NCBI RefSeq assembly: GCF_013036045.1 | Contig: NZ_WTPX01000016.1 | Span: forward strand, 1-54,666 | DNA length: 54,666 bases | Reading direction: 5' to 3' | DNA from: Alienimonas chondri | GTDB lineage: Bacteria > Planctomycetota > Planctomycetia > Planctomycetales > Planctomycetaceae | In this document: positions 1-54,666 of the stretch, piece by piece | Layout of the letters: every line of letters starts with the position of its first letter | Numbering within the stretch: the first letter of the stretch is position 1 | Position numbers and translations under genes: made by a program | Notes under the pieces: generated by a model | The model's database searches: none | What the model saw: the letters and a program-made list of their open reading frames with translations, nothing else | Told to the model about the DNA's origin: nothing

Positions 1-116
1 CCTCACACCTCTCCCCCGCTCATCGCCCCCCGGGCCGCACAGGCGCCGCGGGCGATGCCGCTCGGGAGTCCGCCCGGTGCGGCCCGGGGGGCGATGAGCG
101 GGGGAGAGGTGTGAGG
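1..116. repeat. 40-bp perfect inverted repeat with 36-bp spacer
   Basis: Bases 1-40 are the exact reverse complement of bases 77-116, with a 36-bp GC-rich spacer (41-76) between them. The arms carry stretches such as CTCCCCCGCTCATCGCC and are far longer than a normal intrinsic terminator stem. No T tract follows on either side. The left arm begins at the window edge, so the repeat could be longer. It may be a MITE-like or REP-like element, or a very stable bidirectional terminator for whatever gene lies to the left. No second copy is visible in this window. Confidence 0.9.
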
Positions 117-260
117 GGACATCGAGACGCCCTTCGACGGTTCCTCCGAGTCGCCCCCACTTCATGTGTCACGACGCCTAGAACCGGCGCCGCCCTCCCG
201 GTCGAGTCGCCCCCCCGGCCAAGTCGCGCGCGGCGGGGCGTGACGTTCCGGCCATCCTTG
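117..260. other. intergenic spacer, nothing recognised
   Basis: This short GC-rich spacer lies between the long palindrome and the 3' end of the minus-strand lipoprotein gene. Open frames crossing it are antisense or continuation frames without recognisable protein features. I see no RNA gene or promoter here. Confidence 0.4.
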
Positions 261-833
261 TCAGTCGCCTTTCGGCAACAACCGGTCGCCGTCCATATCC
301 AGCGAGCCGCCCTCGTCCGGGATGCCGCCGACGACGTTCAGCACGACCACGGCGCCGCGGGTCTCGTCGTAGCCGTAGCGTTGCGACAGCCGCGGCATCG
401 GCATCGCGTACTGTCGGTTCTTCTGCAGGAATCCGGTGAACTGCTCGTAGGTCGGGTACTCGCCGTTCAGCGCATACTCGCCGTTGACCCATTGCTGCAT
501 GGGCATCTGCCCGGCGAAGCTGGAGATGCTGCCGAGGGCGTTCAGCGGTCCGGAGACGGGATCGGTGTAGAAATCGCCCTGCCCCAACGGGGGGCCCTCG
601 CCGATTTTGTCCTGGGCGATCGTGTGGGTTCCGGCGGCAATGGCGGCGGGGGCGTCCAGCACCTCGATGGTCTTGCGGCCGACGATGCCCGTCTTCTGCT
701 CCGGCGGCGGGGCTTTCTCCCCCTGGAGCGCGGCGTCGACTTCCGGCGGAATTTGGTCCTTCTTCTTGCAGCCGGCCGACGCGGCGACGCTCGCCGCCAG
801 CGTGACGAGAAGGAGCGTGCGAGCGGGGAACAT
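261..833 (-). CDS. secreted lipoprotein, unknown function
   Basis: This 190-residue protein starts at ATG 833. It has a typical lipoprotein signal: Met-Phe-Pro-Ala-Arg, a hydrophobic run, then an Ala-Ser-Ala-Gly-Cys lipobox with the lipidated Cys at residue 22, followed by three lysines. The mature part is Pro/Gly-rich, with no motif I can name. An open frame upstream of this Met runs through surE in another frame and is not real coding. The gene begins 5 bp after the surE stop, so the two are probably co-transcribed. Function unknown; an envelope-anchored role is inferred only from the lipobox. Confidence 0.75.
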   Translation of the reverse strand: MFPARTLLLVTLAASVAASAGCKKKDQIPPEVDAALQGEKAPPPEQKTGIVGRKTIEVLDAPAAIAAGTHTIAQDKIGEGPPLGQGDFYTDPVSGPLNALGSISSFAGQMPMQQWVNGEYALNGEYPTYEQFTGFLQKNRQYAMPMPRLSQRYGYDETRGAVVVLNVVGGIPDEGGSLDMDGDRLLPKGD

Positions 834-838
834 GGCGG

Positions 839-1636
839 TCAGTCCGTGGGAAGGTCGAGATCCCGGAGCGCGGCGAAGCCGGCGGGGTCGGTCAGATCGT
901 ACCGCAGCGGGGTGAGGGCGGCGTACCCGGCAGCGACGGCGCCGGCGTCGGTGTCCGGGGCGGGATCGCCGGCGGTCGCGGGGTCCATGCCGGTCCAGTA
1001 GTACGGGCGGCCCTCCGGGCTGTCGCGGCGTTCGAGCAGATCGCCGCGGCGGTCCGGGCTGCATCGCACCGCTTTCAGCCCCTTCGGGGCGGCGGCGGGG
1101 AGGTTCAGATTCCACAACGCCGCCGTGTCGCCGTGGCGCTCGGCCAACTGCCCGGCGACGGAGACGGCGTACTCGGCCAGCGGGGTCCAATCGTCGGGAT
1201 CGCGGCTCACGCAGCTGACAGCCACACTCGTCACGCCGTGAAACGCCGCCTCGATCGCGCCCGCCACGGTGCCGGAGTAGAGCACGCCGTGCCCCACGTT
1301 CGCCCCGAGGTTGATGCCGGAGAGCACCAGATCCGGCCGCGACCCGCGCAACAGCGGGCCGAGTTCCAACACGCCCAGCTTCGCACAGTCCGCCGGGCTG
1401 CCGTGCACGGCGTAGCCGTAGTGGTAGCGCTCGCCCGGTTCCCCGTTCCGAGCGGGGCGGCGGCGGTGCACCTCCTCATACATGAGGGGGTGGCGGTAGG
1501 TGATCGTCAGACCGACGCCGCTTTGTTCGATCGCGGGGGCGACGACGGTGACGTCCCCCAGCGCGGCGGCCGCGCTCGCCAATGCGGCGAGGCCGGGAGA
1601 ATGAATTCCGTCGTCGTTGACGACTAAGACGTGCAC
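839..1636 (-). CDS. surE: 5'/3'-nucleotidase SurE
   Basis: SurE is a metal-dependent nucleoside monophosphate phosphatase involved in stationary-phase and stress survival. The 265-residue product begins at a GTG whose next residues are His-Val-Leu-Val-Val-Asn-Asp-Asp-Gly, the hallmark N-terminus with the metal-binding Asp pair at 8-9. Further family motifs are present: SGINxGxNxG, then SGTVAGA. The length matches the family (about 250-265). The frame stays open far upstream, but that extension is low-complexity Arg/Pro sequence and would push the metal site 134 residues inward, so I chose the GTG. No clear Shine-Dalgarno is visible. A lipoprotein gene follows immediately. Confidence 0.93.
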   Translation of the reverse strand: MHVLVVNDDGIHSPGLAALASAAAALGDVTVVAPAIEQSGVGLTITYRHPLMYEEVHRRRPARNGEPGERYHYGYAVHGSPADCAKLGVLELGPLLRGSRPDLVLSGINLGANVGHGVLYSGTVAGAIEAAFHGVTSVAVSCVSRDPDDWTPLAEYAVSVAGQLAERHGDTAALWNLNLPAAAPKGLKAVRCSPDRRGDLLERRDSPEGRPYYWTGMDPATAGDPAPDTDAGAVAAGYAALTPLRYDLTDPAGFAALRDLDLPTD

Positions 1637-2190
1637 GGCAGCGGTGTGGGCGGCGAGGAGCGGGCGGGACCGATTGTGACGACGTGTCGGTTCATGCGAG
1701 GTGGGGCAGTGTGTGCGGGTCGGGGAAGGGTGTCGAGCGGCGCCGGCTGGGGGCGGCCCCCGCGAGGCCGTTCCGGGGGGGAGGGTTCTGCGGATCTGTG
1801 ATTTTTCGCCACATCCCGGCTCCCCTGTCCGTCGCAGCTTGCCCAGCCGGCCGACCTTCCGCGTGCGAAGTTTTGAGAGGAACCCGCGTCGGCGGCCCGG
1901 TTCAAACGATCCGTGGCGGCCGAGGCGTTTTCCCTTTGCGAACCCCCCCGCGCCCACAGGACACTGTGTGACAGGAAAGGACGCGGCCGACCCGCCCCGC
2001 TCAGGACGAGCAGGCGTTCCTCCGGTATCAGGCTCCAAGACGGGCTACCGGCGGGGATGGAAAGCGTCGGCCTCGCACAGACGCGGCGTCCGGGGAGATG
2101 TGCGATGCGTTCGTCGGCTCCGAGTCGGAGCGGGCGATCGGATCGCCGCAGACGGCCTCCCCCCATGAACCCGCTCCCCCGAGATATCCC
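1637..2190. other. divergent intergenic region, surE / YTV gene
   Basis: This 0.55-kb region separates surE (minus strand) from the YTV-protein gene (plus strand) and must hold both promoters. It has an A/T-richer patch around 1798-1808 and another near 1870-1880, and a GGGGGCGGCCCCC palindrome near 1755. The open frames crossing it have no recognisable domain, signal or start. I see no RNA gene. Confidence 0.4.
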
Positions 2191-3855
2191 ATGAAACCCC
2201 GGATTATCGCCGCGGCGACCGCCGCGGCTGCCCTCGCCCTCATGCCCGCTCCCGCCAGCGCGGGGCTGTGCGGACTGATGAGCTTTGGTTGCTGCCCGCA
2301 GGCCGCTCCCCCGCCATCCTGCTACACGGCGAACCGCATCGAGCGGACCACCGCCTACCGCACCGTCTACGACACCGTCGTGGAGCGGGAAGTCTCTTAC
2401 GTCCCGCAGCAGGTCACGGAGAACGTCTTCGAGACCGAAACCCGCACTGCGATGCGCGTGGTGTTCGAGCCGCAGGTGCGTGAAGAAACCTACACCGTGC
2501 GGAAGCCGGTCTTCGAGACCTCCCAGCGGGAGCAGACCTACACGGTCATGCGGCCGGTGACGGAGACGATCATTCAGGAGCGTCCCTACACGGTGATGCG
2601 TCCGGTGACGGAAACGAGGACCCGCGAAGTTCGCCGCGTGGTGATGAAGCCGGTCACGGAGACGGTCATTCAGGAAGTGCCCCGCACGACCTACCGGAAC
2701 GTCACCGAAACCCGCGTTTCGGAGCAGTGCTATACGGTGATGCGGCCGGTCACGAGCTATCGGACCGTCACGACGACCGTGCCCCGGTGGCGGATGGCCC
2801 GCTATCAGGGACCGTCGATCCCGGTGCTCGGTTTCCAGCCGCCGGATCCGTGCGATCCCTGCTGCCTGCCGCGTCTCGGCTTCAAGCCCTGCTCCCTGGG
2901 CTTCTGCGCTCCGCAGTACGCCCCGCAGGTGTGCCAGCGTCAGGTGCCGTGCACCACGATGGTGCCGCAGGTCGTGCGTCGTCAGGTGCCCTACACGATC
3001 TGCCGCCGCGTCCCGGAGACCACCGTGCAGCGGATTCCGGTGACCACCTGCCGGATGGAACGTCAGGAAATCTGCGAGCAGGTGCCCTACACCTGCACCC
3101 GGATGGTCCGCGAGCAACGCGTCGCCCGCCGCCCCATCACCACCACCCGGATGGTGACGGAAGAGCGGACCCGCACCGTGCCGGTGCAGGCCTGCCGGAT
3201 GGTCGAGGAGCCGCGGACCCGCCAAGTGCGCTACTCGGTGCGGAAAGAGGTTCCCTACGAGTACCAGGTGCAGGTTTGCCGCCCGGTGTGCCGGACCGTC
3301 CAACGGCCGGTGACGCGGCTGGTGCGGAAGTGCGTGGCCCGTCAGGTGCCCTATGAGGTCTGCCGCGTGGTGCCCACGGAGGTTTGCCCGAACGACTGCC
3401 CGACGAACGACTGCGGCGGCGTGTCGGTCACCGGTCCGCTGACCCCGACCCCGGACTTCGGCGGCGCCCCCGGCGACAATTTTGGGGGAACCTACGGCGA
3501 CGGCTACCGCGATCCGCTGCCGCCCGGCGGCAGCGACGCCTTCGACGCCGCCGACCCGAATAACTTCGGCGGCGAGTTCGATGACTTCGGCGGCGCCAAC
3601 TATGGCTCCTACTACGGCAACGGCTTCAACGAGGACTACAGCGCCGGCTACGGCGTCCGGTCCCGCACGCGGTTGCCGCTGGGGTCGGAGGGCATCGATC
3701 TGGCCCCGGGCGAAGTCATCACCGGCTACGGCCCGCTTCGTCAGATCGACCCGGCGACCTCCGGCGACTTCGAGGCGGACGGCGACGCCAACGGCAGCCT
3801 GAACCTGGACGACGGGGACGACGAGATGGACCCTGTTCCGCTGCTCGACACCTGA
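2191..3855 (+). CDS. YTV-repeat, Cys-rich planctomycete cell-surface protein
   Basis: The 554-residue product starts at ATG 2191 with a Sec signal peptide (Lys-Pro-Arg, long Ala/Leu run, Ala-Ser-Ala cleavage near residue 24). The first half carries tandem imperfect repeats built around YTVxRPVxET (for example YTVMRPVTET at about residues 120-150). The middle has Cys-Pro-Cys and Cys-Cys clusters. The second half has repeats of the type QVPYTxCRxV, rich in Arg, Thr and Cys. The tail is Gly/Asp/Asn-rich and acidic. YTV-domain proteins are a planctomycete family associated with the proteinaceous, disulfide-rich cell wall. Inferred role: cross-linked structural wall protein. The gene stands alone with a strong terminator behind it. 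Confidence 0.85.
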   Translation: MKPRIIAAATAAAALALMPAPASAGLCGLMSFGCCPQAAPPPSCYTANRIERTTAYRTVYDTVVEREVSYVPQQVTENVFETETRTAMRVVFEPQVREETYTVRKPVFETSQREQTYTVMRPVTETIIQERPYTVMRPVTETRTREVRRVVMKPVTETVIQEVPRTTYRNVTETRVSEQCYTVMRPVTSYRTVTTTVPRWRMARYQGPSIPVLGFQPPDPCDPCCLPRLGFKPCSLGFCAPQYAPQVCQRQVPCTTMVPQVVRRQVPYTICRRVPETTVQRIPVTTCRMERQEICEQVPYTCTRMVREQRVARRPITTTRMVTEERTRTVPVQACRMVEEPRTRQVRYSVRKEVPYEYQVQVCRPVCRTVQRPVTRLVRKCVARQVPYEVCRVVPTEVCPNDCPTNDCGGVSVTGPLTPTPDFGGAPGDNFGGTYGDGYRDPLPPGGSDAFDAADPNNFGGEFDDFGGANYGSYYGNGFNEDYSAGYGVRSRTRLPLGSEGIDLAPGEVITGYGPLRQIDPATSGDFEADGDANGSLNLDDGDDEMDPVPLLDT

Positions 3856-3918
3856 GTCGTTACTGAACATGACCGAGCGATCGGTCTCGTCTGCGCCGTG
3901 AGGTGCGGGTTCCGGCAG

Positions 3919-3953
3919 CGCCGGGGGATTGCGGTCCCCCGGCGTTGTTCGTT
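3919..3953 (+). terminator. intrinsic terminator of the YTV-protein gene
   Basis: A 10-bp perfect stem, CGCCGGGGGA (3919-3928) pairing with TCCCCCGGCG (3935-3944), closes a 6-nt loop and is followed by the T-rich stretch TTGTTCGTTT. It lies 64 bp past the YTV stop codon and reads in the plus direction. Confidence 0.8.
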
Positions 3954-3974
3954 TGATGGGTTGATTCCTCACGG

Positions 3975-4001
3975 TTCGCCGTCGCCGCTAGGCGGCGCGC
4001 C
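3975..4001. repeat. REP-like palindrome, family 3 (single copy)
   Basis: The motif GCCGTCGCCGCTAGGCGGCG contains a 6-bp hairpin (CGCCGC, loop TAG, GCGGCG). Nearly the same sequence, with loop GAG, recurs as an inverted pair at 23899-23959. It sits just upstream of the epimerase start at 4034. Confidence 0.55.
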
Positions 4002-4033
4002 CTTTCGACTTCCGCTGAACTCGAGTCCGCGCC

Positions 4034-5002
4034 ATGCCCCGTTGTCTCGTCACCGGCGGCGCGGGGTTTATCGGCTCCCATCTGACGGAGCGTCTGCTGG
4101 AGGCCGGGCATGAAGTCGTCGTGTTGGACGACCTGAGCACCGGCCGCGAGGGGAACCTCGCCGCGGTCGCCGACCACCCGCGGCTGACGCTGTTCCGGGC
4201 GTCGATCACCGATTCGCAGGCGGTGACCGAGGCGACCGCGGGGACGGACGTCATCTATCACCTCGCCGCCGCGGTGGGGGTCAAGCTGGTCGCGGACGAT
4301 CCCGCCCGCACGATCGAAACGAACATCCAACCGACCGAGACGCTGCTGCGGGCCGCCGCGGCCGGTCGCCAGCGGTTCTTCCTCGCCAGCACCTCGGAGG
4401 TCTACGGCAAGAACCCGAAGTCGACGTGGACGGAGGAGGACGATCTCGTGTTCGGCCCCACCACCCGCCCCCGCTGGGCGTACGGGTGCAGCAAGGCGAT
4501 CGACGAGTTCCTCGGGCTGGCGTACCACAAGAAGTACGGCTTCCCGGTGGTGATCGGGCGGTTCTTCAACGTCGTCGGTCCCCGGCAGGTGGGGAACTAC
4601 GGCATGGTGATCCCGCGGTTCGTGCAGGCCGCGTTGGCCGGCGAGCCGTTGCAGGTCTACGACGACGGTTCGCAGGAACGCTGCTTTGCCCACGTCGGAG
4701 AGGTGGTCGATCACGTCCTGCGGCTCACGGACCACCCGGACGCCGCCGGCCGGGTGTGGAACCTCGGGGCTGATCAGCCGGTGACCGTCAAACGGCTGGC
4801 GGAGACGGTGCTCGAACTGACCGGCAGCGACTCGCCCATCGAGTTCGTCCCCTACGAACAGACCTACGGCTCGAACTTCGAGGACATCCAGCGGCGCGTC
4901 CCGGACACCTCGGCTCTGGCGAAACTGCTCGGCACCGCCCCGTCGATGAGCCTGGAGGAGACGCTGTCCGACATCATCGCCCACATGCGGGCGGAACGGT
5001 GA
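4034..5002 (+). CDS. NAD-dependent sugar-nucleotide epimerase/dehydratase (SDR)
   Basis: This 322-residue extended short-chain dehydrogenase/reductase acts on nucleotide sugars. The N-terminal Rossmann motif is TGGAGFIG (Gly8, 11, 14), an Asp in VVLDDL follows at the end of the second strand, and the catalytic Tyr150-x3-Lys154 pair is in YGCSK. The 'STSEVYG' segment before it holds the catalytic Ser. The C-terminal half resembles UDP-glucose 4-epimerases and UDP-glucuronate decarboxylases; the exact substrate cannot be fixed from sequence. It probably supplies activated sugars for surface glycans. The stop codon overlaps the GTG start of the next membrane-protein gene, so the two are translationally coupled. 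A second, different epimerase lies at 28677. Confidence 0.88.
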
Positions 5003-6687
5003 GCGCGCCCGCCGCGTCTCCGCCGACGCCCGGCGCCGCCCCCGTCGCGAAGCTCCCTCCGGTGGATGAGGGACCGAGCGACGCCGAGGTGCTGATGTTG
5101 GCCGCGAAGCCGGGCGAGCGGTTGTTCCGCGTGCTGGAAGAGCCGGACCCGCTGCGTCCGCTCTTGGCGGTGCTGGCCGTGCTGCCGGCCGTGCTGGCGG
5201 CGCCGCGGTGTCGACTGGACCGCATCGATCCGGACTGGGGCGTGACCTGTCTGGAGGCGTACGGCGGCGATCCGATCTCCGTCGCCGGTCCGGCCGCCTG
5301 GCTGACGGGACAGTTGCTGAGGCTCGTCGGCACGGACGGGGCGATGCCGTACTTCGCCCTCAGTTGGGCCGGGGCGACGCTGCTGGTGTGGGCGGTTTGG
5401 CAGTTGACGTATTCGATGGCCGGGGGCCGACCGGCGGCGTTCGCCGCCGTGCTGACGGCCACGAACCCGGTTACGGCCGCGGCGGCCGCCACCGCTCCGC
5501 CGACGTCGCTGGGGGTGGCGTTCGCCGTGATTGCCGCGTGGTTGTGGGTTCGGGCCGGCCGCATCGAGCGTCGCGGAGCCGCGGCCGGCGTCGGCGTGCT
5601 GCTGGCCGGTCCTTTCGCCGGGCTGCTCCCCGCCGCGGTCGTCGTCGTGACCGTGGGGCTGAAGCTTATTCCGGGAGCACAAAGAGAGGTTCCCCGCCGC
5701 GATCGTCTCCCGGCGACGCTGAACCGCGCGGGGTTGTTCTCGATCGGATTGCTCGCGGCCGGGACGACGGCGGCGTTCATGAACGACCCGCCGTCCGCCT
5801 GGGAGGCCGAGCGGCTCCCCGTGCATGGCCTGTGGCTGCTCGCGGGGCTGGCGGCGGCCGGCACGGCGGCGACGCTGGGCGGTCAGCTGTGGATCGATTC
5901 CGTCGTCCGACGCGTGGTCCTCGGACTGGTGGCGTCGACGGCGGTTTGGGCGGGGCTGACCGGCGCGCACGACCCCGACGCGGGCACGCTCTCCGCCCTG
6001 GTGACGGCGGCGATCACGGCGGCGATCGCCGTGGAGGGCGCCTGTCGGCCGGCCGTCAGTCCCCGGGGGATCGCGGCGTTGGCCTGTGTGGCGTTGATCG
6101 TGCTGCTGGGAATGTGGGTTTGGACGCCCTCGACCGTGGCGACGGTTTGGCGGGCGCTGTTCGTCGCCGCCGCGGCGACCGGACTGTGGGGGCTATGGGA
6201 GGTGGCCGCGTTCCGATGGTCGCGGAACGTGCGGGACCGGCGTCTGCTGATCGTCGCGATCGTCGCGCTGGCGGCGACCGGGCTGGGGTGGGCGGTGGAA
6301 GGAACCGAATCCGTCGCGGGGCGGGGCGCTCGGCAACTTGTCGCGGCGGTCTCGAATCGACCCGAGCCGCGAGTCTTCGTGCTGGCGGAGGCGCCGGATC
6401 AGCAGGCCGCGAAGTTCCTCTTCTCCGCAGCGGCGCCGGGCCGCATGGTCTTCGTGCTCGATCCCGACAGCCCCCAGGTGGCCGATTCGCTGAACAAGGC
6501 GTTGTCCGTTGAACCCAGCCCGCTGGTCGCGGTGGTCGGGGGCGGTCCCGCCGCCCGGCTCAACGCCCTCCGCCCGGCCGGCGCCGCCCCGCCCACCTCG
6601 GCGGGCGTGCTGCGCGGGGCCGACGGCGTCATGAAAGAAGTGCGATTACTCGTGCTCCCCGGGCAGCAAGACACGCTCTCGCCCTAG
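4999..6687 (+). CDS. polytopic membrane protein, possibly glycosyltransferase-like
   Basis: The 562-residue protein starts at a GTG overlapping the stop of the epimerase gene (GTGA). After a Pro/Ala-rich N-terminus of about 55 residues come roughly 12 hydrophobic segments rich in Ala, Val, Leu and Trp. A loop with 'RIDPDWG' follows the first of them. The C-terminal 120 residues are soluble and may form a periplasmic domain. The topology, a short charged loop after helix 1, and coupling to a sugar-nucleotide enzyme suggest a GT39/GT-C-like transferase or a transporter, but I see no catalytic motif that proves it. Confidence 0.6.
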
Positions 6688-6699
6688 CCGCGGGGCGTC

Positions 6700-6760
6700 G
6701 AGAAGCGGGCGGTCGAAGCGCGGGGCTTCGAGGAGCCGGGAGAGAGGGGGGCGCCGCCGG
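6700..6760. other. convergent intergenic hairpins
   Basis: Between the convergent membrane-protein and MoxR genes lie two small palindromes: TCGAAGC...GCTTCGA (about 6713-6732) and GGCGCC-GCCGG-GGCGCC (about 6750-6766). They could act as bidirectional, Rho-assisted terminators. No T tract is evident. Confidence 0.4.
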
Positions 6761-6766
6761 GGCGCC

Positions 6767-7780
<1,014 letters not shown>

Positions 7781-7927
7781 GGGGCGGACCGGAGGTGCTG
7801 AAGGAACGGCGTCGGAATCGAATCAGGCGGTCTTTCGCTCGCGCCGCCGGTTCTTGGCGAAGAAACCGGACTGGGCGGCGAAGCGGCAGCGTCCGATGAT
7901 ACGCCCCCCGCCCGAAGGACGCCCCCG

Positions 7928-10363
7928 ATGCCTGCTGCACGCCGCACAATTGCCCGCCGATCGACTGCCCCCCGTCGATGGAGCGTCGCCGCGGCGTTGG
8001 TCGTTGCGGCGGCGCTGTGCCCGCCCGCTCCGCGATCCGCCGCGGCCCAGGACCTCTCCAGCGCGGAGGTCAAACGGTCCATCGACCGCGGGGTGACCGC
8101 CCTGACGAAACTGCAGAACGCCAACGGCTCCTGGGATTCGCCCGGCGTCAGCCACCTCCCCGGCTCCACGGCGTTATGCGTGTTGGCGCTGCTGAACAGC
8201 GGAGAATCCGTCGATTCCCCGCCCGTCGCCGCCGGGCTGAAGTACCTCCGCGATCTCCCGACCGGCGACATCGTCGGCGGGGGCACCTACGACACCTCGC
8301 TGGCCCTGATGGCTTTCGCCGCCGCCAAAGACGGGCGGCGAGACGGCGCCCGCATGCTCGCGCTGACGCGCCGCCTGGAAGACGGCCGGGTGAAGGCCGG
8401 TCAGAATCGCGGCGGCTGGGGCTACGGGCTTCCCAGTATCGGCGGGGGGGCGGACCGGTCCAACAGTCAATATGCGGTGCTCGGCCTCCGCGACGCCGCC
8501 TACGCGGGCATCCCCGTTCAGCGGGCCACGTGGGAGGATATCTCCAATTATTGGTTGGGACGCAACGTTCAGAACGGCGACGGCGGCTACACCTACGGCT
8601 CCGCCGGCGGCGGGGCCCGCGGATCCATGACGGTCGCCGGCATCGCCACCCTCAGTATTTTGAAATCGGTTCTGAAACAGGACGACCTCAAACCGGACGG
8701 CACCCCGAACTGCTGCGGCAACGACCCCCTCGAGCAGGAACTCAACGAGGCCGTCGAGCGAGCCTCCAACTGGCTCACGAAGTATTTCTCGGTCTCCCGA
8801 AACCCGCAATATAATTCGCACACGCTGTATTACCTCTACGGCTTGGAACGAGCCGGACGGCTGGCCGGCAAGCGTTTCTTCGGACAGCACGACTGGTATC
8901 GGGAGGGCGCCGCGTGGTTGCTCCGCAATCAGAACCCCCGGACCGGCGGATGGGTCGGCAACGGCTTCGGAGAGACGAACGAGATCGTCGGGACGGCTTT
9001 CTCATTGCTCTTCCTCGCGAAGGGTTTGAGTCCGGTGCTGCTGAATAAATTGAAGTACGAACAGGGCGACGCCTGGCAGACGCACCCCGCCGACGCCCGC
9101 AACCTCACCTTCCACGTCAGCGGCCTGCCCAAATGGCCGAAGTTAGTCACCTGGCAGGTGCTGGACCTGCAAAAGGCCGTGGCCGCGAACGACCTCGCCG
9201 GGGCGCTCCAAGGGCCGGTGACGTTGATGACCGGCCGGGACGCCCCGCGGCTCAACGCTCAGGAGATCAAATTCCTGCGCGACTATATCGACGCCGGCGG
9301 CTTTCTGCTGGGCGTGGAGACCTGCGAGGGCGGCGATTTTCGAGCCGGGTTCGAGCGACTCCTCGAAAGCATGTATCCCGAGGACGTGCCCAAGTTAGAA
9401 CGATTGGGCGCCGAACACCCGGTCTTTCGCAGCGAATATCTGCTGAACGCGAATACGGTCGAACTGTACGGGGCGGACCTCGGCTGTCGCACGCCGATTA
9501 TGTTCAGTCCGGTGGACCTCAGTTGTTACTGGGATCTGTGGACCCCCTACGATCTGCCGAATCGCGATCCGCAATTGCTGACGCAGATCACCCAGAAGAT
9601 CAATACGGGGGTGAACATCCTCGCCTACGCCACCGGTCGCGAGCCGCCCGATAAACTGGATGCGAAAACGCCCCTCGAGGACGGCGGCGCCCGGGACGAG
9701 GTGGAACGCGGTCTCCTGCAGGTCGCGAAGCTACGGCATGAAGGCGAGTGGGACGCCGCTCCGCGGGCGCTGCGGAACCTGCTGCTGGCGCTGAACGGCA
9801 CCGCCGGCGTCGCCGCGAGTACGAAGGTTAAATCGTTGCCGCCGGGCGACGCGAACGTCTTTCGCTATCCCGTCCTCTATATGCACGGCCGCGGAGCGTT
9901 TTCGCTGGGACAGGCGGAACGAGAGCGGTTGAAGACCTATCTGGAGAACGGCGGCGTGCTGTTTTCGGACGCCTGCTGCGGTTCGGAACCGTTCGATCGC
10001 GCGATGCGCGAATTGATGCAGGAGATGTTTCCCGACGCCCCGCTGATGCGCATTCCCCCGGACCACGAATTGTTCACGGATCGCATCGGGTTCGATCTGT
10101 CACGCGTCCGGCGCCGGGTGCCCGGGGCCGTCGGGGCGGGGGCGTTGGAATCCGACGTGGTGATCGGGGAGCCGTTCCTCGAAGGCGTGACCGTCAACGG
10201 GCAGCTCGCGGTGATTTACAGCAAGTACGACATCAGCTGCGCCCTGGAGCGGCAAACGACCGTCGCCTGTGCGGGATATATTCCCGAAGACGCGTTGAAG
10301 ATCGGGATCAACGCCCTGCGATACGCGCTGCTCCGCGACCCGGTGGCCCCGGACGACGAATAG
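7928..10363 (+). CDS. secreted squalene/prenyltransferase-repeat protein with two DUF4159-like domains
   Basis: The 811-residue protein has a basic N-terminus and signal peptide ending near Ala-Ala-Ala-Gln (about residue 40). Residues about 45-380 form an alpha/alpha toroid of prenyltransferase/squalene-oxidase-type repeats, recognised by recurring NGSWDS, GGWGYG, GDGGYTYG and TGGWVG segments. After it come two DUF4159-like modules of class-I amidotransferase-like fold (about 415-590 and 600-810). Each has the pattern 'YIDAGGFLLGVETC' or 'YLENGGVLFSDACC', followed by 'FERLLESMYP' or 'MRELMQEMFP'. No DxDD cyclase motif is visible, so terpene cyclisation is unlikely. Envelope location inferred; function unknown. 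Its stop codon directly abuts the stop of the next, convergent gene. Confidence 0.85.
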   Translation: MPAARRTIARRSTAPRRWSVAAALVVAAALCPPAPRSAAAQDLSSAEVKRSIDRGVTALTKLQNANGSWDSPGVSHLPGSTALCVLALLNSGESVDSPPVAAGLKYLRDLPTGDIVGGGTYDTSLALMAFAAAKDGRRDGARMLALTRRLEDGRVKAGQNRGGWGYGLPSIGGGADRSNSQYAVLGLRDAAYAGIPVQRATWEDISNYWLGRNVQNGDGGYTYGSAGGGARGSMTVAGIATLSILKSVLKQDDLKPDGTPNCCGNDPLEQELNEAVERASNWLTKYFSVSRNPQYNSHTLYYLYGLERAGRLAGKRFFGQHDWYREGAAWLLRNQNPRTGGWVGNGFGETNEIVGTAFSLLFLAKGLSPVLLNKLKYEQGDAWQTHPADARNLTFHVSGLPKWPKLVTWQVLDLQKAVAANDLAGALQGPVTLMTGRDAPRLNAQEIKFLRDYIDAGGFLLGVETCEGGDFRAGFERLLESMYPEDVPKLERLGAEHPVFRSEYLLNANTVELYGADLGCRTPIMFSPVDLSCYWDLWTPYDLPNRDPQLLTQITQKINTGVNILAYATGREPPDKLDAKTPLEDGGARDEVERGLLQVAKLRHEGEWDAAPRALRNLLLALNGTAGVAASTKVKSLPPGDANVFRYPVLYMHGRGAFSLGQAERERLKTYLENGGVLFSDACCGSEPFDRAMRELMQEMFPDAPLMRIPPDHELFTDRIGFDLSRVRRRVPGAVGAGALESDVVIGEPFLEGVTVNGQLAVIYSKYDISCALERQTTVACAGYIPEDALKIGINALRYALLRDPVAPDDE

Positions 10364-11560
10364 TTACCGCCGTCTGAGGACGAACCGGGGGGCGATCCAG
10401 AACGCTTCGTCCCGCACGCCCCCCAGCGTGCCGGGCGAGACTGTTAGAGCGACCGACTCGGCGCCGTCGAATTCGATGCGTACCGGATGGAACGCCCCCG
10501 ATCGCACGCCGTTTCGTTCCCAGCGCGTTGCCCCGTCGACCGTGATGCTCGCATCGCAGTCGGCGAGTTCGCCGGCCGCGGCGTCGACCGCGAAGGCCGT
10601 TACGACCGCCGTCGCCTCAGGCGGGACGGCGAACGTCAGCGTCGTTCCCGCCGCGACGCCCCAGCCGAGCGTCCGCGGTCGCCCGTCGGCGACGGGGCGA
10701 CGGCCGACGACGCTCCGGTCCCGCCGCGGCTCCGCTCGTCCGTGCGGTACGGCGGCGATCTCTACCGTTGGCTCGCTTGCCTCGGCAACGCCGGGCGTGA
10801 CGGCCGTCAATTCTCGAATCGCATCGGGGCCGAGAGGAACGGTCAGCCCCTCCGCGGTCAGCGCCTGCCCCCCGGCCGGTCCGTACGTCAGGGAGGTCGC
10901 GGTCAGATGCGAACCGTCCGCCAGCAATGCCTGAAAGAATCGATTCGGCCGCGGGGCCGGCCGCTGCAACTCCGGCGAGAGGGCGACGGCCCGCACCGTC
11001 GATCGCGGGAGTTTGATCTCCCCCGCGGCGGCGAGGAGCCGCACCGCGTCGGCGTCGAATTCGAGCAATTCCCCGCCGACCCGCCCGCCGACCTGTAACA
11101 GCGCCAGATCGTCCGCTCCGCGGTCACGGAGCGCCGCCAACCGTTGCACGTTCGTCAGCGGCCCCGTGCCGGCGAAGCGCATGAACCGCACCCGGTCGGC
11201 GGGCAGGCTCAGCGAGTCGCCCCGCGGTCGGGAGAAGGCGATCGTTTCTCCGTCGAAGCCGGCGACGGTCCCGAACAGGCGGTCGCCGCCGGTCAGTTCG
11301 ACCCAACCCCGATCGCCGTCCGGCGCGATCGGGCCGGGAACGAACACGTCCAACACCTCGTCCCATGACCACGACTGATCATCCAGCCGGATGGTCTGAT
11401 CGCTCACCTCGATCCGACTGCCGGTGACCGATCCGCCGCCTGAAAGCGTGACTTCGATGCAGTTCTCGGCCGATTCGCCCCGGGCGAAGTCACCCGCGAA
11501 ACCGCAAGCGAGAGTCGCGGACTGAAGGAACGTCCGCCGGGTGGGAAGGGAACCGCTCAT
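10364..11560 (-). CDS. Tat-exported protein with C-terminal NPCBM-like domain
   Basis: This 398-residue protein begins at ATG 11558-11560, overlapping the upstream gene's stop as ATGA. The N-terminus TRRTFLQSA fits the twin-arginine export consensus, with a hydrophobic segment after it. The middle contains short beta-rich repeats of the type 'LTGGDRLFGTVAGFDGETI', which look like a small beta-barrel. The last 110 residues end with 'DEAFWIAPRFV', resembling the NPCBM carbohydrate-binding module. Export and sugar binding are inferred. The codons for the signal peptide include an 18-bp sequence that is also found as an intergenic repeat at 23061. The partner gene upstream encodes a squalene-repeat protein. 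Confidence 0.72.
   Translation of the reverse strand: MSGSLPTRRTFLQSATLACGFAGDFARGESAENCIEVTLSGGGSVTGSRIEVSDQTIRLDDQSWSWDEVLDVFVPGPIAPDGDRGWVELTGGDRLFGTVAGFDGETIAFSRPRGDSLSLPADRVRFMRFAGTGPLTNVQRLAALRDRGADDLALLQVGGRVGGELLEFDADAVRLLAAAGEIKLPRSTVRAVALSPELQRPAPRPNRFFQALLADGSHLTATSLTYGPAGGQALTAEGLTVPLGPDAIRELTAVTPGVAEASEPTVEIAAVPHGRAEPRRDRSVVGRRPVADGRPRTLGWGVAAGTTLTFAVPPEATAVVTAFAVDAAAGELADCDASITVDGATRWERNGVRSGAFHPVRIEFDGAESVALTVSPGTLGGVRDEAFWIAPRFVLRRR
11493..11510. repeat. 18-bp REP-like sequence inside a signal-peptide coding region (family 2)
   Basis: CCCGCGAAACCGCAAGCG here is the exact reverse complement of bases 23061-23078, and its last 15 bases are near-identical to both arms of a palindrome at 47698-47769. 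It encodes part of the Tat signal hydrophobic segment of the surrounding gene. Confidence 0.45.
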
Positions 11561-12768
11561 CGCCGGTAGATCGGCAGGAGGCGGTGCGGCACGCGGAGGG
11601 AGAGGACCGCCATCGCGGTGGCGTATTCGTCCGTGAAGCGGGCGCTTCGCCAGAAGATGAAGGAATCTTCCTGCACGGCGGTGCGCAGCAACTCCTCCCG
11701 CATCGGGGGATACCAGGCGGCCCAGGTCTCCCCGCCGGCCTGCCAGGCGGCCCGGGTCGCATAGAAGCGACCGTAGTACGGGTACGCCCCGCCGCTGCGC
11801 CGCGGTCGATTCGCCAGCACGTACCGCAGACCGTCCGCGATCTCTTGCTCGACGGCGGGATCGGTCAGCCCGGCGGTGCGGAGGGCGCTGACGGCCGCGG
11901 CGGAGCGCTCGAACCGGCTGCCGTCGCGCCGCTCCGCCATGTAGAAGTAGCCGCCGTCCGCGGGGTTGCGCAGGCTCCGCACATAGCGGATCGCGGCGGG
12001 GACGACCGCGTCCGGGACCGTCAAACCGGCGTCCTTGGCGCTGCGGAGGGCGGCGATCTGGCAGACCGTCACGCTGATATCCGCCTCCGCGGAGGTGGGC
12101 ACGTACCGCCAACCGCCCTCTCGATTCTGGCTGTCCGCGATGCGACGCACGGCCCGTTGCAGGGCGGCGCGCACCGCGGTCGGGTCGAAGTCCGGTTCCT
12201 GCAACTCGCCGAGAATTTCGCAGAGGTACAACGTGGCGAAGCCGTGCCCGTACATGGACCCGTCCGGCGGGGTATCGGGCGACTCCGCGGCGAAGAACAG
12301 CCCGTCCGGCTCCTGATGATCCAGCAGGAACCGGGCGGCGGCGGCGGCGTTCGAGGCGTGCGGGCCTCCGCTGGGAACGCTGCCGCCGGACGCCCAGGCC
12401 AGTCCGCACAGGGCCGTCACGCCGACGTTCCGTTGATACCGGCGCCCGGATCCCATCGAACCGTCCGGCCGTTGCCGCAATGCGAGCCAGCGGTCGGCGG
12501 CTTCCGCGGCGGCGATCGATTGCGGCGTCGTCAGCCGCGGCGGCAGGTCGTCGGCTCGGGCGGCGGTCGCCGCCGCAAGGAGGAGAACCGCCCAGCCAGC
12601 CGGGCGCCACTTGAAAGAGGTCCGGAGGGATAAACCCCCCGGCTCGCTCGCCCTATTCCACCACGTTCGGGTACAGCCCGCCCGTGCCGGGGAACATATC
12701 GAGCGGGTTCTGCCGCGACGGCGGGGCCGGCGCCCGGCGGTTTTGCAGCAGGGTGCGATTCTCGTCAC
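11557..12768 (-). CDS. secreted squalene/prenyltransferase-repeat protein
   Basis: The frame gives 403 residues from GTG 12768. From about residue 55 it shows a signal-like hydrophobic stretch (Trp-Ala-Val-Leu-Leu-Leu-Ala) ending Ala-Arg-Ala, then alpha/alpha-toroid repeats with QRPDGSMG, QEPDGLFF, REGGWRYV and PADGGYFY segments. It looks like a single-toroid relative of the protein encoded at 7928. The start is uncertain: the GTG lies 116 bp inside the upstream lipoprotein gene, and no ATG, GTG or TTG in frame lies closer to the signal peptide. It could use a rare start, or translation could re-initiate after the lipoprotein stop. The next gene overlaps its stop by 4 bp. Confidence 0.75.
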   Translation of the reverse strand: MTRIAPCCKTAGRRPRRRGRTRSICSPARAGCTRTWWNRASEPGGLSLRTSFKWRPAGWAVLLLAAATAARADDLPPRLTTPQSIAAAEAADRWLALRQRPDGSMGSGRRYQRNVGVTALCGLAWASGGSVPSGGPHASNAAAAARFLLDHQEPDGLFFAAESPDTPPDGSMYGHGFATLYLCEILGELQEPDFDPTAVRAALQRAVRRIADSQNREGGWRYVPTSAEADISVTVCQIAALRSAKDAGLTVPDAVVPAAIRYVRSLRNPADGGYFYMAERRDGSRFERSAAAVSALRTAGLTDPAVEQEIADGLRYVLANRPRRSGGAYPYYGRFYATRAAWQAGGETWAAWYPPMREELLRTAVQEDSFIFWRSARFTDEYATAMAVLSLRVPHRLLPIYRR

Positions 12769-12997
12769 GGCCGTTCTGGAAGTCCGTCGGACGGGTGAAG
12801 GTCTCCGGTCCCATGTCCTCGTCCGGGAACGGGTCGAACCGCTCCTGGCTCGGTCCCTCGATCGGCGGCGGGGGGAGCGGACCGAAGTCCGGCGTCCGCG
12901 TGACGAACGGGTTACAGCCGAGCGTCGCTCCGCAGAGCGCGCAGGCCAGCGCCGCGATCAACGGGCGAATCGGATCGGAAAATGAACGTCCATGCAC
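12653..12997 (-). CDS. small secreted lipoprotein
   Basis: This 114-residue product starts at GTG 12997, nine bases after an AGGAGG ribosome-binding site, one of the few clear ones in the window. The signal contains a hydrophobic run ending Ala-Thr-Leu-Gly-Cys, a lipobox. The mature chain is Pro-, Asp- and Arg-rich, apparently unstructured, with no recognised domain. It is first in a run with the two following minus-strand genes (squalene-repeat protein and Tat-exported protein), so it may anchor or assist them at the envelope; this is inference. Confidence 0.7.
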   Translation of the reverse strand: MHGRSFSDPIRPLIAALACALCGATLGCNPFVTRTPDFGPLPPPPIEGPSQERFDPFPDEDMGPETFTRPTDFQNGRDENRTLLQNRRAPAPPSRQNPLDMFPGTGGLYPNVVE

Positions 12998-13006
12998 GGG
13001 GGGCCG

Positions 13007-13012
13007 CCTCCT
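13007..13012 (-). promoter_or_regulatory. Shine-Dalgarno AGGAGG fixing a GTG start
   Basis: A perfect AGGAGG on the minus strand lies 9 nt before GTG 12997 and decides the start of the 114-residue lipoprotein over an out-of-frame ATG four bases downstream. Confidence 0.75.
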
Positions 13013-13084
13013 CGCGGCGGTTCAAACTTTAGGCGATTCGTTATCCTCCCGGAAGATCGACTCGATTCGCTGTGACCGCCCCCC

Positions 13085-13900
13085 ATGTCTGCCCCCCGCG
13101 CCCTCGTCGTCCGTGCCCCCGGGACGAACTCTGACGAGGAAACCGTCCGCGCCTTTGAAACGGCCGGCGCCGTCGTCGACCACCTGCACCTGTTTCGGGT
13201 GTTGGAGGAGCCGGACATGCTCGACCGCTATCAGATCTTCTGCGTGCCCGGCGGGTTCAGCTACGGCGACGACCTCGGCAGCGGCGTGATCTTCGCCCGT
13301 CACCTGTCCGGCCCGCTGGGCGACGCGCTGGGGCGGTTTCTGAACGCGGACAAGCTCGTGCTGGGCATCTGCAACGGCTTTCAGGTGCTGCTGAAAGCCG
13401 GCGTGCTGCCGGGCGGAGCGGACGGATGGGGGGCGAATCAAACCCCGAAGGCGACGCTGACCTGGAACGAATCCGGCCGCTACGACTGCCGATGGGTGCG
13501 GCTGCGTAACGACCGGCCGGATCACGCCTTCCTGCGGGACATGCCCGACGTGGAGATGCCGATCGCCCATGCGGAGGGCCGCATCGCGGTCTCCGACCCC
13601 GCCGTGCTGAAGGAATGGGTTGCGAACGGCAACGTCGCCCTGCGGTACGCAGCGCGTCAGGGCGATCTGCCCGAGGGTGGCCCGACCGCGGACGTCACGC
13701 TGGCCGCCCCGCATAACCCCAACGGTTCCTTCGCGGATATCGCCGGCCTCTCGGACGCCTCCGGCAAGATCCTCGGGCTGATGCCGCACCCGGAACGCTT
13801 TCAATTCGCCCACCAGCATCCCCGTTGGACGCGGCTCGGGCTGACCGGCGAGGGCGCCGGAATGAAGCTGTTCCGCAACGCGGTCGAGTGGTTCGACTGA
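13085..13900 (+). CDS. purQ: phosphoribosylformylglycinamidine synthase subunit PurQ
   Basis: PurQ is the glutamine amidotransferase subunit that supplies ammonia to PurL in the fourth step of purine synthesis. The 271-residue product shows PGGFSYGDD near residue 56, the nucleophile Cys in GICNGFQ (about residue 97), and the catalytic His/Glu in MPHPE near residue 239. The length is slightly above the usual 225-260. It starts at ATG 13085. purL and purS are not adjacent; purF lies 30 kb away at 44356, so the purine genes are dispersed. Confidence 0.95.
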   Translation: MSAPRALVVRAPGTNSDEETVRAFETAGAVVDHLHLFRVLEEPDMLDRYQIFCVPGGFSYGDDLGSGVIFARHLSGPLGDALGRFLNADKLVLGICNGFQVLLKAGVLPGGADGWGANQTPKATLTWNESGRYDCRWVRLRNDRPDHAFLRDMPDVEMPIAHAEGRIAVSDPAVLKEWVANGNVALRYAARQGDLPEGGPTADVTLAAPHNPNGSFADIAGLSDASGKILGLMPHPERFQFAHQHPRWTRLGLTGEGAGMKLFRNAVEWFD

Positions 13901-13961
13901 GACGGGACTCACGCGCGACGGACTCGCCCGAGACGGGTTCACCCGAGAACCGCTTCGCTCG

Positions 13962-14477
13962 TCACTCCCCGATTCCAGCCGGGCTGGTCGGCGGGAGACC
14001 GGGGCCGCCGATCGGGCCGTCGCCGGGCGGTTGGGTGGAGGCCGGCAGCGGCATCGGGGCGGACAGGGGATTCGCTTCGTTCCTCGTCGAAGGCGTCCGC
14101 GGCGGGGCGCTTCCCGGCCCGTCGAACCGCCGGGCGCTGCCGGCGAACTGCTCGTACCCCGCCGGCATCGGGGCGTACACGTGCGTCGTGTGGTATTGCG
14201 GTCGGCGGTGACTGCAGCCGGCCTGCAAGCCCGGGAATGAGGTGAACGCTTCGACCGGCGGCCGGTACGGATCGCGGCCGCGATCGCATTCTTTCAGGCC
14301 GCACAGCCCGCAGAAATCGGTCGCGTAGCAGGCCGGTTTGGCGAACCCGGCGTACGCCCGGCCGGTGGTGCAATCCACGTAGCCCGGCCGGGTCGCGCAG
14401 CCGGTCATCATGCCCCCGACCCCCGCGAGCAGCAGGAGGCCAGGCAAGCGAACGGCGGACATGCGGGGCGGGGACAT
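13962..14477 (-). CDS. Cys-rich secreted lipoprotein
   Basis: This 171-residue protein starts at ATG 14477 (a second ATG five codons later is possible) and has a GAGG five bases before it. The signal sequence ends Met-Met-Thr-Gly-Cys, a lipobox. The mature N-terminal half has several Cys residues (CATRP, VDCTTG, DFCGLCGLKECD). The C-terminal half is Pro/Gly-rich and low-complexity. No domain recognised. The open frame extends further upstream, but those residues precede the signal peptide and are rejected. Confidence 0.7.
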   Translation of the reverse strand: MSPPRMSAVRLPGLLLLAGVGGMMTGCATRPGYVDCTTGRAYAGFAKPACYATDFCGLCGLKECDRGRDPYRPPVEAFTSFPGLQAGCSHRRPQYHTTHVYAPMPAGYEQFAGSARRFDGPGSAPPRTPSTRNEANPLSAPMPLPASTQPPGDGPIGGPGLPPTSPAGIGE

Positions 14478-14678
14478 CGGAACCTCGGGCGACGGACAGA
14501 ACCGTTCATCGGCCGGTGCGACGCTCAAGTCCGGCACGCCCGGCGCCGCCCGCACAGCTTGCCAAGTCTTGGCCGGCCCGCTTGCCAAGCGCTGATCGGT
14601 CGGCGTCGGGTCTGGCCTGCGAAGAGGTTCCGTTACCATTCACCCGGCCCGGCGCCCCGACTCCTGACGACGAACGCT

Positions 14679-15800
14679 TTGCCTGACCCCGCGGCCCCCG
14701 CCAAGTCCTTACCGAAGGACGATTACCGTCGGGTGACGACGCGGCAGATGTGGAATCTGGCCGGTCTCACCCCGCTGGAGTGGGTGAAGCGGGCGGTCGC
14801 CAGCTATCGGGAGCACAAGCTCGAACACCGGGCGGTGTACTTCGCGTTCTTCGCCCTGTATTCGCTGGCGCCCGCGTTGGTGGTGGCGGTCAGCACCAGC
14901 GTGTTGGTCCTCAACGAAACGGCCCGCGAGGAGGTGCTGACGGATCTGAAGATGACCATCCGCGAAGGCCTGCCCGGCGACGCCAGCGTGCTGATCATCA
15001 GCGAGATGGAACGACTCCGGAAGAGCACCGGCTGGATGGTGATCGCCTTCGGCTGGACGTTCCTCTTCTACTCCGGCCGCACGACGCTGCTGACGATCTC
15101 CAGCGGGTTGGACGCGGCGTACGGCGTCGACGAGCGTCGCAGGTACTGGCATCGCAACGTGGTGGCGGTCGGGCTGGTGTTGCTGACGACCTTTTCCCTC
15201 CTGGCGCTCAGCGTCGTGTTGCAGTTCGCCGCCGACGAATTGCTGCTTCGACTCAGTCCGGAGGGCCGATGGGGTTGGGTGCGGCTCGTCGCGGTCTACG
15301 GCTTCAAATGGGTCTTGGCGATCGGGTTTCTGCTCGCCGCGGTCAGCCTGGTTTACACCTACGTGCCCAGTTGCAAACTGCGGTGGACCGTGCTGACGCC
15401 CGGCGGGGCGTTCTTCGCGGCGACGTTCCTGATCTCCACGCAGGCCTTCCGCTTTTACATTCAGAACTACGGCCGTTACGGCGACACCTACGGGGCGCTG
15501 GCCGGCGTCGTCGTGCTGATGACCTGGCTGTGGCTGACCGGCATGCTGTTGCTGTTCGGCGGCCAGTTGAACAGCGTGATCCACCGGCACGCGCTGGCGG
15601 AGCTGTTTCGGAAGGACCGCGAGCGAATGTTGGCGGCTCGTCGGTTCCCCCCGATCGGCGCGATCTCCGATCCGACGCCGGAGGAGGTCGACGAGGAACT
15701 TGAGCGGGACGAGGCCGAAGAGGTGGCCAAGAAGGAGGCGGCGAAGAAGGACGACCCGCCGCCGATCTCGGCCGCGGCCCGATCCGGCGTCATGCCGTAA
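14679..15800 (+). CDS. YihY/BrkB-family inner-membrane protein
   Basis: The 373-residue protein (from TTG 14679; ATG 14748 is an alternative) has six transmembrane helices typical of the YihY/virulence factor BrkB family. The N-terminal signature includes HRAVYFAFFALYSLAPALV, and helix 4-6 segments 'WVLAIGFLLAAVSLVYTYVPS' and 'LAGVVVLMTWLWLTGMLLLFG' follow, the latter being the family's most conserved block. A charged Glu/Lys/Asp-rich tail of about 60 residues ends the chain. Family members are often mislabelled ribonuclease BN; their actual role (transport or envelope) is unsettled. It is preceded by a divergent lipoprotein gene. Confidence 0.88.
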   Translation: MPDPAAPAKSLPKDDYRRVTTRQMWNLAGLTPLEWVKRAVASYREHKLEHRAVYFAFFALYSLAPALVVAVSTSVLVLNETAREEVLTDLKMTIREGLPGDASVLIISEMERLRKSTGWMVIAFGWTFLFYSGRTTLLTISSGLDAAYGVDERRRYWHRNVVAVGLVLLTTFSLLALSVVLQFAADELLLRLSPEGRWGWVRLVAVYGFKWVLAIGFLLAAVSLVYTYVPSCKLRWTVLTPGGAFFAATFLISTQAFRFYIQNYGRYGDTYGALAGVVVLMTWLWLTGMLLLFGGQLNSVIHRHALAELFRKDRERMLAARRFPPIGAISDPTPEEVDEELERDEAEEVAKKEAAKKDDPPPISAAARSGVMP

Positions 15801-16719
15801 GCGGCTGGAATCGCGACGGACAGGGCCGGATCCGAAAACTTTTTCGGAAATGCGTGAACCTTCCGAACCCCGGCGGCGTCTAGCGGGTAGAACCCCGGCC
15901 GACGTCCCGCCGCCCCGCTCATCCCGGGCCGGCTCGGACGTGGTCTAAGTTCGCTCCGCCCGGCATGTGCCGGGTCGGGTTTGCTCCTCGGTTACCTCGT
16001 TCGTCTCAACTTCTCTGGTCTGCGGACATTGTCCGCGGGAGGCCCCGATGCTGTTCCGCCACCTCGACGCCGCCGCTCTCTCGAACGCCCTGAACGGGCT
16101 GTTCGGCGCGGACGCCGTCGTGATTGGCGGACGCGGCGGCCTCAGTGGTGCGGAACCGCGTTTGGTACACGCGTCCTGCACAGCCGTCGCGGAGTCCCCG
16201 CAATGCATGTATTCGGCGAAACAGCCGACCATGCCAGCGAGAAAAACGCCCGCGACCGCGACGCCGACGCCCCCCGTTACGACCGCCGAGCCGCGGTTAT
16301 GCGGCCCGGCTGCACGGGTCTGGGCGTCGTGGGTGGTCAGTCGGGCCGTTTCTGCCTGACGCGGTTTCGGCTCTCTGCCGAACCCAGTGCCGCCCGCCCG
16401 CTGCCGCCCCCGCCGGGCGACCCGCGCTCGTTCCCTGGTCGGAACGCCGCCGGTCGCGCCTCGCGGGCGCCGCTCCTCGTGTTCGCACACTGAAGTGTTC
16501 GCACGCTGAGCCGGGTCGTCGCCCCGCTGCCAGAATTTTCTGAGAACCCATCGCCGCGGCCGCGTTTCTCTTGCGCAGCCATCCCGGCTCGGTCGTGTCC
16601 TTCCGCACGCCGAAGTCCGGACGCGCTTTCGCACGGCGATCACCGAACGGCAACGCACGATTCCCACCCCCGCATCCGGGGCCGGTCGCGCGTTGAGCAC
16701 GCTCGAAAGGAGCGGACCG
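15801..16719. other. 0.9-kb region without a confident gene
   Basis: It begins with a perfect 8-bp palindrome, TCCGAAAA-CT-TTTTCGGA (15831-15848), a possible terminator for the BrkB-like gene. Around 16020-16040 a GCGGAC-ATT-GTCCGC hairpin precedes a GGGAGG and an ATG at 16048, whose first 34 codons have high third-position GC, but the frame becomes low-complexity afterwards. On the minus strand about 16215-16290 encodes a transmembrane-like run (VVTGGVGVAVAGVFLAGMVG) without an ATG/GTG start. Either may be a small or decayed gene. A GTGTTCGCAC direct repeat lies at 16480-16505. The ECF sigma promoter must lie near the end. Confidence 0.4.
16707..16713 (+). promoter_or_regulatory. ribosome-binding site of the ECF sigma gene
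   Basis: AAAGGAG lies 6 nt upstream of ATG 16720 and supports this start over the earlier in-frame TTG at 16693. Confidence 0.7.
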
Positions 16720-17331
16720 ATGAACGCTTCCTCCCTCCTCGCCGGGGATTACCGCACCGGCGACTACCGTACCGGCACGATGGAGCCCGCCCGGCTCGTC
16801 CGCTTGGTGATCGCCGCCCAGACTGGCGACCGCGACGCCTTCGGCGAACTGGCCGCCCACTTCGAGCCGACCGTCTTCGCCGTCGCCCTGCGTCGGTTGC
16901 GCAACCGGTCCGAGGCCGCCGAGGTCACCCAGGAGGTCTTGATGCGGGCGATGCGGAAGATCGACCAGTTGGAGGACCCGGAGCGGTTCGCCGGCTGGCT
17001 GAAGCAGGTCGCCGTCCGCATGAGCATCAACCGGGCCGTCCGTCGGCCGAAGGAGGCCGTCTGCGCCCCCGAGGCGTTCGGCGGCGAGGCCGTCGGCGGG
17101 GAGACCGCGCTCGACTCGCTGTTGCGGGGCGAGGCCGCGGACCTCGTCCGCGGGTCGCTGGACCGGTTGAAGGAGCTCGATCGGCGGACGCTGACGGCGT
17201 TCTACTTTGAGGGTCGGTCCTTGAAGGAGATCGGCGAGGAGTTCGCCTGCCCCGTCGGCACGGTCAAGCGCCGGCTGCACACCGCCCGCGGGCGGTTGAA
17301 GGCGGAGCTGGCCGCCGTCCTGCCGGCCTGA
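16720..17331 (+). CDS. ECF-subfamily RNA polymerase sigma factor
   Basis: The 203-residue product carries sigma-70 region 2 (about residues 25-100: 'GDRDAFGELAAHFEPTVFAVALRRLRN', then 'AAEVTQEVLMRAMRKI', with 'RFAGWLKQVAVRMSINR' after it) and region 4 (about 145-200: 'LDRRTLTAFYFEGRSLKEIGEE', with the helix-turn-helix 'CPVGTVKRRLHTARGRL'). It redirects RNA polymerase to a stress or envelope regulon. No anti-sigma factor or membrane partner is adjacent, so it may be controlled by a distant partner or transcriptionally. The N-terminus has a duplicated GDYRT segment encoded by two imperfect 15-bp repeats. A strong hairpin follows the gene. Confidence 0.9.
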   Translation: MNASSLLAGDYRTGDYRTGTMEPARLVRLVIAAQTGDRDAFGELAAHFEPTVFAVALRRLRNRSEAAEVTQEVLMRAMRKIDQLEDPERFAGWLKQVAVRMSINRAVRRPKEAVCAPEAFGGEAVGGETALDSLLRGEAADLVRGSLDRLKELDRRTLTAFYFEGRSLKEIGEEFACPVGTVKRRLHTARGRLKAELAAVLPA

Positions 17332-17358
17332 GCTGACGCTGAGTCGATGATCGAGACC

Positions 17359-17393
17359 GCCGTCCGTCGGGGATCCGCTCCCCGGCGGGCGGC
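17359..17393 (+). terminator. hairpin after the sigma factor gene
   Basis: GCCGTCCGTCGGGGA (17359-17373) pairs with TCCCCGGCGGGCGGC (17379-17393), with two mismatches and a 5-nt loop. It lies 27 bp beyond the sigma stop. No T run follows, so it is probably a structural or Rho-assisted terminator. Confidence 0.5.
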
Positions 17394-17431
17394 TTCGTGC
17401 ACGCCGGGGGAATCGTCTATTCTCGAAGCCG

Positions 17432-18361
17432 ATGGCCGCTCCTCCGACTGCACCGACCGCGCGCCGTCCTGCTTGGCGGAGCGCCGCGACGCTGCTTCTG
17501 GGGGCCTTCCTCGGCGCCGCCGGAGCCCTGATCGGTCTCTGGGCCGAGCGTATACCTGCGAACCCGCATGACGCTCCGGCGTTTGTCGGCAAGCCGTTGA
17601 GGGCGCCGGGCGACTCGGCCGATTCGGACGACAGTTTCCGCTGCGTCACCTGGAATGTTCACGGCTTCCGCGGAGCCGACGGCGATCCGAACCCCGCGCT
17701 CGCCGTCCAATGGTTGTTAGCGTCTCAATTCGACGTCGCTCTGCTTCAGGAAGTTCCCGGACCCGACGCGGTCTCGTCCGAGGGACCGGCTTCCGCCACG
17801 CTTGGTCGGTTCACCGGCGCCTCCGCCGCATTCGTCGGCACGGAGCGTCAGTACGGGAGAGAGCATGTCGGCAACGCGGTCCTTTCGACGCTCGCCGCGG
17901 GGCCGGTTCACCGGATTCCCCTCCCGGACACCCGCGGCAAGGCGTTCCGCACCGCGGTTCTCACAACCGTGTTCGTGCCGACCGCAGTGAACCCGGAGGG
18001 TCAAGCGGTGCGGCTGCTGAACGTCCACCTGACCCGTGAGGGCTGGGAACCGGGGCAACTCGAACGGGCGCTCGACCTCTTCCTCGCTTTGGAGGCGCCC
18101 TGCGTGTTGGCGGGGGATTTCAACGCGGAGATCGACGCCCCACCGTTGCAGGCGTTGCTGGCCTCTGACGAAGTGAAGGACGCGCTCGCCGCCCTCGATC
18201 CCCGCGAGGTGCGCGACGCGCTGCCGGTGGGCAAGGAGAAGGTCGACCACATCTTCACCCGCGGCCTGATCGTCCGTGAGGCCGCGGTCCTGAGAACCGA
18301 GGCCAGCGATCATCCGCTCTACTGGGTCGATCTAAGCCTGCCGGCGCCGTCGGCGGATTGA
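17432..18361 (+). CDS. membrane-anchored endonuclease/exonuclease/phosphatase-family protein
   Basis: The 309-residue protein begins with a basic segment and one hydrophobic helix (about 17-40), suggesting an N-terminal anchor or signal. The catalytic domain shows the ordered family motifs: VTWNVHG with the metal-ligand Asn, LLQEV with the catalytic Glu, LAGDFNAE with Asp/Asn, VDHIF, and the terminal ASDHPLYW with the catalytic His. These enzymes are Mg-dependent phosphodiesterases or phosphatases acting on nucleic acids, phospholipids or other phosphates; the substrate cannot be predicted. It starts at ATG 17432. A REP-like repeat pair lies between its 3' end and the next convergent gene. 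Confidence 0.88.
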   Translation: MAAPPTAPTARRPAWRSAATLLLGAFLGAAGALIGLWAERIPANPHDAPAFVGKPLRAPGDSADSDDSFRCVTWNVHGFRGADGDPNPALAVQWLLASQFDVALLQEVPGPDAVSSEGPASATLGRFTGASAAFVGTERQYGREHVGNAVLSTLAAGPVHRIPLPDTRGKAFRTAVLTTVFVPTAVNPEGQAVRLLNVHLTREGWEPGQLERALDLFLALEAPCVLAGDFNAEIDAPPLQALLASDEVKDALAALDPREVRDALPVGKEKVDHIFTRGLIVREAAVLRTEASDHPLYWVDLSLPAPSAD

Positions 18362-18386
18362 CTCAGAAAAGCTGTTGCAGAACCGG

Positions 18387-18496
18387 ATACCAGCCCGATG
18401 CGCGAGCATCGGCCGTCGGAGCAGCCGGCGGAATCCTCGGGGGTTGAAGGCTTGCTTCAGACGACACGCGGCCGACGCTTGCGCGTCGGGCTGGTA
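18387..18496. repeat. REP-like paired palindrome, family 1, copy A
   Basis: The left arm (18387-18415, beginning ATACCAGCCCGATGCGCG) and the right arm (18469-18496, ending GCGTCGGGCTGGTA) are near-perfect inverse repeats around a 53-bp middle that includes GCAGCCGGCGGAATC. Each arm is itself a small hairpin (CGATGC-GCGA-GCATCG and CGACGC-TTGC-GCGTCG). A second copy lies at 42830-42935. It sits in the convergent gap between two gene 3' ends. Confidence 0.85.
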
Positions 18497-18509
18497 CTGC
18501 AATTGTTCC

Positions 18510-19304
18510 CTACGCCGCTCGGCGGGCGTTGAAGGCGTACAGCTTGCCGAGGTGCTTCAGGTAGGCCAGTTGCTGGCCGAGCGTCAGCTTGCTGGAGCCG
18601 CGGGTGCGGTCGCGGAAGGTGATCGGCACTTCGGCGACGCGGCGGGCGCCGCACTTCACCAGCAGTTCCAACCCGATCTTATAACCCACCGGATCGAGCG
18701 GCCCGCAGGCGGCGAACGTCTCCCGGCGGAGGGCGAAGAACCCGGCGAGCGGGTCCGCGGCGTTCGTCAGTCCGCGGGCGAGATGCGTGGCGACCTTCGA
18801 GTTCCATTGCCGGAACCGTCCCCAGCCGGCGTCGATCTGACCGCCGGGGACGTATCGGCTGCCGATCGCGAAGTCCGCTCCGCCGCGGCCGTCGGTTCCG
18901 AGTACCGCGGCGATCAGGTCCGGGATCGCCTCGGGCGGGTGGGAGAGATCCGCGTCCATCACCGCGAGCACGGCGCCGCGGCTTTCAGACAGCCCCCGCA
19001 CCGCCGCGGTGGCGAGTCCGCGTTCGTTGCGGCGGAGGATCAATCGCAGGGGGTGATCCTTCGCCAATTCCGCGCAGAGTTCCTCCGTGCCGTCGCGGCT
19101 GTCGTCATCGACGATCAGAAATTCCGCGGAGAGGTGGGCGCCGCTCACGGCGTCGCCGAGCCGGGCGATCAATTCCGGGAGGTTCTCCGCTTCCCGGTAG
19201 GTCGGCACGACAACGGTCACGTCCGGCTGCGTGTCGTTCGCTTCGACCGTCGCGCTGTCCTCATCGGGGGGGACGTACAGATGCGGGGCGGGGGGAGTTG
19301 ACAC
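18510..19304 (-). CDS. polyprenol-phosphate mannose/glycosyl transferase (DPM1-like GT2)
   Basis: This 264-residue family 2 glycosyltransferase resembles dolichol/polyprenol-phosphate mannose synthases, which load a sugar onto a lipid carrier. Motifs include VVVPTYREAENLPELI at about residue 30, VDDDSRDGT, the metal-binding VMDADLSHPP, and the acceptor-region FRDRTRGSSKLT near the C-terminus. It has no C-terminal membrane helices. I chose GTG 19304, because the frame further up overlaps the preceding small membrane-protein gene; TTG 19367 is another option. It ends a long minus-strand gene run. Confidence 0.88.
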   Translation of the reverse strand: MSTPPAPHLYVPPDEDSATVEANDTQPDVTVVVPTYREAENLPELIARLGDAVSGAHLSAEFLIVDDDSRDGTEELCAELAKDHPLRLILRRNERGLATAAVRGLSESRGAVLAVMDADLSHPPEAIPDLIAAVLGTDGRGGADFAIGSRYVPGGQIDAGWGRFRQWNSKVATHLARGLTNAADPLAGFFALRRETFAACGPLDPVGYKIGLELLVKCGARRVAEVPITFRDRTRGSSKLTLGQQLAYLKHLGKLYAFNARRAA

Positions 19305-19380
19305 GGGCGGCGGCCAAGCAGGGCGAGAGGCCCGGCGGGCATAGGCGATCCCGGCGAGAGCGGTCAACGCGGACCGATCC

Positions 19381-19692
19381 TCAGTGAACGAACATGCAGA
19401 GGCCGCCGACGAATCCTGCAACATAGCCTCCAGCCAGCGAGGCTCGATAATCCGACCAAGATCCGGCTCTGCGGTCACGGATCCAGCGACCGACCTGCCC
19501 GCCCATCAGACCGAGAAACGCTCCGCCGAACCCGCCGACCAATACGCATGCCATCAGCGCTTCCCACCAACTGTCCGGGACCTCGTCGGGGAAGAACAGG
19601 AACGCCGTGATCAGCGCGGGGGCGAACCCAAGCACCCCGCCCAGCACGGCCCCTGCGCGGCTGGCCTGAAGATTGTGCGGTCGCTGCTTCAT
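19381..19692 (-). CDS. small glycine-rich membrane protein
   Basis: This 103-residue product starts at ATG 19692, overlapping the truB stop as ATGA. Three hydrophobic segments (about 14-36, 45-68, 84-102) carry repeated glycines (VGGFGGAFLGLMGGQVG), like small multi-pass proteins. No family recognised. Its stop is 77 bp before the chosen start of the glycosyltransferase gene. Co-translation with truB is clear; a functional link is not. Confidence 0.7.
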   Translation of the reverse strand: MKQRPHNLQASRAGAVLGGVLGFAPALITAFLFFPDEVPDSWWEALMACVLVGGFGGAFLGLMGGQVGRWIRDRRAGSWSDYRASLAGGYVAGFVGGLCMFVH

Positions 19693-20618
19693 TCCACCGT
19701 CGGCAGCGGGAACGTGACCTTCGGGCGCAGCGTGCCGTCGCGGTCACGTTCCGCGAGGCAGACCGGGCGGCCGACTTTGTCCCGCACGCCGCACTCGCCC
19801 GGCTCGCCGGGGGCGTCCTGAAAAGGGATCTGGGCGTACCGGCCGCCGCGGAGGTCGCCGGCCTGAGCGTCGTCGCAGGTCAGCGTCGTCAGACCGAATC
19901 GCTCGAAGGAGAGCGAGAGCAGGCCCGGCAGCGATTCGGCCGTGACATCGTCCGGAGTCACGGCGCCGTCGAGGTCGAAACCGCCGATCCGGGAACGGAG
20001 CAGGCTCTCCATCACCGCCTCCGTGCCGAGGGCCTTCGCCAGATCACGACCGAGGCTGCGGACGTAAAACCCGCTGCCGCACTCGATCCGCAGACCCAGC
20101 CGTTCGCCGTCGTAGCCCGTGACTTCCAACCGATCGACCCGCACCCGCTTCGATTCGATCGTCACCTCTTCCCCCTCCCGGGCCAGCTTGTAGGCCCGAC
20201 GCCCGCCGACCTTCACGGCGCTGAACGCGGGGGGCGTCTGGTCGATCTCGCCGAGGAACGCCGGCAGGGCGGCGTCGATCTGGTCGCGGGAGAGCGACGG
20301 CGGATTCGGGACGGGGACCGGCTCGTGCTCCACATCCAGCGAGGGCGAGGATGTGTGCAGGAGGAAGCCGGCTTCGTAGGTCTTCGGTTGGGCCTGCACG
20401 CGGTCGATCAGCCGGGTCGCCTTGCCGACGCAGACGACCAGCACGCCGGTCGCGATCGGGTCGAGCGTCCCCGCATGGCCGACCTTCACCCGCCGCCCCC
20501 ACCCCGCGTCGCGGGCGGCGCCCTGCACGATGTTCACCGCGGCGCGACTCGTCACGCCGGCCGGCTTGTTCAGCACGAGCAGACCGGCGGGGGGGATCGG
20601 CGGAGGCGGTTTACCCAT
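19689..20618 (-). CDS. truB: tRNA pseudouridine-55 synthase TruB
   Basis: TruB converts U55 to pseudouridine in the T-loop of most tRNAs. The 309-residue product starts at ATG 20618 (Met-Gly-Lys-Pro). It shows LVLNKPAGVTS near residue 13, KVGHAGTLDPIATG with the catalytic Asp, and the second motif FYVRSLGRDLAKALG. The length fits the family. Its start overlaps the end of the Uma2-like gene by 8 bp, and its stop overlaps the next gene's start. Confidence 0.95.
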   Translation of the reverse strand: MGKPPPPIPPAGLLVLNKPAGVTSRAAVNIVQGAARDAGWGRRVKVGHAGTLDPIATGVLVVCVGKATRLIDRVQAQPKTYEAGFLLHTSSPSLDVEHEPVPVPNPPSLSRDQIDAALPAFLGEIDQTPPAFSAVKVGGRRAYKLAREGEEVTIESKRVRVDRLEVTGYDGERLGLRIECGSGFYVRSLGRDLAKALGTEAVMESLLRSRIGGFDLDGAVTPDDVTAESLPGLLSLSFERFGLTTLTCDDAQAGDLRGGRYAQIPFQDAPGEPGECGVRDKVGRPVCLAERDRDGTLRPKVTFPLPTVE

Positions 20619-21309
20619 CGCCGCCGAGCGCCTCCGCCAGTGGAATCGACAGCCCCGGCAGCAGCGGGGAGCTATAGGAATCCTCGGGGCCAAGCGTCGC
20701 GGCTTCGACGTAGCCGGCCGGTTCGTGACGCAGGACGGTCACGCGGCGGCGGATCGGATCGACGATCACGTACTCCCGCACGCCAATGCGGTGGTAGTCC
20801 GCACGTTTGTCTGCGTAGTCCCGTTGCCTCGCCCGACTGCCGGGGGAGACGACCTCGAAGTAGACGTCCGGTGCCCGAGCCGGGTCGGTGAAGTCGTCAG
20901 ACGCCCCAGCGAGCGGGCTGTCGCGCAGCATCACGGCGGCGTCGCCCTGCCGCTCCCCGTCATCGCCTACAAGAGCCCACCGTTCCGACTCGAAGTCTTC
21001 AACGAGATCGTTCCGGGCGACAAAATATCTCATGAGCGCATGCCGAAACACTCCTGAGGCAACGCGATGCGAACGGCCGGGCGGGGGCATGAACTCCAGT
21101 CTGCCGGCGACCCGCTCGGCTTTCCACGGCTCCAGAACGTGCAGCGAGCAGAACTCCTCGCGGGAAATGAGTTTGCCTTCGTCTTCTGGGCCGAGTACAT
21201 GCCCCGCCGGAAAGCGGAACCCGGTCAGAAGATCCGGCGGGCCATCGTTGCGGGGGTCCGCGGACCAGTCGGCGGGCGTCGCGGGCGATTCCGGACTTGC
21301 GACGGACAC
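20611..21309 (-). CDS. Uma2-family PD-(D/E)xK nuclease-like protein
   Basis: The 232-residue product has the DUF820/Uma2 core: the segment 'APDVYFEVVSPGS' provides the PD...E-x-V positions, a Lys follows in 'YADKRADYHRIGVREYVIVDP', and the rest of the fold is present. Members occur in large copy numbers in cyanobacteria and planctomycetes; the biological role is not established. It starts at GTG 21309. It sits between pyrG (30 bp) and truB (8-bp overlap) in what looks like a housekeeping run. Confidence 0.85.
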   Translation of the reverse strand: MSVASPESPATPADWSADPRNDGPPDLLTGFRFPAGHVLGPEDEGKLISREEFCSLHVLEPWKAERVAGRLEFMPPPGRSHRVASGVFRHALMRYFVARNDLVEDFESERWALVGDDGERQGDAAVMLRDSPLAGASDDFTDPARAPDVYFEVVSPGSRARQRDYADKRADYHRIGVREYVIVDPIRRRVTVLRHEPAGYVEAATLGPEDSYSSPLLPGLSIPLAEALGGDG

Positions 21310-21339
21310 AGCGGACTCCGAATGAGGGACGGAACCAGT

Positions 21340-23010
21340 CTACGCCGAAGCGACCGCTTTCGCCGCGGTGCGTTCGGTCTGGCGGTCGAGGGCCGCCTGG
21401 ATGAAACCGTGAAACAGCGGGTGCGGGCGGTCCGGTTTGCTTTTGAATTCCGGGTGGAATTGCACGGCGACGAACCACGGGTGGTCCGGGACTTCGATCA
21501 CCTCGACCAGCGTGCCGTCCGGGCTGGTGCCGACGGGATGCAGGCCGTGTTCGATCATCCGATCGCGGTAGGCCGGGTTGAACTCGTAGCGATGGCGGTG
21601 GCGCTCCGAGACGTGGCGGGTGTCGTACAGCGCCGCGGATTTGCTGTCCTCGGTCAGCACGCAGGGCTGGGCGCCGAGCCGCATCGTGCCGCCCATGTTC
21701 TTGACGGCTTTCTGCTCTTCCAGCAGGCAGATCACGGGATCGGGCGTTTCGGCGGCGAACTCCGTGCTGTCGGCGTGGGGGAGCATCAGCACGTTGCGGG
21801 CGAACTCCACGACGGCCACCTGCATCCCCAAACAGATGCCGAAGTAGGGCACGCCCTTCTCCCGAGCGAAGCGAGCCGCGAGGATCTTGCCCTCGATCCC
21901 CCGCTTGCCGAACCCGCCGGGCACCAGGATCGCATCGACGCCGGACAGGTGGGCCGCGGCGCCGTCCTGCTCGACGCTTTCGGCGTCGACCCGTTTGAAG
22001 ATCACCCGGGCGCTGTGGCCGAAGCCGGCGTGGGTGAGAGCTTCGTAGATACTTTTGTAGGCGTCGCGGTGCTCGATGTACTTGCCGACCACGGCGACCG
22101 TGACCTCATGCTCCGGGTGACGGTTCCGACGCATCAGGTCGGTCCAGTCGTCCAGCCGCAGCCGGCCGGCGTTGAGCCGCAGGCGGTTGACGATCTTCTG
22201 GTCGACGTTGTCTTCCGCGAGGCTCTGCGGCACCTCGTAGATGCTGTATTCCTTGTCCACCTCGACCACGACCATGTCCCGCTCGACGTTGCAGAACAAC
22301 GCGATCTTCTCCGCGTGATCGCGGGGCAGGGGACGCTCGCAGCGAACGACCAGCATGTCCGGCTGAATGCCGATCGTGCGCAACTGCTGGACGCTGTGCT
22401 GCGTCGGCTTCGTCTTCGCCTCGCGGGCCGCCTTCAGGTAGGGCACGAGGGTGAGGTGCAGGAACATGCAGTTCTGCCGGCCCACTTCCAGCGGGATCTG
22501 CCGGATCGCTTCGAGGAACGGCAGCCCCTCGATGTCGCCCACGGTGCCGCCGAGTTCCGTGATGACCACGTCCACGTCCCCGCCGGCGAGGTCGAGGATC
22601 GTCGATTTGATCTCGTCCGTGACGTGCGGCACGACCTGCACGGTGCGGCCGAGGTATTCGCCGCGGCGCTCTTTTTCCAGGACGTTCTGATAGATCTGCC
22701 CGGCGGTGTAGTTGCTCTGCCGGGTGAGCGGGCCGTCGGTGAAGCGTTCGTAGTGGCCGAGGTCGAGGTCGGTCTCGCTGCCGTCGTCCAGCACGTAGAC
22801 CTCGCCGTGCTGGTAGGGACTCATCGTCCCAGGGTCGACGTTCAGATACGGATCGAGCTTCTGCATCCGCACGCTCAGGCCGCGCCGCTCCAGCAGCAGG
22901 GCGATGCTGGCGGCGGTCAGGCCTTTGCCCAGCGAGGAGACCACTCCCCCGGTCACGAAGATGTGTTTGGTCCGGCGGTCGCCGGGAAAGGGATCGAACG
23001 GGGAGACCAT
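21340..23010 (-). CDS. pyrG: CTP synthase PyrG
   Basis: PyrG aminates UTP to CTP with ATP and glutamine. The 556-residue product contains the synthetase domain with [13 protein letters not shown], the P-loop region, and [18 protein letters not shown] in the N-terminal half. The glutaminase domain at the C-terminus has the catalytic Cys393 in FGICLGMQ and His/Glu in QFHPEF. It starts at ATG 23010. It lies 103 bp downstream of kdsB, whose enzyme uses CTP; a repeat-like hairpin lies between them. The long opposite-strand open frame across this region is a shadow. Confidence 0.97.
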
Positions 23011-23031
23011 GCGGGCTCGTCAAAGCAAGAA

Positions 23032-23078
23032 CCCGCGATCGCTCGCGGGCTGGAGACGCACGCTTGCGGTTTCGCGGG
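23032..23078. repeat. hairpin and REP-like family 2 sequence between kdsB and pyrG
   Basis: CCCGCGA-TCGC-TCGCGGG (23032-23049) is a perfect 7-bp hairpin. Directly after it, CGCTTGCGGTTTCGCGGG (23061-23078) is the exact inverse of 11493-11510 and is near-identical to the arms of the palindrome at 47698-47769. Confidence 0.55.
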
Positions 23079-23113
23079 CGCCCCTTCAGGGAGAGCGCCG
23101 GGTCAAACGGCGG

Positions 23114-23872
23114 TCAGGGGGCCGGGCGAGTCTCCCGCGCGTGGAACCGGGCGACGAAGGCATTGTAATCGGCACGGGTGTCGACGCCACACGCGTGAGC
23201 CGCGACCTCGCAAACCCGCAGCGTGCAACCGGCCTCCAGCGCTCGCAACTGTTCGAGCTTCTCCACCCGTTCCAACCGCGACGGCGGGAGTTCCGAGAGC
23301 CGAATCAGAAAATCTCGTCGGTAGGAATACGCCCCGATGTGCAATCGTGCGTTCTCCGGGACGCCGCCCGGATGCTCCGCGGCGTCCCGCGGGTGGGGGA
23401 TCGGCGAGCGAGAGAAGTAGAGCGCCCGCCCCGTCGGGTCGCAGACCACTTTCACATTCGCCGGGTCGCGGAAGGCGTCGAGATCCGTCATCGGCGAGCA
23501 GAGCGTCGCCATCTCCGCGTCGGTGTCCCGGACCGCGGCGGCGAGCAGATCGATCGCCGCCGGGTCGATCTCCGGTTCGTCGCCCTGCACGTTCACCAGC
23601 ACGTCGAATTCGTTCCGACGACGGGCGACTTCGGCGAGACGGTCGGTGCCGGAGGGGTGCTCGCCGGTCATCTCGACCACGCCGCCGAAGCGTTTTACCT
23701 CCGCGGCGATCTCGGGGGAGTCCGTCGCGACGACCAGTTCGTCCAGCGACGTCGCGTGCGAAGCGGCCCGGTAGGTATGTTCGAGCAGACTGCGGCCGGT
23801 CTCGCGGAGCAGCAATTTCTCCGGCAACCGAGCGGATTGCAGCCGGGCGGGGATCACGCCGAGGACGGGCAT
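23114..23872 (-). CDS. kdsB: 3-deoxy-manno-octulosonate cytidylyltransferase KdsB
   Basis: KdsB activates Kdo with CTP to CMP-Kdo for lipopolysaccharide inner core synthesis. The 252-residue product starts at ATG 23872 with VIPARLQSARLPEK, the nucleotide-binding signature. VQGDEPEI near residue 95 carries the metal-ligand Asp, and 'GAYSYRRDFL' follows later in the chain. The length matches (about 245-255). Its presence supports a Kdo-bearing outer membrane in this organism. Its product pool depends on the neighbouring pyrG. Confidence 0.95.
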   Translation of the reverse strand: MPVLGVIPARLQSARLPEKLLLRETGRSLLEHTYRAASHATSLDELVVATDSPEIAAEVKRFGGVVEMTGEHPSGTDRLAEVARRRNEFDVLVNVQGDEPEIDPAAIDLLAAAVRDTDAEMATLCSPMTDLDAFRDPANVKVVCDPTGRALYFSRSPIPHPRDAAEHPGGVPENARLHIGAYSYRRDFLIRLSELPPSRLERVEKLEQLRALEAGCTLRVCEVAAHACGVDTRADYNAFVARFHARETRPAP

Positions 23873-23898
23873 GCGATCAACTTTCCACGTCCCCCGCT

Positions 23899-23959
23899 TT
23901 GCCGTCGCCGCGAGGCGGCGCGCGTCGAACGGGGCGCGCCGCCTGTCGGCGACGGCGAA
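23899..23959. repeat. inverted REP-like pair, family 3
   Basis: The left arm TTGCCGTCGCCGCGAGGCGG (from 23899) and the right arm ending TCGGCGACGGCGAA (to 23959) are inverse repeats around a GTCGAACGGG centre, with two mismatches in 25-26 bp. Each arm resembles 3975-4001. It lies between the zinc-ribbon gene's 3' end and kdsB. Confidence 0.75.
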
Positions 23960-23977
23960 TCAGGGCGAGCAAACGAG

Positions 23978-24898
23978 CTAAACGGTAGCAGATTCGCGAC
24001 TTTGTACCGTCGCCGACGCTCCCGAGGCGAACGCCTCCGCGGGAATGTGCGGGGCCTTCATCGCCTGCTTTTGGGCCTGCTCGATCCGGGCGAGGCTGCC
24101 GCCCAGCGTTTCGATGCGGGTCCGCACCTCGTGGGTGGTCTTGTCCATCCCGCCGGCGATCAGGGTGACGATCCCCAGGAAGAGCAGCATCTGACCGGCG
24201 GTGGTGAGCAGCCAACCGGTCGGCGCGTAGCCCGGGGGGCCGCCGAAGTAGCTCCAGACGATGAACGCGCCGCCGACGGTCAAACCCAGCACTCCGCCGT
24301 AGGCGAGCAACTGGCCGAGCGGACCGGCGGTGCGGGCCGGCCCGCCGCCGAAGGTGCCGGCGGCGACCGGATCAAAGTGCGGCGCCGAGGGACCGGGGGC
24401 ATGCCCGGCGTGCACCCGCGGGGCGTTCATCGGGACCGTGTGGGGCGGAGGGACCGCGGCGCCCCCCCCGGCTGAGAGAGACTGCGCGGCCCGGCTCGCG
24501 GCGGCCTGGGCGGGGGTGCCGTGTTCCGCGTCAAAGCGCCACTGCGGCGGCTGGGTGCGGACCCGCTTCTCCCGTTTCGGGCGCTCCGCCACGGCGACCG
24601 GGGCGGCGACGGTTTGCGGGGCGATCGCGGGTTGCGGTTTGAGCTGCGGCTGCGGAGCGGGGGCGGCCTCGCGGCGTTCGTAGTCCTCGGCGAGCTTCGC
24701 GGCGCCGCCTTCCTCGAACAGGTGACTCCAGCGATCCAGCAGTTCGCGGGCGCGGCGGGCGGCGGGTGGTTCGTCCGGCGTCGACATCTTGGGTCCGTTC
24801 GCGGTCACCGGGCCTCCGCAGGAAACGCACACCGCGGAGTCGGTTCCGCCGCCGTCGGCGGCCGCGGCGACGTCACGGCGGCAACTCGGGCACCACAT
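23978..24898 (-). CDS. zinc-ribbon protein with two C-terminal membrane helices
   Basis: The 306-residue protein begins at ATG 24898 with Met-Trp-Cys-Pro-Ser-Cys and, about 25 residues later, Cys-Val-Ser-Cys: a CxxC...CxxC zinc ribbon. A long Pro/Ala/Gln-rich linker follows (about 40-210). Two transmembrane segments (about 215-240 and 250-275) are followed by a short helical tail (MDKTTHEVRTRIETLGGSLA) likely to be coiled. No domain gives a specific function. Planctomycetes encode several zinc-ribbon membrane proteins of this layout. First in a minus-strand run leading to kdsB, at a distance of 105 bp. Confidence 0.65.
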   Translation of the reverse strand: MWCPSCRRDVAAAADGGGTDSAVCVSCGGPVTANGPKMSTPDEPPAARRARELLDRWSHLFEEGGAAKLAEDYERREAAPAPQPQLKPQPAIAPQTVAAPVAVAERPKREKRVRTQPPQWRFDAEHGTPAQAAASRAAQSLSAGGGAAVPPPHTVPMNAPRVHAGHAPGPSAPHFDPVAAGTFGGGPARTAGPLGQLLAYGGVLGLTVGGAFIVWSYFGGPPGYAPTGWLLTTAGQMLLFLGIVTLIAGGMDKTTHEVRTRIETLGGSLARIEQAQKQAMKAPHIPAEAFASGASATVQSRESATV

Positions 24899-25249
24899 CG
24901 CGGCGTCGGGTCCGGGAGGAAAGGGGCAGCGGAACGCCGCGGGTGCTAGTTCCTTCCCGCTCCCGAAGGCAAGACCGGCCCGGCGGTTCGCAGGCATGGA
25001 CCGGGCGGCGCCGTCCGCAAAGCGTGGGCAAGGTTCACGCCGGTCGTCCGTCACGATCTGGTGGACGGATCGTCACGGGTTGGCGAGGGATCGCCGGGTG
25101 CGTCACCCTTACGTCAATCGCTCCTCATGGCCGTGGCCGATCGCCCCGTCGGCCTGTAGCATCCCTCGCTTCGCCCGTCGCCGAACTGCCCCCCGCGTTC
25201 GGCGCGGTCGCCGCCTTCCTCGCCCCCGGTTCTTTGCAGCGTCGCCCGG
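24899..25249. other. divergent intergenic region upstream of the ketosynthase operon
   Basis: This region of 351 bp lies between two divergent genes and should contain both promoters. I see no RNA gene or recognisable operator. Open frames through it lack starts and motifs. It is a good place to look for a promoter of the lipid operon that starts at 25250. Confidence 0.4.
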
Positions 25250-26530
25250 ATGTCCGACCGCCCCGACCATGAGCGGATCGTCATCACCGGCGTGGGGATG
25301 ACCGCGCCCAACGGCAACAGCCTCGCGGAGTACCGCGCCGCGCTGTTGGCCGGCAAAAGCGGCGTCGTGCCGTTCGAGACCCGCTACATGCCGCCGGTGC
25401 TGGCCGGCGTGTGCGACTTCGACCCGCTCCGTCACCAGAACCGCCGCGAAGTTCGCCGCGGCACCCGGGCCGGCTCCGTCGCCGTCTACTGCGCTCACGA
25501 GGCGATCGCCGACAGCGGCTTGCCGTGGGACGAGGTGAATAAGGAGCGGGTCGGCGTCTATCTGGGCATCACCGAACACGGCAACGTCGAGACGGAAAAC
25601 GAGATCTTCGAGATCTCCCAATTCGAGTACGACACCAAGGTCTGGAGCCACCACCACAACCCCCGCACCGTCGCCAACAACCCGGCGGGCGAGGTGACGC
25701 TGTCCCTGAAGATCAGCGGCCCGCACTACACCCTCGGCGCCGCCTGTGCCGCGGGGAACGCCGGGTTGATCCAGGGCTGCCAGATGCTGCGGCTCGGCGA
25801 GGTGGATATGGCGCTGTGCGGCGGCGTGAGCGAATCGATTCATACCTTCGGCATCTTCGCCTCGTTCGCTGCACAGGGCGCGTTGGCCTGCTGCAAGGCG
25901 AGCAGCCCGGCGGAGGCCTGCCGGCCGTTCGACCTCGCCCGCAACGGCATCGTCGTTGCCGAGGGCGGCGGGATCGTCACGCTGGAGCGGCTCGATTCCG
26001 CCAAGAAGCGCGGTGCCAAGATCTACGGGGAGATCGCCGGCCACGCCATGAACAGCGACGCCAGCGACTTCGTCCTGCCCAGCCGCACCGGTCAGGCTCG
26101 CTGCCTGGAGATGGGCCTCGAACGGGCGGGGCTTGGACCGGGCGAGATCGACGTGCTTTCCTCCCACGCCACCGCCACGGTGCAGGGGGACATCGAGGAG
26201 GCCACCGCCATCGGCAGCGTGTTCGGCGACGCAAAGACCCCGCCGGCGGTCAACAACACGAAATCGTTCATCGGCCACGCGATGGGCGCCGCGGGCGTGC
26301 TGGAACTGCTGGGCAACCTGCCCAGCTTCGAGGACGGCGTCGTGCATCCCACCATCAACTGCCCGGACCCGGACCCCAAGTGCCCGGTGCCGAACCTCGT
26401 GGCGAACGACGCCAAACGAGTCGGCCGCGTCGACCACGTGCTGAACAACTCGTTCGGCATGCTGGGAATTAACTCCGTCGTCATCGTGAAACGCCCGCCC
26501 AACGACGTGACGTCGGCCTGGGCGAACTAG
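25250..26530 (+). CDS. beta-ketoacyl-ACP synthase (FabF-like, stand-alone)
   Basis: The 426-residue product is a KAS II-like condensing enzyme that elongates acyl chains on ACP. The thiolase-fold triad is visible: Cys166 in GAACAAGN, His306 in SSHATATVQGD and His343 in SFIGHAMGAAG. The residues around the active site differ from housekeeping FabF (commonly ATACATG and NAHGTST), so a specialised paralogue is likely. It starts at ATG 25250. It heads a tight plus-strand run with an ACP 28 bp downstream, a small membrane protein and a CrtI-like oxidoreductase. fabD, fabG and fabH are not nearby, which argues for a dedicated accessory pathway. Confidence 0.9.
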   Translation: MSDRPDHERIVITGVGMTAPNGNSLAEYRAALLAGKSGVVPFETRYMPPVLAGVCDFDPLRHQNRREVRRGTRAGSVAVYCAHEAIADSGLPWDEVNKERVGVYLGITEHGNVETENEIFEISQFEYDTKVWSHHHNPRTVANNPAGEVTLSLKISGPHYTLGAACAAGNAGLIQGCQMLRLGEVDMALCGGVSESIHTFGIFASFAAQGALACCKASSPAEACRPFDLARNGIVVAEGGGIVTLERLDSAKKRGAKIYGEIAGHAMNSDASDFVLPSRTGQARCLEMGLERAGLGPGEIDVLSSHATATVQGDIEEATAIGSVFGDAKTPPAVNNTKSFIGHAMGAAGVLELLGNLPSFEDGVVHPTINCPDPDPKCPVPNLVANDAKRVGRVDHVLNNSFGMLGINSVVIVKRPPNDVTSAWAN

Positions 26531-26558
26531 TCGAACCTTTATCTAAAGCCGTGCTTGT

Positions 26559-26816
26559 ATGACTCGTCCCGAAATCCGCGGGGTCATTCTCGACATCCTC
26601 GAGAACATCGCCCCGGACGAGGATCTCACCGACCTCAACGATAGCGACCCGTTCCGGGAGCAGATGGAGCTGGACTCCATGGACTTCTTGGACATCGTGA
26701 TGGAACTGCGCAAACGCTACCGCGTGCAGATTCCTGAGGAGGATTACCCGAACCTCAATACGATGAACGGCACGGTCGATTATCTCGAGCCGAAGCTGGC
26801 GGACACGCCGGTGTGA
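26559..26816 (+). CDS. acyl carrier protein
   Basis: This 85-residue acidic protein has the phosphopantetheine attachment Ser40 in LDSMDFLDIV, helix-rich flanks and a length typical of ACPs. It differs from canonical AcpP in the D-S-M rather than D-S-L signature, consistent with a specialised carrier. It lies 28 bp after the ketosynthase and overlaps the following membrane-protein start. It probably carries the chain built by the neighbouring enzyme. Confidence 0.92.
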   Translation: MTRPEIRGVILDILENIAPDEDLTDLNDSDPFREQMELDSMDFLDIVMELRKRYRVQIPEEDYPNLNTMNGTVDYLEPKLADTPV

Positions 26817-27157
26817 ATGCGGTCCTCGCCGCCGTCGTCGGACCGCTCCTGCAGATCGCCGCTCCTCTTGTCTCGGCGTATCTTTGGGCCGAAATGCAGC
26901 ATGACGGCGTACCGAAGTGGATCGGGGCGCTGGGAGCGTTCGTGATCGGCGTCGCGGGTTTGGGAATTGCAGGTTACTTTGCCGTTTGGCTCGGCGTGAT
27001 GCCGTGGAAGAGGGCCGAAGCGGTCCACTTCATCTCGGCGGCGTGGCTTTGCTTTGGTCTCGCCGTCGGCCGACTCTTCGGCGGGGGAGCGGAGGACTTT
27101 TACTTTACGGCTTATCTCGTTTCGCTCGTCAGTTTCTTGGCCCTTCTGTTCCTGTAG
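26813..27157 (+). CDS. small four-helix membrane protein
   Basis: This 114-residue product starts at a GTG overlapping the ACP stop (GTGA). Four hydrophobic segments (about 5-24, 37-60, 72-88, 95-114) fill almost the whole chain, with few charged residues. No known family. Its position between the ACP and a FAD oxidoreductase suggests a membrane subunit of the lipid pathway; that is inference. Confidence 0.75.
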   Translation: MNAVLAAVVGPLLQIAAPLVSAYLWAEMQHDGVPKWIGALGAFVIGVAGLGIAGYFAVWLGVMPWKRAEAVHFISAAWLCFGLAVGRLFGGGAEDFYFTAYLVSLVSFLALLFL

Positions 27158-27164
27158 CGATTGA

Positions 27165-28598
27165 ATGGCCGGCCCCGCTTCTCAATACGATGTGCTGATT
27201 ATCGGCGCCGGCCTCTCCGGCCTCGCCGCGGGGATCCGGCTGGCGCACTATGAAAAGCGGGTGGCGATTCTTGAACGTCACACGACGATCGGCGGGCTGA
27301 ACAGCTTTTATCAGCTCCGCGGGCGTCGGCACGACGTGGGGCTGCACGCGGTCACGAACTTCCGGCCGCCGACGCTCAAACCGCTCGGGCCGTTGGCGAA
27401 GTTGTTGCGGCAACTGCGGATCTCCTGGGACGAGTTCGACCTTGCCCCGCAGTGCGGCAGTCGGGTGGTGATGCCGGGGGCCAGCCTGCGGTTCACCAAC
27501 GATTTCGACCGGCTGCAAAGCGACGTCGCCGAGCGATTCCCCGATCAGATCGACGGGTTCAAACAGCTCGACGCCGCAGCGATGTCGGCGGATACGTTCG
27601 ACGAATCCCGCGAATTCCAGCCCAGCCGGGAGCGGGTGCGGTCCTTGATCACGAACCCTCTGCTGGAGGATCTACTATTCGCTCCCGTGCTGTTTTACGG
27701 CAGCCCCACGCCGCACGATTGCGACTGGCGACAATTCGCCATTCTGTGGCGGGCGTTGTATCGGGAGGGGTTCGGCCGACCGCGGGACGGGGTGAAGCCG
27801 ATTCTGAAGACGCTCACCAAACGCTATAAAGCGTTGGGCGGCGATCTGTGGCTGCGGCACGGGGTGCAGGCCATTCGTTCCAACGGCGGCAAGACCGTCG
27901 GCGTGACGTTGGACGACGGAACGGAGATCGACGCCCCCCACATTCTCTCCTCCGCCGGTCTGCCGCAGACCGCGGCGATGGCCGGCGACGCGGCCGATCT
28001 ACCGACCGACCCGGGGCCGTTGAGCTTCGTGGAGAGCATCAGCGTGCTGGACCGGCCCGCGAGCGAACTGGGGTACGACGACACCGTCACCTTCTATTCC
28101 ACCCGCGACCCCCGGGCCGGCGATCGCTTTCGCTACGCCAATCCTGAAGATCCCTGCGATTTGACCAGCGGCATCGCCTGCTCGCCGGACAATTATCAAT
28201 ACTTCGAAGCGAGCGGCGGGCCGCACGACGAGGGCTGTTTACGCCTGACCGTGCTGGCGAACCCCGAGTATTGGGCGAACCTCGAACCCGATGTTTATAC
28301 GAGAGAAAAGGCGAGGTGGCACGCCGCGGCGTTGGACGCCGGGCGAGACTTCGACGTGTTGCCGGACGTGACCGGCGCCCAGGCCTCGCACGTGCTCGAC
28401 ACGGACGTGTTCACCCCGAAGACGATCACGCGCTTCACCGGACATCCCAACGGGGCGGTGTACGGCTCCGCGACGAAGATCCGCGACGGACGGACCGGGC
28501 TGGACGGGCTGCACGTCATCGGGACGGATCAGGGCTACCTCGGGATTGTGGGGGCGATGCTGTCCGGCGTTTCCATTGCAAACCGACTTCTCACATGA
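27165..28598 (+). CDS. CrtI-like FAD-dependent oxidoreductase (desaturase/isomerase type)
   Basis: The 477-residue product has the N-terminal dinucleotide-binding motif DVLIIGAGLSGLAAG followed by the acidic Glu in ILERH and TIGGLNSF, typical of phytoene-desaturase/carotenoid-isomerase-like amine oxidases. The C-terminal 'GLDGLHVIGTDQGYLGIVGAML' corresponds to the second FAD-binding block. Such enzymes desaturate, saturate or isomerise isoprenoid or acyl chains. Here the context (ketosynthase, ACP, membrane protein) favours an ACP-bound or lipid substrate over phytoene, but this is not provable by reading. It starts at ATG 27165, seven bases after the previous gene. Confidence 0.88.
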   Translation: MAGPASQYDVLIIGAGLSGLAAGIRLAHYEKRVAILERHTTIGGLNSFYQLRGRRHDVGLHAVTNFRPPTLKPLGPLAKLLRQLRISWDEFDLAPQCGSRVVMPGASLRFTNDFDRLQSDVAERFPDQIDGFKQLDAAAMSADTFDESREFQPSRERVRSLITNPLLEDLLFAPVLFYGSPTPHDCDWRQFAILWRALYREGFGRPRDGVKPILKTLTKRYKALGGDLWLRHGVQAIRSNGGKTVGVTLDDGTEIDAPHILSSAGLPQTAAMAGDAADLPTDPGPLSFVESISVLDRPASELGYDDTVTFYSTRDPRAGDRFRYANPEDPCDLTSGIACSPDNYQYFEASGGPHDEGCLRLTVLANPEYWANLEPDVYTREKARWHAAALDAGRDFDVLPDVTGAQASHVLDTDVFTPKTITRFTGHPNGAVYGSATKIRDGRTGLDGLHVIGTDQGYLGIVGAMLSGVSIANRLLT

Positions 28599-28606
28599 CC
28601 CGCTCG

Positions 28607-28626
28607 ACGGAGGGTTTCCGCTCCGT
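28607..28626 (+). terminator. weak hairpin after the CrtI-like gene
   Basis: ACGGAG (28607-28612) pairs with CTCCGT (28621-28626) across an 8-nt loop, followed by TTAG. The stem is short, so the epimerase 78 bp downstream may still be co-transcribed. Confidence 0.3.
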
Positions 28627-28676
28627 TTAGGGTTGGTCCGTTCAACGTCCCCCCTCGCTCCCCGTCGATCGTTTTT

Positions 28677-29639
28677 ATGAAGATTCTCGTCACCGGCGGA
28701 GCCGGCTTTATCGGCTCCCACATCGTCGATGGATTGATCGCGGCGGGGCACACGGCCGTCGCCATCGACGATTTGAGCAGCGGGTTCCGCGAGAATCTGC
28801 CGGCGGACGTGCCGTTGCACGTGGTCGATATTCGGGATGCGGACGCCGTCGCGAAGGTGTTTGAGCTGGAACGGCCGGACCGCGTCTGCCATCAGGCGGC
28901 CCAGATGAGCGTCTCGCGCAGCGTTCGGGAACCCGTGTTCGATGCGGAGACGAACATCGTCGGCCTGTTGAACGTCTGCGAAGCCGCCCGCTCCCACGGC
29001 GTGGACCGGATCACCTTCGCCAGTTCCGGCGGCGCCCTCTATGGCGACGTGACGGAGCCGGCGGACGAGGATCACGCGCAGCTTCCCATCGCCCCGTACG
29101 GGATTACCAAGAAGGCGGGCGAGGATTATCTGCGGTTCTACGCGCTGCAATACGGCCTCACGACGGTCGCGCTGCGGTACAGCAACGTCTACGGCCCGCG
29201 GCAGAACCCGCATGGGGAGGCCGGCGTGGTGGCGATCTTCGCCAAGAACCTGTTGGCGGAACAGCCGATCACCGTGAACGGCGACGGGAAATACGTTCGG
29301 GACTACGTGCACGTCTCGGACGTCGCCGCGGCGAACGTCGCCGCGCTTGTCGGCAGCCAGACGGGGGGCGACCTGTCGGAGGGTTTCAGCGCGTTCAACG
29401 TCGGCACCGCGGTCGGCAAGGACGTGAACGAACTCGCCGAGTCCGTGATTCAAGGCGTGAAAGCGACGCGGCCGGGACTCTCCCCGCCGGCGCCGACGCA
29501 CGGCCCGGCGCGCGACGGCGACTTGCGCAGCAGCATCATTTCGCCGGCGAAGGGCAAGACCGGGCTGGGATGGGAACCGCGCGTCGCCTTCGACGACGGT
29601 ATCCGCGGCACCGTCGAGTGGTTTGCCGAAAACGCCTGA
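28677..29639 (+). CDS. GalE-like NAD-dependent sugar-nucleotide epimerase
   Basis: The 320-residue product is an extended SDR with TGGAGFIG at residues 6-13, a hydroxyl-binding Asp in AIDDLSSG, the catalytic Ser in ASSGGALYG, and Tyr141-x3-Lys145 in YGITK. 'RYSNVYGPRQNP' and the C-terminal region fit UDP-hexose 4-epimerases. It could supply a sugar for a glycolipid made by the preceding lipid operon or simply serve surface polysaccharide. It starts at ATG 28677. It is only a distant relative of the epimerase at 4034: both share the Rossmann motif, but the central regions differ. Confidence 0.88.
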   Translation: MKILVTGGAGFIGSHIVDGLIAAGHTAVAIDDLSSGFRENLPADVPLHVVDIRDADAVAKVFELERPDRVCHQAAQMSVSRSVREPVFDAETNIVGLLNVCEAARSHGVDRITFASSGGALYGDVTEPADEDHAQLPIAPYGITKKAGEDYLRFYALQYGLTTVALRYSNVYGPRQNPHGEAGVVAIFAKNLLAEQPITVNGDGKYVRDYVHVSDVAAANVAALVGSQTGGDLSEGFSAFNVGTAVGKDVNELAESVIQGVKATRPGLSPPAPTHGPARDGDLRSSIISPAKGKTGLGWEPRVAFDDGIRGTVEWFAENA

Positions 29640-29648
29640 GCGTCGCCC

Positions 29649-30179
29649 TCAGTTGTCGAGGCTCGGCCAGGCCGCCTTGTTGCTGCACGACTCGCGGCTG
29701 ATGTCGGAATCCGGGAACTCGTCTTCGAAACGTTCCTCAAACGCTTGGAAGGAGATGTACGTCATTTCCTCGCATTCGAAGTCGCACAGACCGTTTTCCG
29801 GGGCGAGGTTTACGGCGTCGTAGTACCGCTTCCCGCACGCCACGATGAAGCCACGGCAGTAGAGGAATCCGTCGTCGGAGCCGTCCGTCACCGCCTGAAT
29901 CTCCTCGCGGTCGATGTCGTATAGCTTGCGTTCAAGAATGCGATCGAAGGCAATTAGATCCTCCTTCGAGAGGCCTTCCAGCTCCTTCGTCAGCGCTGCG
30001 AGAAACGTGGACTCGTCGGCGATCATGCCGAGGTCGTCGTCGTCGAAATAGCGCTCGACGAAGGCGTCTCGCTTCGTCTCGTCGCCGATGGCGTCTTCCA
30101 GCGCCCGCTGAAACGCAGCATTCTCCGGCGAGGACTTCCAGGCCGCGTCGATCATCTGCCAGAAACGATCTTCGTTCAT
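29649..30179 (-). CDS. DUF4240-domain protein
   Basis: This acidic 176-residue protein begins MNEDRFWQMIDAAW, the signature of the DUF4240 family, and continues with repeated Asp/Glu-rich helices. Family members are intracellular, widespread and of unknown function, often associated with molecular-interaction modules. It starts at ATG 30179 and is divergent from the DUF72 gene. No signal peptide or membrane helix. Confidence 0.75.
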   Translation of the reverse strand: MNEDRFWQMIDAAWKSSPENAAFQRALEDAIGDETKRDAFVERYFDDDDLGMIADESTFLAALTKELEGLSKEDLIAFDRILERKLYDIDREEIQAVTDGSDDGFLYCRGFIVACGKRYYDAVNLAPENGLCDFECEEMTYISFQAFEERFEDEFPDSDISRESCSNKAAWPSLDN

Positions 30180-30299
30180 CGACTTGGCTCAAGCGTGGGG
30201 AGGGAACGGAGGAGTTCTTTCAAGGAAGATATCGTCGCCGTGCGTTCGCTGCGCCGATGATATGCTCCGGTTGACCGACAGCAGGAGCGACGAGACGGA

Positions 30300-31124
30300 A
30301 TGCGGTGGCGACTGGGAACGACCGGCTATTTCAACCGGGGCTGGCGGGGACCGTTCTTCCCGCCGGGCCTGCCGCAATCGAAGTGGCTCTCGTATTACGC
30401 GACCCGGTTCGACGCGATTGAGTTGAACACCACGTTTCACGCGCTGCCGACGCGGGATCGGGTGCGCAGCTGGGCGGATAAGACGCCGGCAGAGTTTCGC
30501 TTCAGCCTGAAAGCGCCGAGGGCGGTCACGCACGACGCTGATCTGCGTCATGCCGGGGGGCCGCTGTCGGAGTTTCTGGACGTGGCCTCGGAATTAGGGG
30601 CCAAACTCGGCGTGGTCCTGTTGCAGTTCGGCCCGCATCACGGGGTCCACGAGCTGCCGGCGCTGGATCGGTTGCTGGGCACGCTGTCGACGCGGTCGCC
30701 GTCGACCCTGAGATGCGCGGTCGAGTTTCGTGACGCCTCTTGGCTCACTCCCGAAACGTACCGCGTGCTGCGGGTGCACGGCGTTGCGTTGGTCGCTTCA
30801 GACCTCGACGAGCTGCCCGCGGCGGCGGGCATCGTGCCGACCGCGGACTTCCTCTACGTCCGATTGCTCGGCAAGCACGGTCGATTCGAGACGGACGACC
30901 ATGAACTGTTCGACCCCACCCCGAGGCTGACATGGTGGCGCGACCGACTGCGCCGCGCGATCGCTTCGCCGCAGTTCGGCGGGAGCGGGCCGGCGGTGAT
31001 CTGGACGCTCAGCAACAATGATTTCGCGGGGCACGCCCCGGCGACGCTCAGACGGTTCGCCAAGCTGGCGGGGGCCGATCTGCCCGGCGATGCGGTGAAG
31101 GAGCAGGCGGGACTATTCGAATGA
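30300..31124 (+). CDS. DUF72 (YecE-like) protein
   Basis: This 274-residue protein matches the DUF72/YecE TIM-barrel family. Typical features are the N-terminal LGTTGYFNRGWRGPFFPPG, then the segments 'FDAIELNTTFHALPTRDRV', 'FRFSLKAPRAVTH' and 'LGVVLLQFGPH'. 'CAVEFRDASWL' and the later 'FLYVRLLG' are also conserved. The family has no proven biochemical activity; some members sit near Fe-S or radical genes. It starts at ATG 30300. Confidence 0.88.
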   Translation: MRWRLGTTGYFNRGWRGPFFPPGLPQSKWLSYYATRFDAIELNTTFHALPTRDRVRSWADKTPAEFRFSLKAPRAVTHDADLRHAGGPLSEFLDVASELGAKLGVVLLQFGPHHGVHELPALDRLLGTLSTRSPSTLRCAVEFRDASWLTPETYRVLRVHGVALVASDLDELPAAAGIVPTADFLYVRLLGKHGRFETDDHELFDPTPRLTWWRDRLRRAIASPQFGGSGPAVIWTLSNNDFAGHAPATLRRFAKLAGADLPGDAVKEQAGLFE

Positions 31125-31179
31125 TTGAATCGGAGACTCCGCCGCGCGCGAAGGGTGCGGATCGGCGGGCCGGCGACCG

Positions 31180-32175
31180 ATGCAAACAAAACGATTCTTC
31201 CGTCTGTCCGTCCGGACCGCCGCTGTGCTGCGCCTCCCTCGCCGATTGCTGTTCTCCGCCGCGGCGATCCTCGCCGTCTCGGCCTCCGTTCCCGCGGCGA
31301 CCGCCCAGGGCGTGGTGCCCGGCAGCGGCAAGCTGCTGACGCGGGCGCTCGACGATTTCGAGGCGGAAGACTGGCAGTGGGTTCCGAACGGCCCGAAGTC
31401 GTCCAACGAAGACGATAACCAGCGGCGGACCCCCGCCGGCCACAGCTCGAACGGCTTCTGGGCGGAGTCCATGAAGCGGGGGATGCCGGACCATATCCTC
31501 CGCATTCCGACTCCGCCGAACGGTCTGCCCGGCAGCAAAGGGAGCCTGCTGATTTGCACGCTGAACAGCGGCATCCCCGGTCGGACGAGTTACGAGCCGA
31601 TGCAGGACGACCTGATCCTGAACTGCTCTCAAAAGGTCGGTCAGATTCCCGTGGGGCGTTCGCCGAACTTCACCGTGCGGGTTTGGATGCCGGCGTGGGA
31701 AGACTGGAGCAACTACAAGGGCAGCCACTTCGGCATCCGCGGCGCCTGTCGCACCACCACGACGGAACAGAAGGGCAAGTTCATCTTCACGCGGAACGTG
31801 ACCACGACCGAGCCCTACTGGCCCGGCTTCTTCGTGCAATACATGCCCCGCGGCATGGACGATCGCAGCGAACCCTGCGCCGCCTGGATCGTCCGGGGCA
31901 ACAATCAGGGGAACGATTATCGCGGCCCGGTCATTAATAAACCGGGCTGGTGGACCGTCGGCATGAGCTTCACCCCGGACGGCCGCGTTCATTATTACTT
32001 GTCCGAGGGCGTGGACGAATTGACCGTCTCCGACCATGTGGGCAGCGCTTTGCCCTACGGATACCGCTGCGAGCAGTTCGTGACGCTGTTCTTCAACTCC
32101 CTCAGCAAGAACGACGGCCGGGAGTGGGGCACGCCGTTCGTCGTGGACGACCCGAAGGTCTACTCGCTTTATTGA
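31180..32175 (+). CDS. secreted protein, unknown function
   Basis: This 331-residue product begins with a long basic N-region (about 25 residues) and hydrophobic signal ending Ala-Thr-Ala-Gln near residue 43. The mature part is Trp-, Asn- and Gly-rich and looks like a beta-sandwich (segments 'NFTVRVWMPAWEDWSNYKGSHFG', 'WWTVGMSFTPDGRVHYYLSEG'), similar in character to the secreted proteins common in planctomycetes. No catalytic motif is visible. It starts at ATG 31180. A strong terminator follows. Confidence 0.68.
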   Translation: MQTKRFFRLSVRTAAVLRLPRRLLFSAAAILAVSASVPAATAQGVVPGSGKLLTRALDDFEAEDWQWVPNGPKSSNEDDNQRRTPAGHSSNGFWAESMKRGMPDHILRIPTPPNGLPGSKGSLLICTLNSGIPGRTSYEPMQDDLILNCSQKVGQIPVGRSPNFTVRVWMPAWEDWSNYKGSHFGIRGACRTTTTEQKGKFIFTRNVTTTEPYWPGFFVQYMPRGMDDRSEPCAAWIVRGNNQGNDYRGPVINKPGWWTVGMSFTPDGRVHYYLSEGVDELTVSDHVGSALPYGYRCEQFVTLFFNSLSKNDGREWGTPFVVDDPKVYSLY

Positions 32176-32215
32176 TCCGATTCGGTTTGAAACCGATCCG
32201 CCGATCGAACGATGA

Positions 32216-32249
32216 ACGCGGCCGGGGGCTATGTCTCCGGCCGCGTTTT
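32216..32249 (+). terminator. intrinsic terminator overlapping the fxsA stop codon
   Basis: ACGCGGCCGG (32216-32225) pairs perfectly with CCGGCCGCGT (32237-32246) across an 11-nt loop, followed by TTTT. It terminates the plus-strand secreted-protein gene, but the stop codon of the convergent fxsA gene (32229-32231) lies inside its loop, so the same DNA is both terminator and coding end. Confidence 0.8.
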
Positions 32250-32705
32250 ATCGTCGTCTGCGGAGTCCGCGTCGATGCGATTCGGCTCCACCACGACGAC
32301 GTCGGGTCGCGACTGAGGCGGGACGAAGGAGGCGACGGACATGGAGACCCGGCCGCGTAGATAGCCGGCGGCCAGTCGTTTGATCTGCCGACGCAGGCCC
32401 GGAATCAACAAGCTGAAGCCCGCGACGTCCGTCAGGAGTCCCGGGGTGAGCAGGAACGCCCCCGCGATCAAAATTAAGACGCCGTCGATGGCGGCGTCGG
32501 CGGGCATTTTGCCGGCCGCGGCGTCCGCCCGCAGCCGACGCCACGTCGCGGCGCCCTGATACTTCGCCAACGCCGCCCCGGCCATCCCGGTGGCGACGAT
32601 CAAGGCGATCTCCGTCCAGACGCCGATATATCCGGCCAGCCAATACAGCAGCGCCAGCTCCACAGCGGGAACGACGACGAACAGGAGTGCGAGGCGAGCC
32701 AACAT
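32229..32705 (-). CDS. fxsA: FxsA-family membrane protein
   Basis: FxsA is an inner-membrane protein that can counteract phage T7 exclusion by the F plasmid; its general role is unknown. The 158-residue product shows the family's first helix (residues 3-22, FVVVPAVELALLYWLAG), the 'TEIALIVATGMAGAALA' helix, and 'LTPGLLTDVAGFSLLIPGLR', the most conserved FxsA block. The charged, Asp/Arg-rich C-terminus is cytoplasmic. It starts at ATG 32705, eight bases after the GH63-like gene ends. Confidence 0.88.
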   Translation of the reverse strand: MLARLALLFVVVPAVELALLYWLAGYIGVWTEIALIVATGMAGAALAKYQGAATWRRLRADAAAGKMPADAAIDGVLILIAGAFLLTPGLLTDVAGFSLLIPGLRRQIKRLAAGYLRGRVSMSVASFVPPQSRPDVVVVEPNRIDADSADDDKTRPET

Positions 32706-32713
32706 CGAAGCGA

Positions 32714-35431
32714 TCAGCCTTCCATCCCGGGGCCAAGGTCGTCGGTCTCAGCGCGACCGCCCACGTGTTCGAGCATGAACCCGGCCAGCGCCGTCCAACC
32801 GGTTTGATGGCTGGCGCCGCAGCCGCGACCGTTGTCGCCGTCGAAGTATTCATAAAAGAGGATGAGATCCTGCCACGCGGGATCGTCAGCGTAGCACGCA
32901 TCTTCGCCGTGGCAGGGGCGGCGACCGTTCTCGTCCGGTTGAAACAAGGAGATCAACCGGCGTTCTAAATCTTGGGCGACCTCCGCGAGGTTCATCATCG
33001 TGCCGCTGCTGGTCGGGCACTCGACTTTCAAGTCGTCGCCGTAATACCGATGGAAGCGTTGCAGGGCCTCGATCAGCAGGAAGTTGAGCGGGAACCAGAC
33101 CGGCCCGCGCCAATTGCTGTTGCCGCCGAACATGGAGGTGCGGCTCTCCGCCGGCGTATAGCGGACCTCGTGCGTCGTGCCGTCCAACTTGAAGACGTAC
33201 GGATTCTCGTCGTAAATCTTGGACATGCTCCGCACGCCGTACGGGCTGAGAAACTCCTTCTCGTCCAGCACGTAGGCGAGAATGCGTTCGAGCTTCTCGC
33301 GGGTCGGGACGCTCAGCAGTCGCAGGCCATGTTCGCCCTCCCCGGACTCCTGCTCCATATAGGCCAGGCCGACGAGCATTTCCTGGCGGTTCTTCAGGAA
33401 CCATCGCATCCGTTTGCGGAAATTCGGCAACCGGTCGATCACCGCGTCCTCCAACACGTCGACCGTAAACAGCGGGATAATGCCGACCATGCTGCGCAAC
33501 TTCATGGTGAAGGCCCGTTCGCCGCAGATGAGACGGTCGTAATAGAAGCCGTCCTCCTCGTCCCACAGGCCGGACCCGCCGGCCGTGTTCATCGCGTGGC
33601 CGATGGCGATGTAGTGCTCGAAAAACTTACTGGCGACGTCGGCGTAGACGGGGTCCTCGCTCGCGAGTTCGAATGCGATCGACAGCATCGAGGCGCAATA
33701 AAACGCCATCCAGGCGGTGCCGTCCGCCTGTTCCAGGTGGCCGCCCTCCGGCAGGTTCTTGGATCGATCGAACACGCCGATATTGTCCAGCCCCAGGAAC
33801 CCCCCGCCGAAGACGTTCCGGCCGGTCGGGTCTTTGCGGTTCACCCACCAGGTGAAGTTCATTAGCAATTTTTGGAACGACCGGGCGAGAAACGCGCGGT
33901 CGCGTTTGCCGGGTTCGCCGCTCATTTGATAGACCCGCCACACCGCCCACGCATGGACCGGCGGATTCACGTCGCTGAAGTTCCATTCATAGGCCGGGAT
34001 CTGTCCGTTGGGGTGCATATACCACTCCCGCAGGAACAAAATCAGTTGGTCGCGGGCGAAGAACGGGTCCAGCTTGGCGAAGGCGACGCAGTGAAACGCG
34101 GTATCCCACGCGGCGAACCACGGGTACTCCCATGCGTCCGGCATCGTCAAAATGTCGCGACTAAAGAGGTGTTTCCACTCGCTGTTGCGGCCGACCTTCC
34201 GCTTCTCCGCGGGAGCCGGTTGAGCGGGGTCGCCTTCGAGCCAGTCCTTCACAACGTAATAATAGAACTGCTTCGTCCAAATCAGCCCGGCATCCGCCTG
34301 GCGGCAGATCAAGCGATCCTGCCGCTTCATCCCGGCAGGATATTTTGCGTCGTAGAAGTCGTCCGCCTCCGCTTTGCGGCGATCGAAAAGCTCTGAGAAC
34401 GTCGGGCCGAACGGTTCCTCCGTCGACTCCGTGACGTTCGAGAGCCGCAACTCCACGACGGCCTCGCCGCCCTTTTTGACGCGAAGCTTGTAGTGCGCCC
34501 CCGCTTTGGTGCCGGCTCGCTTTCGCTTCACGACGCCTTTTTCGGCGTGGACGATCAGGCGATGGAAAGCGTCTTTGCAATACGGATCCGGGTTGTCCGC
34601 GTTGAACAGGGCAGCCCGGTTCGTTTCGTTGTCCGTGAACAGCCAGCGGGGCTTTTTGTCGCGCGGACCGGGGCCGGCCCAGAAATTGAACGGTTCCAGG
34701 CTGGCGTGATCCGTCCGCAGGCAACCGGCTTGGCGATCCAGCCGAATTTCAGGCTGCGGCCAGGCCCCTTCCTGGCCGTCGCGGCCCCAACTCCAGGTAT
34801 TGCGGAACCAAAGCTGGGGGATGAGATGCAGCGTATTGAGCGGCCCGTGATTCGTGATCGTCAGCCGAATCAGGATGTCGTTCGGGCTGCCCTTCACGTA
34901 CTCCGCCTGGACGTCCCAGTGGCCGTCGTCGAATGCGGAAGTGTCGGTCAGTTCGTATTCGGGGACGTCCCTGCCGCGACGGCCGTTCTCCTCCAACAGT
35001 TCTCGATAGGGAAACGCCGCGTGCGGATACTTATAAAGCGCCTTGCAGTAGGACCCGGTCGGCGTCGCGTCTAAATAATAATAACACTCTTTCACGTCCT
35101 CGCCGTGGTTTCCCTCGCGGCCGTCGAGACCGAAGAGGCGTTCTTTCAGAATGCCGTCCTGGCCGTTCCATAACGCGAGACTGAAGCAGAGCCGGCATTC
35201 CCGGTCGGTAAATCCCAGCAGGCCGTCCTCGCCCCAACGATAGGCCCGGCTGCGAGCGTGGTCGTGGGGGAGATACTTCCAGGCGCTGCTGTCCGCCGAG
35301 TAATCCTCGCGAACGGTGCCCCACTGACGCTCCGACAGGTACGGACCCCAGCGCTGCCAATTGCTGCCGGGGACGCGGGCGACTGCGGCGGAAAGCCGTT
35401 GTTGTTCGACGGTGGAGCCGCTGGGCTGCAT
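32714..35431 (-). CDS. GH63/MGH1-like glycoside hydrolase
   Basis: This 905-residue protein resembles the MGH1-like branch of GH63 (mannosylglycerate- and glucosylglycerate-type hydrolases). Evidence includes 'WYMHPNGQIPAYEWNFSD', 'WFAAWDTAFHCVAF', 'WDEEDGFYYD' and 'WRGPVWFPLNFLL', all part of an (alpha/alpha)6 barrel with a preceding beta-domain. The chosen ATG 35431 gives MQPSGSTVEQQ; an upstream extension of 36 residues is possible. No signal peptide, so probably cytoplasmic, perhaps hydrolysing a compatible-solute glycoside. Substrate cannot be assigned. Confidence 0.85.
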   Translation of the reverse strand: MQPSGSTVEQQRLSAAVARVPGSNWQRWGPYLSERQWGTVREDYSADSSAWKYLPHDHARSRAYRWGEDGLLGFTDRECRLCFSLALWNGQDGILKERLFGLDGREGNHGEDVKECYYYLDATPTGSYCKALYKYPHAAFPYRELLEENGRRGRDVPEYELTDTSAFDDGHWDVQAEYVKGSPNDILIRLTITNHGPLNTLHLIPQLWFRNTWSWGRDGQEGAWPQPEIRLDRQAGCLRTDHASLEPFNFWAGPGPRDKKPRWLFTDNETNRAALFNADNPDPYCKDAFHRLIVHAEKGVVKRKRAGTKAGAHYKLRVKKGGEAVVELRLSNVTESTEEPFGPTFSELFDRRKAEADDFYDAKYPAGMKRQDRLICRQADAGLIWTKQFYYYVVKDWLEGDPAQPAPAEKRKVGRNSEWKHLFSRDILTMPDAWEYPWFAAWDTAFHCVAFAKLDPFFARDQLILFLREWYMHPNGQIPAYEWNFSDVNPPVHAWAVWRVYQMSGEPGKRDRAFLARSFQKLLMNFTWWVNRKDPTGRNVFGGGFLGLDNIGVFDRSKNLPEGGHLEQADGTAWMAFYCASMLSIAFELASEDPVYADVASKFFEHYIAIGHAMNTAGGSGLWDEEDGFYYDRLICGERAFTMKLRSMVGIIPLFTVDVLEDAVIDRLPNFRKRMRWFLKNRQEMLVGLAYMEQESGEGEHGLRLLSVPTREKLERILAYVLDEKEFLSPYGVRSMSKIYDENPYVFKLDGTTHEVRYTPAESRTSMFGGNSNWRGPVWFPLNFLLIEALQRFHRYYGDDLKVECPTSSGTMMNLAEVAQDLERRLISLFQPDENGRRPCHGEDACYADDPAWQDLILFYEYFDGDNGRGCGASHQTGWTALAGFMLEHVGGRAETDDLGPGMEG

Positions 35432-35571
35432 ACGGGACGGGTGGTGGGAGCGAACGTGGCGTCGGGGGGCGGCGAGGCGGCGGGAATGGTATCCCCCGCC
35501 GGCGCGTTCCCGAACCGCTCCGGCCTTCGGCTGCGTCACGACAGAGCGAGACCGCCGCGAACTTGTCCCGT

Positions 35572-37326
35572 TCAGTCGGCTTGGGTCTCGCTGCCGACCG
35601 CGCGATCGTCGTCGTGGCGGGGCCAGGCGAGATGGAAGGTGGCGCCGCGGTTCTCTTCGCCCACGCCCTGGTTTTCGACGGTGATGTCGCCGCCGTGCTC
35701 CCGCAGGATCTTACGGCTCACGGCGAGACCCAGCCCGGTCCCCTTGGAGCCTTTGCCGCTCTCGAACGGCTCGAAGATCGCCTCCGCACGGTGGGGCGGA
35801 ACGCCGGGGCCGTCGTCGGAGATGTTCACGCCGACGTAGTCCGACTCCGGCCAGTGGGCGGTGCTGATGCGGACCAGCCCGCCCGTCCCGCCCCGGGCGT
35901 CGCGGCCTTCGGCGGCGGCGTCGACGGCGTTCAGGGCGACGTTCAGCACGGCGCGGTGCATGGCGTCCGCGTCGAACCACGCCGGGGGCACGGCGGCGGC
36001 GTCCAGTTCGACCTCCACGCCCACTTCGGCCGCCCGGGCTCTGGCCAGGCCCACGGCGTCGGCGACGGTCGCGGCGAAGTCCCCGCGCTTCAATTCGGGC
36101 CGTCGATCCTTGCCGAACGTCAACATGTCCGTGACGAGATGTAGAATCCGATTCTGGTTCCGCTCCACGATCTCCCAGCCCTGCCGGGCGAGGGCTTCGT
36201 CCTGGCGATCCAGGCCGGTCTTGACCAGATGGCCGCCCCCGCCGAGACCCTGCAGGATATTTTTGATGTGGTGGGAGAGGGCGGAGATCGTTTGGCCGAC
36301 GGCGGCCAGTCGTTCCGCACGGACCAGGGCCGATTGATAGCGGACCGCCTCCACCGCCAGCGCCGCCTGCCGCCCCACGGCCAACAGCATGCGGAGATGA
36401 TCGTCCGTGAATCGTTCCGGCAGCGGGGAGAGAATGCTGGAGCCGGCGTCGGCCGTGGTGTCCAGATACATCACCCCTTCCACGTCGTCCCGGCCGCGCA
36501 GGGGCACGCACAGCGCCTCCTTCACCCCGACCGCCATGATGCTTTGGGTCGGGTCGAACCGAGAATCCTGGGCTGCGTTCCCGGTGCGAATGGCGCGGCC
36601 CGAACTGTAGACGTGATCCGCGATCGACCGGCTGACCGGCATCGGCCGAACGCTGGGCAGGCTGTCGTCGAGGCCGCCGATCGCGTCGCTGCGGGCGTGG
36701 TCGCGGTCGCGACGGGCGGCGGGACGCAGGTGTCCCTCTCCGTCGGCCAGCAACACGCACCCCCGCTCGGCGCCGACCGCCTCCAGCGCCAGATCCAACA
36801 TCCGGCCCAGCAACTGCTCCGTGTTCAACGTCGGCCGCACGGCTTCCTCGGTGACCCGATAGAGCACCTGCAACGTGGTCGCCGCGGAGCCGACCGGTCC
36901 GGGCGCCCTTCGTCCTGATCCGGCCGGCAGAGCCGACAACGTGGCGCCGACGGGATCCTCGTGGGCGGAGCCGATCAGGCTCACCCCCGCCCGTGACCCG
37001 TCGGAGGTGGGGCGAGAGAACAGCAACGTCGTCCGGCCGACCTGAACCCGGTCGCCGTCGTTCAGTCGCGCCGGGCCGTCGAGTTTGGCGCCGTTGACGA
37101 GCGTCCCGTTCGAACTGCCGATATCGGACAACTCGTAATGCCGTTCGCCGCAGCGAATGACGGCGTGTCGGCGGGAGACCTCGGTGTCCCGCAGACGCAC
37201 GGGGTTCGCCGTTCCTCGTCCGATGCCGACCGGCACGGTTTCACCCGCGGAATGGCTGGCGGTCGGCAGCGTGAACCGTCGCCCGCTATCAGGCCCGACG
37301 GTCACCAGCAGCGTGCCGACAGTCAC
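35572..37326 (-). CDS. sensor histidine kinase with FHA and GAF domains
   Basis: This 584-residue soluble kinase has an N-terminal FHA domain (about 1-105; 'VGIGRGTANPVRL', 'VSRRHAVI', 'LSDIGSSNGTLVNG'), which reads phospho-threonine. A GAF domain (about 150-325) senses small ligands or redox state. The dimerisation H-box is 'ALSHHIKNILQGL' with the phospho-acceptor His352, and the HATPase domain carries NAVDAA, DDGPGVPP and GTGLGLAVS. The Glu that normally follows the acceptor His is replaced by His353. No receiver partner is adjacent. It starts at GTG 37326. Confidence 0.92.
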   Translation of the reverse strand: MTVGTLLVTVGPDSGRRFTLPTASHSAGETVPVGIGRGTANPVRLRDTEVSRRHAVIRCGERHYELSDIGSSNGTLVNGAKLDGPARLNDGDRVQVGRTTLLFSRPTSDGSRAGVSLIGSAHEDPVGATLSALPAGSGRRAPGPVGSAATTLQVLYRVTEEAVRPTLNTEQLLGRMLDLALEAVGAERGCVLLADGEGHLRPAARRDRDHARSDAIGGLDDSLPSVRPMPVSRSIADHVYSSGRAIRTGNAAQDSRFDPTQSIMAVGVKEALCVPLRGRDDVEGVMYLDTTADAGSSILSPLPERFTDDHLRMLLAVGRQAALAVEAVRYQSALVRAERLAAVGQTISALSHHIKNILQGLGGGGHLVKTGLDRQDEALARQGWEIVERNQNRILHLVTDMLTFGKDRRPELKRGDFAATVADAVGLARARAAEVGVEVELDAAAVPPAWFDADAMHRAVLNVALNAVDAAAEGRDARGGTGGLVRISTAHWPESDYVGVNISDDGPGVPPHRAEAIFEPFESGKGSKGTGLGLAVSRKILREHGGDITVENQGVGEENRGATFHLAWPRHDDDRAVGSETQAD

Positions 37327-37403
37327 CGGGGCGCGGGGGGCGTCGGGGGAGAAAACGGGAAGAGAGCCGTCGACGACGCACGGTCGCCTCGATCGTACGG
37401 GGA

Positions 37404-37853
37404 CTATAGCCGATCGAGCATCGCCAGCGGACCCCCGGCGGCCTCTCGTTCGCTCTCGGACGCCTCAGGACCGGCTTCGCGATCCGTTTCCAGCGGGAAG
37501 ACCGGTTCGGCGATCACGGGTCTGCCGGATTCGCCCGACGACGGAGAATCGACCGCACCTGCGGCGTCCACCTCGGCGGCGCTCACTGCGGGAGCCGCCT
37601 TCGAGACCGATGGCGGAAACGGCCCGGCCGGCGTTTGCTTCAGCTGAAGCCGGCTGAGGGCTTCGCGATCCGTCGGGCCGGCGGGGACTTCCCCGGCTTG
37701 AACGAGGGCGAAGCGGTAGGTGCCGCTGAACCCCATCGGCAGGTCGTAGTCCGGCCGCGGCGAGTAGTAACGCGGCAGTCCGCAGCCGCCCAGCATCATC
37801 GCCCCCGCCGCAATCGACGAGGCGAGCGCGGCGAATCGGAGCGAAGGTCTCAC
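37404..37853 (-). CDS. secreted lipoprotein
   Basis: This 149-residue product begins at GTG 37853. The signal has a basic Arg-Pro-Ser-Leu-Arg start, a hydrophobic run and the lipobox Met-Met-Leu-Gly-Gly-Cys; the next residues are Gly-Leu-Pro-Arg-Tyr-Tyr. The mature part has no recognised domain and is rich in Pro, Ala, Glu and Ser, probably disordered. The open frame extends upstream through two strong hairpins and the sodA gap; that extension lacks coding features. It may share a transcript with sodA. Confidence 0.6.
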   Translation of the reverse strand: MRPSLRFAALASSIAAGAMMLGGCGLPRYYSPRPDYDLPMGFSGTYRFALVQAGEVPAGPTDREALSRLQLKQTPAGPFPPSVSKAAPAVSAAEVDAAGAVDSPSSGESGRPVIAEPVFPLETDREAGPEASESEREAAGGPLAMLDRL

Positions 37854-37876
37854 TTCCGCTTCTTCGACAATCGAAA

Positions 37877-37964
37877 CCCGCGTTCGCCGGTCAGGGGCCG
37901 GTGGCGCCGGACCGGCGAACGCGGGGGACCGTGCGGGTCGTGCCGACGGGGGCGTCGGCACGAC
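37877..37964. repeat. two long hairpins between sodA and a lipoprotein gene
   Basis: CCCGCGTTCGCCGGTC (37877-37892) pairs over 16 perfect bp with 37910-37925; GTCGTGCCGACG (37937-37948) pairs over 12 perfect bp with 37953-37964 around a GGGG loop. They lie 31 bp beyond the sodA stop, on its downstream side, and just upstream of the lipoprotein start at 37853. They may terminate sodA and/or structure the lipoprotein leader. No T tract follows. Confidence 0.75.
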
Positions 37965-37994
37965 CGCCGTCACGAGCCGTTACAAGCCGACGGT

Positions 37995-38603
<609 letters not shown>

Positions 38604-38776
38604 TGCTGCGATTCAGGGTTGAGAGTTCTGGGAATCTCTGAATCAGCCATTGTGGAACGGCTCGCTCGGACCGACAACCGATCGATGCGCCCGAGCCGGC
38701 CGAACCCGCTCGATCACTGCCGTTCTCCCCGCTCGCACGGCGGGGATCTCCCCACCCCGAGCGGCGAAGCCGGCGC

Positions 38777-39685
38777 GTGGTCGGACTTCACGGGACGTTT
38801 ACACTCGGGGACCGCCCCGGCGTCGCCCCCCGACGTCCCGCCCCGCGACCCTCCCAGAGCGTTCCCGTCTCGTCTCCGCCCCGCACGCTGACCGCCTTGC
38901 CGGTCTACAACGAAGTCACGCACCTCCGCCCCGTCCTGGGCGAGGTGAGACGGTATGCCGATGCGATTCTGGCGGTGGATGACGGTTCGACCGACGGCAG
39001 CGGCCCGCTGCTGGATGAGCTGGCGGAGGAATGGGAGGAACTCACGGTTCTGCACCTCCCGGAGAACCGCGGCTACGGCGCCGCCCTCGTCGCCGCCTTC
39101 GCCGCCGCGGTGGACCGCGGCTACGACCGGCTCGTCACGATTGACTGCGACGGCCAGCACCAACCGGCGATGATCCCGGCATTGGCCGGGGCGCTGGACG
39201 CGACCGCTGCGGGAACCTCCGATCCCGTCGATCTCGTCTCCGGCAGCCGTTACGCCGAAGAGTTCGCCGGCGACAGCGACGCCCCGGAGGATCGCCGGGC
39301 GATCAACAAGCTCGTCACGCGATTCCTCAATGAACGGCTCGGATCGGTGTGGGACGTGACGCTCACCGATGCGTTCTGCGGGTTTAAGGCGTACCGGGTC
39401 TCGGCGTTGAAGGCGCTGTCGATTACGGACACGGGGTACGCGATGCCGCTGCAGTTGTGGGTGCAGGCGGCGGCTGCGGGATGGAACGTCGTCGAGTACC
39501 CTGTGCCCCGGGTGTACCTGGAAGAAGAACGCAGCTTCGGCGGATCGCTCGACAAGTCCGCCGCCCGCCTCGCCCACTACCGCGGCGTGCTGTCCGCGGA
39601 GCTCGCCCGGCATCCCAACCTGCCGAGCGAACCGGACGCGGATTCGTTCCTGGTTCTGCCGGATTCGCCGCCCGCGTCCGCCTGA
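38777..39685 (+). CDS. family 2 glycosyltransferase
   Basis: The 302-residue protein has the GT2 fold: ALPVYNEVTHLRPVL, DDGSTDGS, the nucleotide-sugar/metal motif VTIDCDGQHQP and 'DAFCGFKAYRVSAL'. The first 35 residues are low-complexity (Pro/Arg/Gly) and may not be translated; the only reasonable start I see is GTG 38777, and no ATG or TTG lies closer to the domain. No transmembrane segments. It probably transfers a sugar to a polyprenyl phosphate or a surface glycan; the donor is not determinable. Confidence 0.82.
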   Translation: MVGLHGTFTLGDRPGVAPRRPAPRPSQSVPVSSPPRTLTALPVYNEVTHLRPVLGEVRRYADAILAVDDGSTDGSGPLLDELAEEWEELTVLHLPENRGYGAALVAAFAAAVDRGYDRLVTIDCDGQHQPAMIPALAGALDATAAGTSDPVDLVSGSRYAEEFAGDSDAPEDRRAINKLVTRFLNERLGSVWDVTLTDAFCGFKAYRVSALKALSITDTGYAMPLQLWVQAAAAGWNVVEYPVPRVYLEEERSFGGSLDKSAARLAHYRGVLSAELARHPNLPSEPDADSFLVLPDSPPASA

Positions 39686-39699
39686 AACAGGTTCGTACA

Positions 39700-39718
39700 C
39701 GTCCGCTTGCAGCGGACG
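39700..39718. terminator. small perfect hairpin after the GT2 gene
   Basis: CGTCCGCT-TGC-AGCGGACG is a perfect 8-bp stem 14 bp beyond the GT2 stop. No T tract follows; it may be a Rho-assisted terminator or a single REP half-site. Confidence 0.4.
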
Positions 39719-39754
39719 GCTAACATCCCCCTCTCGTTCCTTCGTCCCCCGCCC

Positions 39755-41455
39755 GTGAAGTCCGTCCTGACGACCGCCGGTCCCGCCTCCGCCGCCGACG
39801 CCGGTTCCCTGAAGGTGCCGCGGGAGGATCGTGCGATGCTGGCCGTGCCGGCGCTGGACGACTTGCCGACGCTGGCCGAAGCAAATGCCGCCGCCTCCGG
39901 GCCCTCGTCCGCGTCGGCCGGCCTGGACGTGCAGGGGCGGCCGTTCGGCGCCCTCCGGGATTGGGCGCGGAAGGAAACGCTGGGGGCGGCGGCGACCTAC
40001 ACCCGCTCCCTGGGCGTGACGGTCGAAGAGGTCGACCCGTCCGCCCCGCTGATCGCCGGCGGTCACCAGCCGGAGCTGTTCCACCCCGGCGTTTGGGCGA
40101 AGAACTTCGCGCTCGGTCGCGTCGCCCGCGCGGTGGGCGGGACGGCGTTGAACCTCGTCATCGATTCCGACCTGCTGCCCGGCACCCGGGTCCGCGTCCC
40201 GGCCGGGACGCGACGGAATCCGCGAATCGAGTCGATCCCGTTCGACAGCGATCGCAGTTCCCGTCCCTGGAGCGGCGCCCTCGTCCGCGACCCGATCCTG
40301 TTCGATTCGTTCGGCCTGCGGCTCGGCGAATCCTTGGGGCGGTTCGGTCTCCGGCCGCTTGCCGCGGATCATTGGGGGAAAGCCTGCTGCGGCGACGAAC
40401 TCGCTCCCCGGCTGACGGCCTTCCGTCGCCGCATGGAAGGGGCGTGGGGCCTGTCGAACCTCGAAGTCCCGATCGGGCAGGTCTGCGAGACGGATTCGTT
40501 CCTCTGGTTCGCCGGCCACCTGATCGCCCACGCGGCCCGGCTGCGGGAGGACCACAACGCCGCCCTCGACGACTACCGCGAACGAGTCGGATTGAAGGCG
40601 GAGAACCGCCCGGTCCCGCCGCTCTCCCGCGTCGCCTCGAAAACGGCCGGCGATGCGATCGAGTTGCCTTTCTGGATGTGGGAGGACTCGAACCCGACCC
40701 GCCGTCGGGTGTTCGTGCGGTCGGTCGGCAGAAACCGGGTCGCCCTGTCGGACGGCCCGCCGGGGGAGGGGGAGGACTTCGCCGAATTCCCCCTGTCGGA
40801 GAGGATGGACGCCTGCTGTGCCGTCGAAGCCTTGAAGCAGTTGCCGGCTCGCGGTGTGCGACTGCGGACGCGGGCGCTGGCGACGACGTTGTTCGCCCGG
40901 CTCTGCTTGGGCGACCTGTTCCTGCACGGCATCGGCGGCGCGACCTACGACGCGGTCACCGACGGAATCGTGCGGCGGTTCTTCGGCCTCGAACCGCCCG
41001 GTTACGGGGCGGTCTCCGCGACCGTGCATCTCCCATTTGCGGAGTCGTTCGGAGCGAACCCGGACGACGTCGGTCGGCTGGAACGGCGGCTGCGCGATCT
41101 GCGGTTCAATCCGGATCGGAGCCTCCCCGACCCGCCGCCCGCCGCCGCGGCGCCGCTGGTCGACCGGAAGCAGGCGTTGATCGCGGAGCAGCGCGACGCG
41201 AACACCCACGGCCTGAGCCGCGCCGAACGCCGCGCCCGCACCCCCGCGAACGAGGCCCGGCGGGACGCTCTGCACGCGACGAACGCCGCCCTCGGGGCGT
41301 TCGTCTCGGATCGCGTCATCGCCGCTCGCGAAGAACTGGCCGATCTCCAGGCGAAACTGACCGCCGACAAGCTGCTGACCAGCCGCGAGTTCAGCTTCGC
41401 CGTGTTCCCCGAGGACGTGCTGCGGCCGTTCCTCACCGGGATTCTGGACGGGTGA
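39755..41455 (+). CDS. BshC-like protein, possible thiol ligase homologue
   Basis: This 566-residue protein shows weak resemblance to BshC (putative cysteine-adding enzyme of bacillithiol synthesis): 'AGGHQPELFHPGVWAKNFALGR' parallels the BshC GQQPGLF-type loop, and a C-terminal helical region ('EELADLQAKLTADKLL') follows, as in that family. Other parts, such as LFLHGIGGATYDAVTDGIVRRFFG, look planctomycete-specific. The start was placed at GTG 39755, after an unlikely 16-residue lead. Its stop overlaps the GTG of a 2-hydroxyacid dehydrogenase. Function remains inferred: no bshA or bshB is in this window. Confidence 0.55.
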   Translation: MKSVLTTAGPASAADAGSLKVPREDRAMLAVPALDDLPTLAEANAAASGPSSASAGLDVQGRPFGALRDWARKETLGAAATYTRSLGVTVEEVDPSAPLIAGGHQPELFHPGVWAKNFALGRVARAVGGTALNLVIDSDLLPGTRVRVPAGTRRNPRIESIPFDSDRSSRPWSGALVRDPILFDSFGLRLGESLGRFGLRPLAADHWGKACCGDELAPRLTAFRRRMEGAWGLSNLEVPIGQVCETDSFLWFAGHLIAHAARLREDHNAALDDYRERVGLKAENRPVPPLSRVASKTAGDAIELPFWMWEDSNPTRRRVFVRSVGRNRVALSDGPPGEGEDFAEFPLSERMDACCAVEALKQLPARGVRLRTRALATTLFARLCLGDLFLHGIGGATYDAVTDGIVRRFFGLEPPGYGAVSATVHLPFAESFGANPDDVGRLERRLRDLRFNPDRSLPDPPPAAAAPLVDRKQALIAEQRDANTHGLSRAERRARTPANEARRDALHATNAALGAFVSDRVIAAREELADLQAKLTADKLLTSREFSFAVFPEDVLRPFLTGILDG

Positions 41456-42447
41456 GCGCCGACCGCCGCGTGCTCATTACCGACGTTCCGTGGGACGACC
41501 TGTCCCTCGAACGGGCTGAATTGGCGAAGGTCGGGGCGACGCTGACGCGGGCCTCGGCGAACGACGAGGCGACGCTCGTCCGGGAAGTTGCGGGGGCGAG
41601 CGGGCTACTGACCTGTTGGGCGACCGTTTCCGCCGCCGTGCTGGAAGCGGGCGGGGCGGAGGACACGGCGCTGCAAATCGTCGCCCGGTTGGGGACGGGC
41701 GTCGACAACATCGATCTCGCCGCGGCGGAGCGGCTCGGCGTCCCGGTGACACGGCTGCCGGACTACTGCGTGGGGGAATTGGCGGACCACACGCTCGCCC
41801 TGCTCCTGTCGATCCGTCGAGACGTCGTCGGCAGCGTGAACGCCATCCGAACCGGCGAGTGGAACCCCGATCGGGCCGCGGGCCTGCGGCGTCTGGAGGG
41901 GAACGTGCTCGGGCTGATCGGCTTCGGCCGGACCGCCGCCGCCGTGCGTGAGCGGGCGTTGGGGTTTGGGCTGACCGTCCTCGGCGAGAATCGCTCCGAC
42001 GACAACCGCGGGACCGGCTGCGAGATGGTCTCGCGGGAGGAACTGCTGGAGCGGAGCGACGTCGTTTCGCTACACGTCCCGTTGGCGGACCACACCGCGA
42101 GGATGGTCGACGCCGACTTTCTCGCACGCATGAAGCCCGGGGCGGTATTGTTGAACGTCGCCCGCGGCGGGCTGATCGACCCGGATGCGGTACTCGCCGC
42201 ATTGGAGAGCGGCCGGCTGTCCGCGGTCGGGCTGGACGTCTTCGAGCCGGAGCCGCCCGGGGCGTGCCTCGCCGACTGGCACCCGCTGGCGATGCATCCG
42301 CGGGCGTTCGTCACGCCGCACACGGGGTTCCTCAGTCGAGAAAGCCTGATGGAACTTCGCACCCGGGCCGCGCGGCAGGTCGCGGACGCGCTGGCCGGTC
42401 GGCGGCCGGAGCATCTCGTCGATCCGGCCGTGTGGGACCGTCGCTGA
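41452..42447 (+). CDS. D-isomer-specific 2-hydroxyacid dehydrogenase
   Basis: This 331-residue NAD-dependent dehydrogenase belongs to the phosphoglycerate/C-terminal-binding-type family. It shows 'ARLGTGVDNIDLAAAERLGVPV', the nucleotide motif GNVLGLIGFGRTAAAV (GxGxxx near 150), the catalytic Arg/Glu segment 'LLNVARGGLIDPDAV' and 'DVFEPEPP', and catalytic His in 'TPHTGF'. It starts at GTG 41452, overlapping the preceding stop (GTGA). The substrate (for example glyoxylate, phosphoglycerate or formate) cannot be read from sequence. Coupling with the BshC-like gene may indicate a shared pathway. Confidence 0.9.
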   Translation: MSADRRVLITDVPWDDLSLERAELAKVGATLTRASANDEATLVREVAGASGLLTCWATVSAAVLEAGGAEDTALQIVARLGTGVDNIDLAAAERLGVPVTRLPDYCVGELADHTLALLLSIRRDVVGSVNAIRTGEWNPDRAAGLRRLEGNVLGLIGFGRTAAAVRERALGFGLTVLGENRSDDNRGTGCEMVSREELLERSDVVSLHVPLADHTARMVDADFLARMKPGAVLLNVARGGLIDPDAVLAALESGRLSAVGLDVFEPEPPGACLADWHPLAMHPRAFVTPHTGFLSRESLMELRTRAARQVADALAGRRPEHLVDPAVWDRR

Positions 42448-42468
42448 TCGACAGTCCGACGATCAGTT

Positions 42469-42648
42469 TCATCGCCCGAACGACTTGGTGCCGCTTTTCA
42501 AAAAGATCCAGCCGATCGTGAGGCAGGCGAAGCAGATCGCCACGTAGCCCATCGGCGAGAGGTGAATCCAGCATTGGTACACCCAGTCCGCGTACCACGC
42601 CGCGTACCAGCAGACGTTTTCCCAGAGAGAATCGAGCACGCCGGACAT
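42469..42648 (-). CDS. 59-residue Trp/Tyr-rich membrane peptide
   Basis: The frame from ATG 42648 encodes 59 residues, with a Trp/Tyr-rich amphipathic first half (WENVCWYAAWYADWVYQCW) and a hydrophobic helix (PMGYVAICFACLTIGWIFL) ending in Lys/Arg. No Shine-Dalgarno is visible. It is antiparallel and immediately downstream of the dehydrogenase. It is short but has a strong composition and a clear membrane helix, so I consider it a likely gene of unknown role. Confidence 0.55.
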   Translation of the reverse strand: MSGVLDSLWENVCWYAAWYADWVYQCWIHLSPMGYVAICFACLTIGWIFLKSGTKSFGR

Positions 42649-42961
42649 GGGGGAGCGAATCGAAGGGGAGGTGCGGATCGTCCGAACCGTGCGTCACGCG
42701 ACCCGTCGCCGCGGCGATTCCCGGCCGCGTCGCGTCCAAGGAACCGTTGCCGGATCGCCTCCCGCCCGCACAAACGGACGGGCGGCCTCGCCGATCCCTC
42801 CCGCTCGCCCCCGCTCAAAAACTGTTTCCATACCAGCCCGACGCGCGAGCGTCGGCCGTCGGCGCAGCCGGCGGAATCGCCCCGCACAGGGGATCGAAAC
42901 CACGCACGGCCGACGCTTGCGCGTCGGGCTGGTATCAGTGAGACGGGTCTGAAACAGCGTC
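42649..42961. other. intergenic region upstream of the small membrane peptide and downstream of proB
   Basis: This 313-bp region contains the REP-like element copy B (42830-42935). Its flanks include an AAAAACTGTTTCC stretch before the element and a GAGACGGGTCTGAAACAGCGTCTC palindrome after it (about 42940-42963). The open frames through it carry no domain features. No RNA gene seen. Confidence 0.45.
42830..42935. repeat. REP-like paired palindrome, family 1, copy B
   Basis: Left arm (42830-42858, starting ATACCAGCCCGACGCGCGAG) and right arm (42907-42935, ending CGCGTCGGGCTGGTAT) are inverse repeats. The middle shares GCAGCCGGCGGAATC with copy A at 18387. In the left arm the hairpin is CGACGC-GCGA-GCGTCG, versus CGATGC-GCGA-GCATCG in copy A: a compensatory base-pair change. 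Confidence 0.85.
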
Positions 42962-44059
42962 TCACCCGGCGGCGGGGCGGGTGAGGGTGAGGTTGTCCCG
43001 GTGGACGACGGTGTCGTCCGGCACGCCGCCGAGGAGTTCGGCGATCTGATCGGTGCGACGGCCGGCGACGCGGCGGAGTTCGTTGGAGGAATAGTTCGAC
43101 AGCCCCCGCGCGAACTCCCGTCCGCCGACGGTCAGGATCCGCACCGGACCGCCCCGGGGGAATTCGCCGGCGACGTCGGTTACGCCGATCGGCAACAGGC
43201 TGCGACCGCGTTCGGTCAGGGCGCGGACGGCGCCGGCGTCGACGGTGATTTCGCCGGCGGGCAGCAGCGTGAAACCGATCCAGCGCTTCCAGGCCGTCGG
43301 GGCGCCCGGCTCGCCGCGGATCAGCGTGCCGACCGGCTGCCCGTCGGCGATCCGGTCCAGCACGTCGTCCTCCCGCCCGTCGGCGAGGATCGTGTCCACC
43401 CCCGCGGCGGCGGCATCTCGGACGGCTTCCAGCTTCGAGGCCATCCCCCCGGTGCCCAGCCGCGTGCCGGTCGAGCGGGCGAGGCGGAACAGGCCGTCGT
43501 CCCAGCGTTCGATCAGGGAGATGACGTTCCCGTCTTTCTCCGGATCGCCGTCGCACAGGCCCGGGGCGCTGGTCAGCAGGATCAACAGCGGCTCCGGCAC
43601 GAGGCCGGCGGTCATCACGGCCAGACGATCGTTGTCGCCGAGAGAAATCTCCGCGGTGGAGACCGTGTCGTTCTCGTTGACGATCGGCACCGCGGCGAAC
43701 TCCCGCAGCGTCGCCAGCGTGTTGCGGGCGTTGAGGTAGCGGGTGCGATCGCGGAAGTCGTCGGCGCCCAGCAAGATCTGGGCGGCCCGCAAGCCGTGGG
43801 TTCGCAGCGATTCGTCGTACCAGCGGATCAGCCGCGCCTGACCGGCGGCGGCGGCCGCCTGGAGGTGGGCCAGGTCGGTCGGCCGGCGATCCAGCCCCAA
43901 TAAATCGAGTCCCGCCCCGACCGCGCCGCTGCTGACCAGCACGACGGCGCGATCGTTCGTCCGGGCGCGGGCGATCTGGCGGGACAGCGACACGATCCGT
44001 TCCCGGTTCGGCCGACCGTCCGGCCCGCTGAGAACGTTCGTGCCGACTTTCACCACCAA
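42962..44059 (-). CDS. proB: glutamate 5-kinase ProB (with C-terminal PUA domain)
   Basis: ProB makes gamma-glutamyl phosphate, the first step of proline synthesis. The 365-residue product starts at TTG 44059 with VVKVGTNVL, the ATP-binding N-terminus, and shows SSGAVGAG, NENDTVS and TGGMASKLEAV. Residues about 265-355 form the PUA domain often fused to ProB (SLLPIGVTDV). The start is TTG or the following GTG; no ATG is available in frame. proA is not adjacent. Confidence 0.94.
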   Translation of the reverse strand: MVVKVGTNVLSGPDGRPNRERIVSLSRQIARARTNDRAVVLVSSGAVGAGLDLLGLDRRPTDLAHLQAAAAAGQARLIRWYDESLRTHGLRAAQILLGADDFRDRTRYLNARNTLATLREFAAVPIVNENDTVSTAEISLGDNDRLAVMTAGLVPEPLLILLTSAPGLCDGDPEKDGNVISLIERWDDGLFRLARSTGTRLGTGGMASKLEAVRDAAAAGVDTILADGREDDVLDRIADGQPVGTLIRGEPGAPTAWKRWIGFTLLPAGEITVDAGAVRALTERGRSLLPIGVTDVAGEFPRGGPVRILTVGGREFARGLSNYSSNELRRVAGRRTDQIAELLGGVPDDTVVHRDNLTLTRPAAG

Positions 44060-44355
44060 AGTCCGCTTGACGCGGCCGAGTTCATCGGCGGCGTCCGCGT
44101 GCGGGACATCCGTGGAAGGAGGTGTACGGTCGGCGGGGGGGGCGAACGGTTGGACGATGACGAAACGCGGGGTTCACGGGAATCAGGGCGGACGTTCCTT
44201 CGTCCTCGACGGGGGAACGGCCGAGGCGACGTAGCCGCGGCGGCGGCGAACGGTAGGATAGCGCTGCCCGGCCCGGTCCCCGAATGGTCCGGTCCAAGCT
44301 TCTCCCACCGCGCTCCGAACGACGTTCCGACCCGCCGAGGGCGGATTCTTTCCCC
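44060..44355. other. divergent proB-purF intergenic region
   Basis: This 296-bp GC-rich region separates the proB and purF starts and must carry both promoters. No clear operator, riboswitch or RNA gene is visible; open frames through it are shadows. Confidence 0.35.
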
Positions 44356-46014
44356 ATGGCGGAACTGCATCACGAGTGCGGCCTCGCCGCGGTCTACCAT
44401 CTCCCCCCGGAGCCGGAGGCCGGCGACGGCCCTCCCGACTGGAATCAGGCCGGCGACCCCGCGCCCAGCCCGCTGGTTCCGTACGTCGATAAAGTCCCTC
44501 GGCCGGAGCAGACCAGCCGGCTTATCCCCCGGGTGCTGCTGGACATCCAGAACCGCGGGCAGCTCGCGGCGGGGATGACCTCCTTCAACCCCCAGCGGGC
44601 GGCGGTGCTGTCCACGCTGAAGGACGTCGGCAGCGTCACGGAGGTCTTTCGGCTCAATCGGGAGCCGAAGTACCAATCCCTGATGAACCAGCACGCCGGC
44701 GTCGCCGCCATCGGCCACGTCCGCTATGCGACCTGCGGGCCGGAGGATCCGAGCTACGCCCAACCGTTCGAGCGTCGGCACCTCGAACTTCGCAAGTGGT
44801 TCGCCTTCGGCTTCAACGGGCAACTGTCCAACTACGCGGAGCTTCGGGAAGAGATCCTCGCCACCGGGGACCGGCATCTCTCGCGGGAGACCGATACGGA
44901 GATCCTGCTGCACCTGTTCTCGAAGGAACTCTCCGAAGACCCGTACGTCTCCCCGGCGGAGCTGATGGCCCGCGTGGGGGAGCGCCTCGACGGGGCGTAC
45001 AACCTGGTGTTTCTCAACGCCCTCGGCGAGATGTTCGCCGCCCGCGACGCGCTGGGCATTCGGCCGCTGTGCTGGGCCCGTGAAGGGCGGATGTTCGCCG
45101 TCGCCAGCGAATCGGTGGCCTTGGCGAACCTCGGCTTCCGGCACGAGAGCATCCGGGACGTGGAACCCGGCACGGTGGTCAGCGTGCGTGGGGGCCGGGT
45201 CGAGACGGAGCGATTCGCCTCCCCCCCGCCCACGGAAGACCGGAAGACCGCCCACTGCTTCTTCGAGTGGATCTACTTCGCCAACGTCGCCAGCAATCTG
45301 GACGACCGCGACGTGTACTCCGTTCGCAAGCACCTCGGCGAGGCGTTGGCCGATCAGGAGCAACTGATCCCCGACGAGGACACGATCGTCGTCCCCGTCC
45401 CCGACACCGCCAAGGCCGCCGCGGACGCGATGGCCTACCGGCTGGGCGTGCCCTGCTTGGAAGGGTTGTTGCGGAACCGCTACGTCGGTCGGACGTTCAT
45501 CGAGGGCGGGAATCGAGCCGACAAAGCCCGTCTGAAATACACCCCGCTGCCGGAAGTGCTGGCGGGGAAGAAGGTGCTGCTGGTGGAGGACACGATCGTC
45601 CGCAGCACGACGATGCGGGCGCTGATCGACCAGCTGCGCGACCGCGGCAAGGCGGCGGAGGTGCACGTTCGCGTCGCCTGTCCGCCGATCGTGGCGCCCT
45701 GCTTCTACGGCATCGACATGAGCACCATCGGCGAGCTGTTCGCCCCGGCGTTCCTCGAACGTCCCGACGAGCCGCCCCGCGAACTCAGCCCGGAGATCGA
45801 ACGGGCCATGGCGGAGGATCTGACGGCCGATTCGCTCCGCTATCTGCCGGTCGACAGCATCGCGGCCTCGATTCGGATGAGTCGGAACAGCCTTTGCCAA
45901 GCCTGCATCGACCGCAACTATCCGACGCCGCAGGGCCGCAAGCTGTACCAGCTGGCGATCAACCCCGGCGCCGGCGACGGCCGCACCTACGCGGCGGCCG
46001 CGCAGTGCTCCTGA
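44356..46014 (+). CDS. purF: amidophosphoribosyltransferase PurF (planctomycete variant)
   Basis: PurF makes 5-phosphoribosylamine from PRPP and glutamine, the first step of purine synthesis. The 552-residue product starts MAELHHE-Cys-Gly; Cys8 would be the N-terminal nucleophile after removal of a 7-residue propeptide. The PRPP loop is [11 protein letters not shown] (about 409-419). After the usual first strand there is an insertion of about 35 residues (about 16-55). '[14 protein letters not shown]' near the C-terminus resembles the cysteine ligands of [4Fe-4S]-type PurF. RSTTM replaces the more usual RGTTS. I consider the assignment sound. Confidence 0.88.
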
Positions 46015-46039
46015 CAGGACGTTTTCAGGAAATCCGGCC

Positions 46040-46438
46040 GTGAAACGCTCCCACACCACCGAGATCCGCGTTCGTTACGCCGAGACGGACGCGATGGGCG
46101 TGCTGCATCACGCCGGCTATCTGATCTACTTCGAGATCGGCCGCACCGAGGCCCTCCGCGAAGACGGCGGCAGCTACGCCGACGTGGAGAAGGCCGGGCG
46201 GTTTCTCGTCGTCGTCGAGGCGAACGTGAAGTACCGCACCCCGGCCCGCTACGACGAACTGCTGACGCTGACCACAACCGTGGATCGCGTCACCCCGGCG
46301 AAGCTGGAGCACACTTACGAACTGCGTCGCGGCGAGACTCTCGTCGCCACCGGCCGCACCGTGCTGGCCTGCGTGGACTCAGGCGGCAAGGTGCACCGGG
46401 TCAGCGAAGCGCTGCCGTCGCTCGCCGATCTGATGTAG
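46040..46438 (+). CDS. YbgC/FadM-type acyl-CoA thioesterase
   Basis: This 132-residue hot-dog-fold thioesterase shows VRYAETDAMGVLHHAGYLIYFEIGRTEALRE: the Asp of the active site sits in YAETD, with typical G-V-x-H after it. Members hydrolyse acyl-CoA or acyl-ACP and often belong to the Tol-Pal cluster, but no tol genes are nearby. It starts at GTG 46040, 25 bp after purF. Its 3' end overlaps the convergent HEAT-like gene by 38 bp. Confidence 0.9.
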   Translation: MKRSHTTEIRVRYAETDAMGVLHHAGYLIYFEIGRTEALREDGGSYADVEKAGRFLVVVEANVKYRTPARYDELLTLTTTVDRVTPAKLEHTYELRRGETLVATGRTVLACVDSGGKVHRVSEALPSLADLM

Positions 46439-47582
46439 CGCCGCTGCCAGCGGAGCGGGACGAGGCGAACCGCGGCGGTCTTGGGCGACCGCCCGGTTGA
46501 TCGGCGGCGTCCCGGAGCGCAGCGGCGGCGGCGGCCCGGACGGCGCCGCTTTCATGGTCGGACAGCGCCAGCAGAAGCCGCGGCCAACCCGGCACGCGAT
46601 GCACGACGAGCAGTTCGGTCGCCCAGGCGACGACGTCCACGTCCGACGAGTGCAGCGCCGTGGTCAGCGCCTCCCAACGGGCGTCCGCGGGCAACTCGCG
46701 GAGCACCGGTTCCGCCGCCCGCCGCCCCGCCGCGGTCCCCCGGGCGATCAGCCAGAGCCGGACCGCCCGCCGACTGCGGCCGGGTTCGCACACCCGGTCG
46801 GCCAACTCCTCGATCGCGGTTTGCAGGTTGCGGGGCACGGTCCGCAGCGCCTCCTGCGGCGATGCCAACCACTCCAGCGGCGGCAATCCCGGCAGCGAGC
46901 CGGCGCCCGCCCGCGCGACCGTCTTCAACAGCGGAATGAGAAACTCCGGGTCCGTCCGTCCCGCCGCCCGCACGGCGGACCGCGGCGGCCGCCGCAAGCT
47001 CAACAGGCTTAGCAGCGCGCGTGCGGTCCCCGGGTGACGGACGGATTGCAGCGCCGCGTCGAACTTCGGCCCCGCGATCGGGTCGTCCGAGACGGCGATC
47101 AGCTCCTTGTCTCCCGCCGCCGCGGAGATCGTCAGCCAACCCGCCGCCGCCTCCGACTGCGGTCCGTCCGCGATAAGATGGGCCGCCAACGCCGCGACGA
47201 ATGCCTGCCGGCCCGGGTCGTCCCTTCCGTCGGTCCGCATCGCGGCGCCCGCCGCCTCGGCCAGCGCGGCGGCGGCGGAGGTGGCCGCTTCCCGCACCTC
47301 GGCCCGTTCATCGGAGAGCGCTTCCAAGACGGCGCTCCCCTCGCCCAGCAAGCCCGCGTCCGCAACCAGATTCAGCCCCGCCACGCGAACCGCGGGATCG
47401 GGATGACGCCAGATCAAGCGGAGCAGCGTGTCCCAACCGCGCACCGCGGTGCGCAACTCGCGATCGACCGCGTCGGAGAGGGAGGCGCGCGACTGGATCA
47501 TCTCCAACCGCTCGCGGTTCGTGCCGTCGCGCAGCACGTTCGCGAACTCCGGCGGGATCGCGGCGGTCGGGGGGGCGGCCAT
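46401..47582 (-). CDS. HEAT-like repeat protein
   Basis: This 393-residue Ala/Leu/Arg-rich protein is made of helical repeats: 'HPDPAVRVAGLNLVADAG', 'DERAEVREAATSAAAALAE', 'HESGAVRAAAAAALRDAAD', the HEAT-type pattern. No catalytic motif. It is probably a scaffold for protein-protein interaction. The last about 25 residues (Arg/Pro/Ser-rich) lie in the overlap with the thioesterase and may be disordered. It starts at ATG 47582. Confidence 0.72.
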   Translation of the reverse strand: MAAPPTAAIPPEFANVLRDGTNRERLEMIQSRASLSDAVDRELRTAVRGWDTLLRLIWRHPDPAVRVAGLNLVADAGLLGEGSAVLEALSDERAEVREAATSAAAALAEAAGAAMRTDGRDDPGRQAFVAALAAHLIADGPQSEAAAGWLTISAAAGDKELIAVSDDPIAGPKFDAALQSVRHPGTARALLSLLSLRRPPRSAVRAAGRTDPEFLIPLLKTVARAGAGSLPGLPPLEWLASPQEALRTVPRNLQTAIEELADRVCEPGRSRRAVRLWLIARGTAAGRRAAEPVLRELPADARWEALTTALHSSDVDVVAWATELLVVHRVPGWPRLLLALSDHESGAVRAAAAAALRDAADQPGGRPRPPRFASSRSAGSGATSDRRATAALR

Positions 47583-47697
47583 GTGAGGACGAATCGGCGC
47601 CCGCCGCCCCCGGAGATCATTCCGCCGCCGTGCGCCCGCAGGACCGGCCGTCGCTCACAGAGCGCCAGGGCGGGATCACGGCTCTCTCCGGGAACCG

Positions 47698-47769
47698 GGC
47701 TTCGCTGGCGGTTTCGCAGCGCCCGAGAGCAGCCGGGAGCCGCGAAACCGCAAGCGTTGATCGAAGCCG
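47698..47769. repeat. REP-like palindrome, family 2 (paired)
   Basis: CGCTGGCGGTTTCGC (47703-47717) is inverted as GCGAAACCGCAAGCG (47742-47756), with one mismatch, and outer GGCTTCG (47698-47704) pairs with CGAAGCC (47763-47769). The same core occurs at 23061 and 11493. It lies in the gap between the HEAT-like gene start and the phosphodiesterase stop. Confidence 0.65.
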
Positions 47770-47807
47770 CCACGCTTCAATGCGCCCTCAGAAACCCGCC
47801 TCGGTCT

Positions 47808-49202
47808 TCACGAGACGTCGGTCAGGCAGCGGAACACCAGATCCGGAATCTCCGCGTGCCGGGCCGGCCCGCCGGCGGGGCGGAGGTCCGGGTCGGAGAT
47901 CAGCAGCACGGTATCCGTCGCCGCCCCGCCGCCGGTTTTCCGCGTCAGGCCGTGGGAGCCTTTCACCAGCGAAGCGTCCAGCGGCGTCTCGCGGGTTCCC
48001 GGCTTCAGGAACATCTCGACCGGGTCGTAACCCGGCTTGCGGTGGATATCGACCGTCCGGGCAAACGGCGGCGCCTTCGCTTCGTCCGTCCACCAGTAGT
48101 AGGCGAACCAGCGATCCGGGTCGGCCGTGACGACGATGTCGCCGGCTCGCGGATGGTCCATGCCCATCGGTCCGCGCCCCTCTTTCGCGGACATCGACTG
48201 GATCCCGTCAATCTGCGACAGCGCCGCCATCACCCGCGCTGATTGACTGGGATCATCCAAGTAGATGTGCGCGAGCTGATGATCGCACAGCGCGAAGGCG
48301 CCGGCGGTCGCCGGGTTCAGGTACTCATGCCCGTCCCGTTCCTCGACCGTGAGGAAGCCCGCGTCTCGCAGCGCCGTGTTCAGGAACACCGGCCCGCTGA
48401 CCGGCGTGATCGCGTATTCCCCGGCGACGATCCAGGTGGCTTCGTCTCCGGCGAAGGCCTCCTTGAGGCCCGCGGCGAGCGAACCGATCACCTCGTCCAA
48501 CTCGCCGACCGCCTTGTCGTGCTCCGGGCTGTCCGGGCCGAACTTCTGGGCGCCGTAGTCGAGGTGCGGCAGATAGATGAACGCAAACCGCGTGGGATGC
48601 GTCCGCTGGGCGAGGACGGCGGAGTCCGCGATCCACTGCGAACTCTTCACGGCGGACAACGGCCCCCAGAAGTTCATCAGCGGGAAGTGGCCCAACTCGC
48701 CCATCAACTCGCCGTACAGCTCCGTCGGCTTGGTGTAGCACCACAGCGACTCGGAACCGTCCGGGTTGTGGATGGGCGCCGGGGTGCAGATCGTCTCCGC
48801 GGTCGCCCCTTTCGCCGGCATCGGGAACCAGACGGCGGAGGTCAGCGATTCGTCCGCGTCCTTCAGCCGATCCCAGACTCGCGGACTCTGCACGGCAGCG
48901 TCCCAAGCGGTCCACAGCTCGACCGTGCCGGGCTTGGAGCGCTCCGGGACGTCCGTTCCATCGCGCCAATAGAACCCATTCGCGGTGATCCCGTGCTCGG
49001 ACGCCGCGGCCCCGGTCGTCAGGGCCGCGTGCACCGGGCAGGTGACGGCGGGGAAGTCCGGCTCCAGCGGAACCGTCACCCCGGCCTTCATCAGCGAGGT
49101 CAGCCGGGGCATCCCCGCGAGATCCCGCTCGCGCAGGCCCGGAATCGACAGCACGACGCAGCGTTTGCCGATCGGGCCGGGTTGAACGGGTCCGTCACTC
49201 AC
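47808..49202 (-). CDS. type I phosphodiesterase/nucleotide pyrophosphatase-like protein
   Basis: This 464-residue protein belongs to the alkaline phosphatase superfamily. The nucleophile Thr is in [15 protein letters not shown] (about residue 53), with '[11 protein letters not shown]' after it. A metal-ligand segment [11 protein letters not shown] and a later 'KGSHGL' provide Asp/His. However, the usual SDHG motif is replaced by AGEYAITPV (around 258-266), so one metal site is atypical. It starts at GTG 49202, overlapping the 3' end of the DUF1080 gene by 8 bp. No signal peptide is obvious. Confidence 0.8.
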
Positions 49203-49812
49203 CGGAAAGGTCCTTGTATTTCAGATTGCGGAAGTAAACGACGCTGTTCGGGTCGTGGGCCTGCAACGCGATCACGCCCTTGCCCAGCTTCCGGGGGATG
49301 GTCACGCCGGGCGGTTCGACGAACTCGTACAGCAGTTCGTCGTTGATCGAGACCCGCACCTTGTCGCCGCGAACTTCGATCCGCTGCGTGTACCACTCGT
49401 CATCCGGCACGCCGGCGTCGAATCGCTTGACCGTGTTGTACAGCGAGCCGGACTTCACCGGGTCTTTGTGCGAGACGTTCACCTGCACCTCATAGCCCTG
49501 CGTCGGCCAGCCTTCATCCTGATACTTCGTGCAGATGAAGATGCCGGAGTTGCTGCCGGGGGTCGTCTTCACCTCGCATTCGAAGACGAAATCGGTCAGC
49601 TCTTTGCCGTGGAACAGGTGGGAGCGGTTGCCGCTCACCTTGATCGCGCCGTCTTCCACGGCCCAGGCGCCGTTTTCGCTAATCTTCCACCCGTCCAGCG
49701 TCTTGCCGTCGAACATGGAGACCCAGCCGTCCTCGGCCTCTTCATGGTGATCGGGGGCGGCGGCCCCCAAGGTGAGGCAGAGGGGAGCGAGGCAGAGAGC
49801 GAGCGGCGTCAT
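49195..49812 (-). CDS. secreted DUF1080 (3-keto-disaccharide hydrolase-like) protein
   Basis: This 205-residue protein has a signal peptide ending about Gly-Ala-Ala-Ala (residue 20) and the DUF1080 domain: '[15 protein letters not shown]' and '[14 protein letters not shown]', then '[19 protein letters not shown]', 'GYEVQVN' and '[12 protein letters not shown]'. DUF1080 is a lectin-like beta-sandwich, abundant in planctomycetes and linked with carbohydrate processing. The start ATG 49812 was preferred; TTG 49842 would add a basic N-region. It is coupled to a phosphodiesterase-like protein. Confidence 0.88.
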
Positions 49813-49904
49813 TCGTCGAGCATTCTTGAGAGGAAGGGGCAAGTTTCGTCAGTGTGACGCACCGTGGGGGGGGCCGCAAACGGCGCCGGCGGGCGTGGCT
49901 CGGA

Positions 49905-50807
49905 TCAATCGAAGACGAGCGTCTCCGCCCGAAACACCGGACCTTCCAGGCAACTGCGGCGGTAGTCCCAGCCTTCCGCGGCGTCGCTTTGTTTCACCCG
50001 CACCACGCAGGAGAAACAGGCGCCGAACCCGCAGGCCATCGGGCTTTCGAGGCTCGCCCAGCAGGGCACGCCGGCCGCTTCGCACAGCTTGGCGACCGCC
50101 GCCATCATCGGCTCCGGCCCGCAGGTGAGAACCCGCGCCGGTCGGGGGTCCGCATGGAGACGGCGTTCCAGCAACTCCGTCACATAGCCGTGATGGCCCT
50201 CCGAACCGTCGTCCGTGGCCACGGAGACCGAAATGCCCCGCGACGTGAACCGATCGACTTCCGCGACGTACTCGGCGGATCGCGCGCCGTACAGCAGTTC
50301 GGGAGGATGGGCCGACGCCTCGAACCGACCGCGCTCGCCGTACGCCGCGGCGCCGAGGATCTCGCGCCCCGCGGCGAGGAACGGCGTTTGTCCGATGCCC
50401 CCGGCGACCATCAACGTCGGCCCGGCGTTCGACTCGGGCGGCTTGGGGAAGCCGTTGCCCAGCGGACCCCACAGCTCGACCTGATCGCCGGCCCGCAGCT
50501 CGGTCATCAACCGGGTCATCTTGCCGATGACGACGTACCCGATCGAAAACGATGTGCCGTCCGATCCCACGTCGTAGAGCGCAAACGGGCGGCCCAGCAG
50601 CGGATCGTCCCGGCCGGGCAGACGCAGCATGAGAAACTGCCCCGGTTCGATCCGAGCGGCGATCTCCGGGCACTCCAGCACGAGGCGGAACGTGTCCCGG
50701 GCAATGCGTTCCTGCAGGCCGACCGTCGCGATCGTCTGGACCGCGTCGGCATGCGGGAGCGGCTCATGGGCGAGCGGCTCATGGGCGGGAGCGTGAGGAC
50801 CGCTCAT
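49905..50807 (-). CDS. pyrK: dihydroorotate dehydrogenase electron-transfer subunit PyrK
   Basis: PyrK passes electrons from dihydroorotate dehydrogenase to NAD using FAD and a [2Fe-2S] cluster. The 300-residue product has an FAD-binding segment (RPFALYDVG), a GGIGQTPF pyridine-nucleotide motif, and the cluster Cys at about 259, 264, 267 and 286 (CGFGACFSC plus later SC). N-terminal AHEPL is duplicated by an exact 15-bp tandem repeat (50757-50786). pyrD is not adjacent. It starts at ATG 50807, overlapping the preceding gene's stop as ATGA. Confidence 0.9.
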
Positions 50808-51844
50808 CGCCGACCTCGTCCGCTCGGGCGCGCTCCGCCGCCCATCCCGCCGCGGTGCCCCTTCTTGTCCGGCGGGCCGTATCCGCCCTTCTTACCGCCG
50901 AACCCCCCGCGACCTTTGCCGCCGAAGCCCTTCGGCGGTTGGTTCCCCGGCCGTTTCGCGCGGGCCGACCGACCGATCGCGTGCGGAGCCTTGTCTGCGT
51001 CTTCCGGCTTGAGGTTCTGAAGCGCCTTCACTTCCTCGCGGGTCAGTTGGCGGAACTTCCCCGGCGCCAGATCGCCCAGCTTCAGCGGGCCGAACTGCAC
51101 CCGTTCCAGCTGCATCACCTTGTGTCCCACCCGGGCGAACAACCGGCGAATCTCGCGGTTGCGGCCCTGGGCGAGTTCCACCTCGACCGTGGCGCTGCTG
51201 CCGTGCGTCTTGATTCGCTTCGCCGTGTTGAGGCGGAACAGTCCCTCCTCGAAGTGCAGACCTTTCCGCAGCTCCCGCAGCGTCTCCGGCTTCGGGACGC
51301 CGGCCACCTGCAACCGATACTTGCGGATCACCCGGTTCGACGGATGAGCCAGCTTCTGCGTCAGCGCTCCGTCGTTGGTAACGATCAGCAGGCCGCGGCT
51401 GTGTTCGTCCAATCGACCGACGGTAAACAGCCGCGTGTCGCCCGCTTCCACCAGATCGACCGCCCGCGGCCGGCCGTGCGGGTCGCGGTTGGTGCACAGC
51501 ACGCCGGCCGGCTTGTTCAGCAGGTAGTACTTCCGGGCGGCGACCTTCACCCGCTCCCCGTCGACGCGCACCTCCTGTTCGCCCGGCACCACTTTCGTGC
51601 CGAGTTCCGTGACGACTTCGTCTTCGATCGTCACCCGGCCCGCGGTGATGAGTTCCTCGCACTCCCGCCGGGCGCCGAAGCCGGCGGCGGCGAGAAAGCG
51701 TTGCAGGCGAATCGCATCCTCTTCCTTCGGCGGCCCCGGCGTGGGCGGCGCCGGCACGACGGGCGGCGGAACCGATCCCCCGGAGGACGACGGACCGCTC
51801 GGGCCGCCGGCGCGAGGATCAGCGGGGCGGGACGAGGCGGTCAC
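50804..51844 (-). CDS. rRNA pseudouridine synthase, RsuA/RluB family
   Basis: This 346-residue protein modifies rRNA uridines. An S4 RNA-binding domain (about 45-95: '[26 protein letters not shown]') precedes the catalytic domain with Asp in '[20 protein letters not shown]' and the conserved '[17 protein letters not shown]'. The N-terminus is Pro/Ser-rich; the C-terminus is a Gly/Lys/Arg-rich tail that probably binds RNA nonspecifically. Start GTG 51844 overlaps the preceding stop (GTGA), and the stop overlaps pyrK as ATGA. Which uridine (for example 2605 or 516) cannot be decided. Confidence 0.92.
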
Positions 51845-54666
51845 GGGGAGGAGTCGGGCGTGGAGGAGGGAAGTGGGGGCAAAGCGATCGACTCGCCCAG
51901 GAGCGATCGATAGCGAGCTGTGAGGTCGGCGAAGCCGGGGGCGGCGGAGAGATCGGCGGCGTCGGCGAGCCGTTCCCGCAACCGGGGCGGCAGTCGGCCC
52001 CAGGGGAACGTCGGTCCGTCTGCGACGCCGGCGGGGAGCAATCCTGTGCCCGTGGACCCTTTGCCCGTGGACGAGCCGCCCGCCCCCGCGGTCGATCCTT
52101 CGGCGCCGGCTGCGTCGGCGTCCGGCGCGGTCGCAGCGGACGTCCCCGCGTCGGGCAGTGTACCCGCGTCCGCGTCCGTCGGCGATGCGGACGCCCCCGC
52201 GGCCGACTTCGCCTCTTCGATCATCGATTCCAACAGTTGCAGCGTCGCCTGCTGTCGGTCCGCGGCGGCGAAGGAATCGCCCTCGTCGAGCCGATCCGCC
52301 GCCTCCGTCGCGGCGACGCCGACCGGCGCCTCGCTCGGCAGGAGCGCCGCGAGGCTCCGCTGCTCCCCGGCAAGCGCGGGGAGATCGGGGGAGTCCGAGA
52401 GCGTGCGCTCCCTCAGAAACCGCTGCCAGCCGATGAGCGTCGTCAGGTCTGGTGAGTCCCCGTCGGTCGGGTCGCCCTCGGGGGGAGAAGGTGGATCGGC
52501 AGCCGACGCTTCGGGAGCGGCGGCTTGGGCGGCAGATGCCAACGCCTCCAATCGAGCCGCGGCGCGCTCGGCGAGGGGGAACAACTCCTCCGCGGACCGA
52601 CGGTCCGTCACGCCGACGACGACCGCGCCCGCATCCTCAGCGGACGCCCGCAGCGCCGCTCCGGTCGCGGGGTCGGTCGCGGTGATGAGTTCGTTCAACT
52701 CCGCGACGACGGCTTCCTCCTCGTCCCCCATGCGACGCAGCTCCCGCAGGGCACGGCGCCCGACGAGGCCGTCGTCGATCAACGTTTGCAGGGCCGCCGC
52801 CGCGGCCCGCTGCCGGGAGGCGAGCGCGGTGATCGCGGCTCTGGTGCGTGCGGGGGACGAACCGCCGGACGCGGCCTTCTCCAGGGATTCGTCCCAGACC
52901 GCGAGCGCTTCGCGTTGCCGAACAACGGCCTCCGCAGGCCTTCCCGCGGTCAATTCACGCGCCGCCGCTCGCAGCGCACCGGCCGCCGGGCCGTCGCGGA
53001 GGGCACCCAGCGCCGCGGCGATCCGGCGTTGCTCATCAGTCAGATTCGCCGGGGCTTCCGCTCCGCCGACCGCGGCGACGGTCCGCTCGGTCAGCGCGAT
53101 CTGTTCGGCCTTGAGCGCGTCAGAGGTCGCGGTCCCGTCCGCGGCGGCGATCGCTTTCCGCAGCCGATCGGCGCTTTCGGCAAGCCGCTCCGCGAATCGC
53201 TCCGCGGCGCCGGCGCCGTCGGTTCTACCCTCCCGCAGCGCCGTGCGAAGCTGATCGGCCGTAACGATCGCCGCCGGCAGCCCGTCACGTTGTTCACGTT
53301 CGGCCGCCGTCAGCCGCGGGCCGGGGGGAACCGTGTTCGCCCGGGCTTCCGCGATGAGGGAGCGCACCGGGGCGGCGAACGTCGCGTCCAGCCGGTCGAG
53401 CCGACGGCGTATCTCCGCCGGCTCGACGGCGCCGCCGGCGGCGAGCCGGTTTGCCAGGTCCTCGGCGTCACGGGCCGCCCGGCTCAATGCGTCGGCGATC
53501 GGGGGAACGGCCGATTCCAACGCCGCGCGTTTCTCCTCTTCAGAGACCACCCGCACCCTCCGCGGCTCCGTCTCGGTTCGGCGTCCACTACTGTCGTTGG
53601 CGGCGGCGAGCACGACGAAGTCCCCCCCGACCGGCACATCCGCCGGCGCTGTGATCGAACCGTCCAGCGCGACCGCGAGTTTCTCACCGGCCTCCGCCGT
53701 CAGCGCCGCTCGGCCGTCGACCATCGCCTCGATTCGCAGCCCCGAGCGGTCGTCCTCCGCACGGGCCGCGACGGGCAAAGACCCGTCGGGGGTGACCGTG
53801 GCGCCCTCGGCGGGCAACGTGAGGTCGACGCGAGGCGGGGCGTCGGCCTTCACCCGCAGCGTGAACAGGGGACGCACCGAAGCGGCGTCGCCGGCGGGGG
53901 CGGAGACGAAGGGCCGCTCGCGGGAGGTCAGCACGACGCCCACCGGCCAATCGCCGGGGGGGAGCGCCGCCAGCGTCCAGCCGTCGCCGTTCCGACGGGC
54001 GGTCGGCCCGTCTGGCGGGACGACCAGACGCATCTCGGCCGGGCGAGACGGAGTGATTTTGATGCGGACGCGATCCGCCGGCTCGGCCGAGACGACGGTG
54101 GGAGAGAGCGCCGGCGAGATCGCACCGCTCGGCGATTCGACCGTGGTCAGGAACTCCGCGACGACCGGCGCGGGAATCGGACGCAGCGTGAGGAGCGTCG
54201 AACGAAAGCCATCCGCCGCGGCCGCGATGATCGCCGGGCGCTCGCCGACCGTCAGCCGCACGGCGCCGGGGCCGTTGGGCGTCGGCACCGTGCCGGCGGC
54301 CCGCCAACGAATCGCCCCGGGCGAGCGGCCGTCGACGCCGACGGCCCGCACCGTCGCATCGAGTCCCGCGGCGACCCGAATCTCCGCGACGCCCCGCGGA
54401 ACGAGTCGCCCGGCGATTTCCAAACGTAACTGTTCTTCTCCCGCGGTCCCGGTCAGACGGGCGGCGGCCGCGGCGGCGGTGGAGGGAGCGACGAGCAGCC
54501 AGCCGCCCGCCGTCGCGAAGCAAAGCGCCAGCGTCGCGATCGCCCACCGCAGGCGTCCGGGGAGGGGCGCCGGCGGCGTGAGGTTCGCTCCCCTCAGCAG
54601 GCGATCGCGCATCGGTCCCGCTGCCGCCGCGGGGGAGGAGAGCGCCGCGGCCAGTCGGTCGTTCGC
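51841..54666 (-). CDS. large coiled-coil membrane protein, 5'-truncated by the window
   Basis: The frame stays open to the window edge, so the N-terminus is probably missing; ATG 54612 is an internal candidate. After a transmembrane helix (about 24-45 from that ATG) come beta-rich Ig-like or similar domains (to about 365), a long Ala/Glu/Arg helical region likely to form coiled coils (about 365-690), and an Asp/Ser/Gly-rich linker before the C-terminus. Planctomycetes often encode such proteins near MoxR/DUF58/VWA genes. Function is unknown. Its stop overlaps the pseudouridine synthase start. Confidence 0.65.

Follow-up and report, generated by a model that had tools for sequence, protein, structure and literature searches.

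The REPINs of Pseudomonas fluorescens SBW25 are dispersed inverted REP doublets with a spacer and paired stem changes, linked to a gene for an HUH tyrosine transposase which is flanked by the same repeats (PMC3116915). The GTAG-tagged REPs form head-to-head (HH) dimers with the tags outside, and are characterised by short stems and loops, common heterodimers and REP-flanked transposase genes (Di Nocera et al. 2013, PMC3733652). Members of IS200/IS605, such as IS608 and ISDra2, have one imperfect hairpin per end, located after a short tag. Class 2 TnpAREP enzymes have the tyrosine motif Y---NP, and class 3 TnpA-Y1 was described from 24 proteins, mostly from planctomycetes, with a call for further experiments; the class 3 genes have atypical flanking hairpins, which are sometimes high-copy and have a 5' CnGA foot (Quentin et al. 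2018, PMC6006769).

The window analysed here, a stretch of 54,666 nucleotides from Alienimonas chondri, contains two elements of a repeat family (family 1) that shares all of the features listed above for the SBW25 REPINs and for the GTAG-tagged dimers. It differs from the SBW25 REPINs in its sequence and tag, in its copy number (about 36–100), in its planctomycete host, in being associated with a class-3-type rather than a class-2 enzyme, and in that complete dimers border the gene on both sides. Compared to GTAG, the family-1 tag (CCAG) has the G replaced at the first position and the T at the second. The enzyme fold and the hairpin ends after a short tag are common to IS200/IS605 and the system described here, but the sequence identity in structural comparisons is ~10–19%, the gene copy number is low, and each end is an inverted dimer adjacent to the gene. 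In the literature within our reach, which excluded most subscription papers, we found no description of such dimers in planctomycetes beyond PMC3733652 and PMC6006769. Our preferred reading (probability roughly 0.8) is that family 1 consists of REPIN-like non-autonomous elements, most likely mobilised as single-stranded DNA by an HUH enzyme, for which the best candidate is encoded elsewhere in the genome, on contig C49.

The two window elements are located at 18.4 and 42.8 kb (Table 1). The family core, ATACCAGCCCGAYGCGCGAG, was matched at 18387+, 18478-, 42830+ and 42916- (≤3 mismatches, with 0.00 matches expected from shuffled sequence) and is present at both ends of both copies, in agreement with the original prediction of two inverted-hairpin elements with terminal inverted repeats. 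The extent proposed for them (18387–18496, 106–110 bp) was approximately right, the exact spans being 111 and 106 bp. A shared sequence, GCAGCCGGCGGAATC, is indeed common to both copies, but it does not lie centrally, as had been thought: it forms the inner side of the left arm and closes a second hairpin, a stretch that is kept in part of the family-1 copies. The two elements are 94% identical over their first 49 bases, and the paired stem change noticed at the outset (CGATGC/GCATCG versus CGACGC/GCGTCG) is present in the sequence. The 18.4 kb copy is a heterodimer, in which the stem pairs differ between the two end hairpins.

Table 1. Features of the two family-1 elements, their neighbouring genes and the candidate transposase locus (window coordinates unless a contig is named).
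Feature	Position	Strand	Basis or remark
Family-1 REP dimer (REPIN-like), 111 bp, heterodimer	18387..18497	+	Sequence, core matches, covariance-model alignment
Left end hairpin CCGATGC-GCGA-GCATCGG	18395..18412	+	Tag ACCAG before it
Inner hairpin-forming stretch CCGTCGGAGCAGCCGGCGG	18413..18431	+	Left arm of 18.4 kb copy
Right end hairpin CCGACGC-TTGC-GCGTCGG	18472..18489	-	Followed by CTGGTA
Endonuclease/exonuclease/phosphatase family gene	17432..18361	+	Left neighbour of 18.4 kb copy; ends 25 bp before element
Family 2 glycosyltransferase gene	18510..19478	-	Right neighbour of 18.4 kb copy; stop codon 12 bp past element
Family-1 REP dimer (REPIN-like), 106 bp	42830..42935	+	
Left end hairpin CCGACGC-GCGA-GCGTCGG	42838..42855	+	42.8 kb copy
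Inner hairpin CCGTCGGC-GCA-GCCGGCGG	42856..42874	+	42.8 kb copy
Right end hairpin CCGACGC-TTGC-GCGTCGG	42910..42927	-	42.8 kb copy
ORF with C-terminal 2-hydroxyacid dehydrogenase domains	39961..42447	+	Left neighbour of 42.8 kb copy; start codon uncertain
Amino acid kinase + PUA gene (glutamate 5-kinase-like)	42962..44059	-	Right neighbour of 42.8 kb copy
HUH/tyrosine transposase gene, 155 aa	Contig C49		Complete family-1 dimer upstream and downstream
Glucose-6-phosphate dehydrogenase-like and gluconate permease-like genes	Contig C49		Neighbours of transposase gene; names by reading of translations

Similarity around the 42.8 kb copy extends beyond the dimer on both sides (window 42780–42958 versus C321:23050–23230 of the same genome, 88% over ~180 bp), and short flanks of the 18.4 kb copy are common to copies on C190, C314 and C223; this sharing could reflect a preferred target or a larger repeat. 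Elsewhere in the window, inverted arms beginning CCCGCGAAACCGCAAGCG are found at 11493–11516 and 23055–23078, and resemble a repeat around another Y1 gene of the same genome (C116, locus L014; read in translation). A 43-bp inverted repeat (98%) occupies positions 1–116 at the very end of the contig, and is possibly an assembly edge.

The original prediction considered family 1 to be dispersed, and envisaged that a finding of just two copies genome-wide, or of copies confined to a conserved syntenic position, would speak against this. The core is matched 47 times in the A. chondri genome (G000; 24 forward and 23 reverse, ≤2 mismatches) and its reversed control pattern not at all. A covariance model built from 33 aligned dimers of ~81–133 bp each places the family at no fewer than 36 distinct sites among 65 candidates scored per genome. 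The same search recovered a comparable family in a congener (G001), and few or weak matches in other relatives, the 33 weak ones in G013 included. Separately, ~32 distinct family-1 dimers were counted in 1.6 Mb of the congener. One dimer (L030:1500–1598, on contig C80) is situated in frame inside an ORF, to which it would add ~33 residues, and the ORF is uninterrupted in the congener; another (L006:1416–1520) parts two genes whose congener versions overlap at ATGA (stop/start).

Each family-1 end is a 7-bp hairpin after ACCAGC with a loop that is mostly GCAA, GCGA or GCCA. In most copies the outward-facing tag 5' of this GC-rich hairpin is CCAG, and not the GTAG (GTGG) which defines the GTAG REP superfamily. 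Across the 33 copies, 99.4% of end-hairpin cells are paired and there are 29 double-sided changes; the most variable stem pair takes all four Watson-Crick forms (C-G, T-A, A-T and G-C), with zero mismatches at either end. The alternative of pairing across the arms breaks at the most variable stem columns in 9/33 and 14/33 copies, and many dimers resemble the 18.4 kb copy in having unlike stem pairs in their two hairpins. Because the ends pair individually while cross-arm pairing breaks, we conclude that they are kept as two separate hairpins, an arrangement which fits the 'clover' form of Bertels and Rainey (PMC3116915) better than their long-hairpin form. The independent covariation is also relevant to how REPIN ends are recognised, where it favours a pair of small hairpins over a single long one.

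Paired changes of this kind fit the proposal, made from the two window copies, that the hairpin itself is under selection, but template-switch correction of imperfect palindromes could yield the same pattern, as could the spread of a few founder types, which transposition could copy. The variation is indeed concentrated almost wholly in a single stem pair, where the same few types recur. However, four pair types are found at the same position, at both ends and freely combined within dimers, implying several changes, every one of which was kept paired, and we regard an origin without hairpin selection as a doubtful, though still serious, contender. It affects no other inference and can stand alongside the REPIN-like interpretation of the family as a whole.

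For 17 of the A. chondri copies the orthologous site could be read in the congener. Eleven of these sites are without a family-1 element (the 42.8 kb site, L005, L006, L030, L034, L036, L046, L047, L059, L155 and L156) and four contain another palindrome (the 18.4 kb site, L004, L058 and L153). A family-1 element is present at the remaining two, being shared at L055 and, at L038, truncated and in the opposite orientation within the same intergenic stretch. The copies are thus not tied to a conserved syntenic position. These differences fit movement of the dimer as a unit, with mobility read here from genome comparison, although element absence in the congener can partly represent loss instead of non-insertion. 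No consistent shared target motif or target duplication was found in the flanks of the 33 copies or in the empty sites, and the intergenic DNA is too diverged to define exact insertion junctions or a target site.

These comparisons also bear on whether the dimers might simply be host-selected extragenic palindromes, serving as terminators or mRNA-stabilising hairpins between convergent genes. Both window copies do lie between convergent gene pairs and have strong predicted RNA folding, and such secondary use of REPs is known from the literature (PMC3733652). Against this stand the element's absence from most orthologous congener sites, the lack of a T-run after the hairpins, the locations of one copy in frame within an ORF and another where two congener genes overlap, and the presence of the same dimer on either side of a transposase gene. 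We therefore view immobile host palindromes as very improbable, while a secondary effect of the dimers on transcripts is possible.

In a separate observation, a 989-bp DDE-type IS is present in the congener as four identical copies (L139:1230–2218, L323, L325 and L327), three of which interrupt a REP hairpin precisely at its GCAA/TTGC loop, with duplication of the 4 bp of the loop; one of these three lies in the palindrome found at the congener site orthologous to the 18.4 kb element. REPs are already known as IS targets (PMC1525189).

Seven Pfam Y1_Tnp matches were found in the A. chondri genome and none falls in the window, as the original prediction had said. It had also suggested looking elsewhere in the genome for a Y1 gene flanked by the same palindrome, and the gene on contig C49 has just this arrangement, with a dimer on each side. 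The encoded protein scores above the Pfam Y1_Tnp cut-off and has the HUH motif NHVH and the tyrosine motif YVRNRQ. Identity as a canonical (class 2) RAYT was considered and rejected, since the protein reaches only 19.6 bits against the NCBIfam RAYT model (cut-off 80) and has YVRNRQ in place of Y---NP. Judged by its sequence, it instead bears the published class-3 TnpA-Y1 signature (NHVH with Y----Q, in a protein of ~155 aa; PMC6006769). The CCGA found in nearly all family-1 copies fits the class-3 CnGA foot by its letters, yet is positioned inside the stem. The proposed REP/RAYT-type reading therefore holds insofar as a Y1/HUH gene lies within the same dimers; with a tag of CCAG instead of GTAG and an enzyme that is not a canonical RAYT, however, the system is not to be filed under GTAG REPs or class-2 RAYTs.

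A PDB sequence search with the enzyme or its 8-sequence profile returned no Y1 relative. The predicted structure of a relative, L258, which was modelled instead of the C49 protein itself (pLDDT 93.6, 34 sequences), has IS200/IS605-type or TnpAREP chains as its 30 best PDB matches, and its predicted fold is like those of IS608, ISDra2 and the E. coli TnpAREP-REP complex. Family-1 elements are probably moved by a class-3 HUH transposase, and a mechanism can be proposed on the model of IS608/ISDra2 and E. coli TnpAREP. The mobile unit would comprise two inverted REP hairpins with outward 5' CCAG tags and a variable linker, about 80–130 bp in all, and would be mobilised in single-stranded form, for instance on the lagging-strand template. 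An HUH/single-tyrosine transposase, for which the 155-aa class-3-type TnpA-Y1 protein encoded between family-1 dimers on C49 is the best candidate, would bind each folded end hairpin and cut beside the tag.

A different class-3 enzyme might move the dimers in place of the C49 protein, for example one of the C102 type, whose REPs in the congener are GTGAG-tagged. The C102 enzyme and its congener counterpart are 56% and 53% identical to the C49 enzyme, the REPs flanking their genes have the hairpin body and inner arm (GGCCGTGCG) in common with family 1, and the congener retains family 1 without a C49-type gene. In the congener, however, the two sets of tags and stems are largely apart (GTGAG with GGAGC stems, CCAG mostly with GAC/GAT stems), and in A. 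chondri no gene other than that on C49 was found between CCAG dimers. Movement by a different class-3 enzyme is accordingly unlikely, if less so than the host-palindrome account. The TA conserved at both family-1 ends (TA-CCAG...CTGG-TA) led us to consider, and set aside, a MITE of a DDE transposase with a TA target duplication. The TA is not conserved in the class-3 sister families (with ends GTGAG..., ACTAA..., ACAAG...), the A. chondri core pairs surround no DDE gene but only the HUH gene, and covarying hairpins within each terminal repeat are unexpected for a simple MITE, which leaves this the least plausible of the alternatives. The C49 enzyme remains our favoured candidate.

Of 59 related genomes, 25 have a homologue of the C49 enzyme. 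A search of genome contigs gave 298 relatives, compared to the 24 proteins originally described; the best 80 are nearly all planctomycete. Y----Q is present in 76 of the 80 named relatives, and NHVH is the commonest HUH form. Inverted repeats around the gene exceed those of 30 shuffles at 85/93 relative loci. A REP-type motif (consensus approximately ACTAGCCCGAAGCGCAAGCGAGGG) occurs within 400 bp of the gene in 52/75 named loci, and on both sides in 46/75, versus 10/75 for a control zone 700–1500 bp away; a dimer on each side is the commonest arrangement among loci with the motif (14 loci). Distances between REPs correlate with distances between enzymes (Mantel r 0.415, with 0/2000 permutations as high), which can be co-inheritance as well as co-evolution.

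Despite its many family-1 dimers, no close C49-type gene was found in the congener (best identity 53%), so that these dimers may be relics or may be served by another enzyme. At the congener interval corresponding to the C49 locus the entire composite is absent, and the presence there of only a damaged half-REP-like stretch suggests that the composite was lost. The congener therefore offers a test case for repeats outliving their own transposase.

Family 1 probably works like a REPIN and is tied to a little-studied transposase class, to whose description we add the dimer organisation, the tag, the covariation and the presence/absence differences between congeners. Tentatively, and at clearly less than even odds, class-3 HUH enzymes and non-GTAG REPINs may constitute a planctomycete-centred system apart from the class-2 RAYTs, and perhaps a step between IS200 elements and domesticated RAYTs; the whole dimer-gene-dimer composite would come and go from one species to the next, its dimer population persisting. 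The class-3 HUH enzymes occur widely among planctomycetes, most of their genes having cognate hairpins nearby, together with a genome-wide dimer population. They provide enzymes matched to their substrates for in vitro work, among them sister pairs with a common hairpin body but a CCAG or a GTGAG tag.
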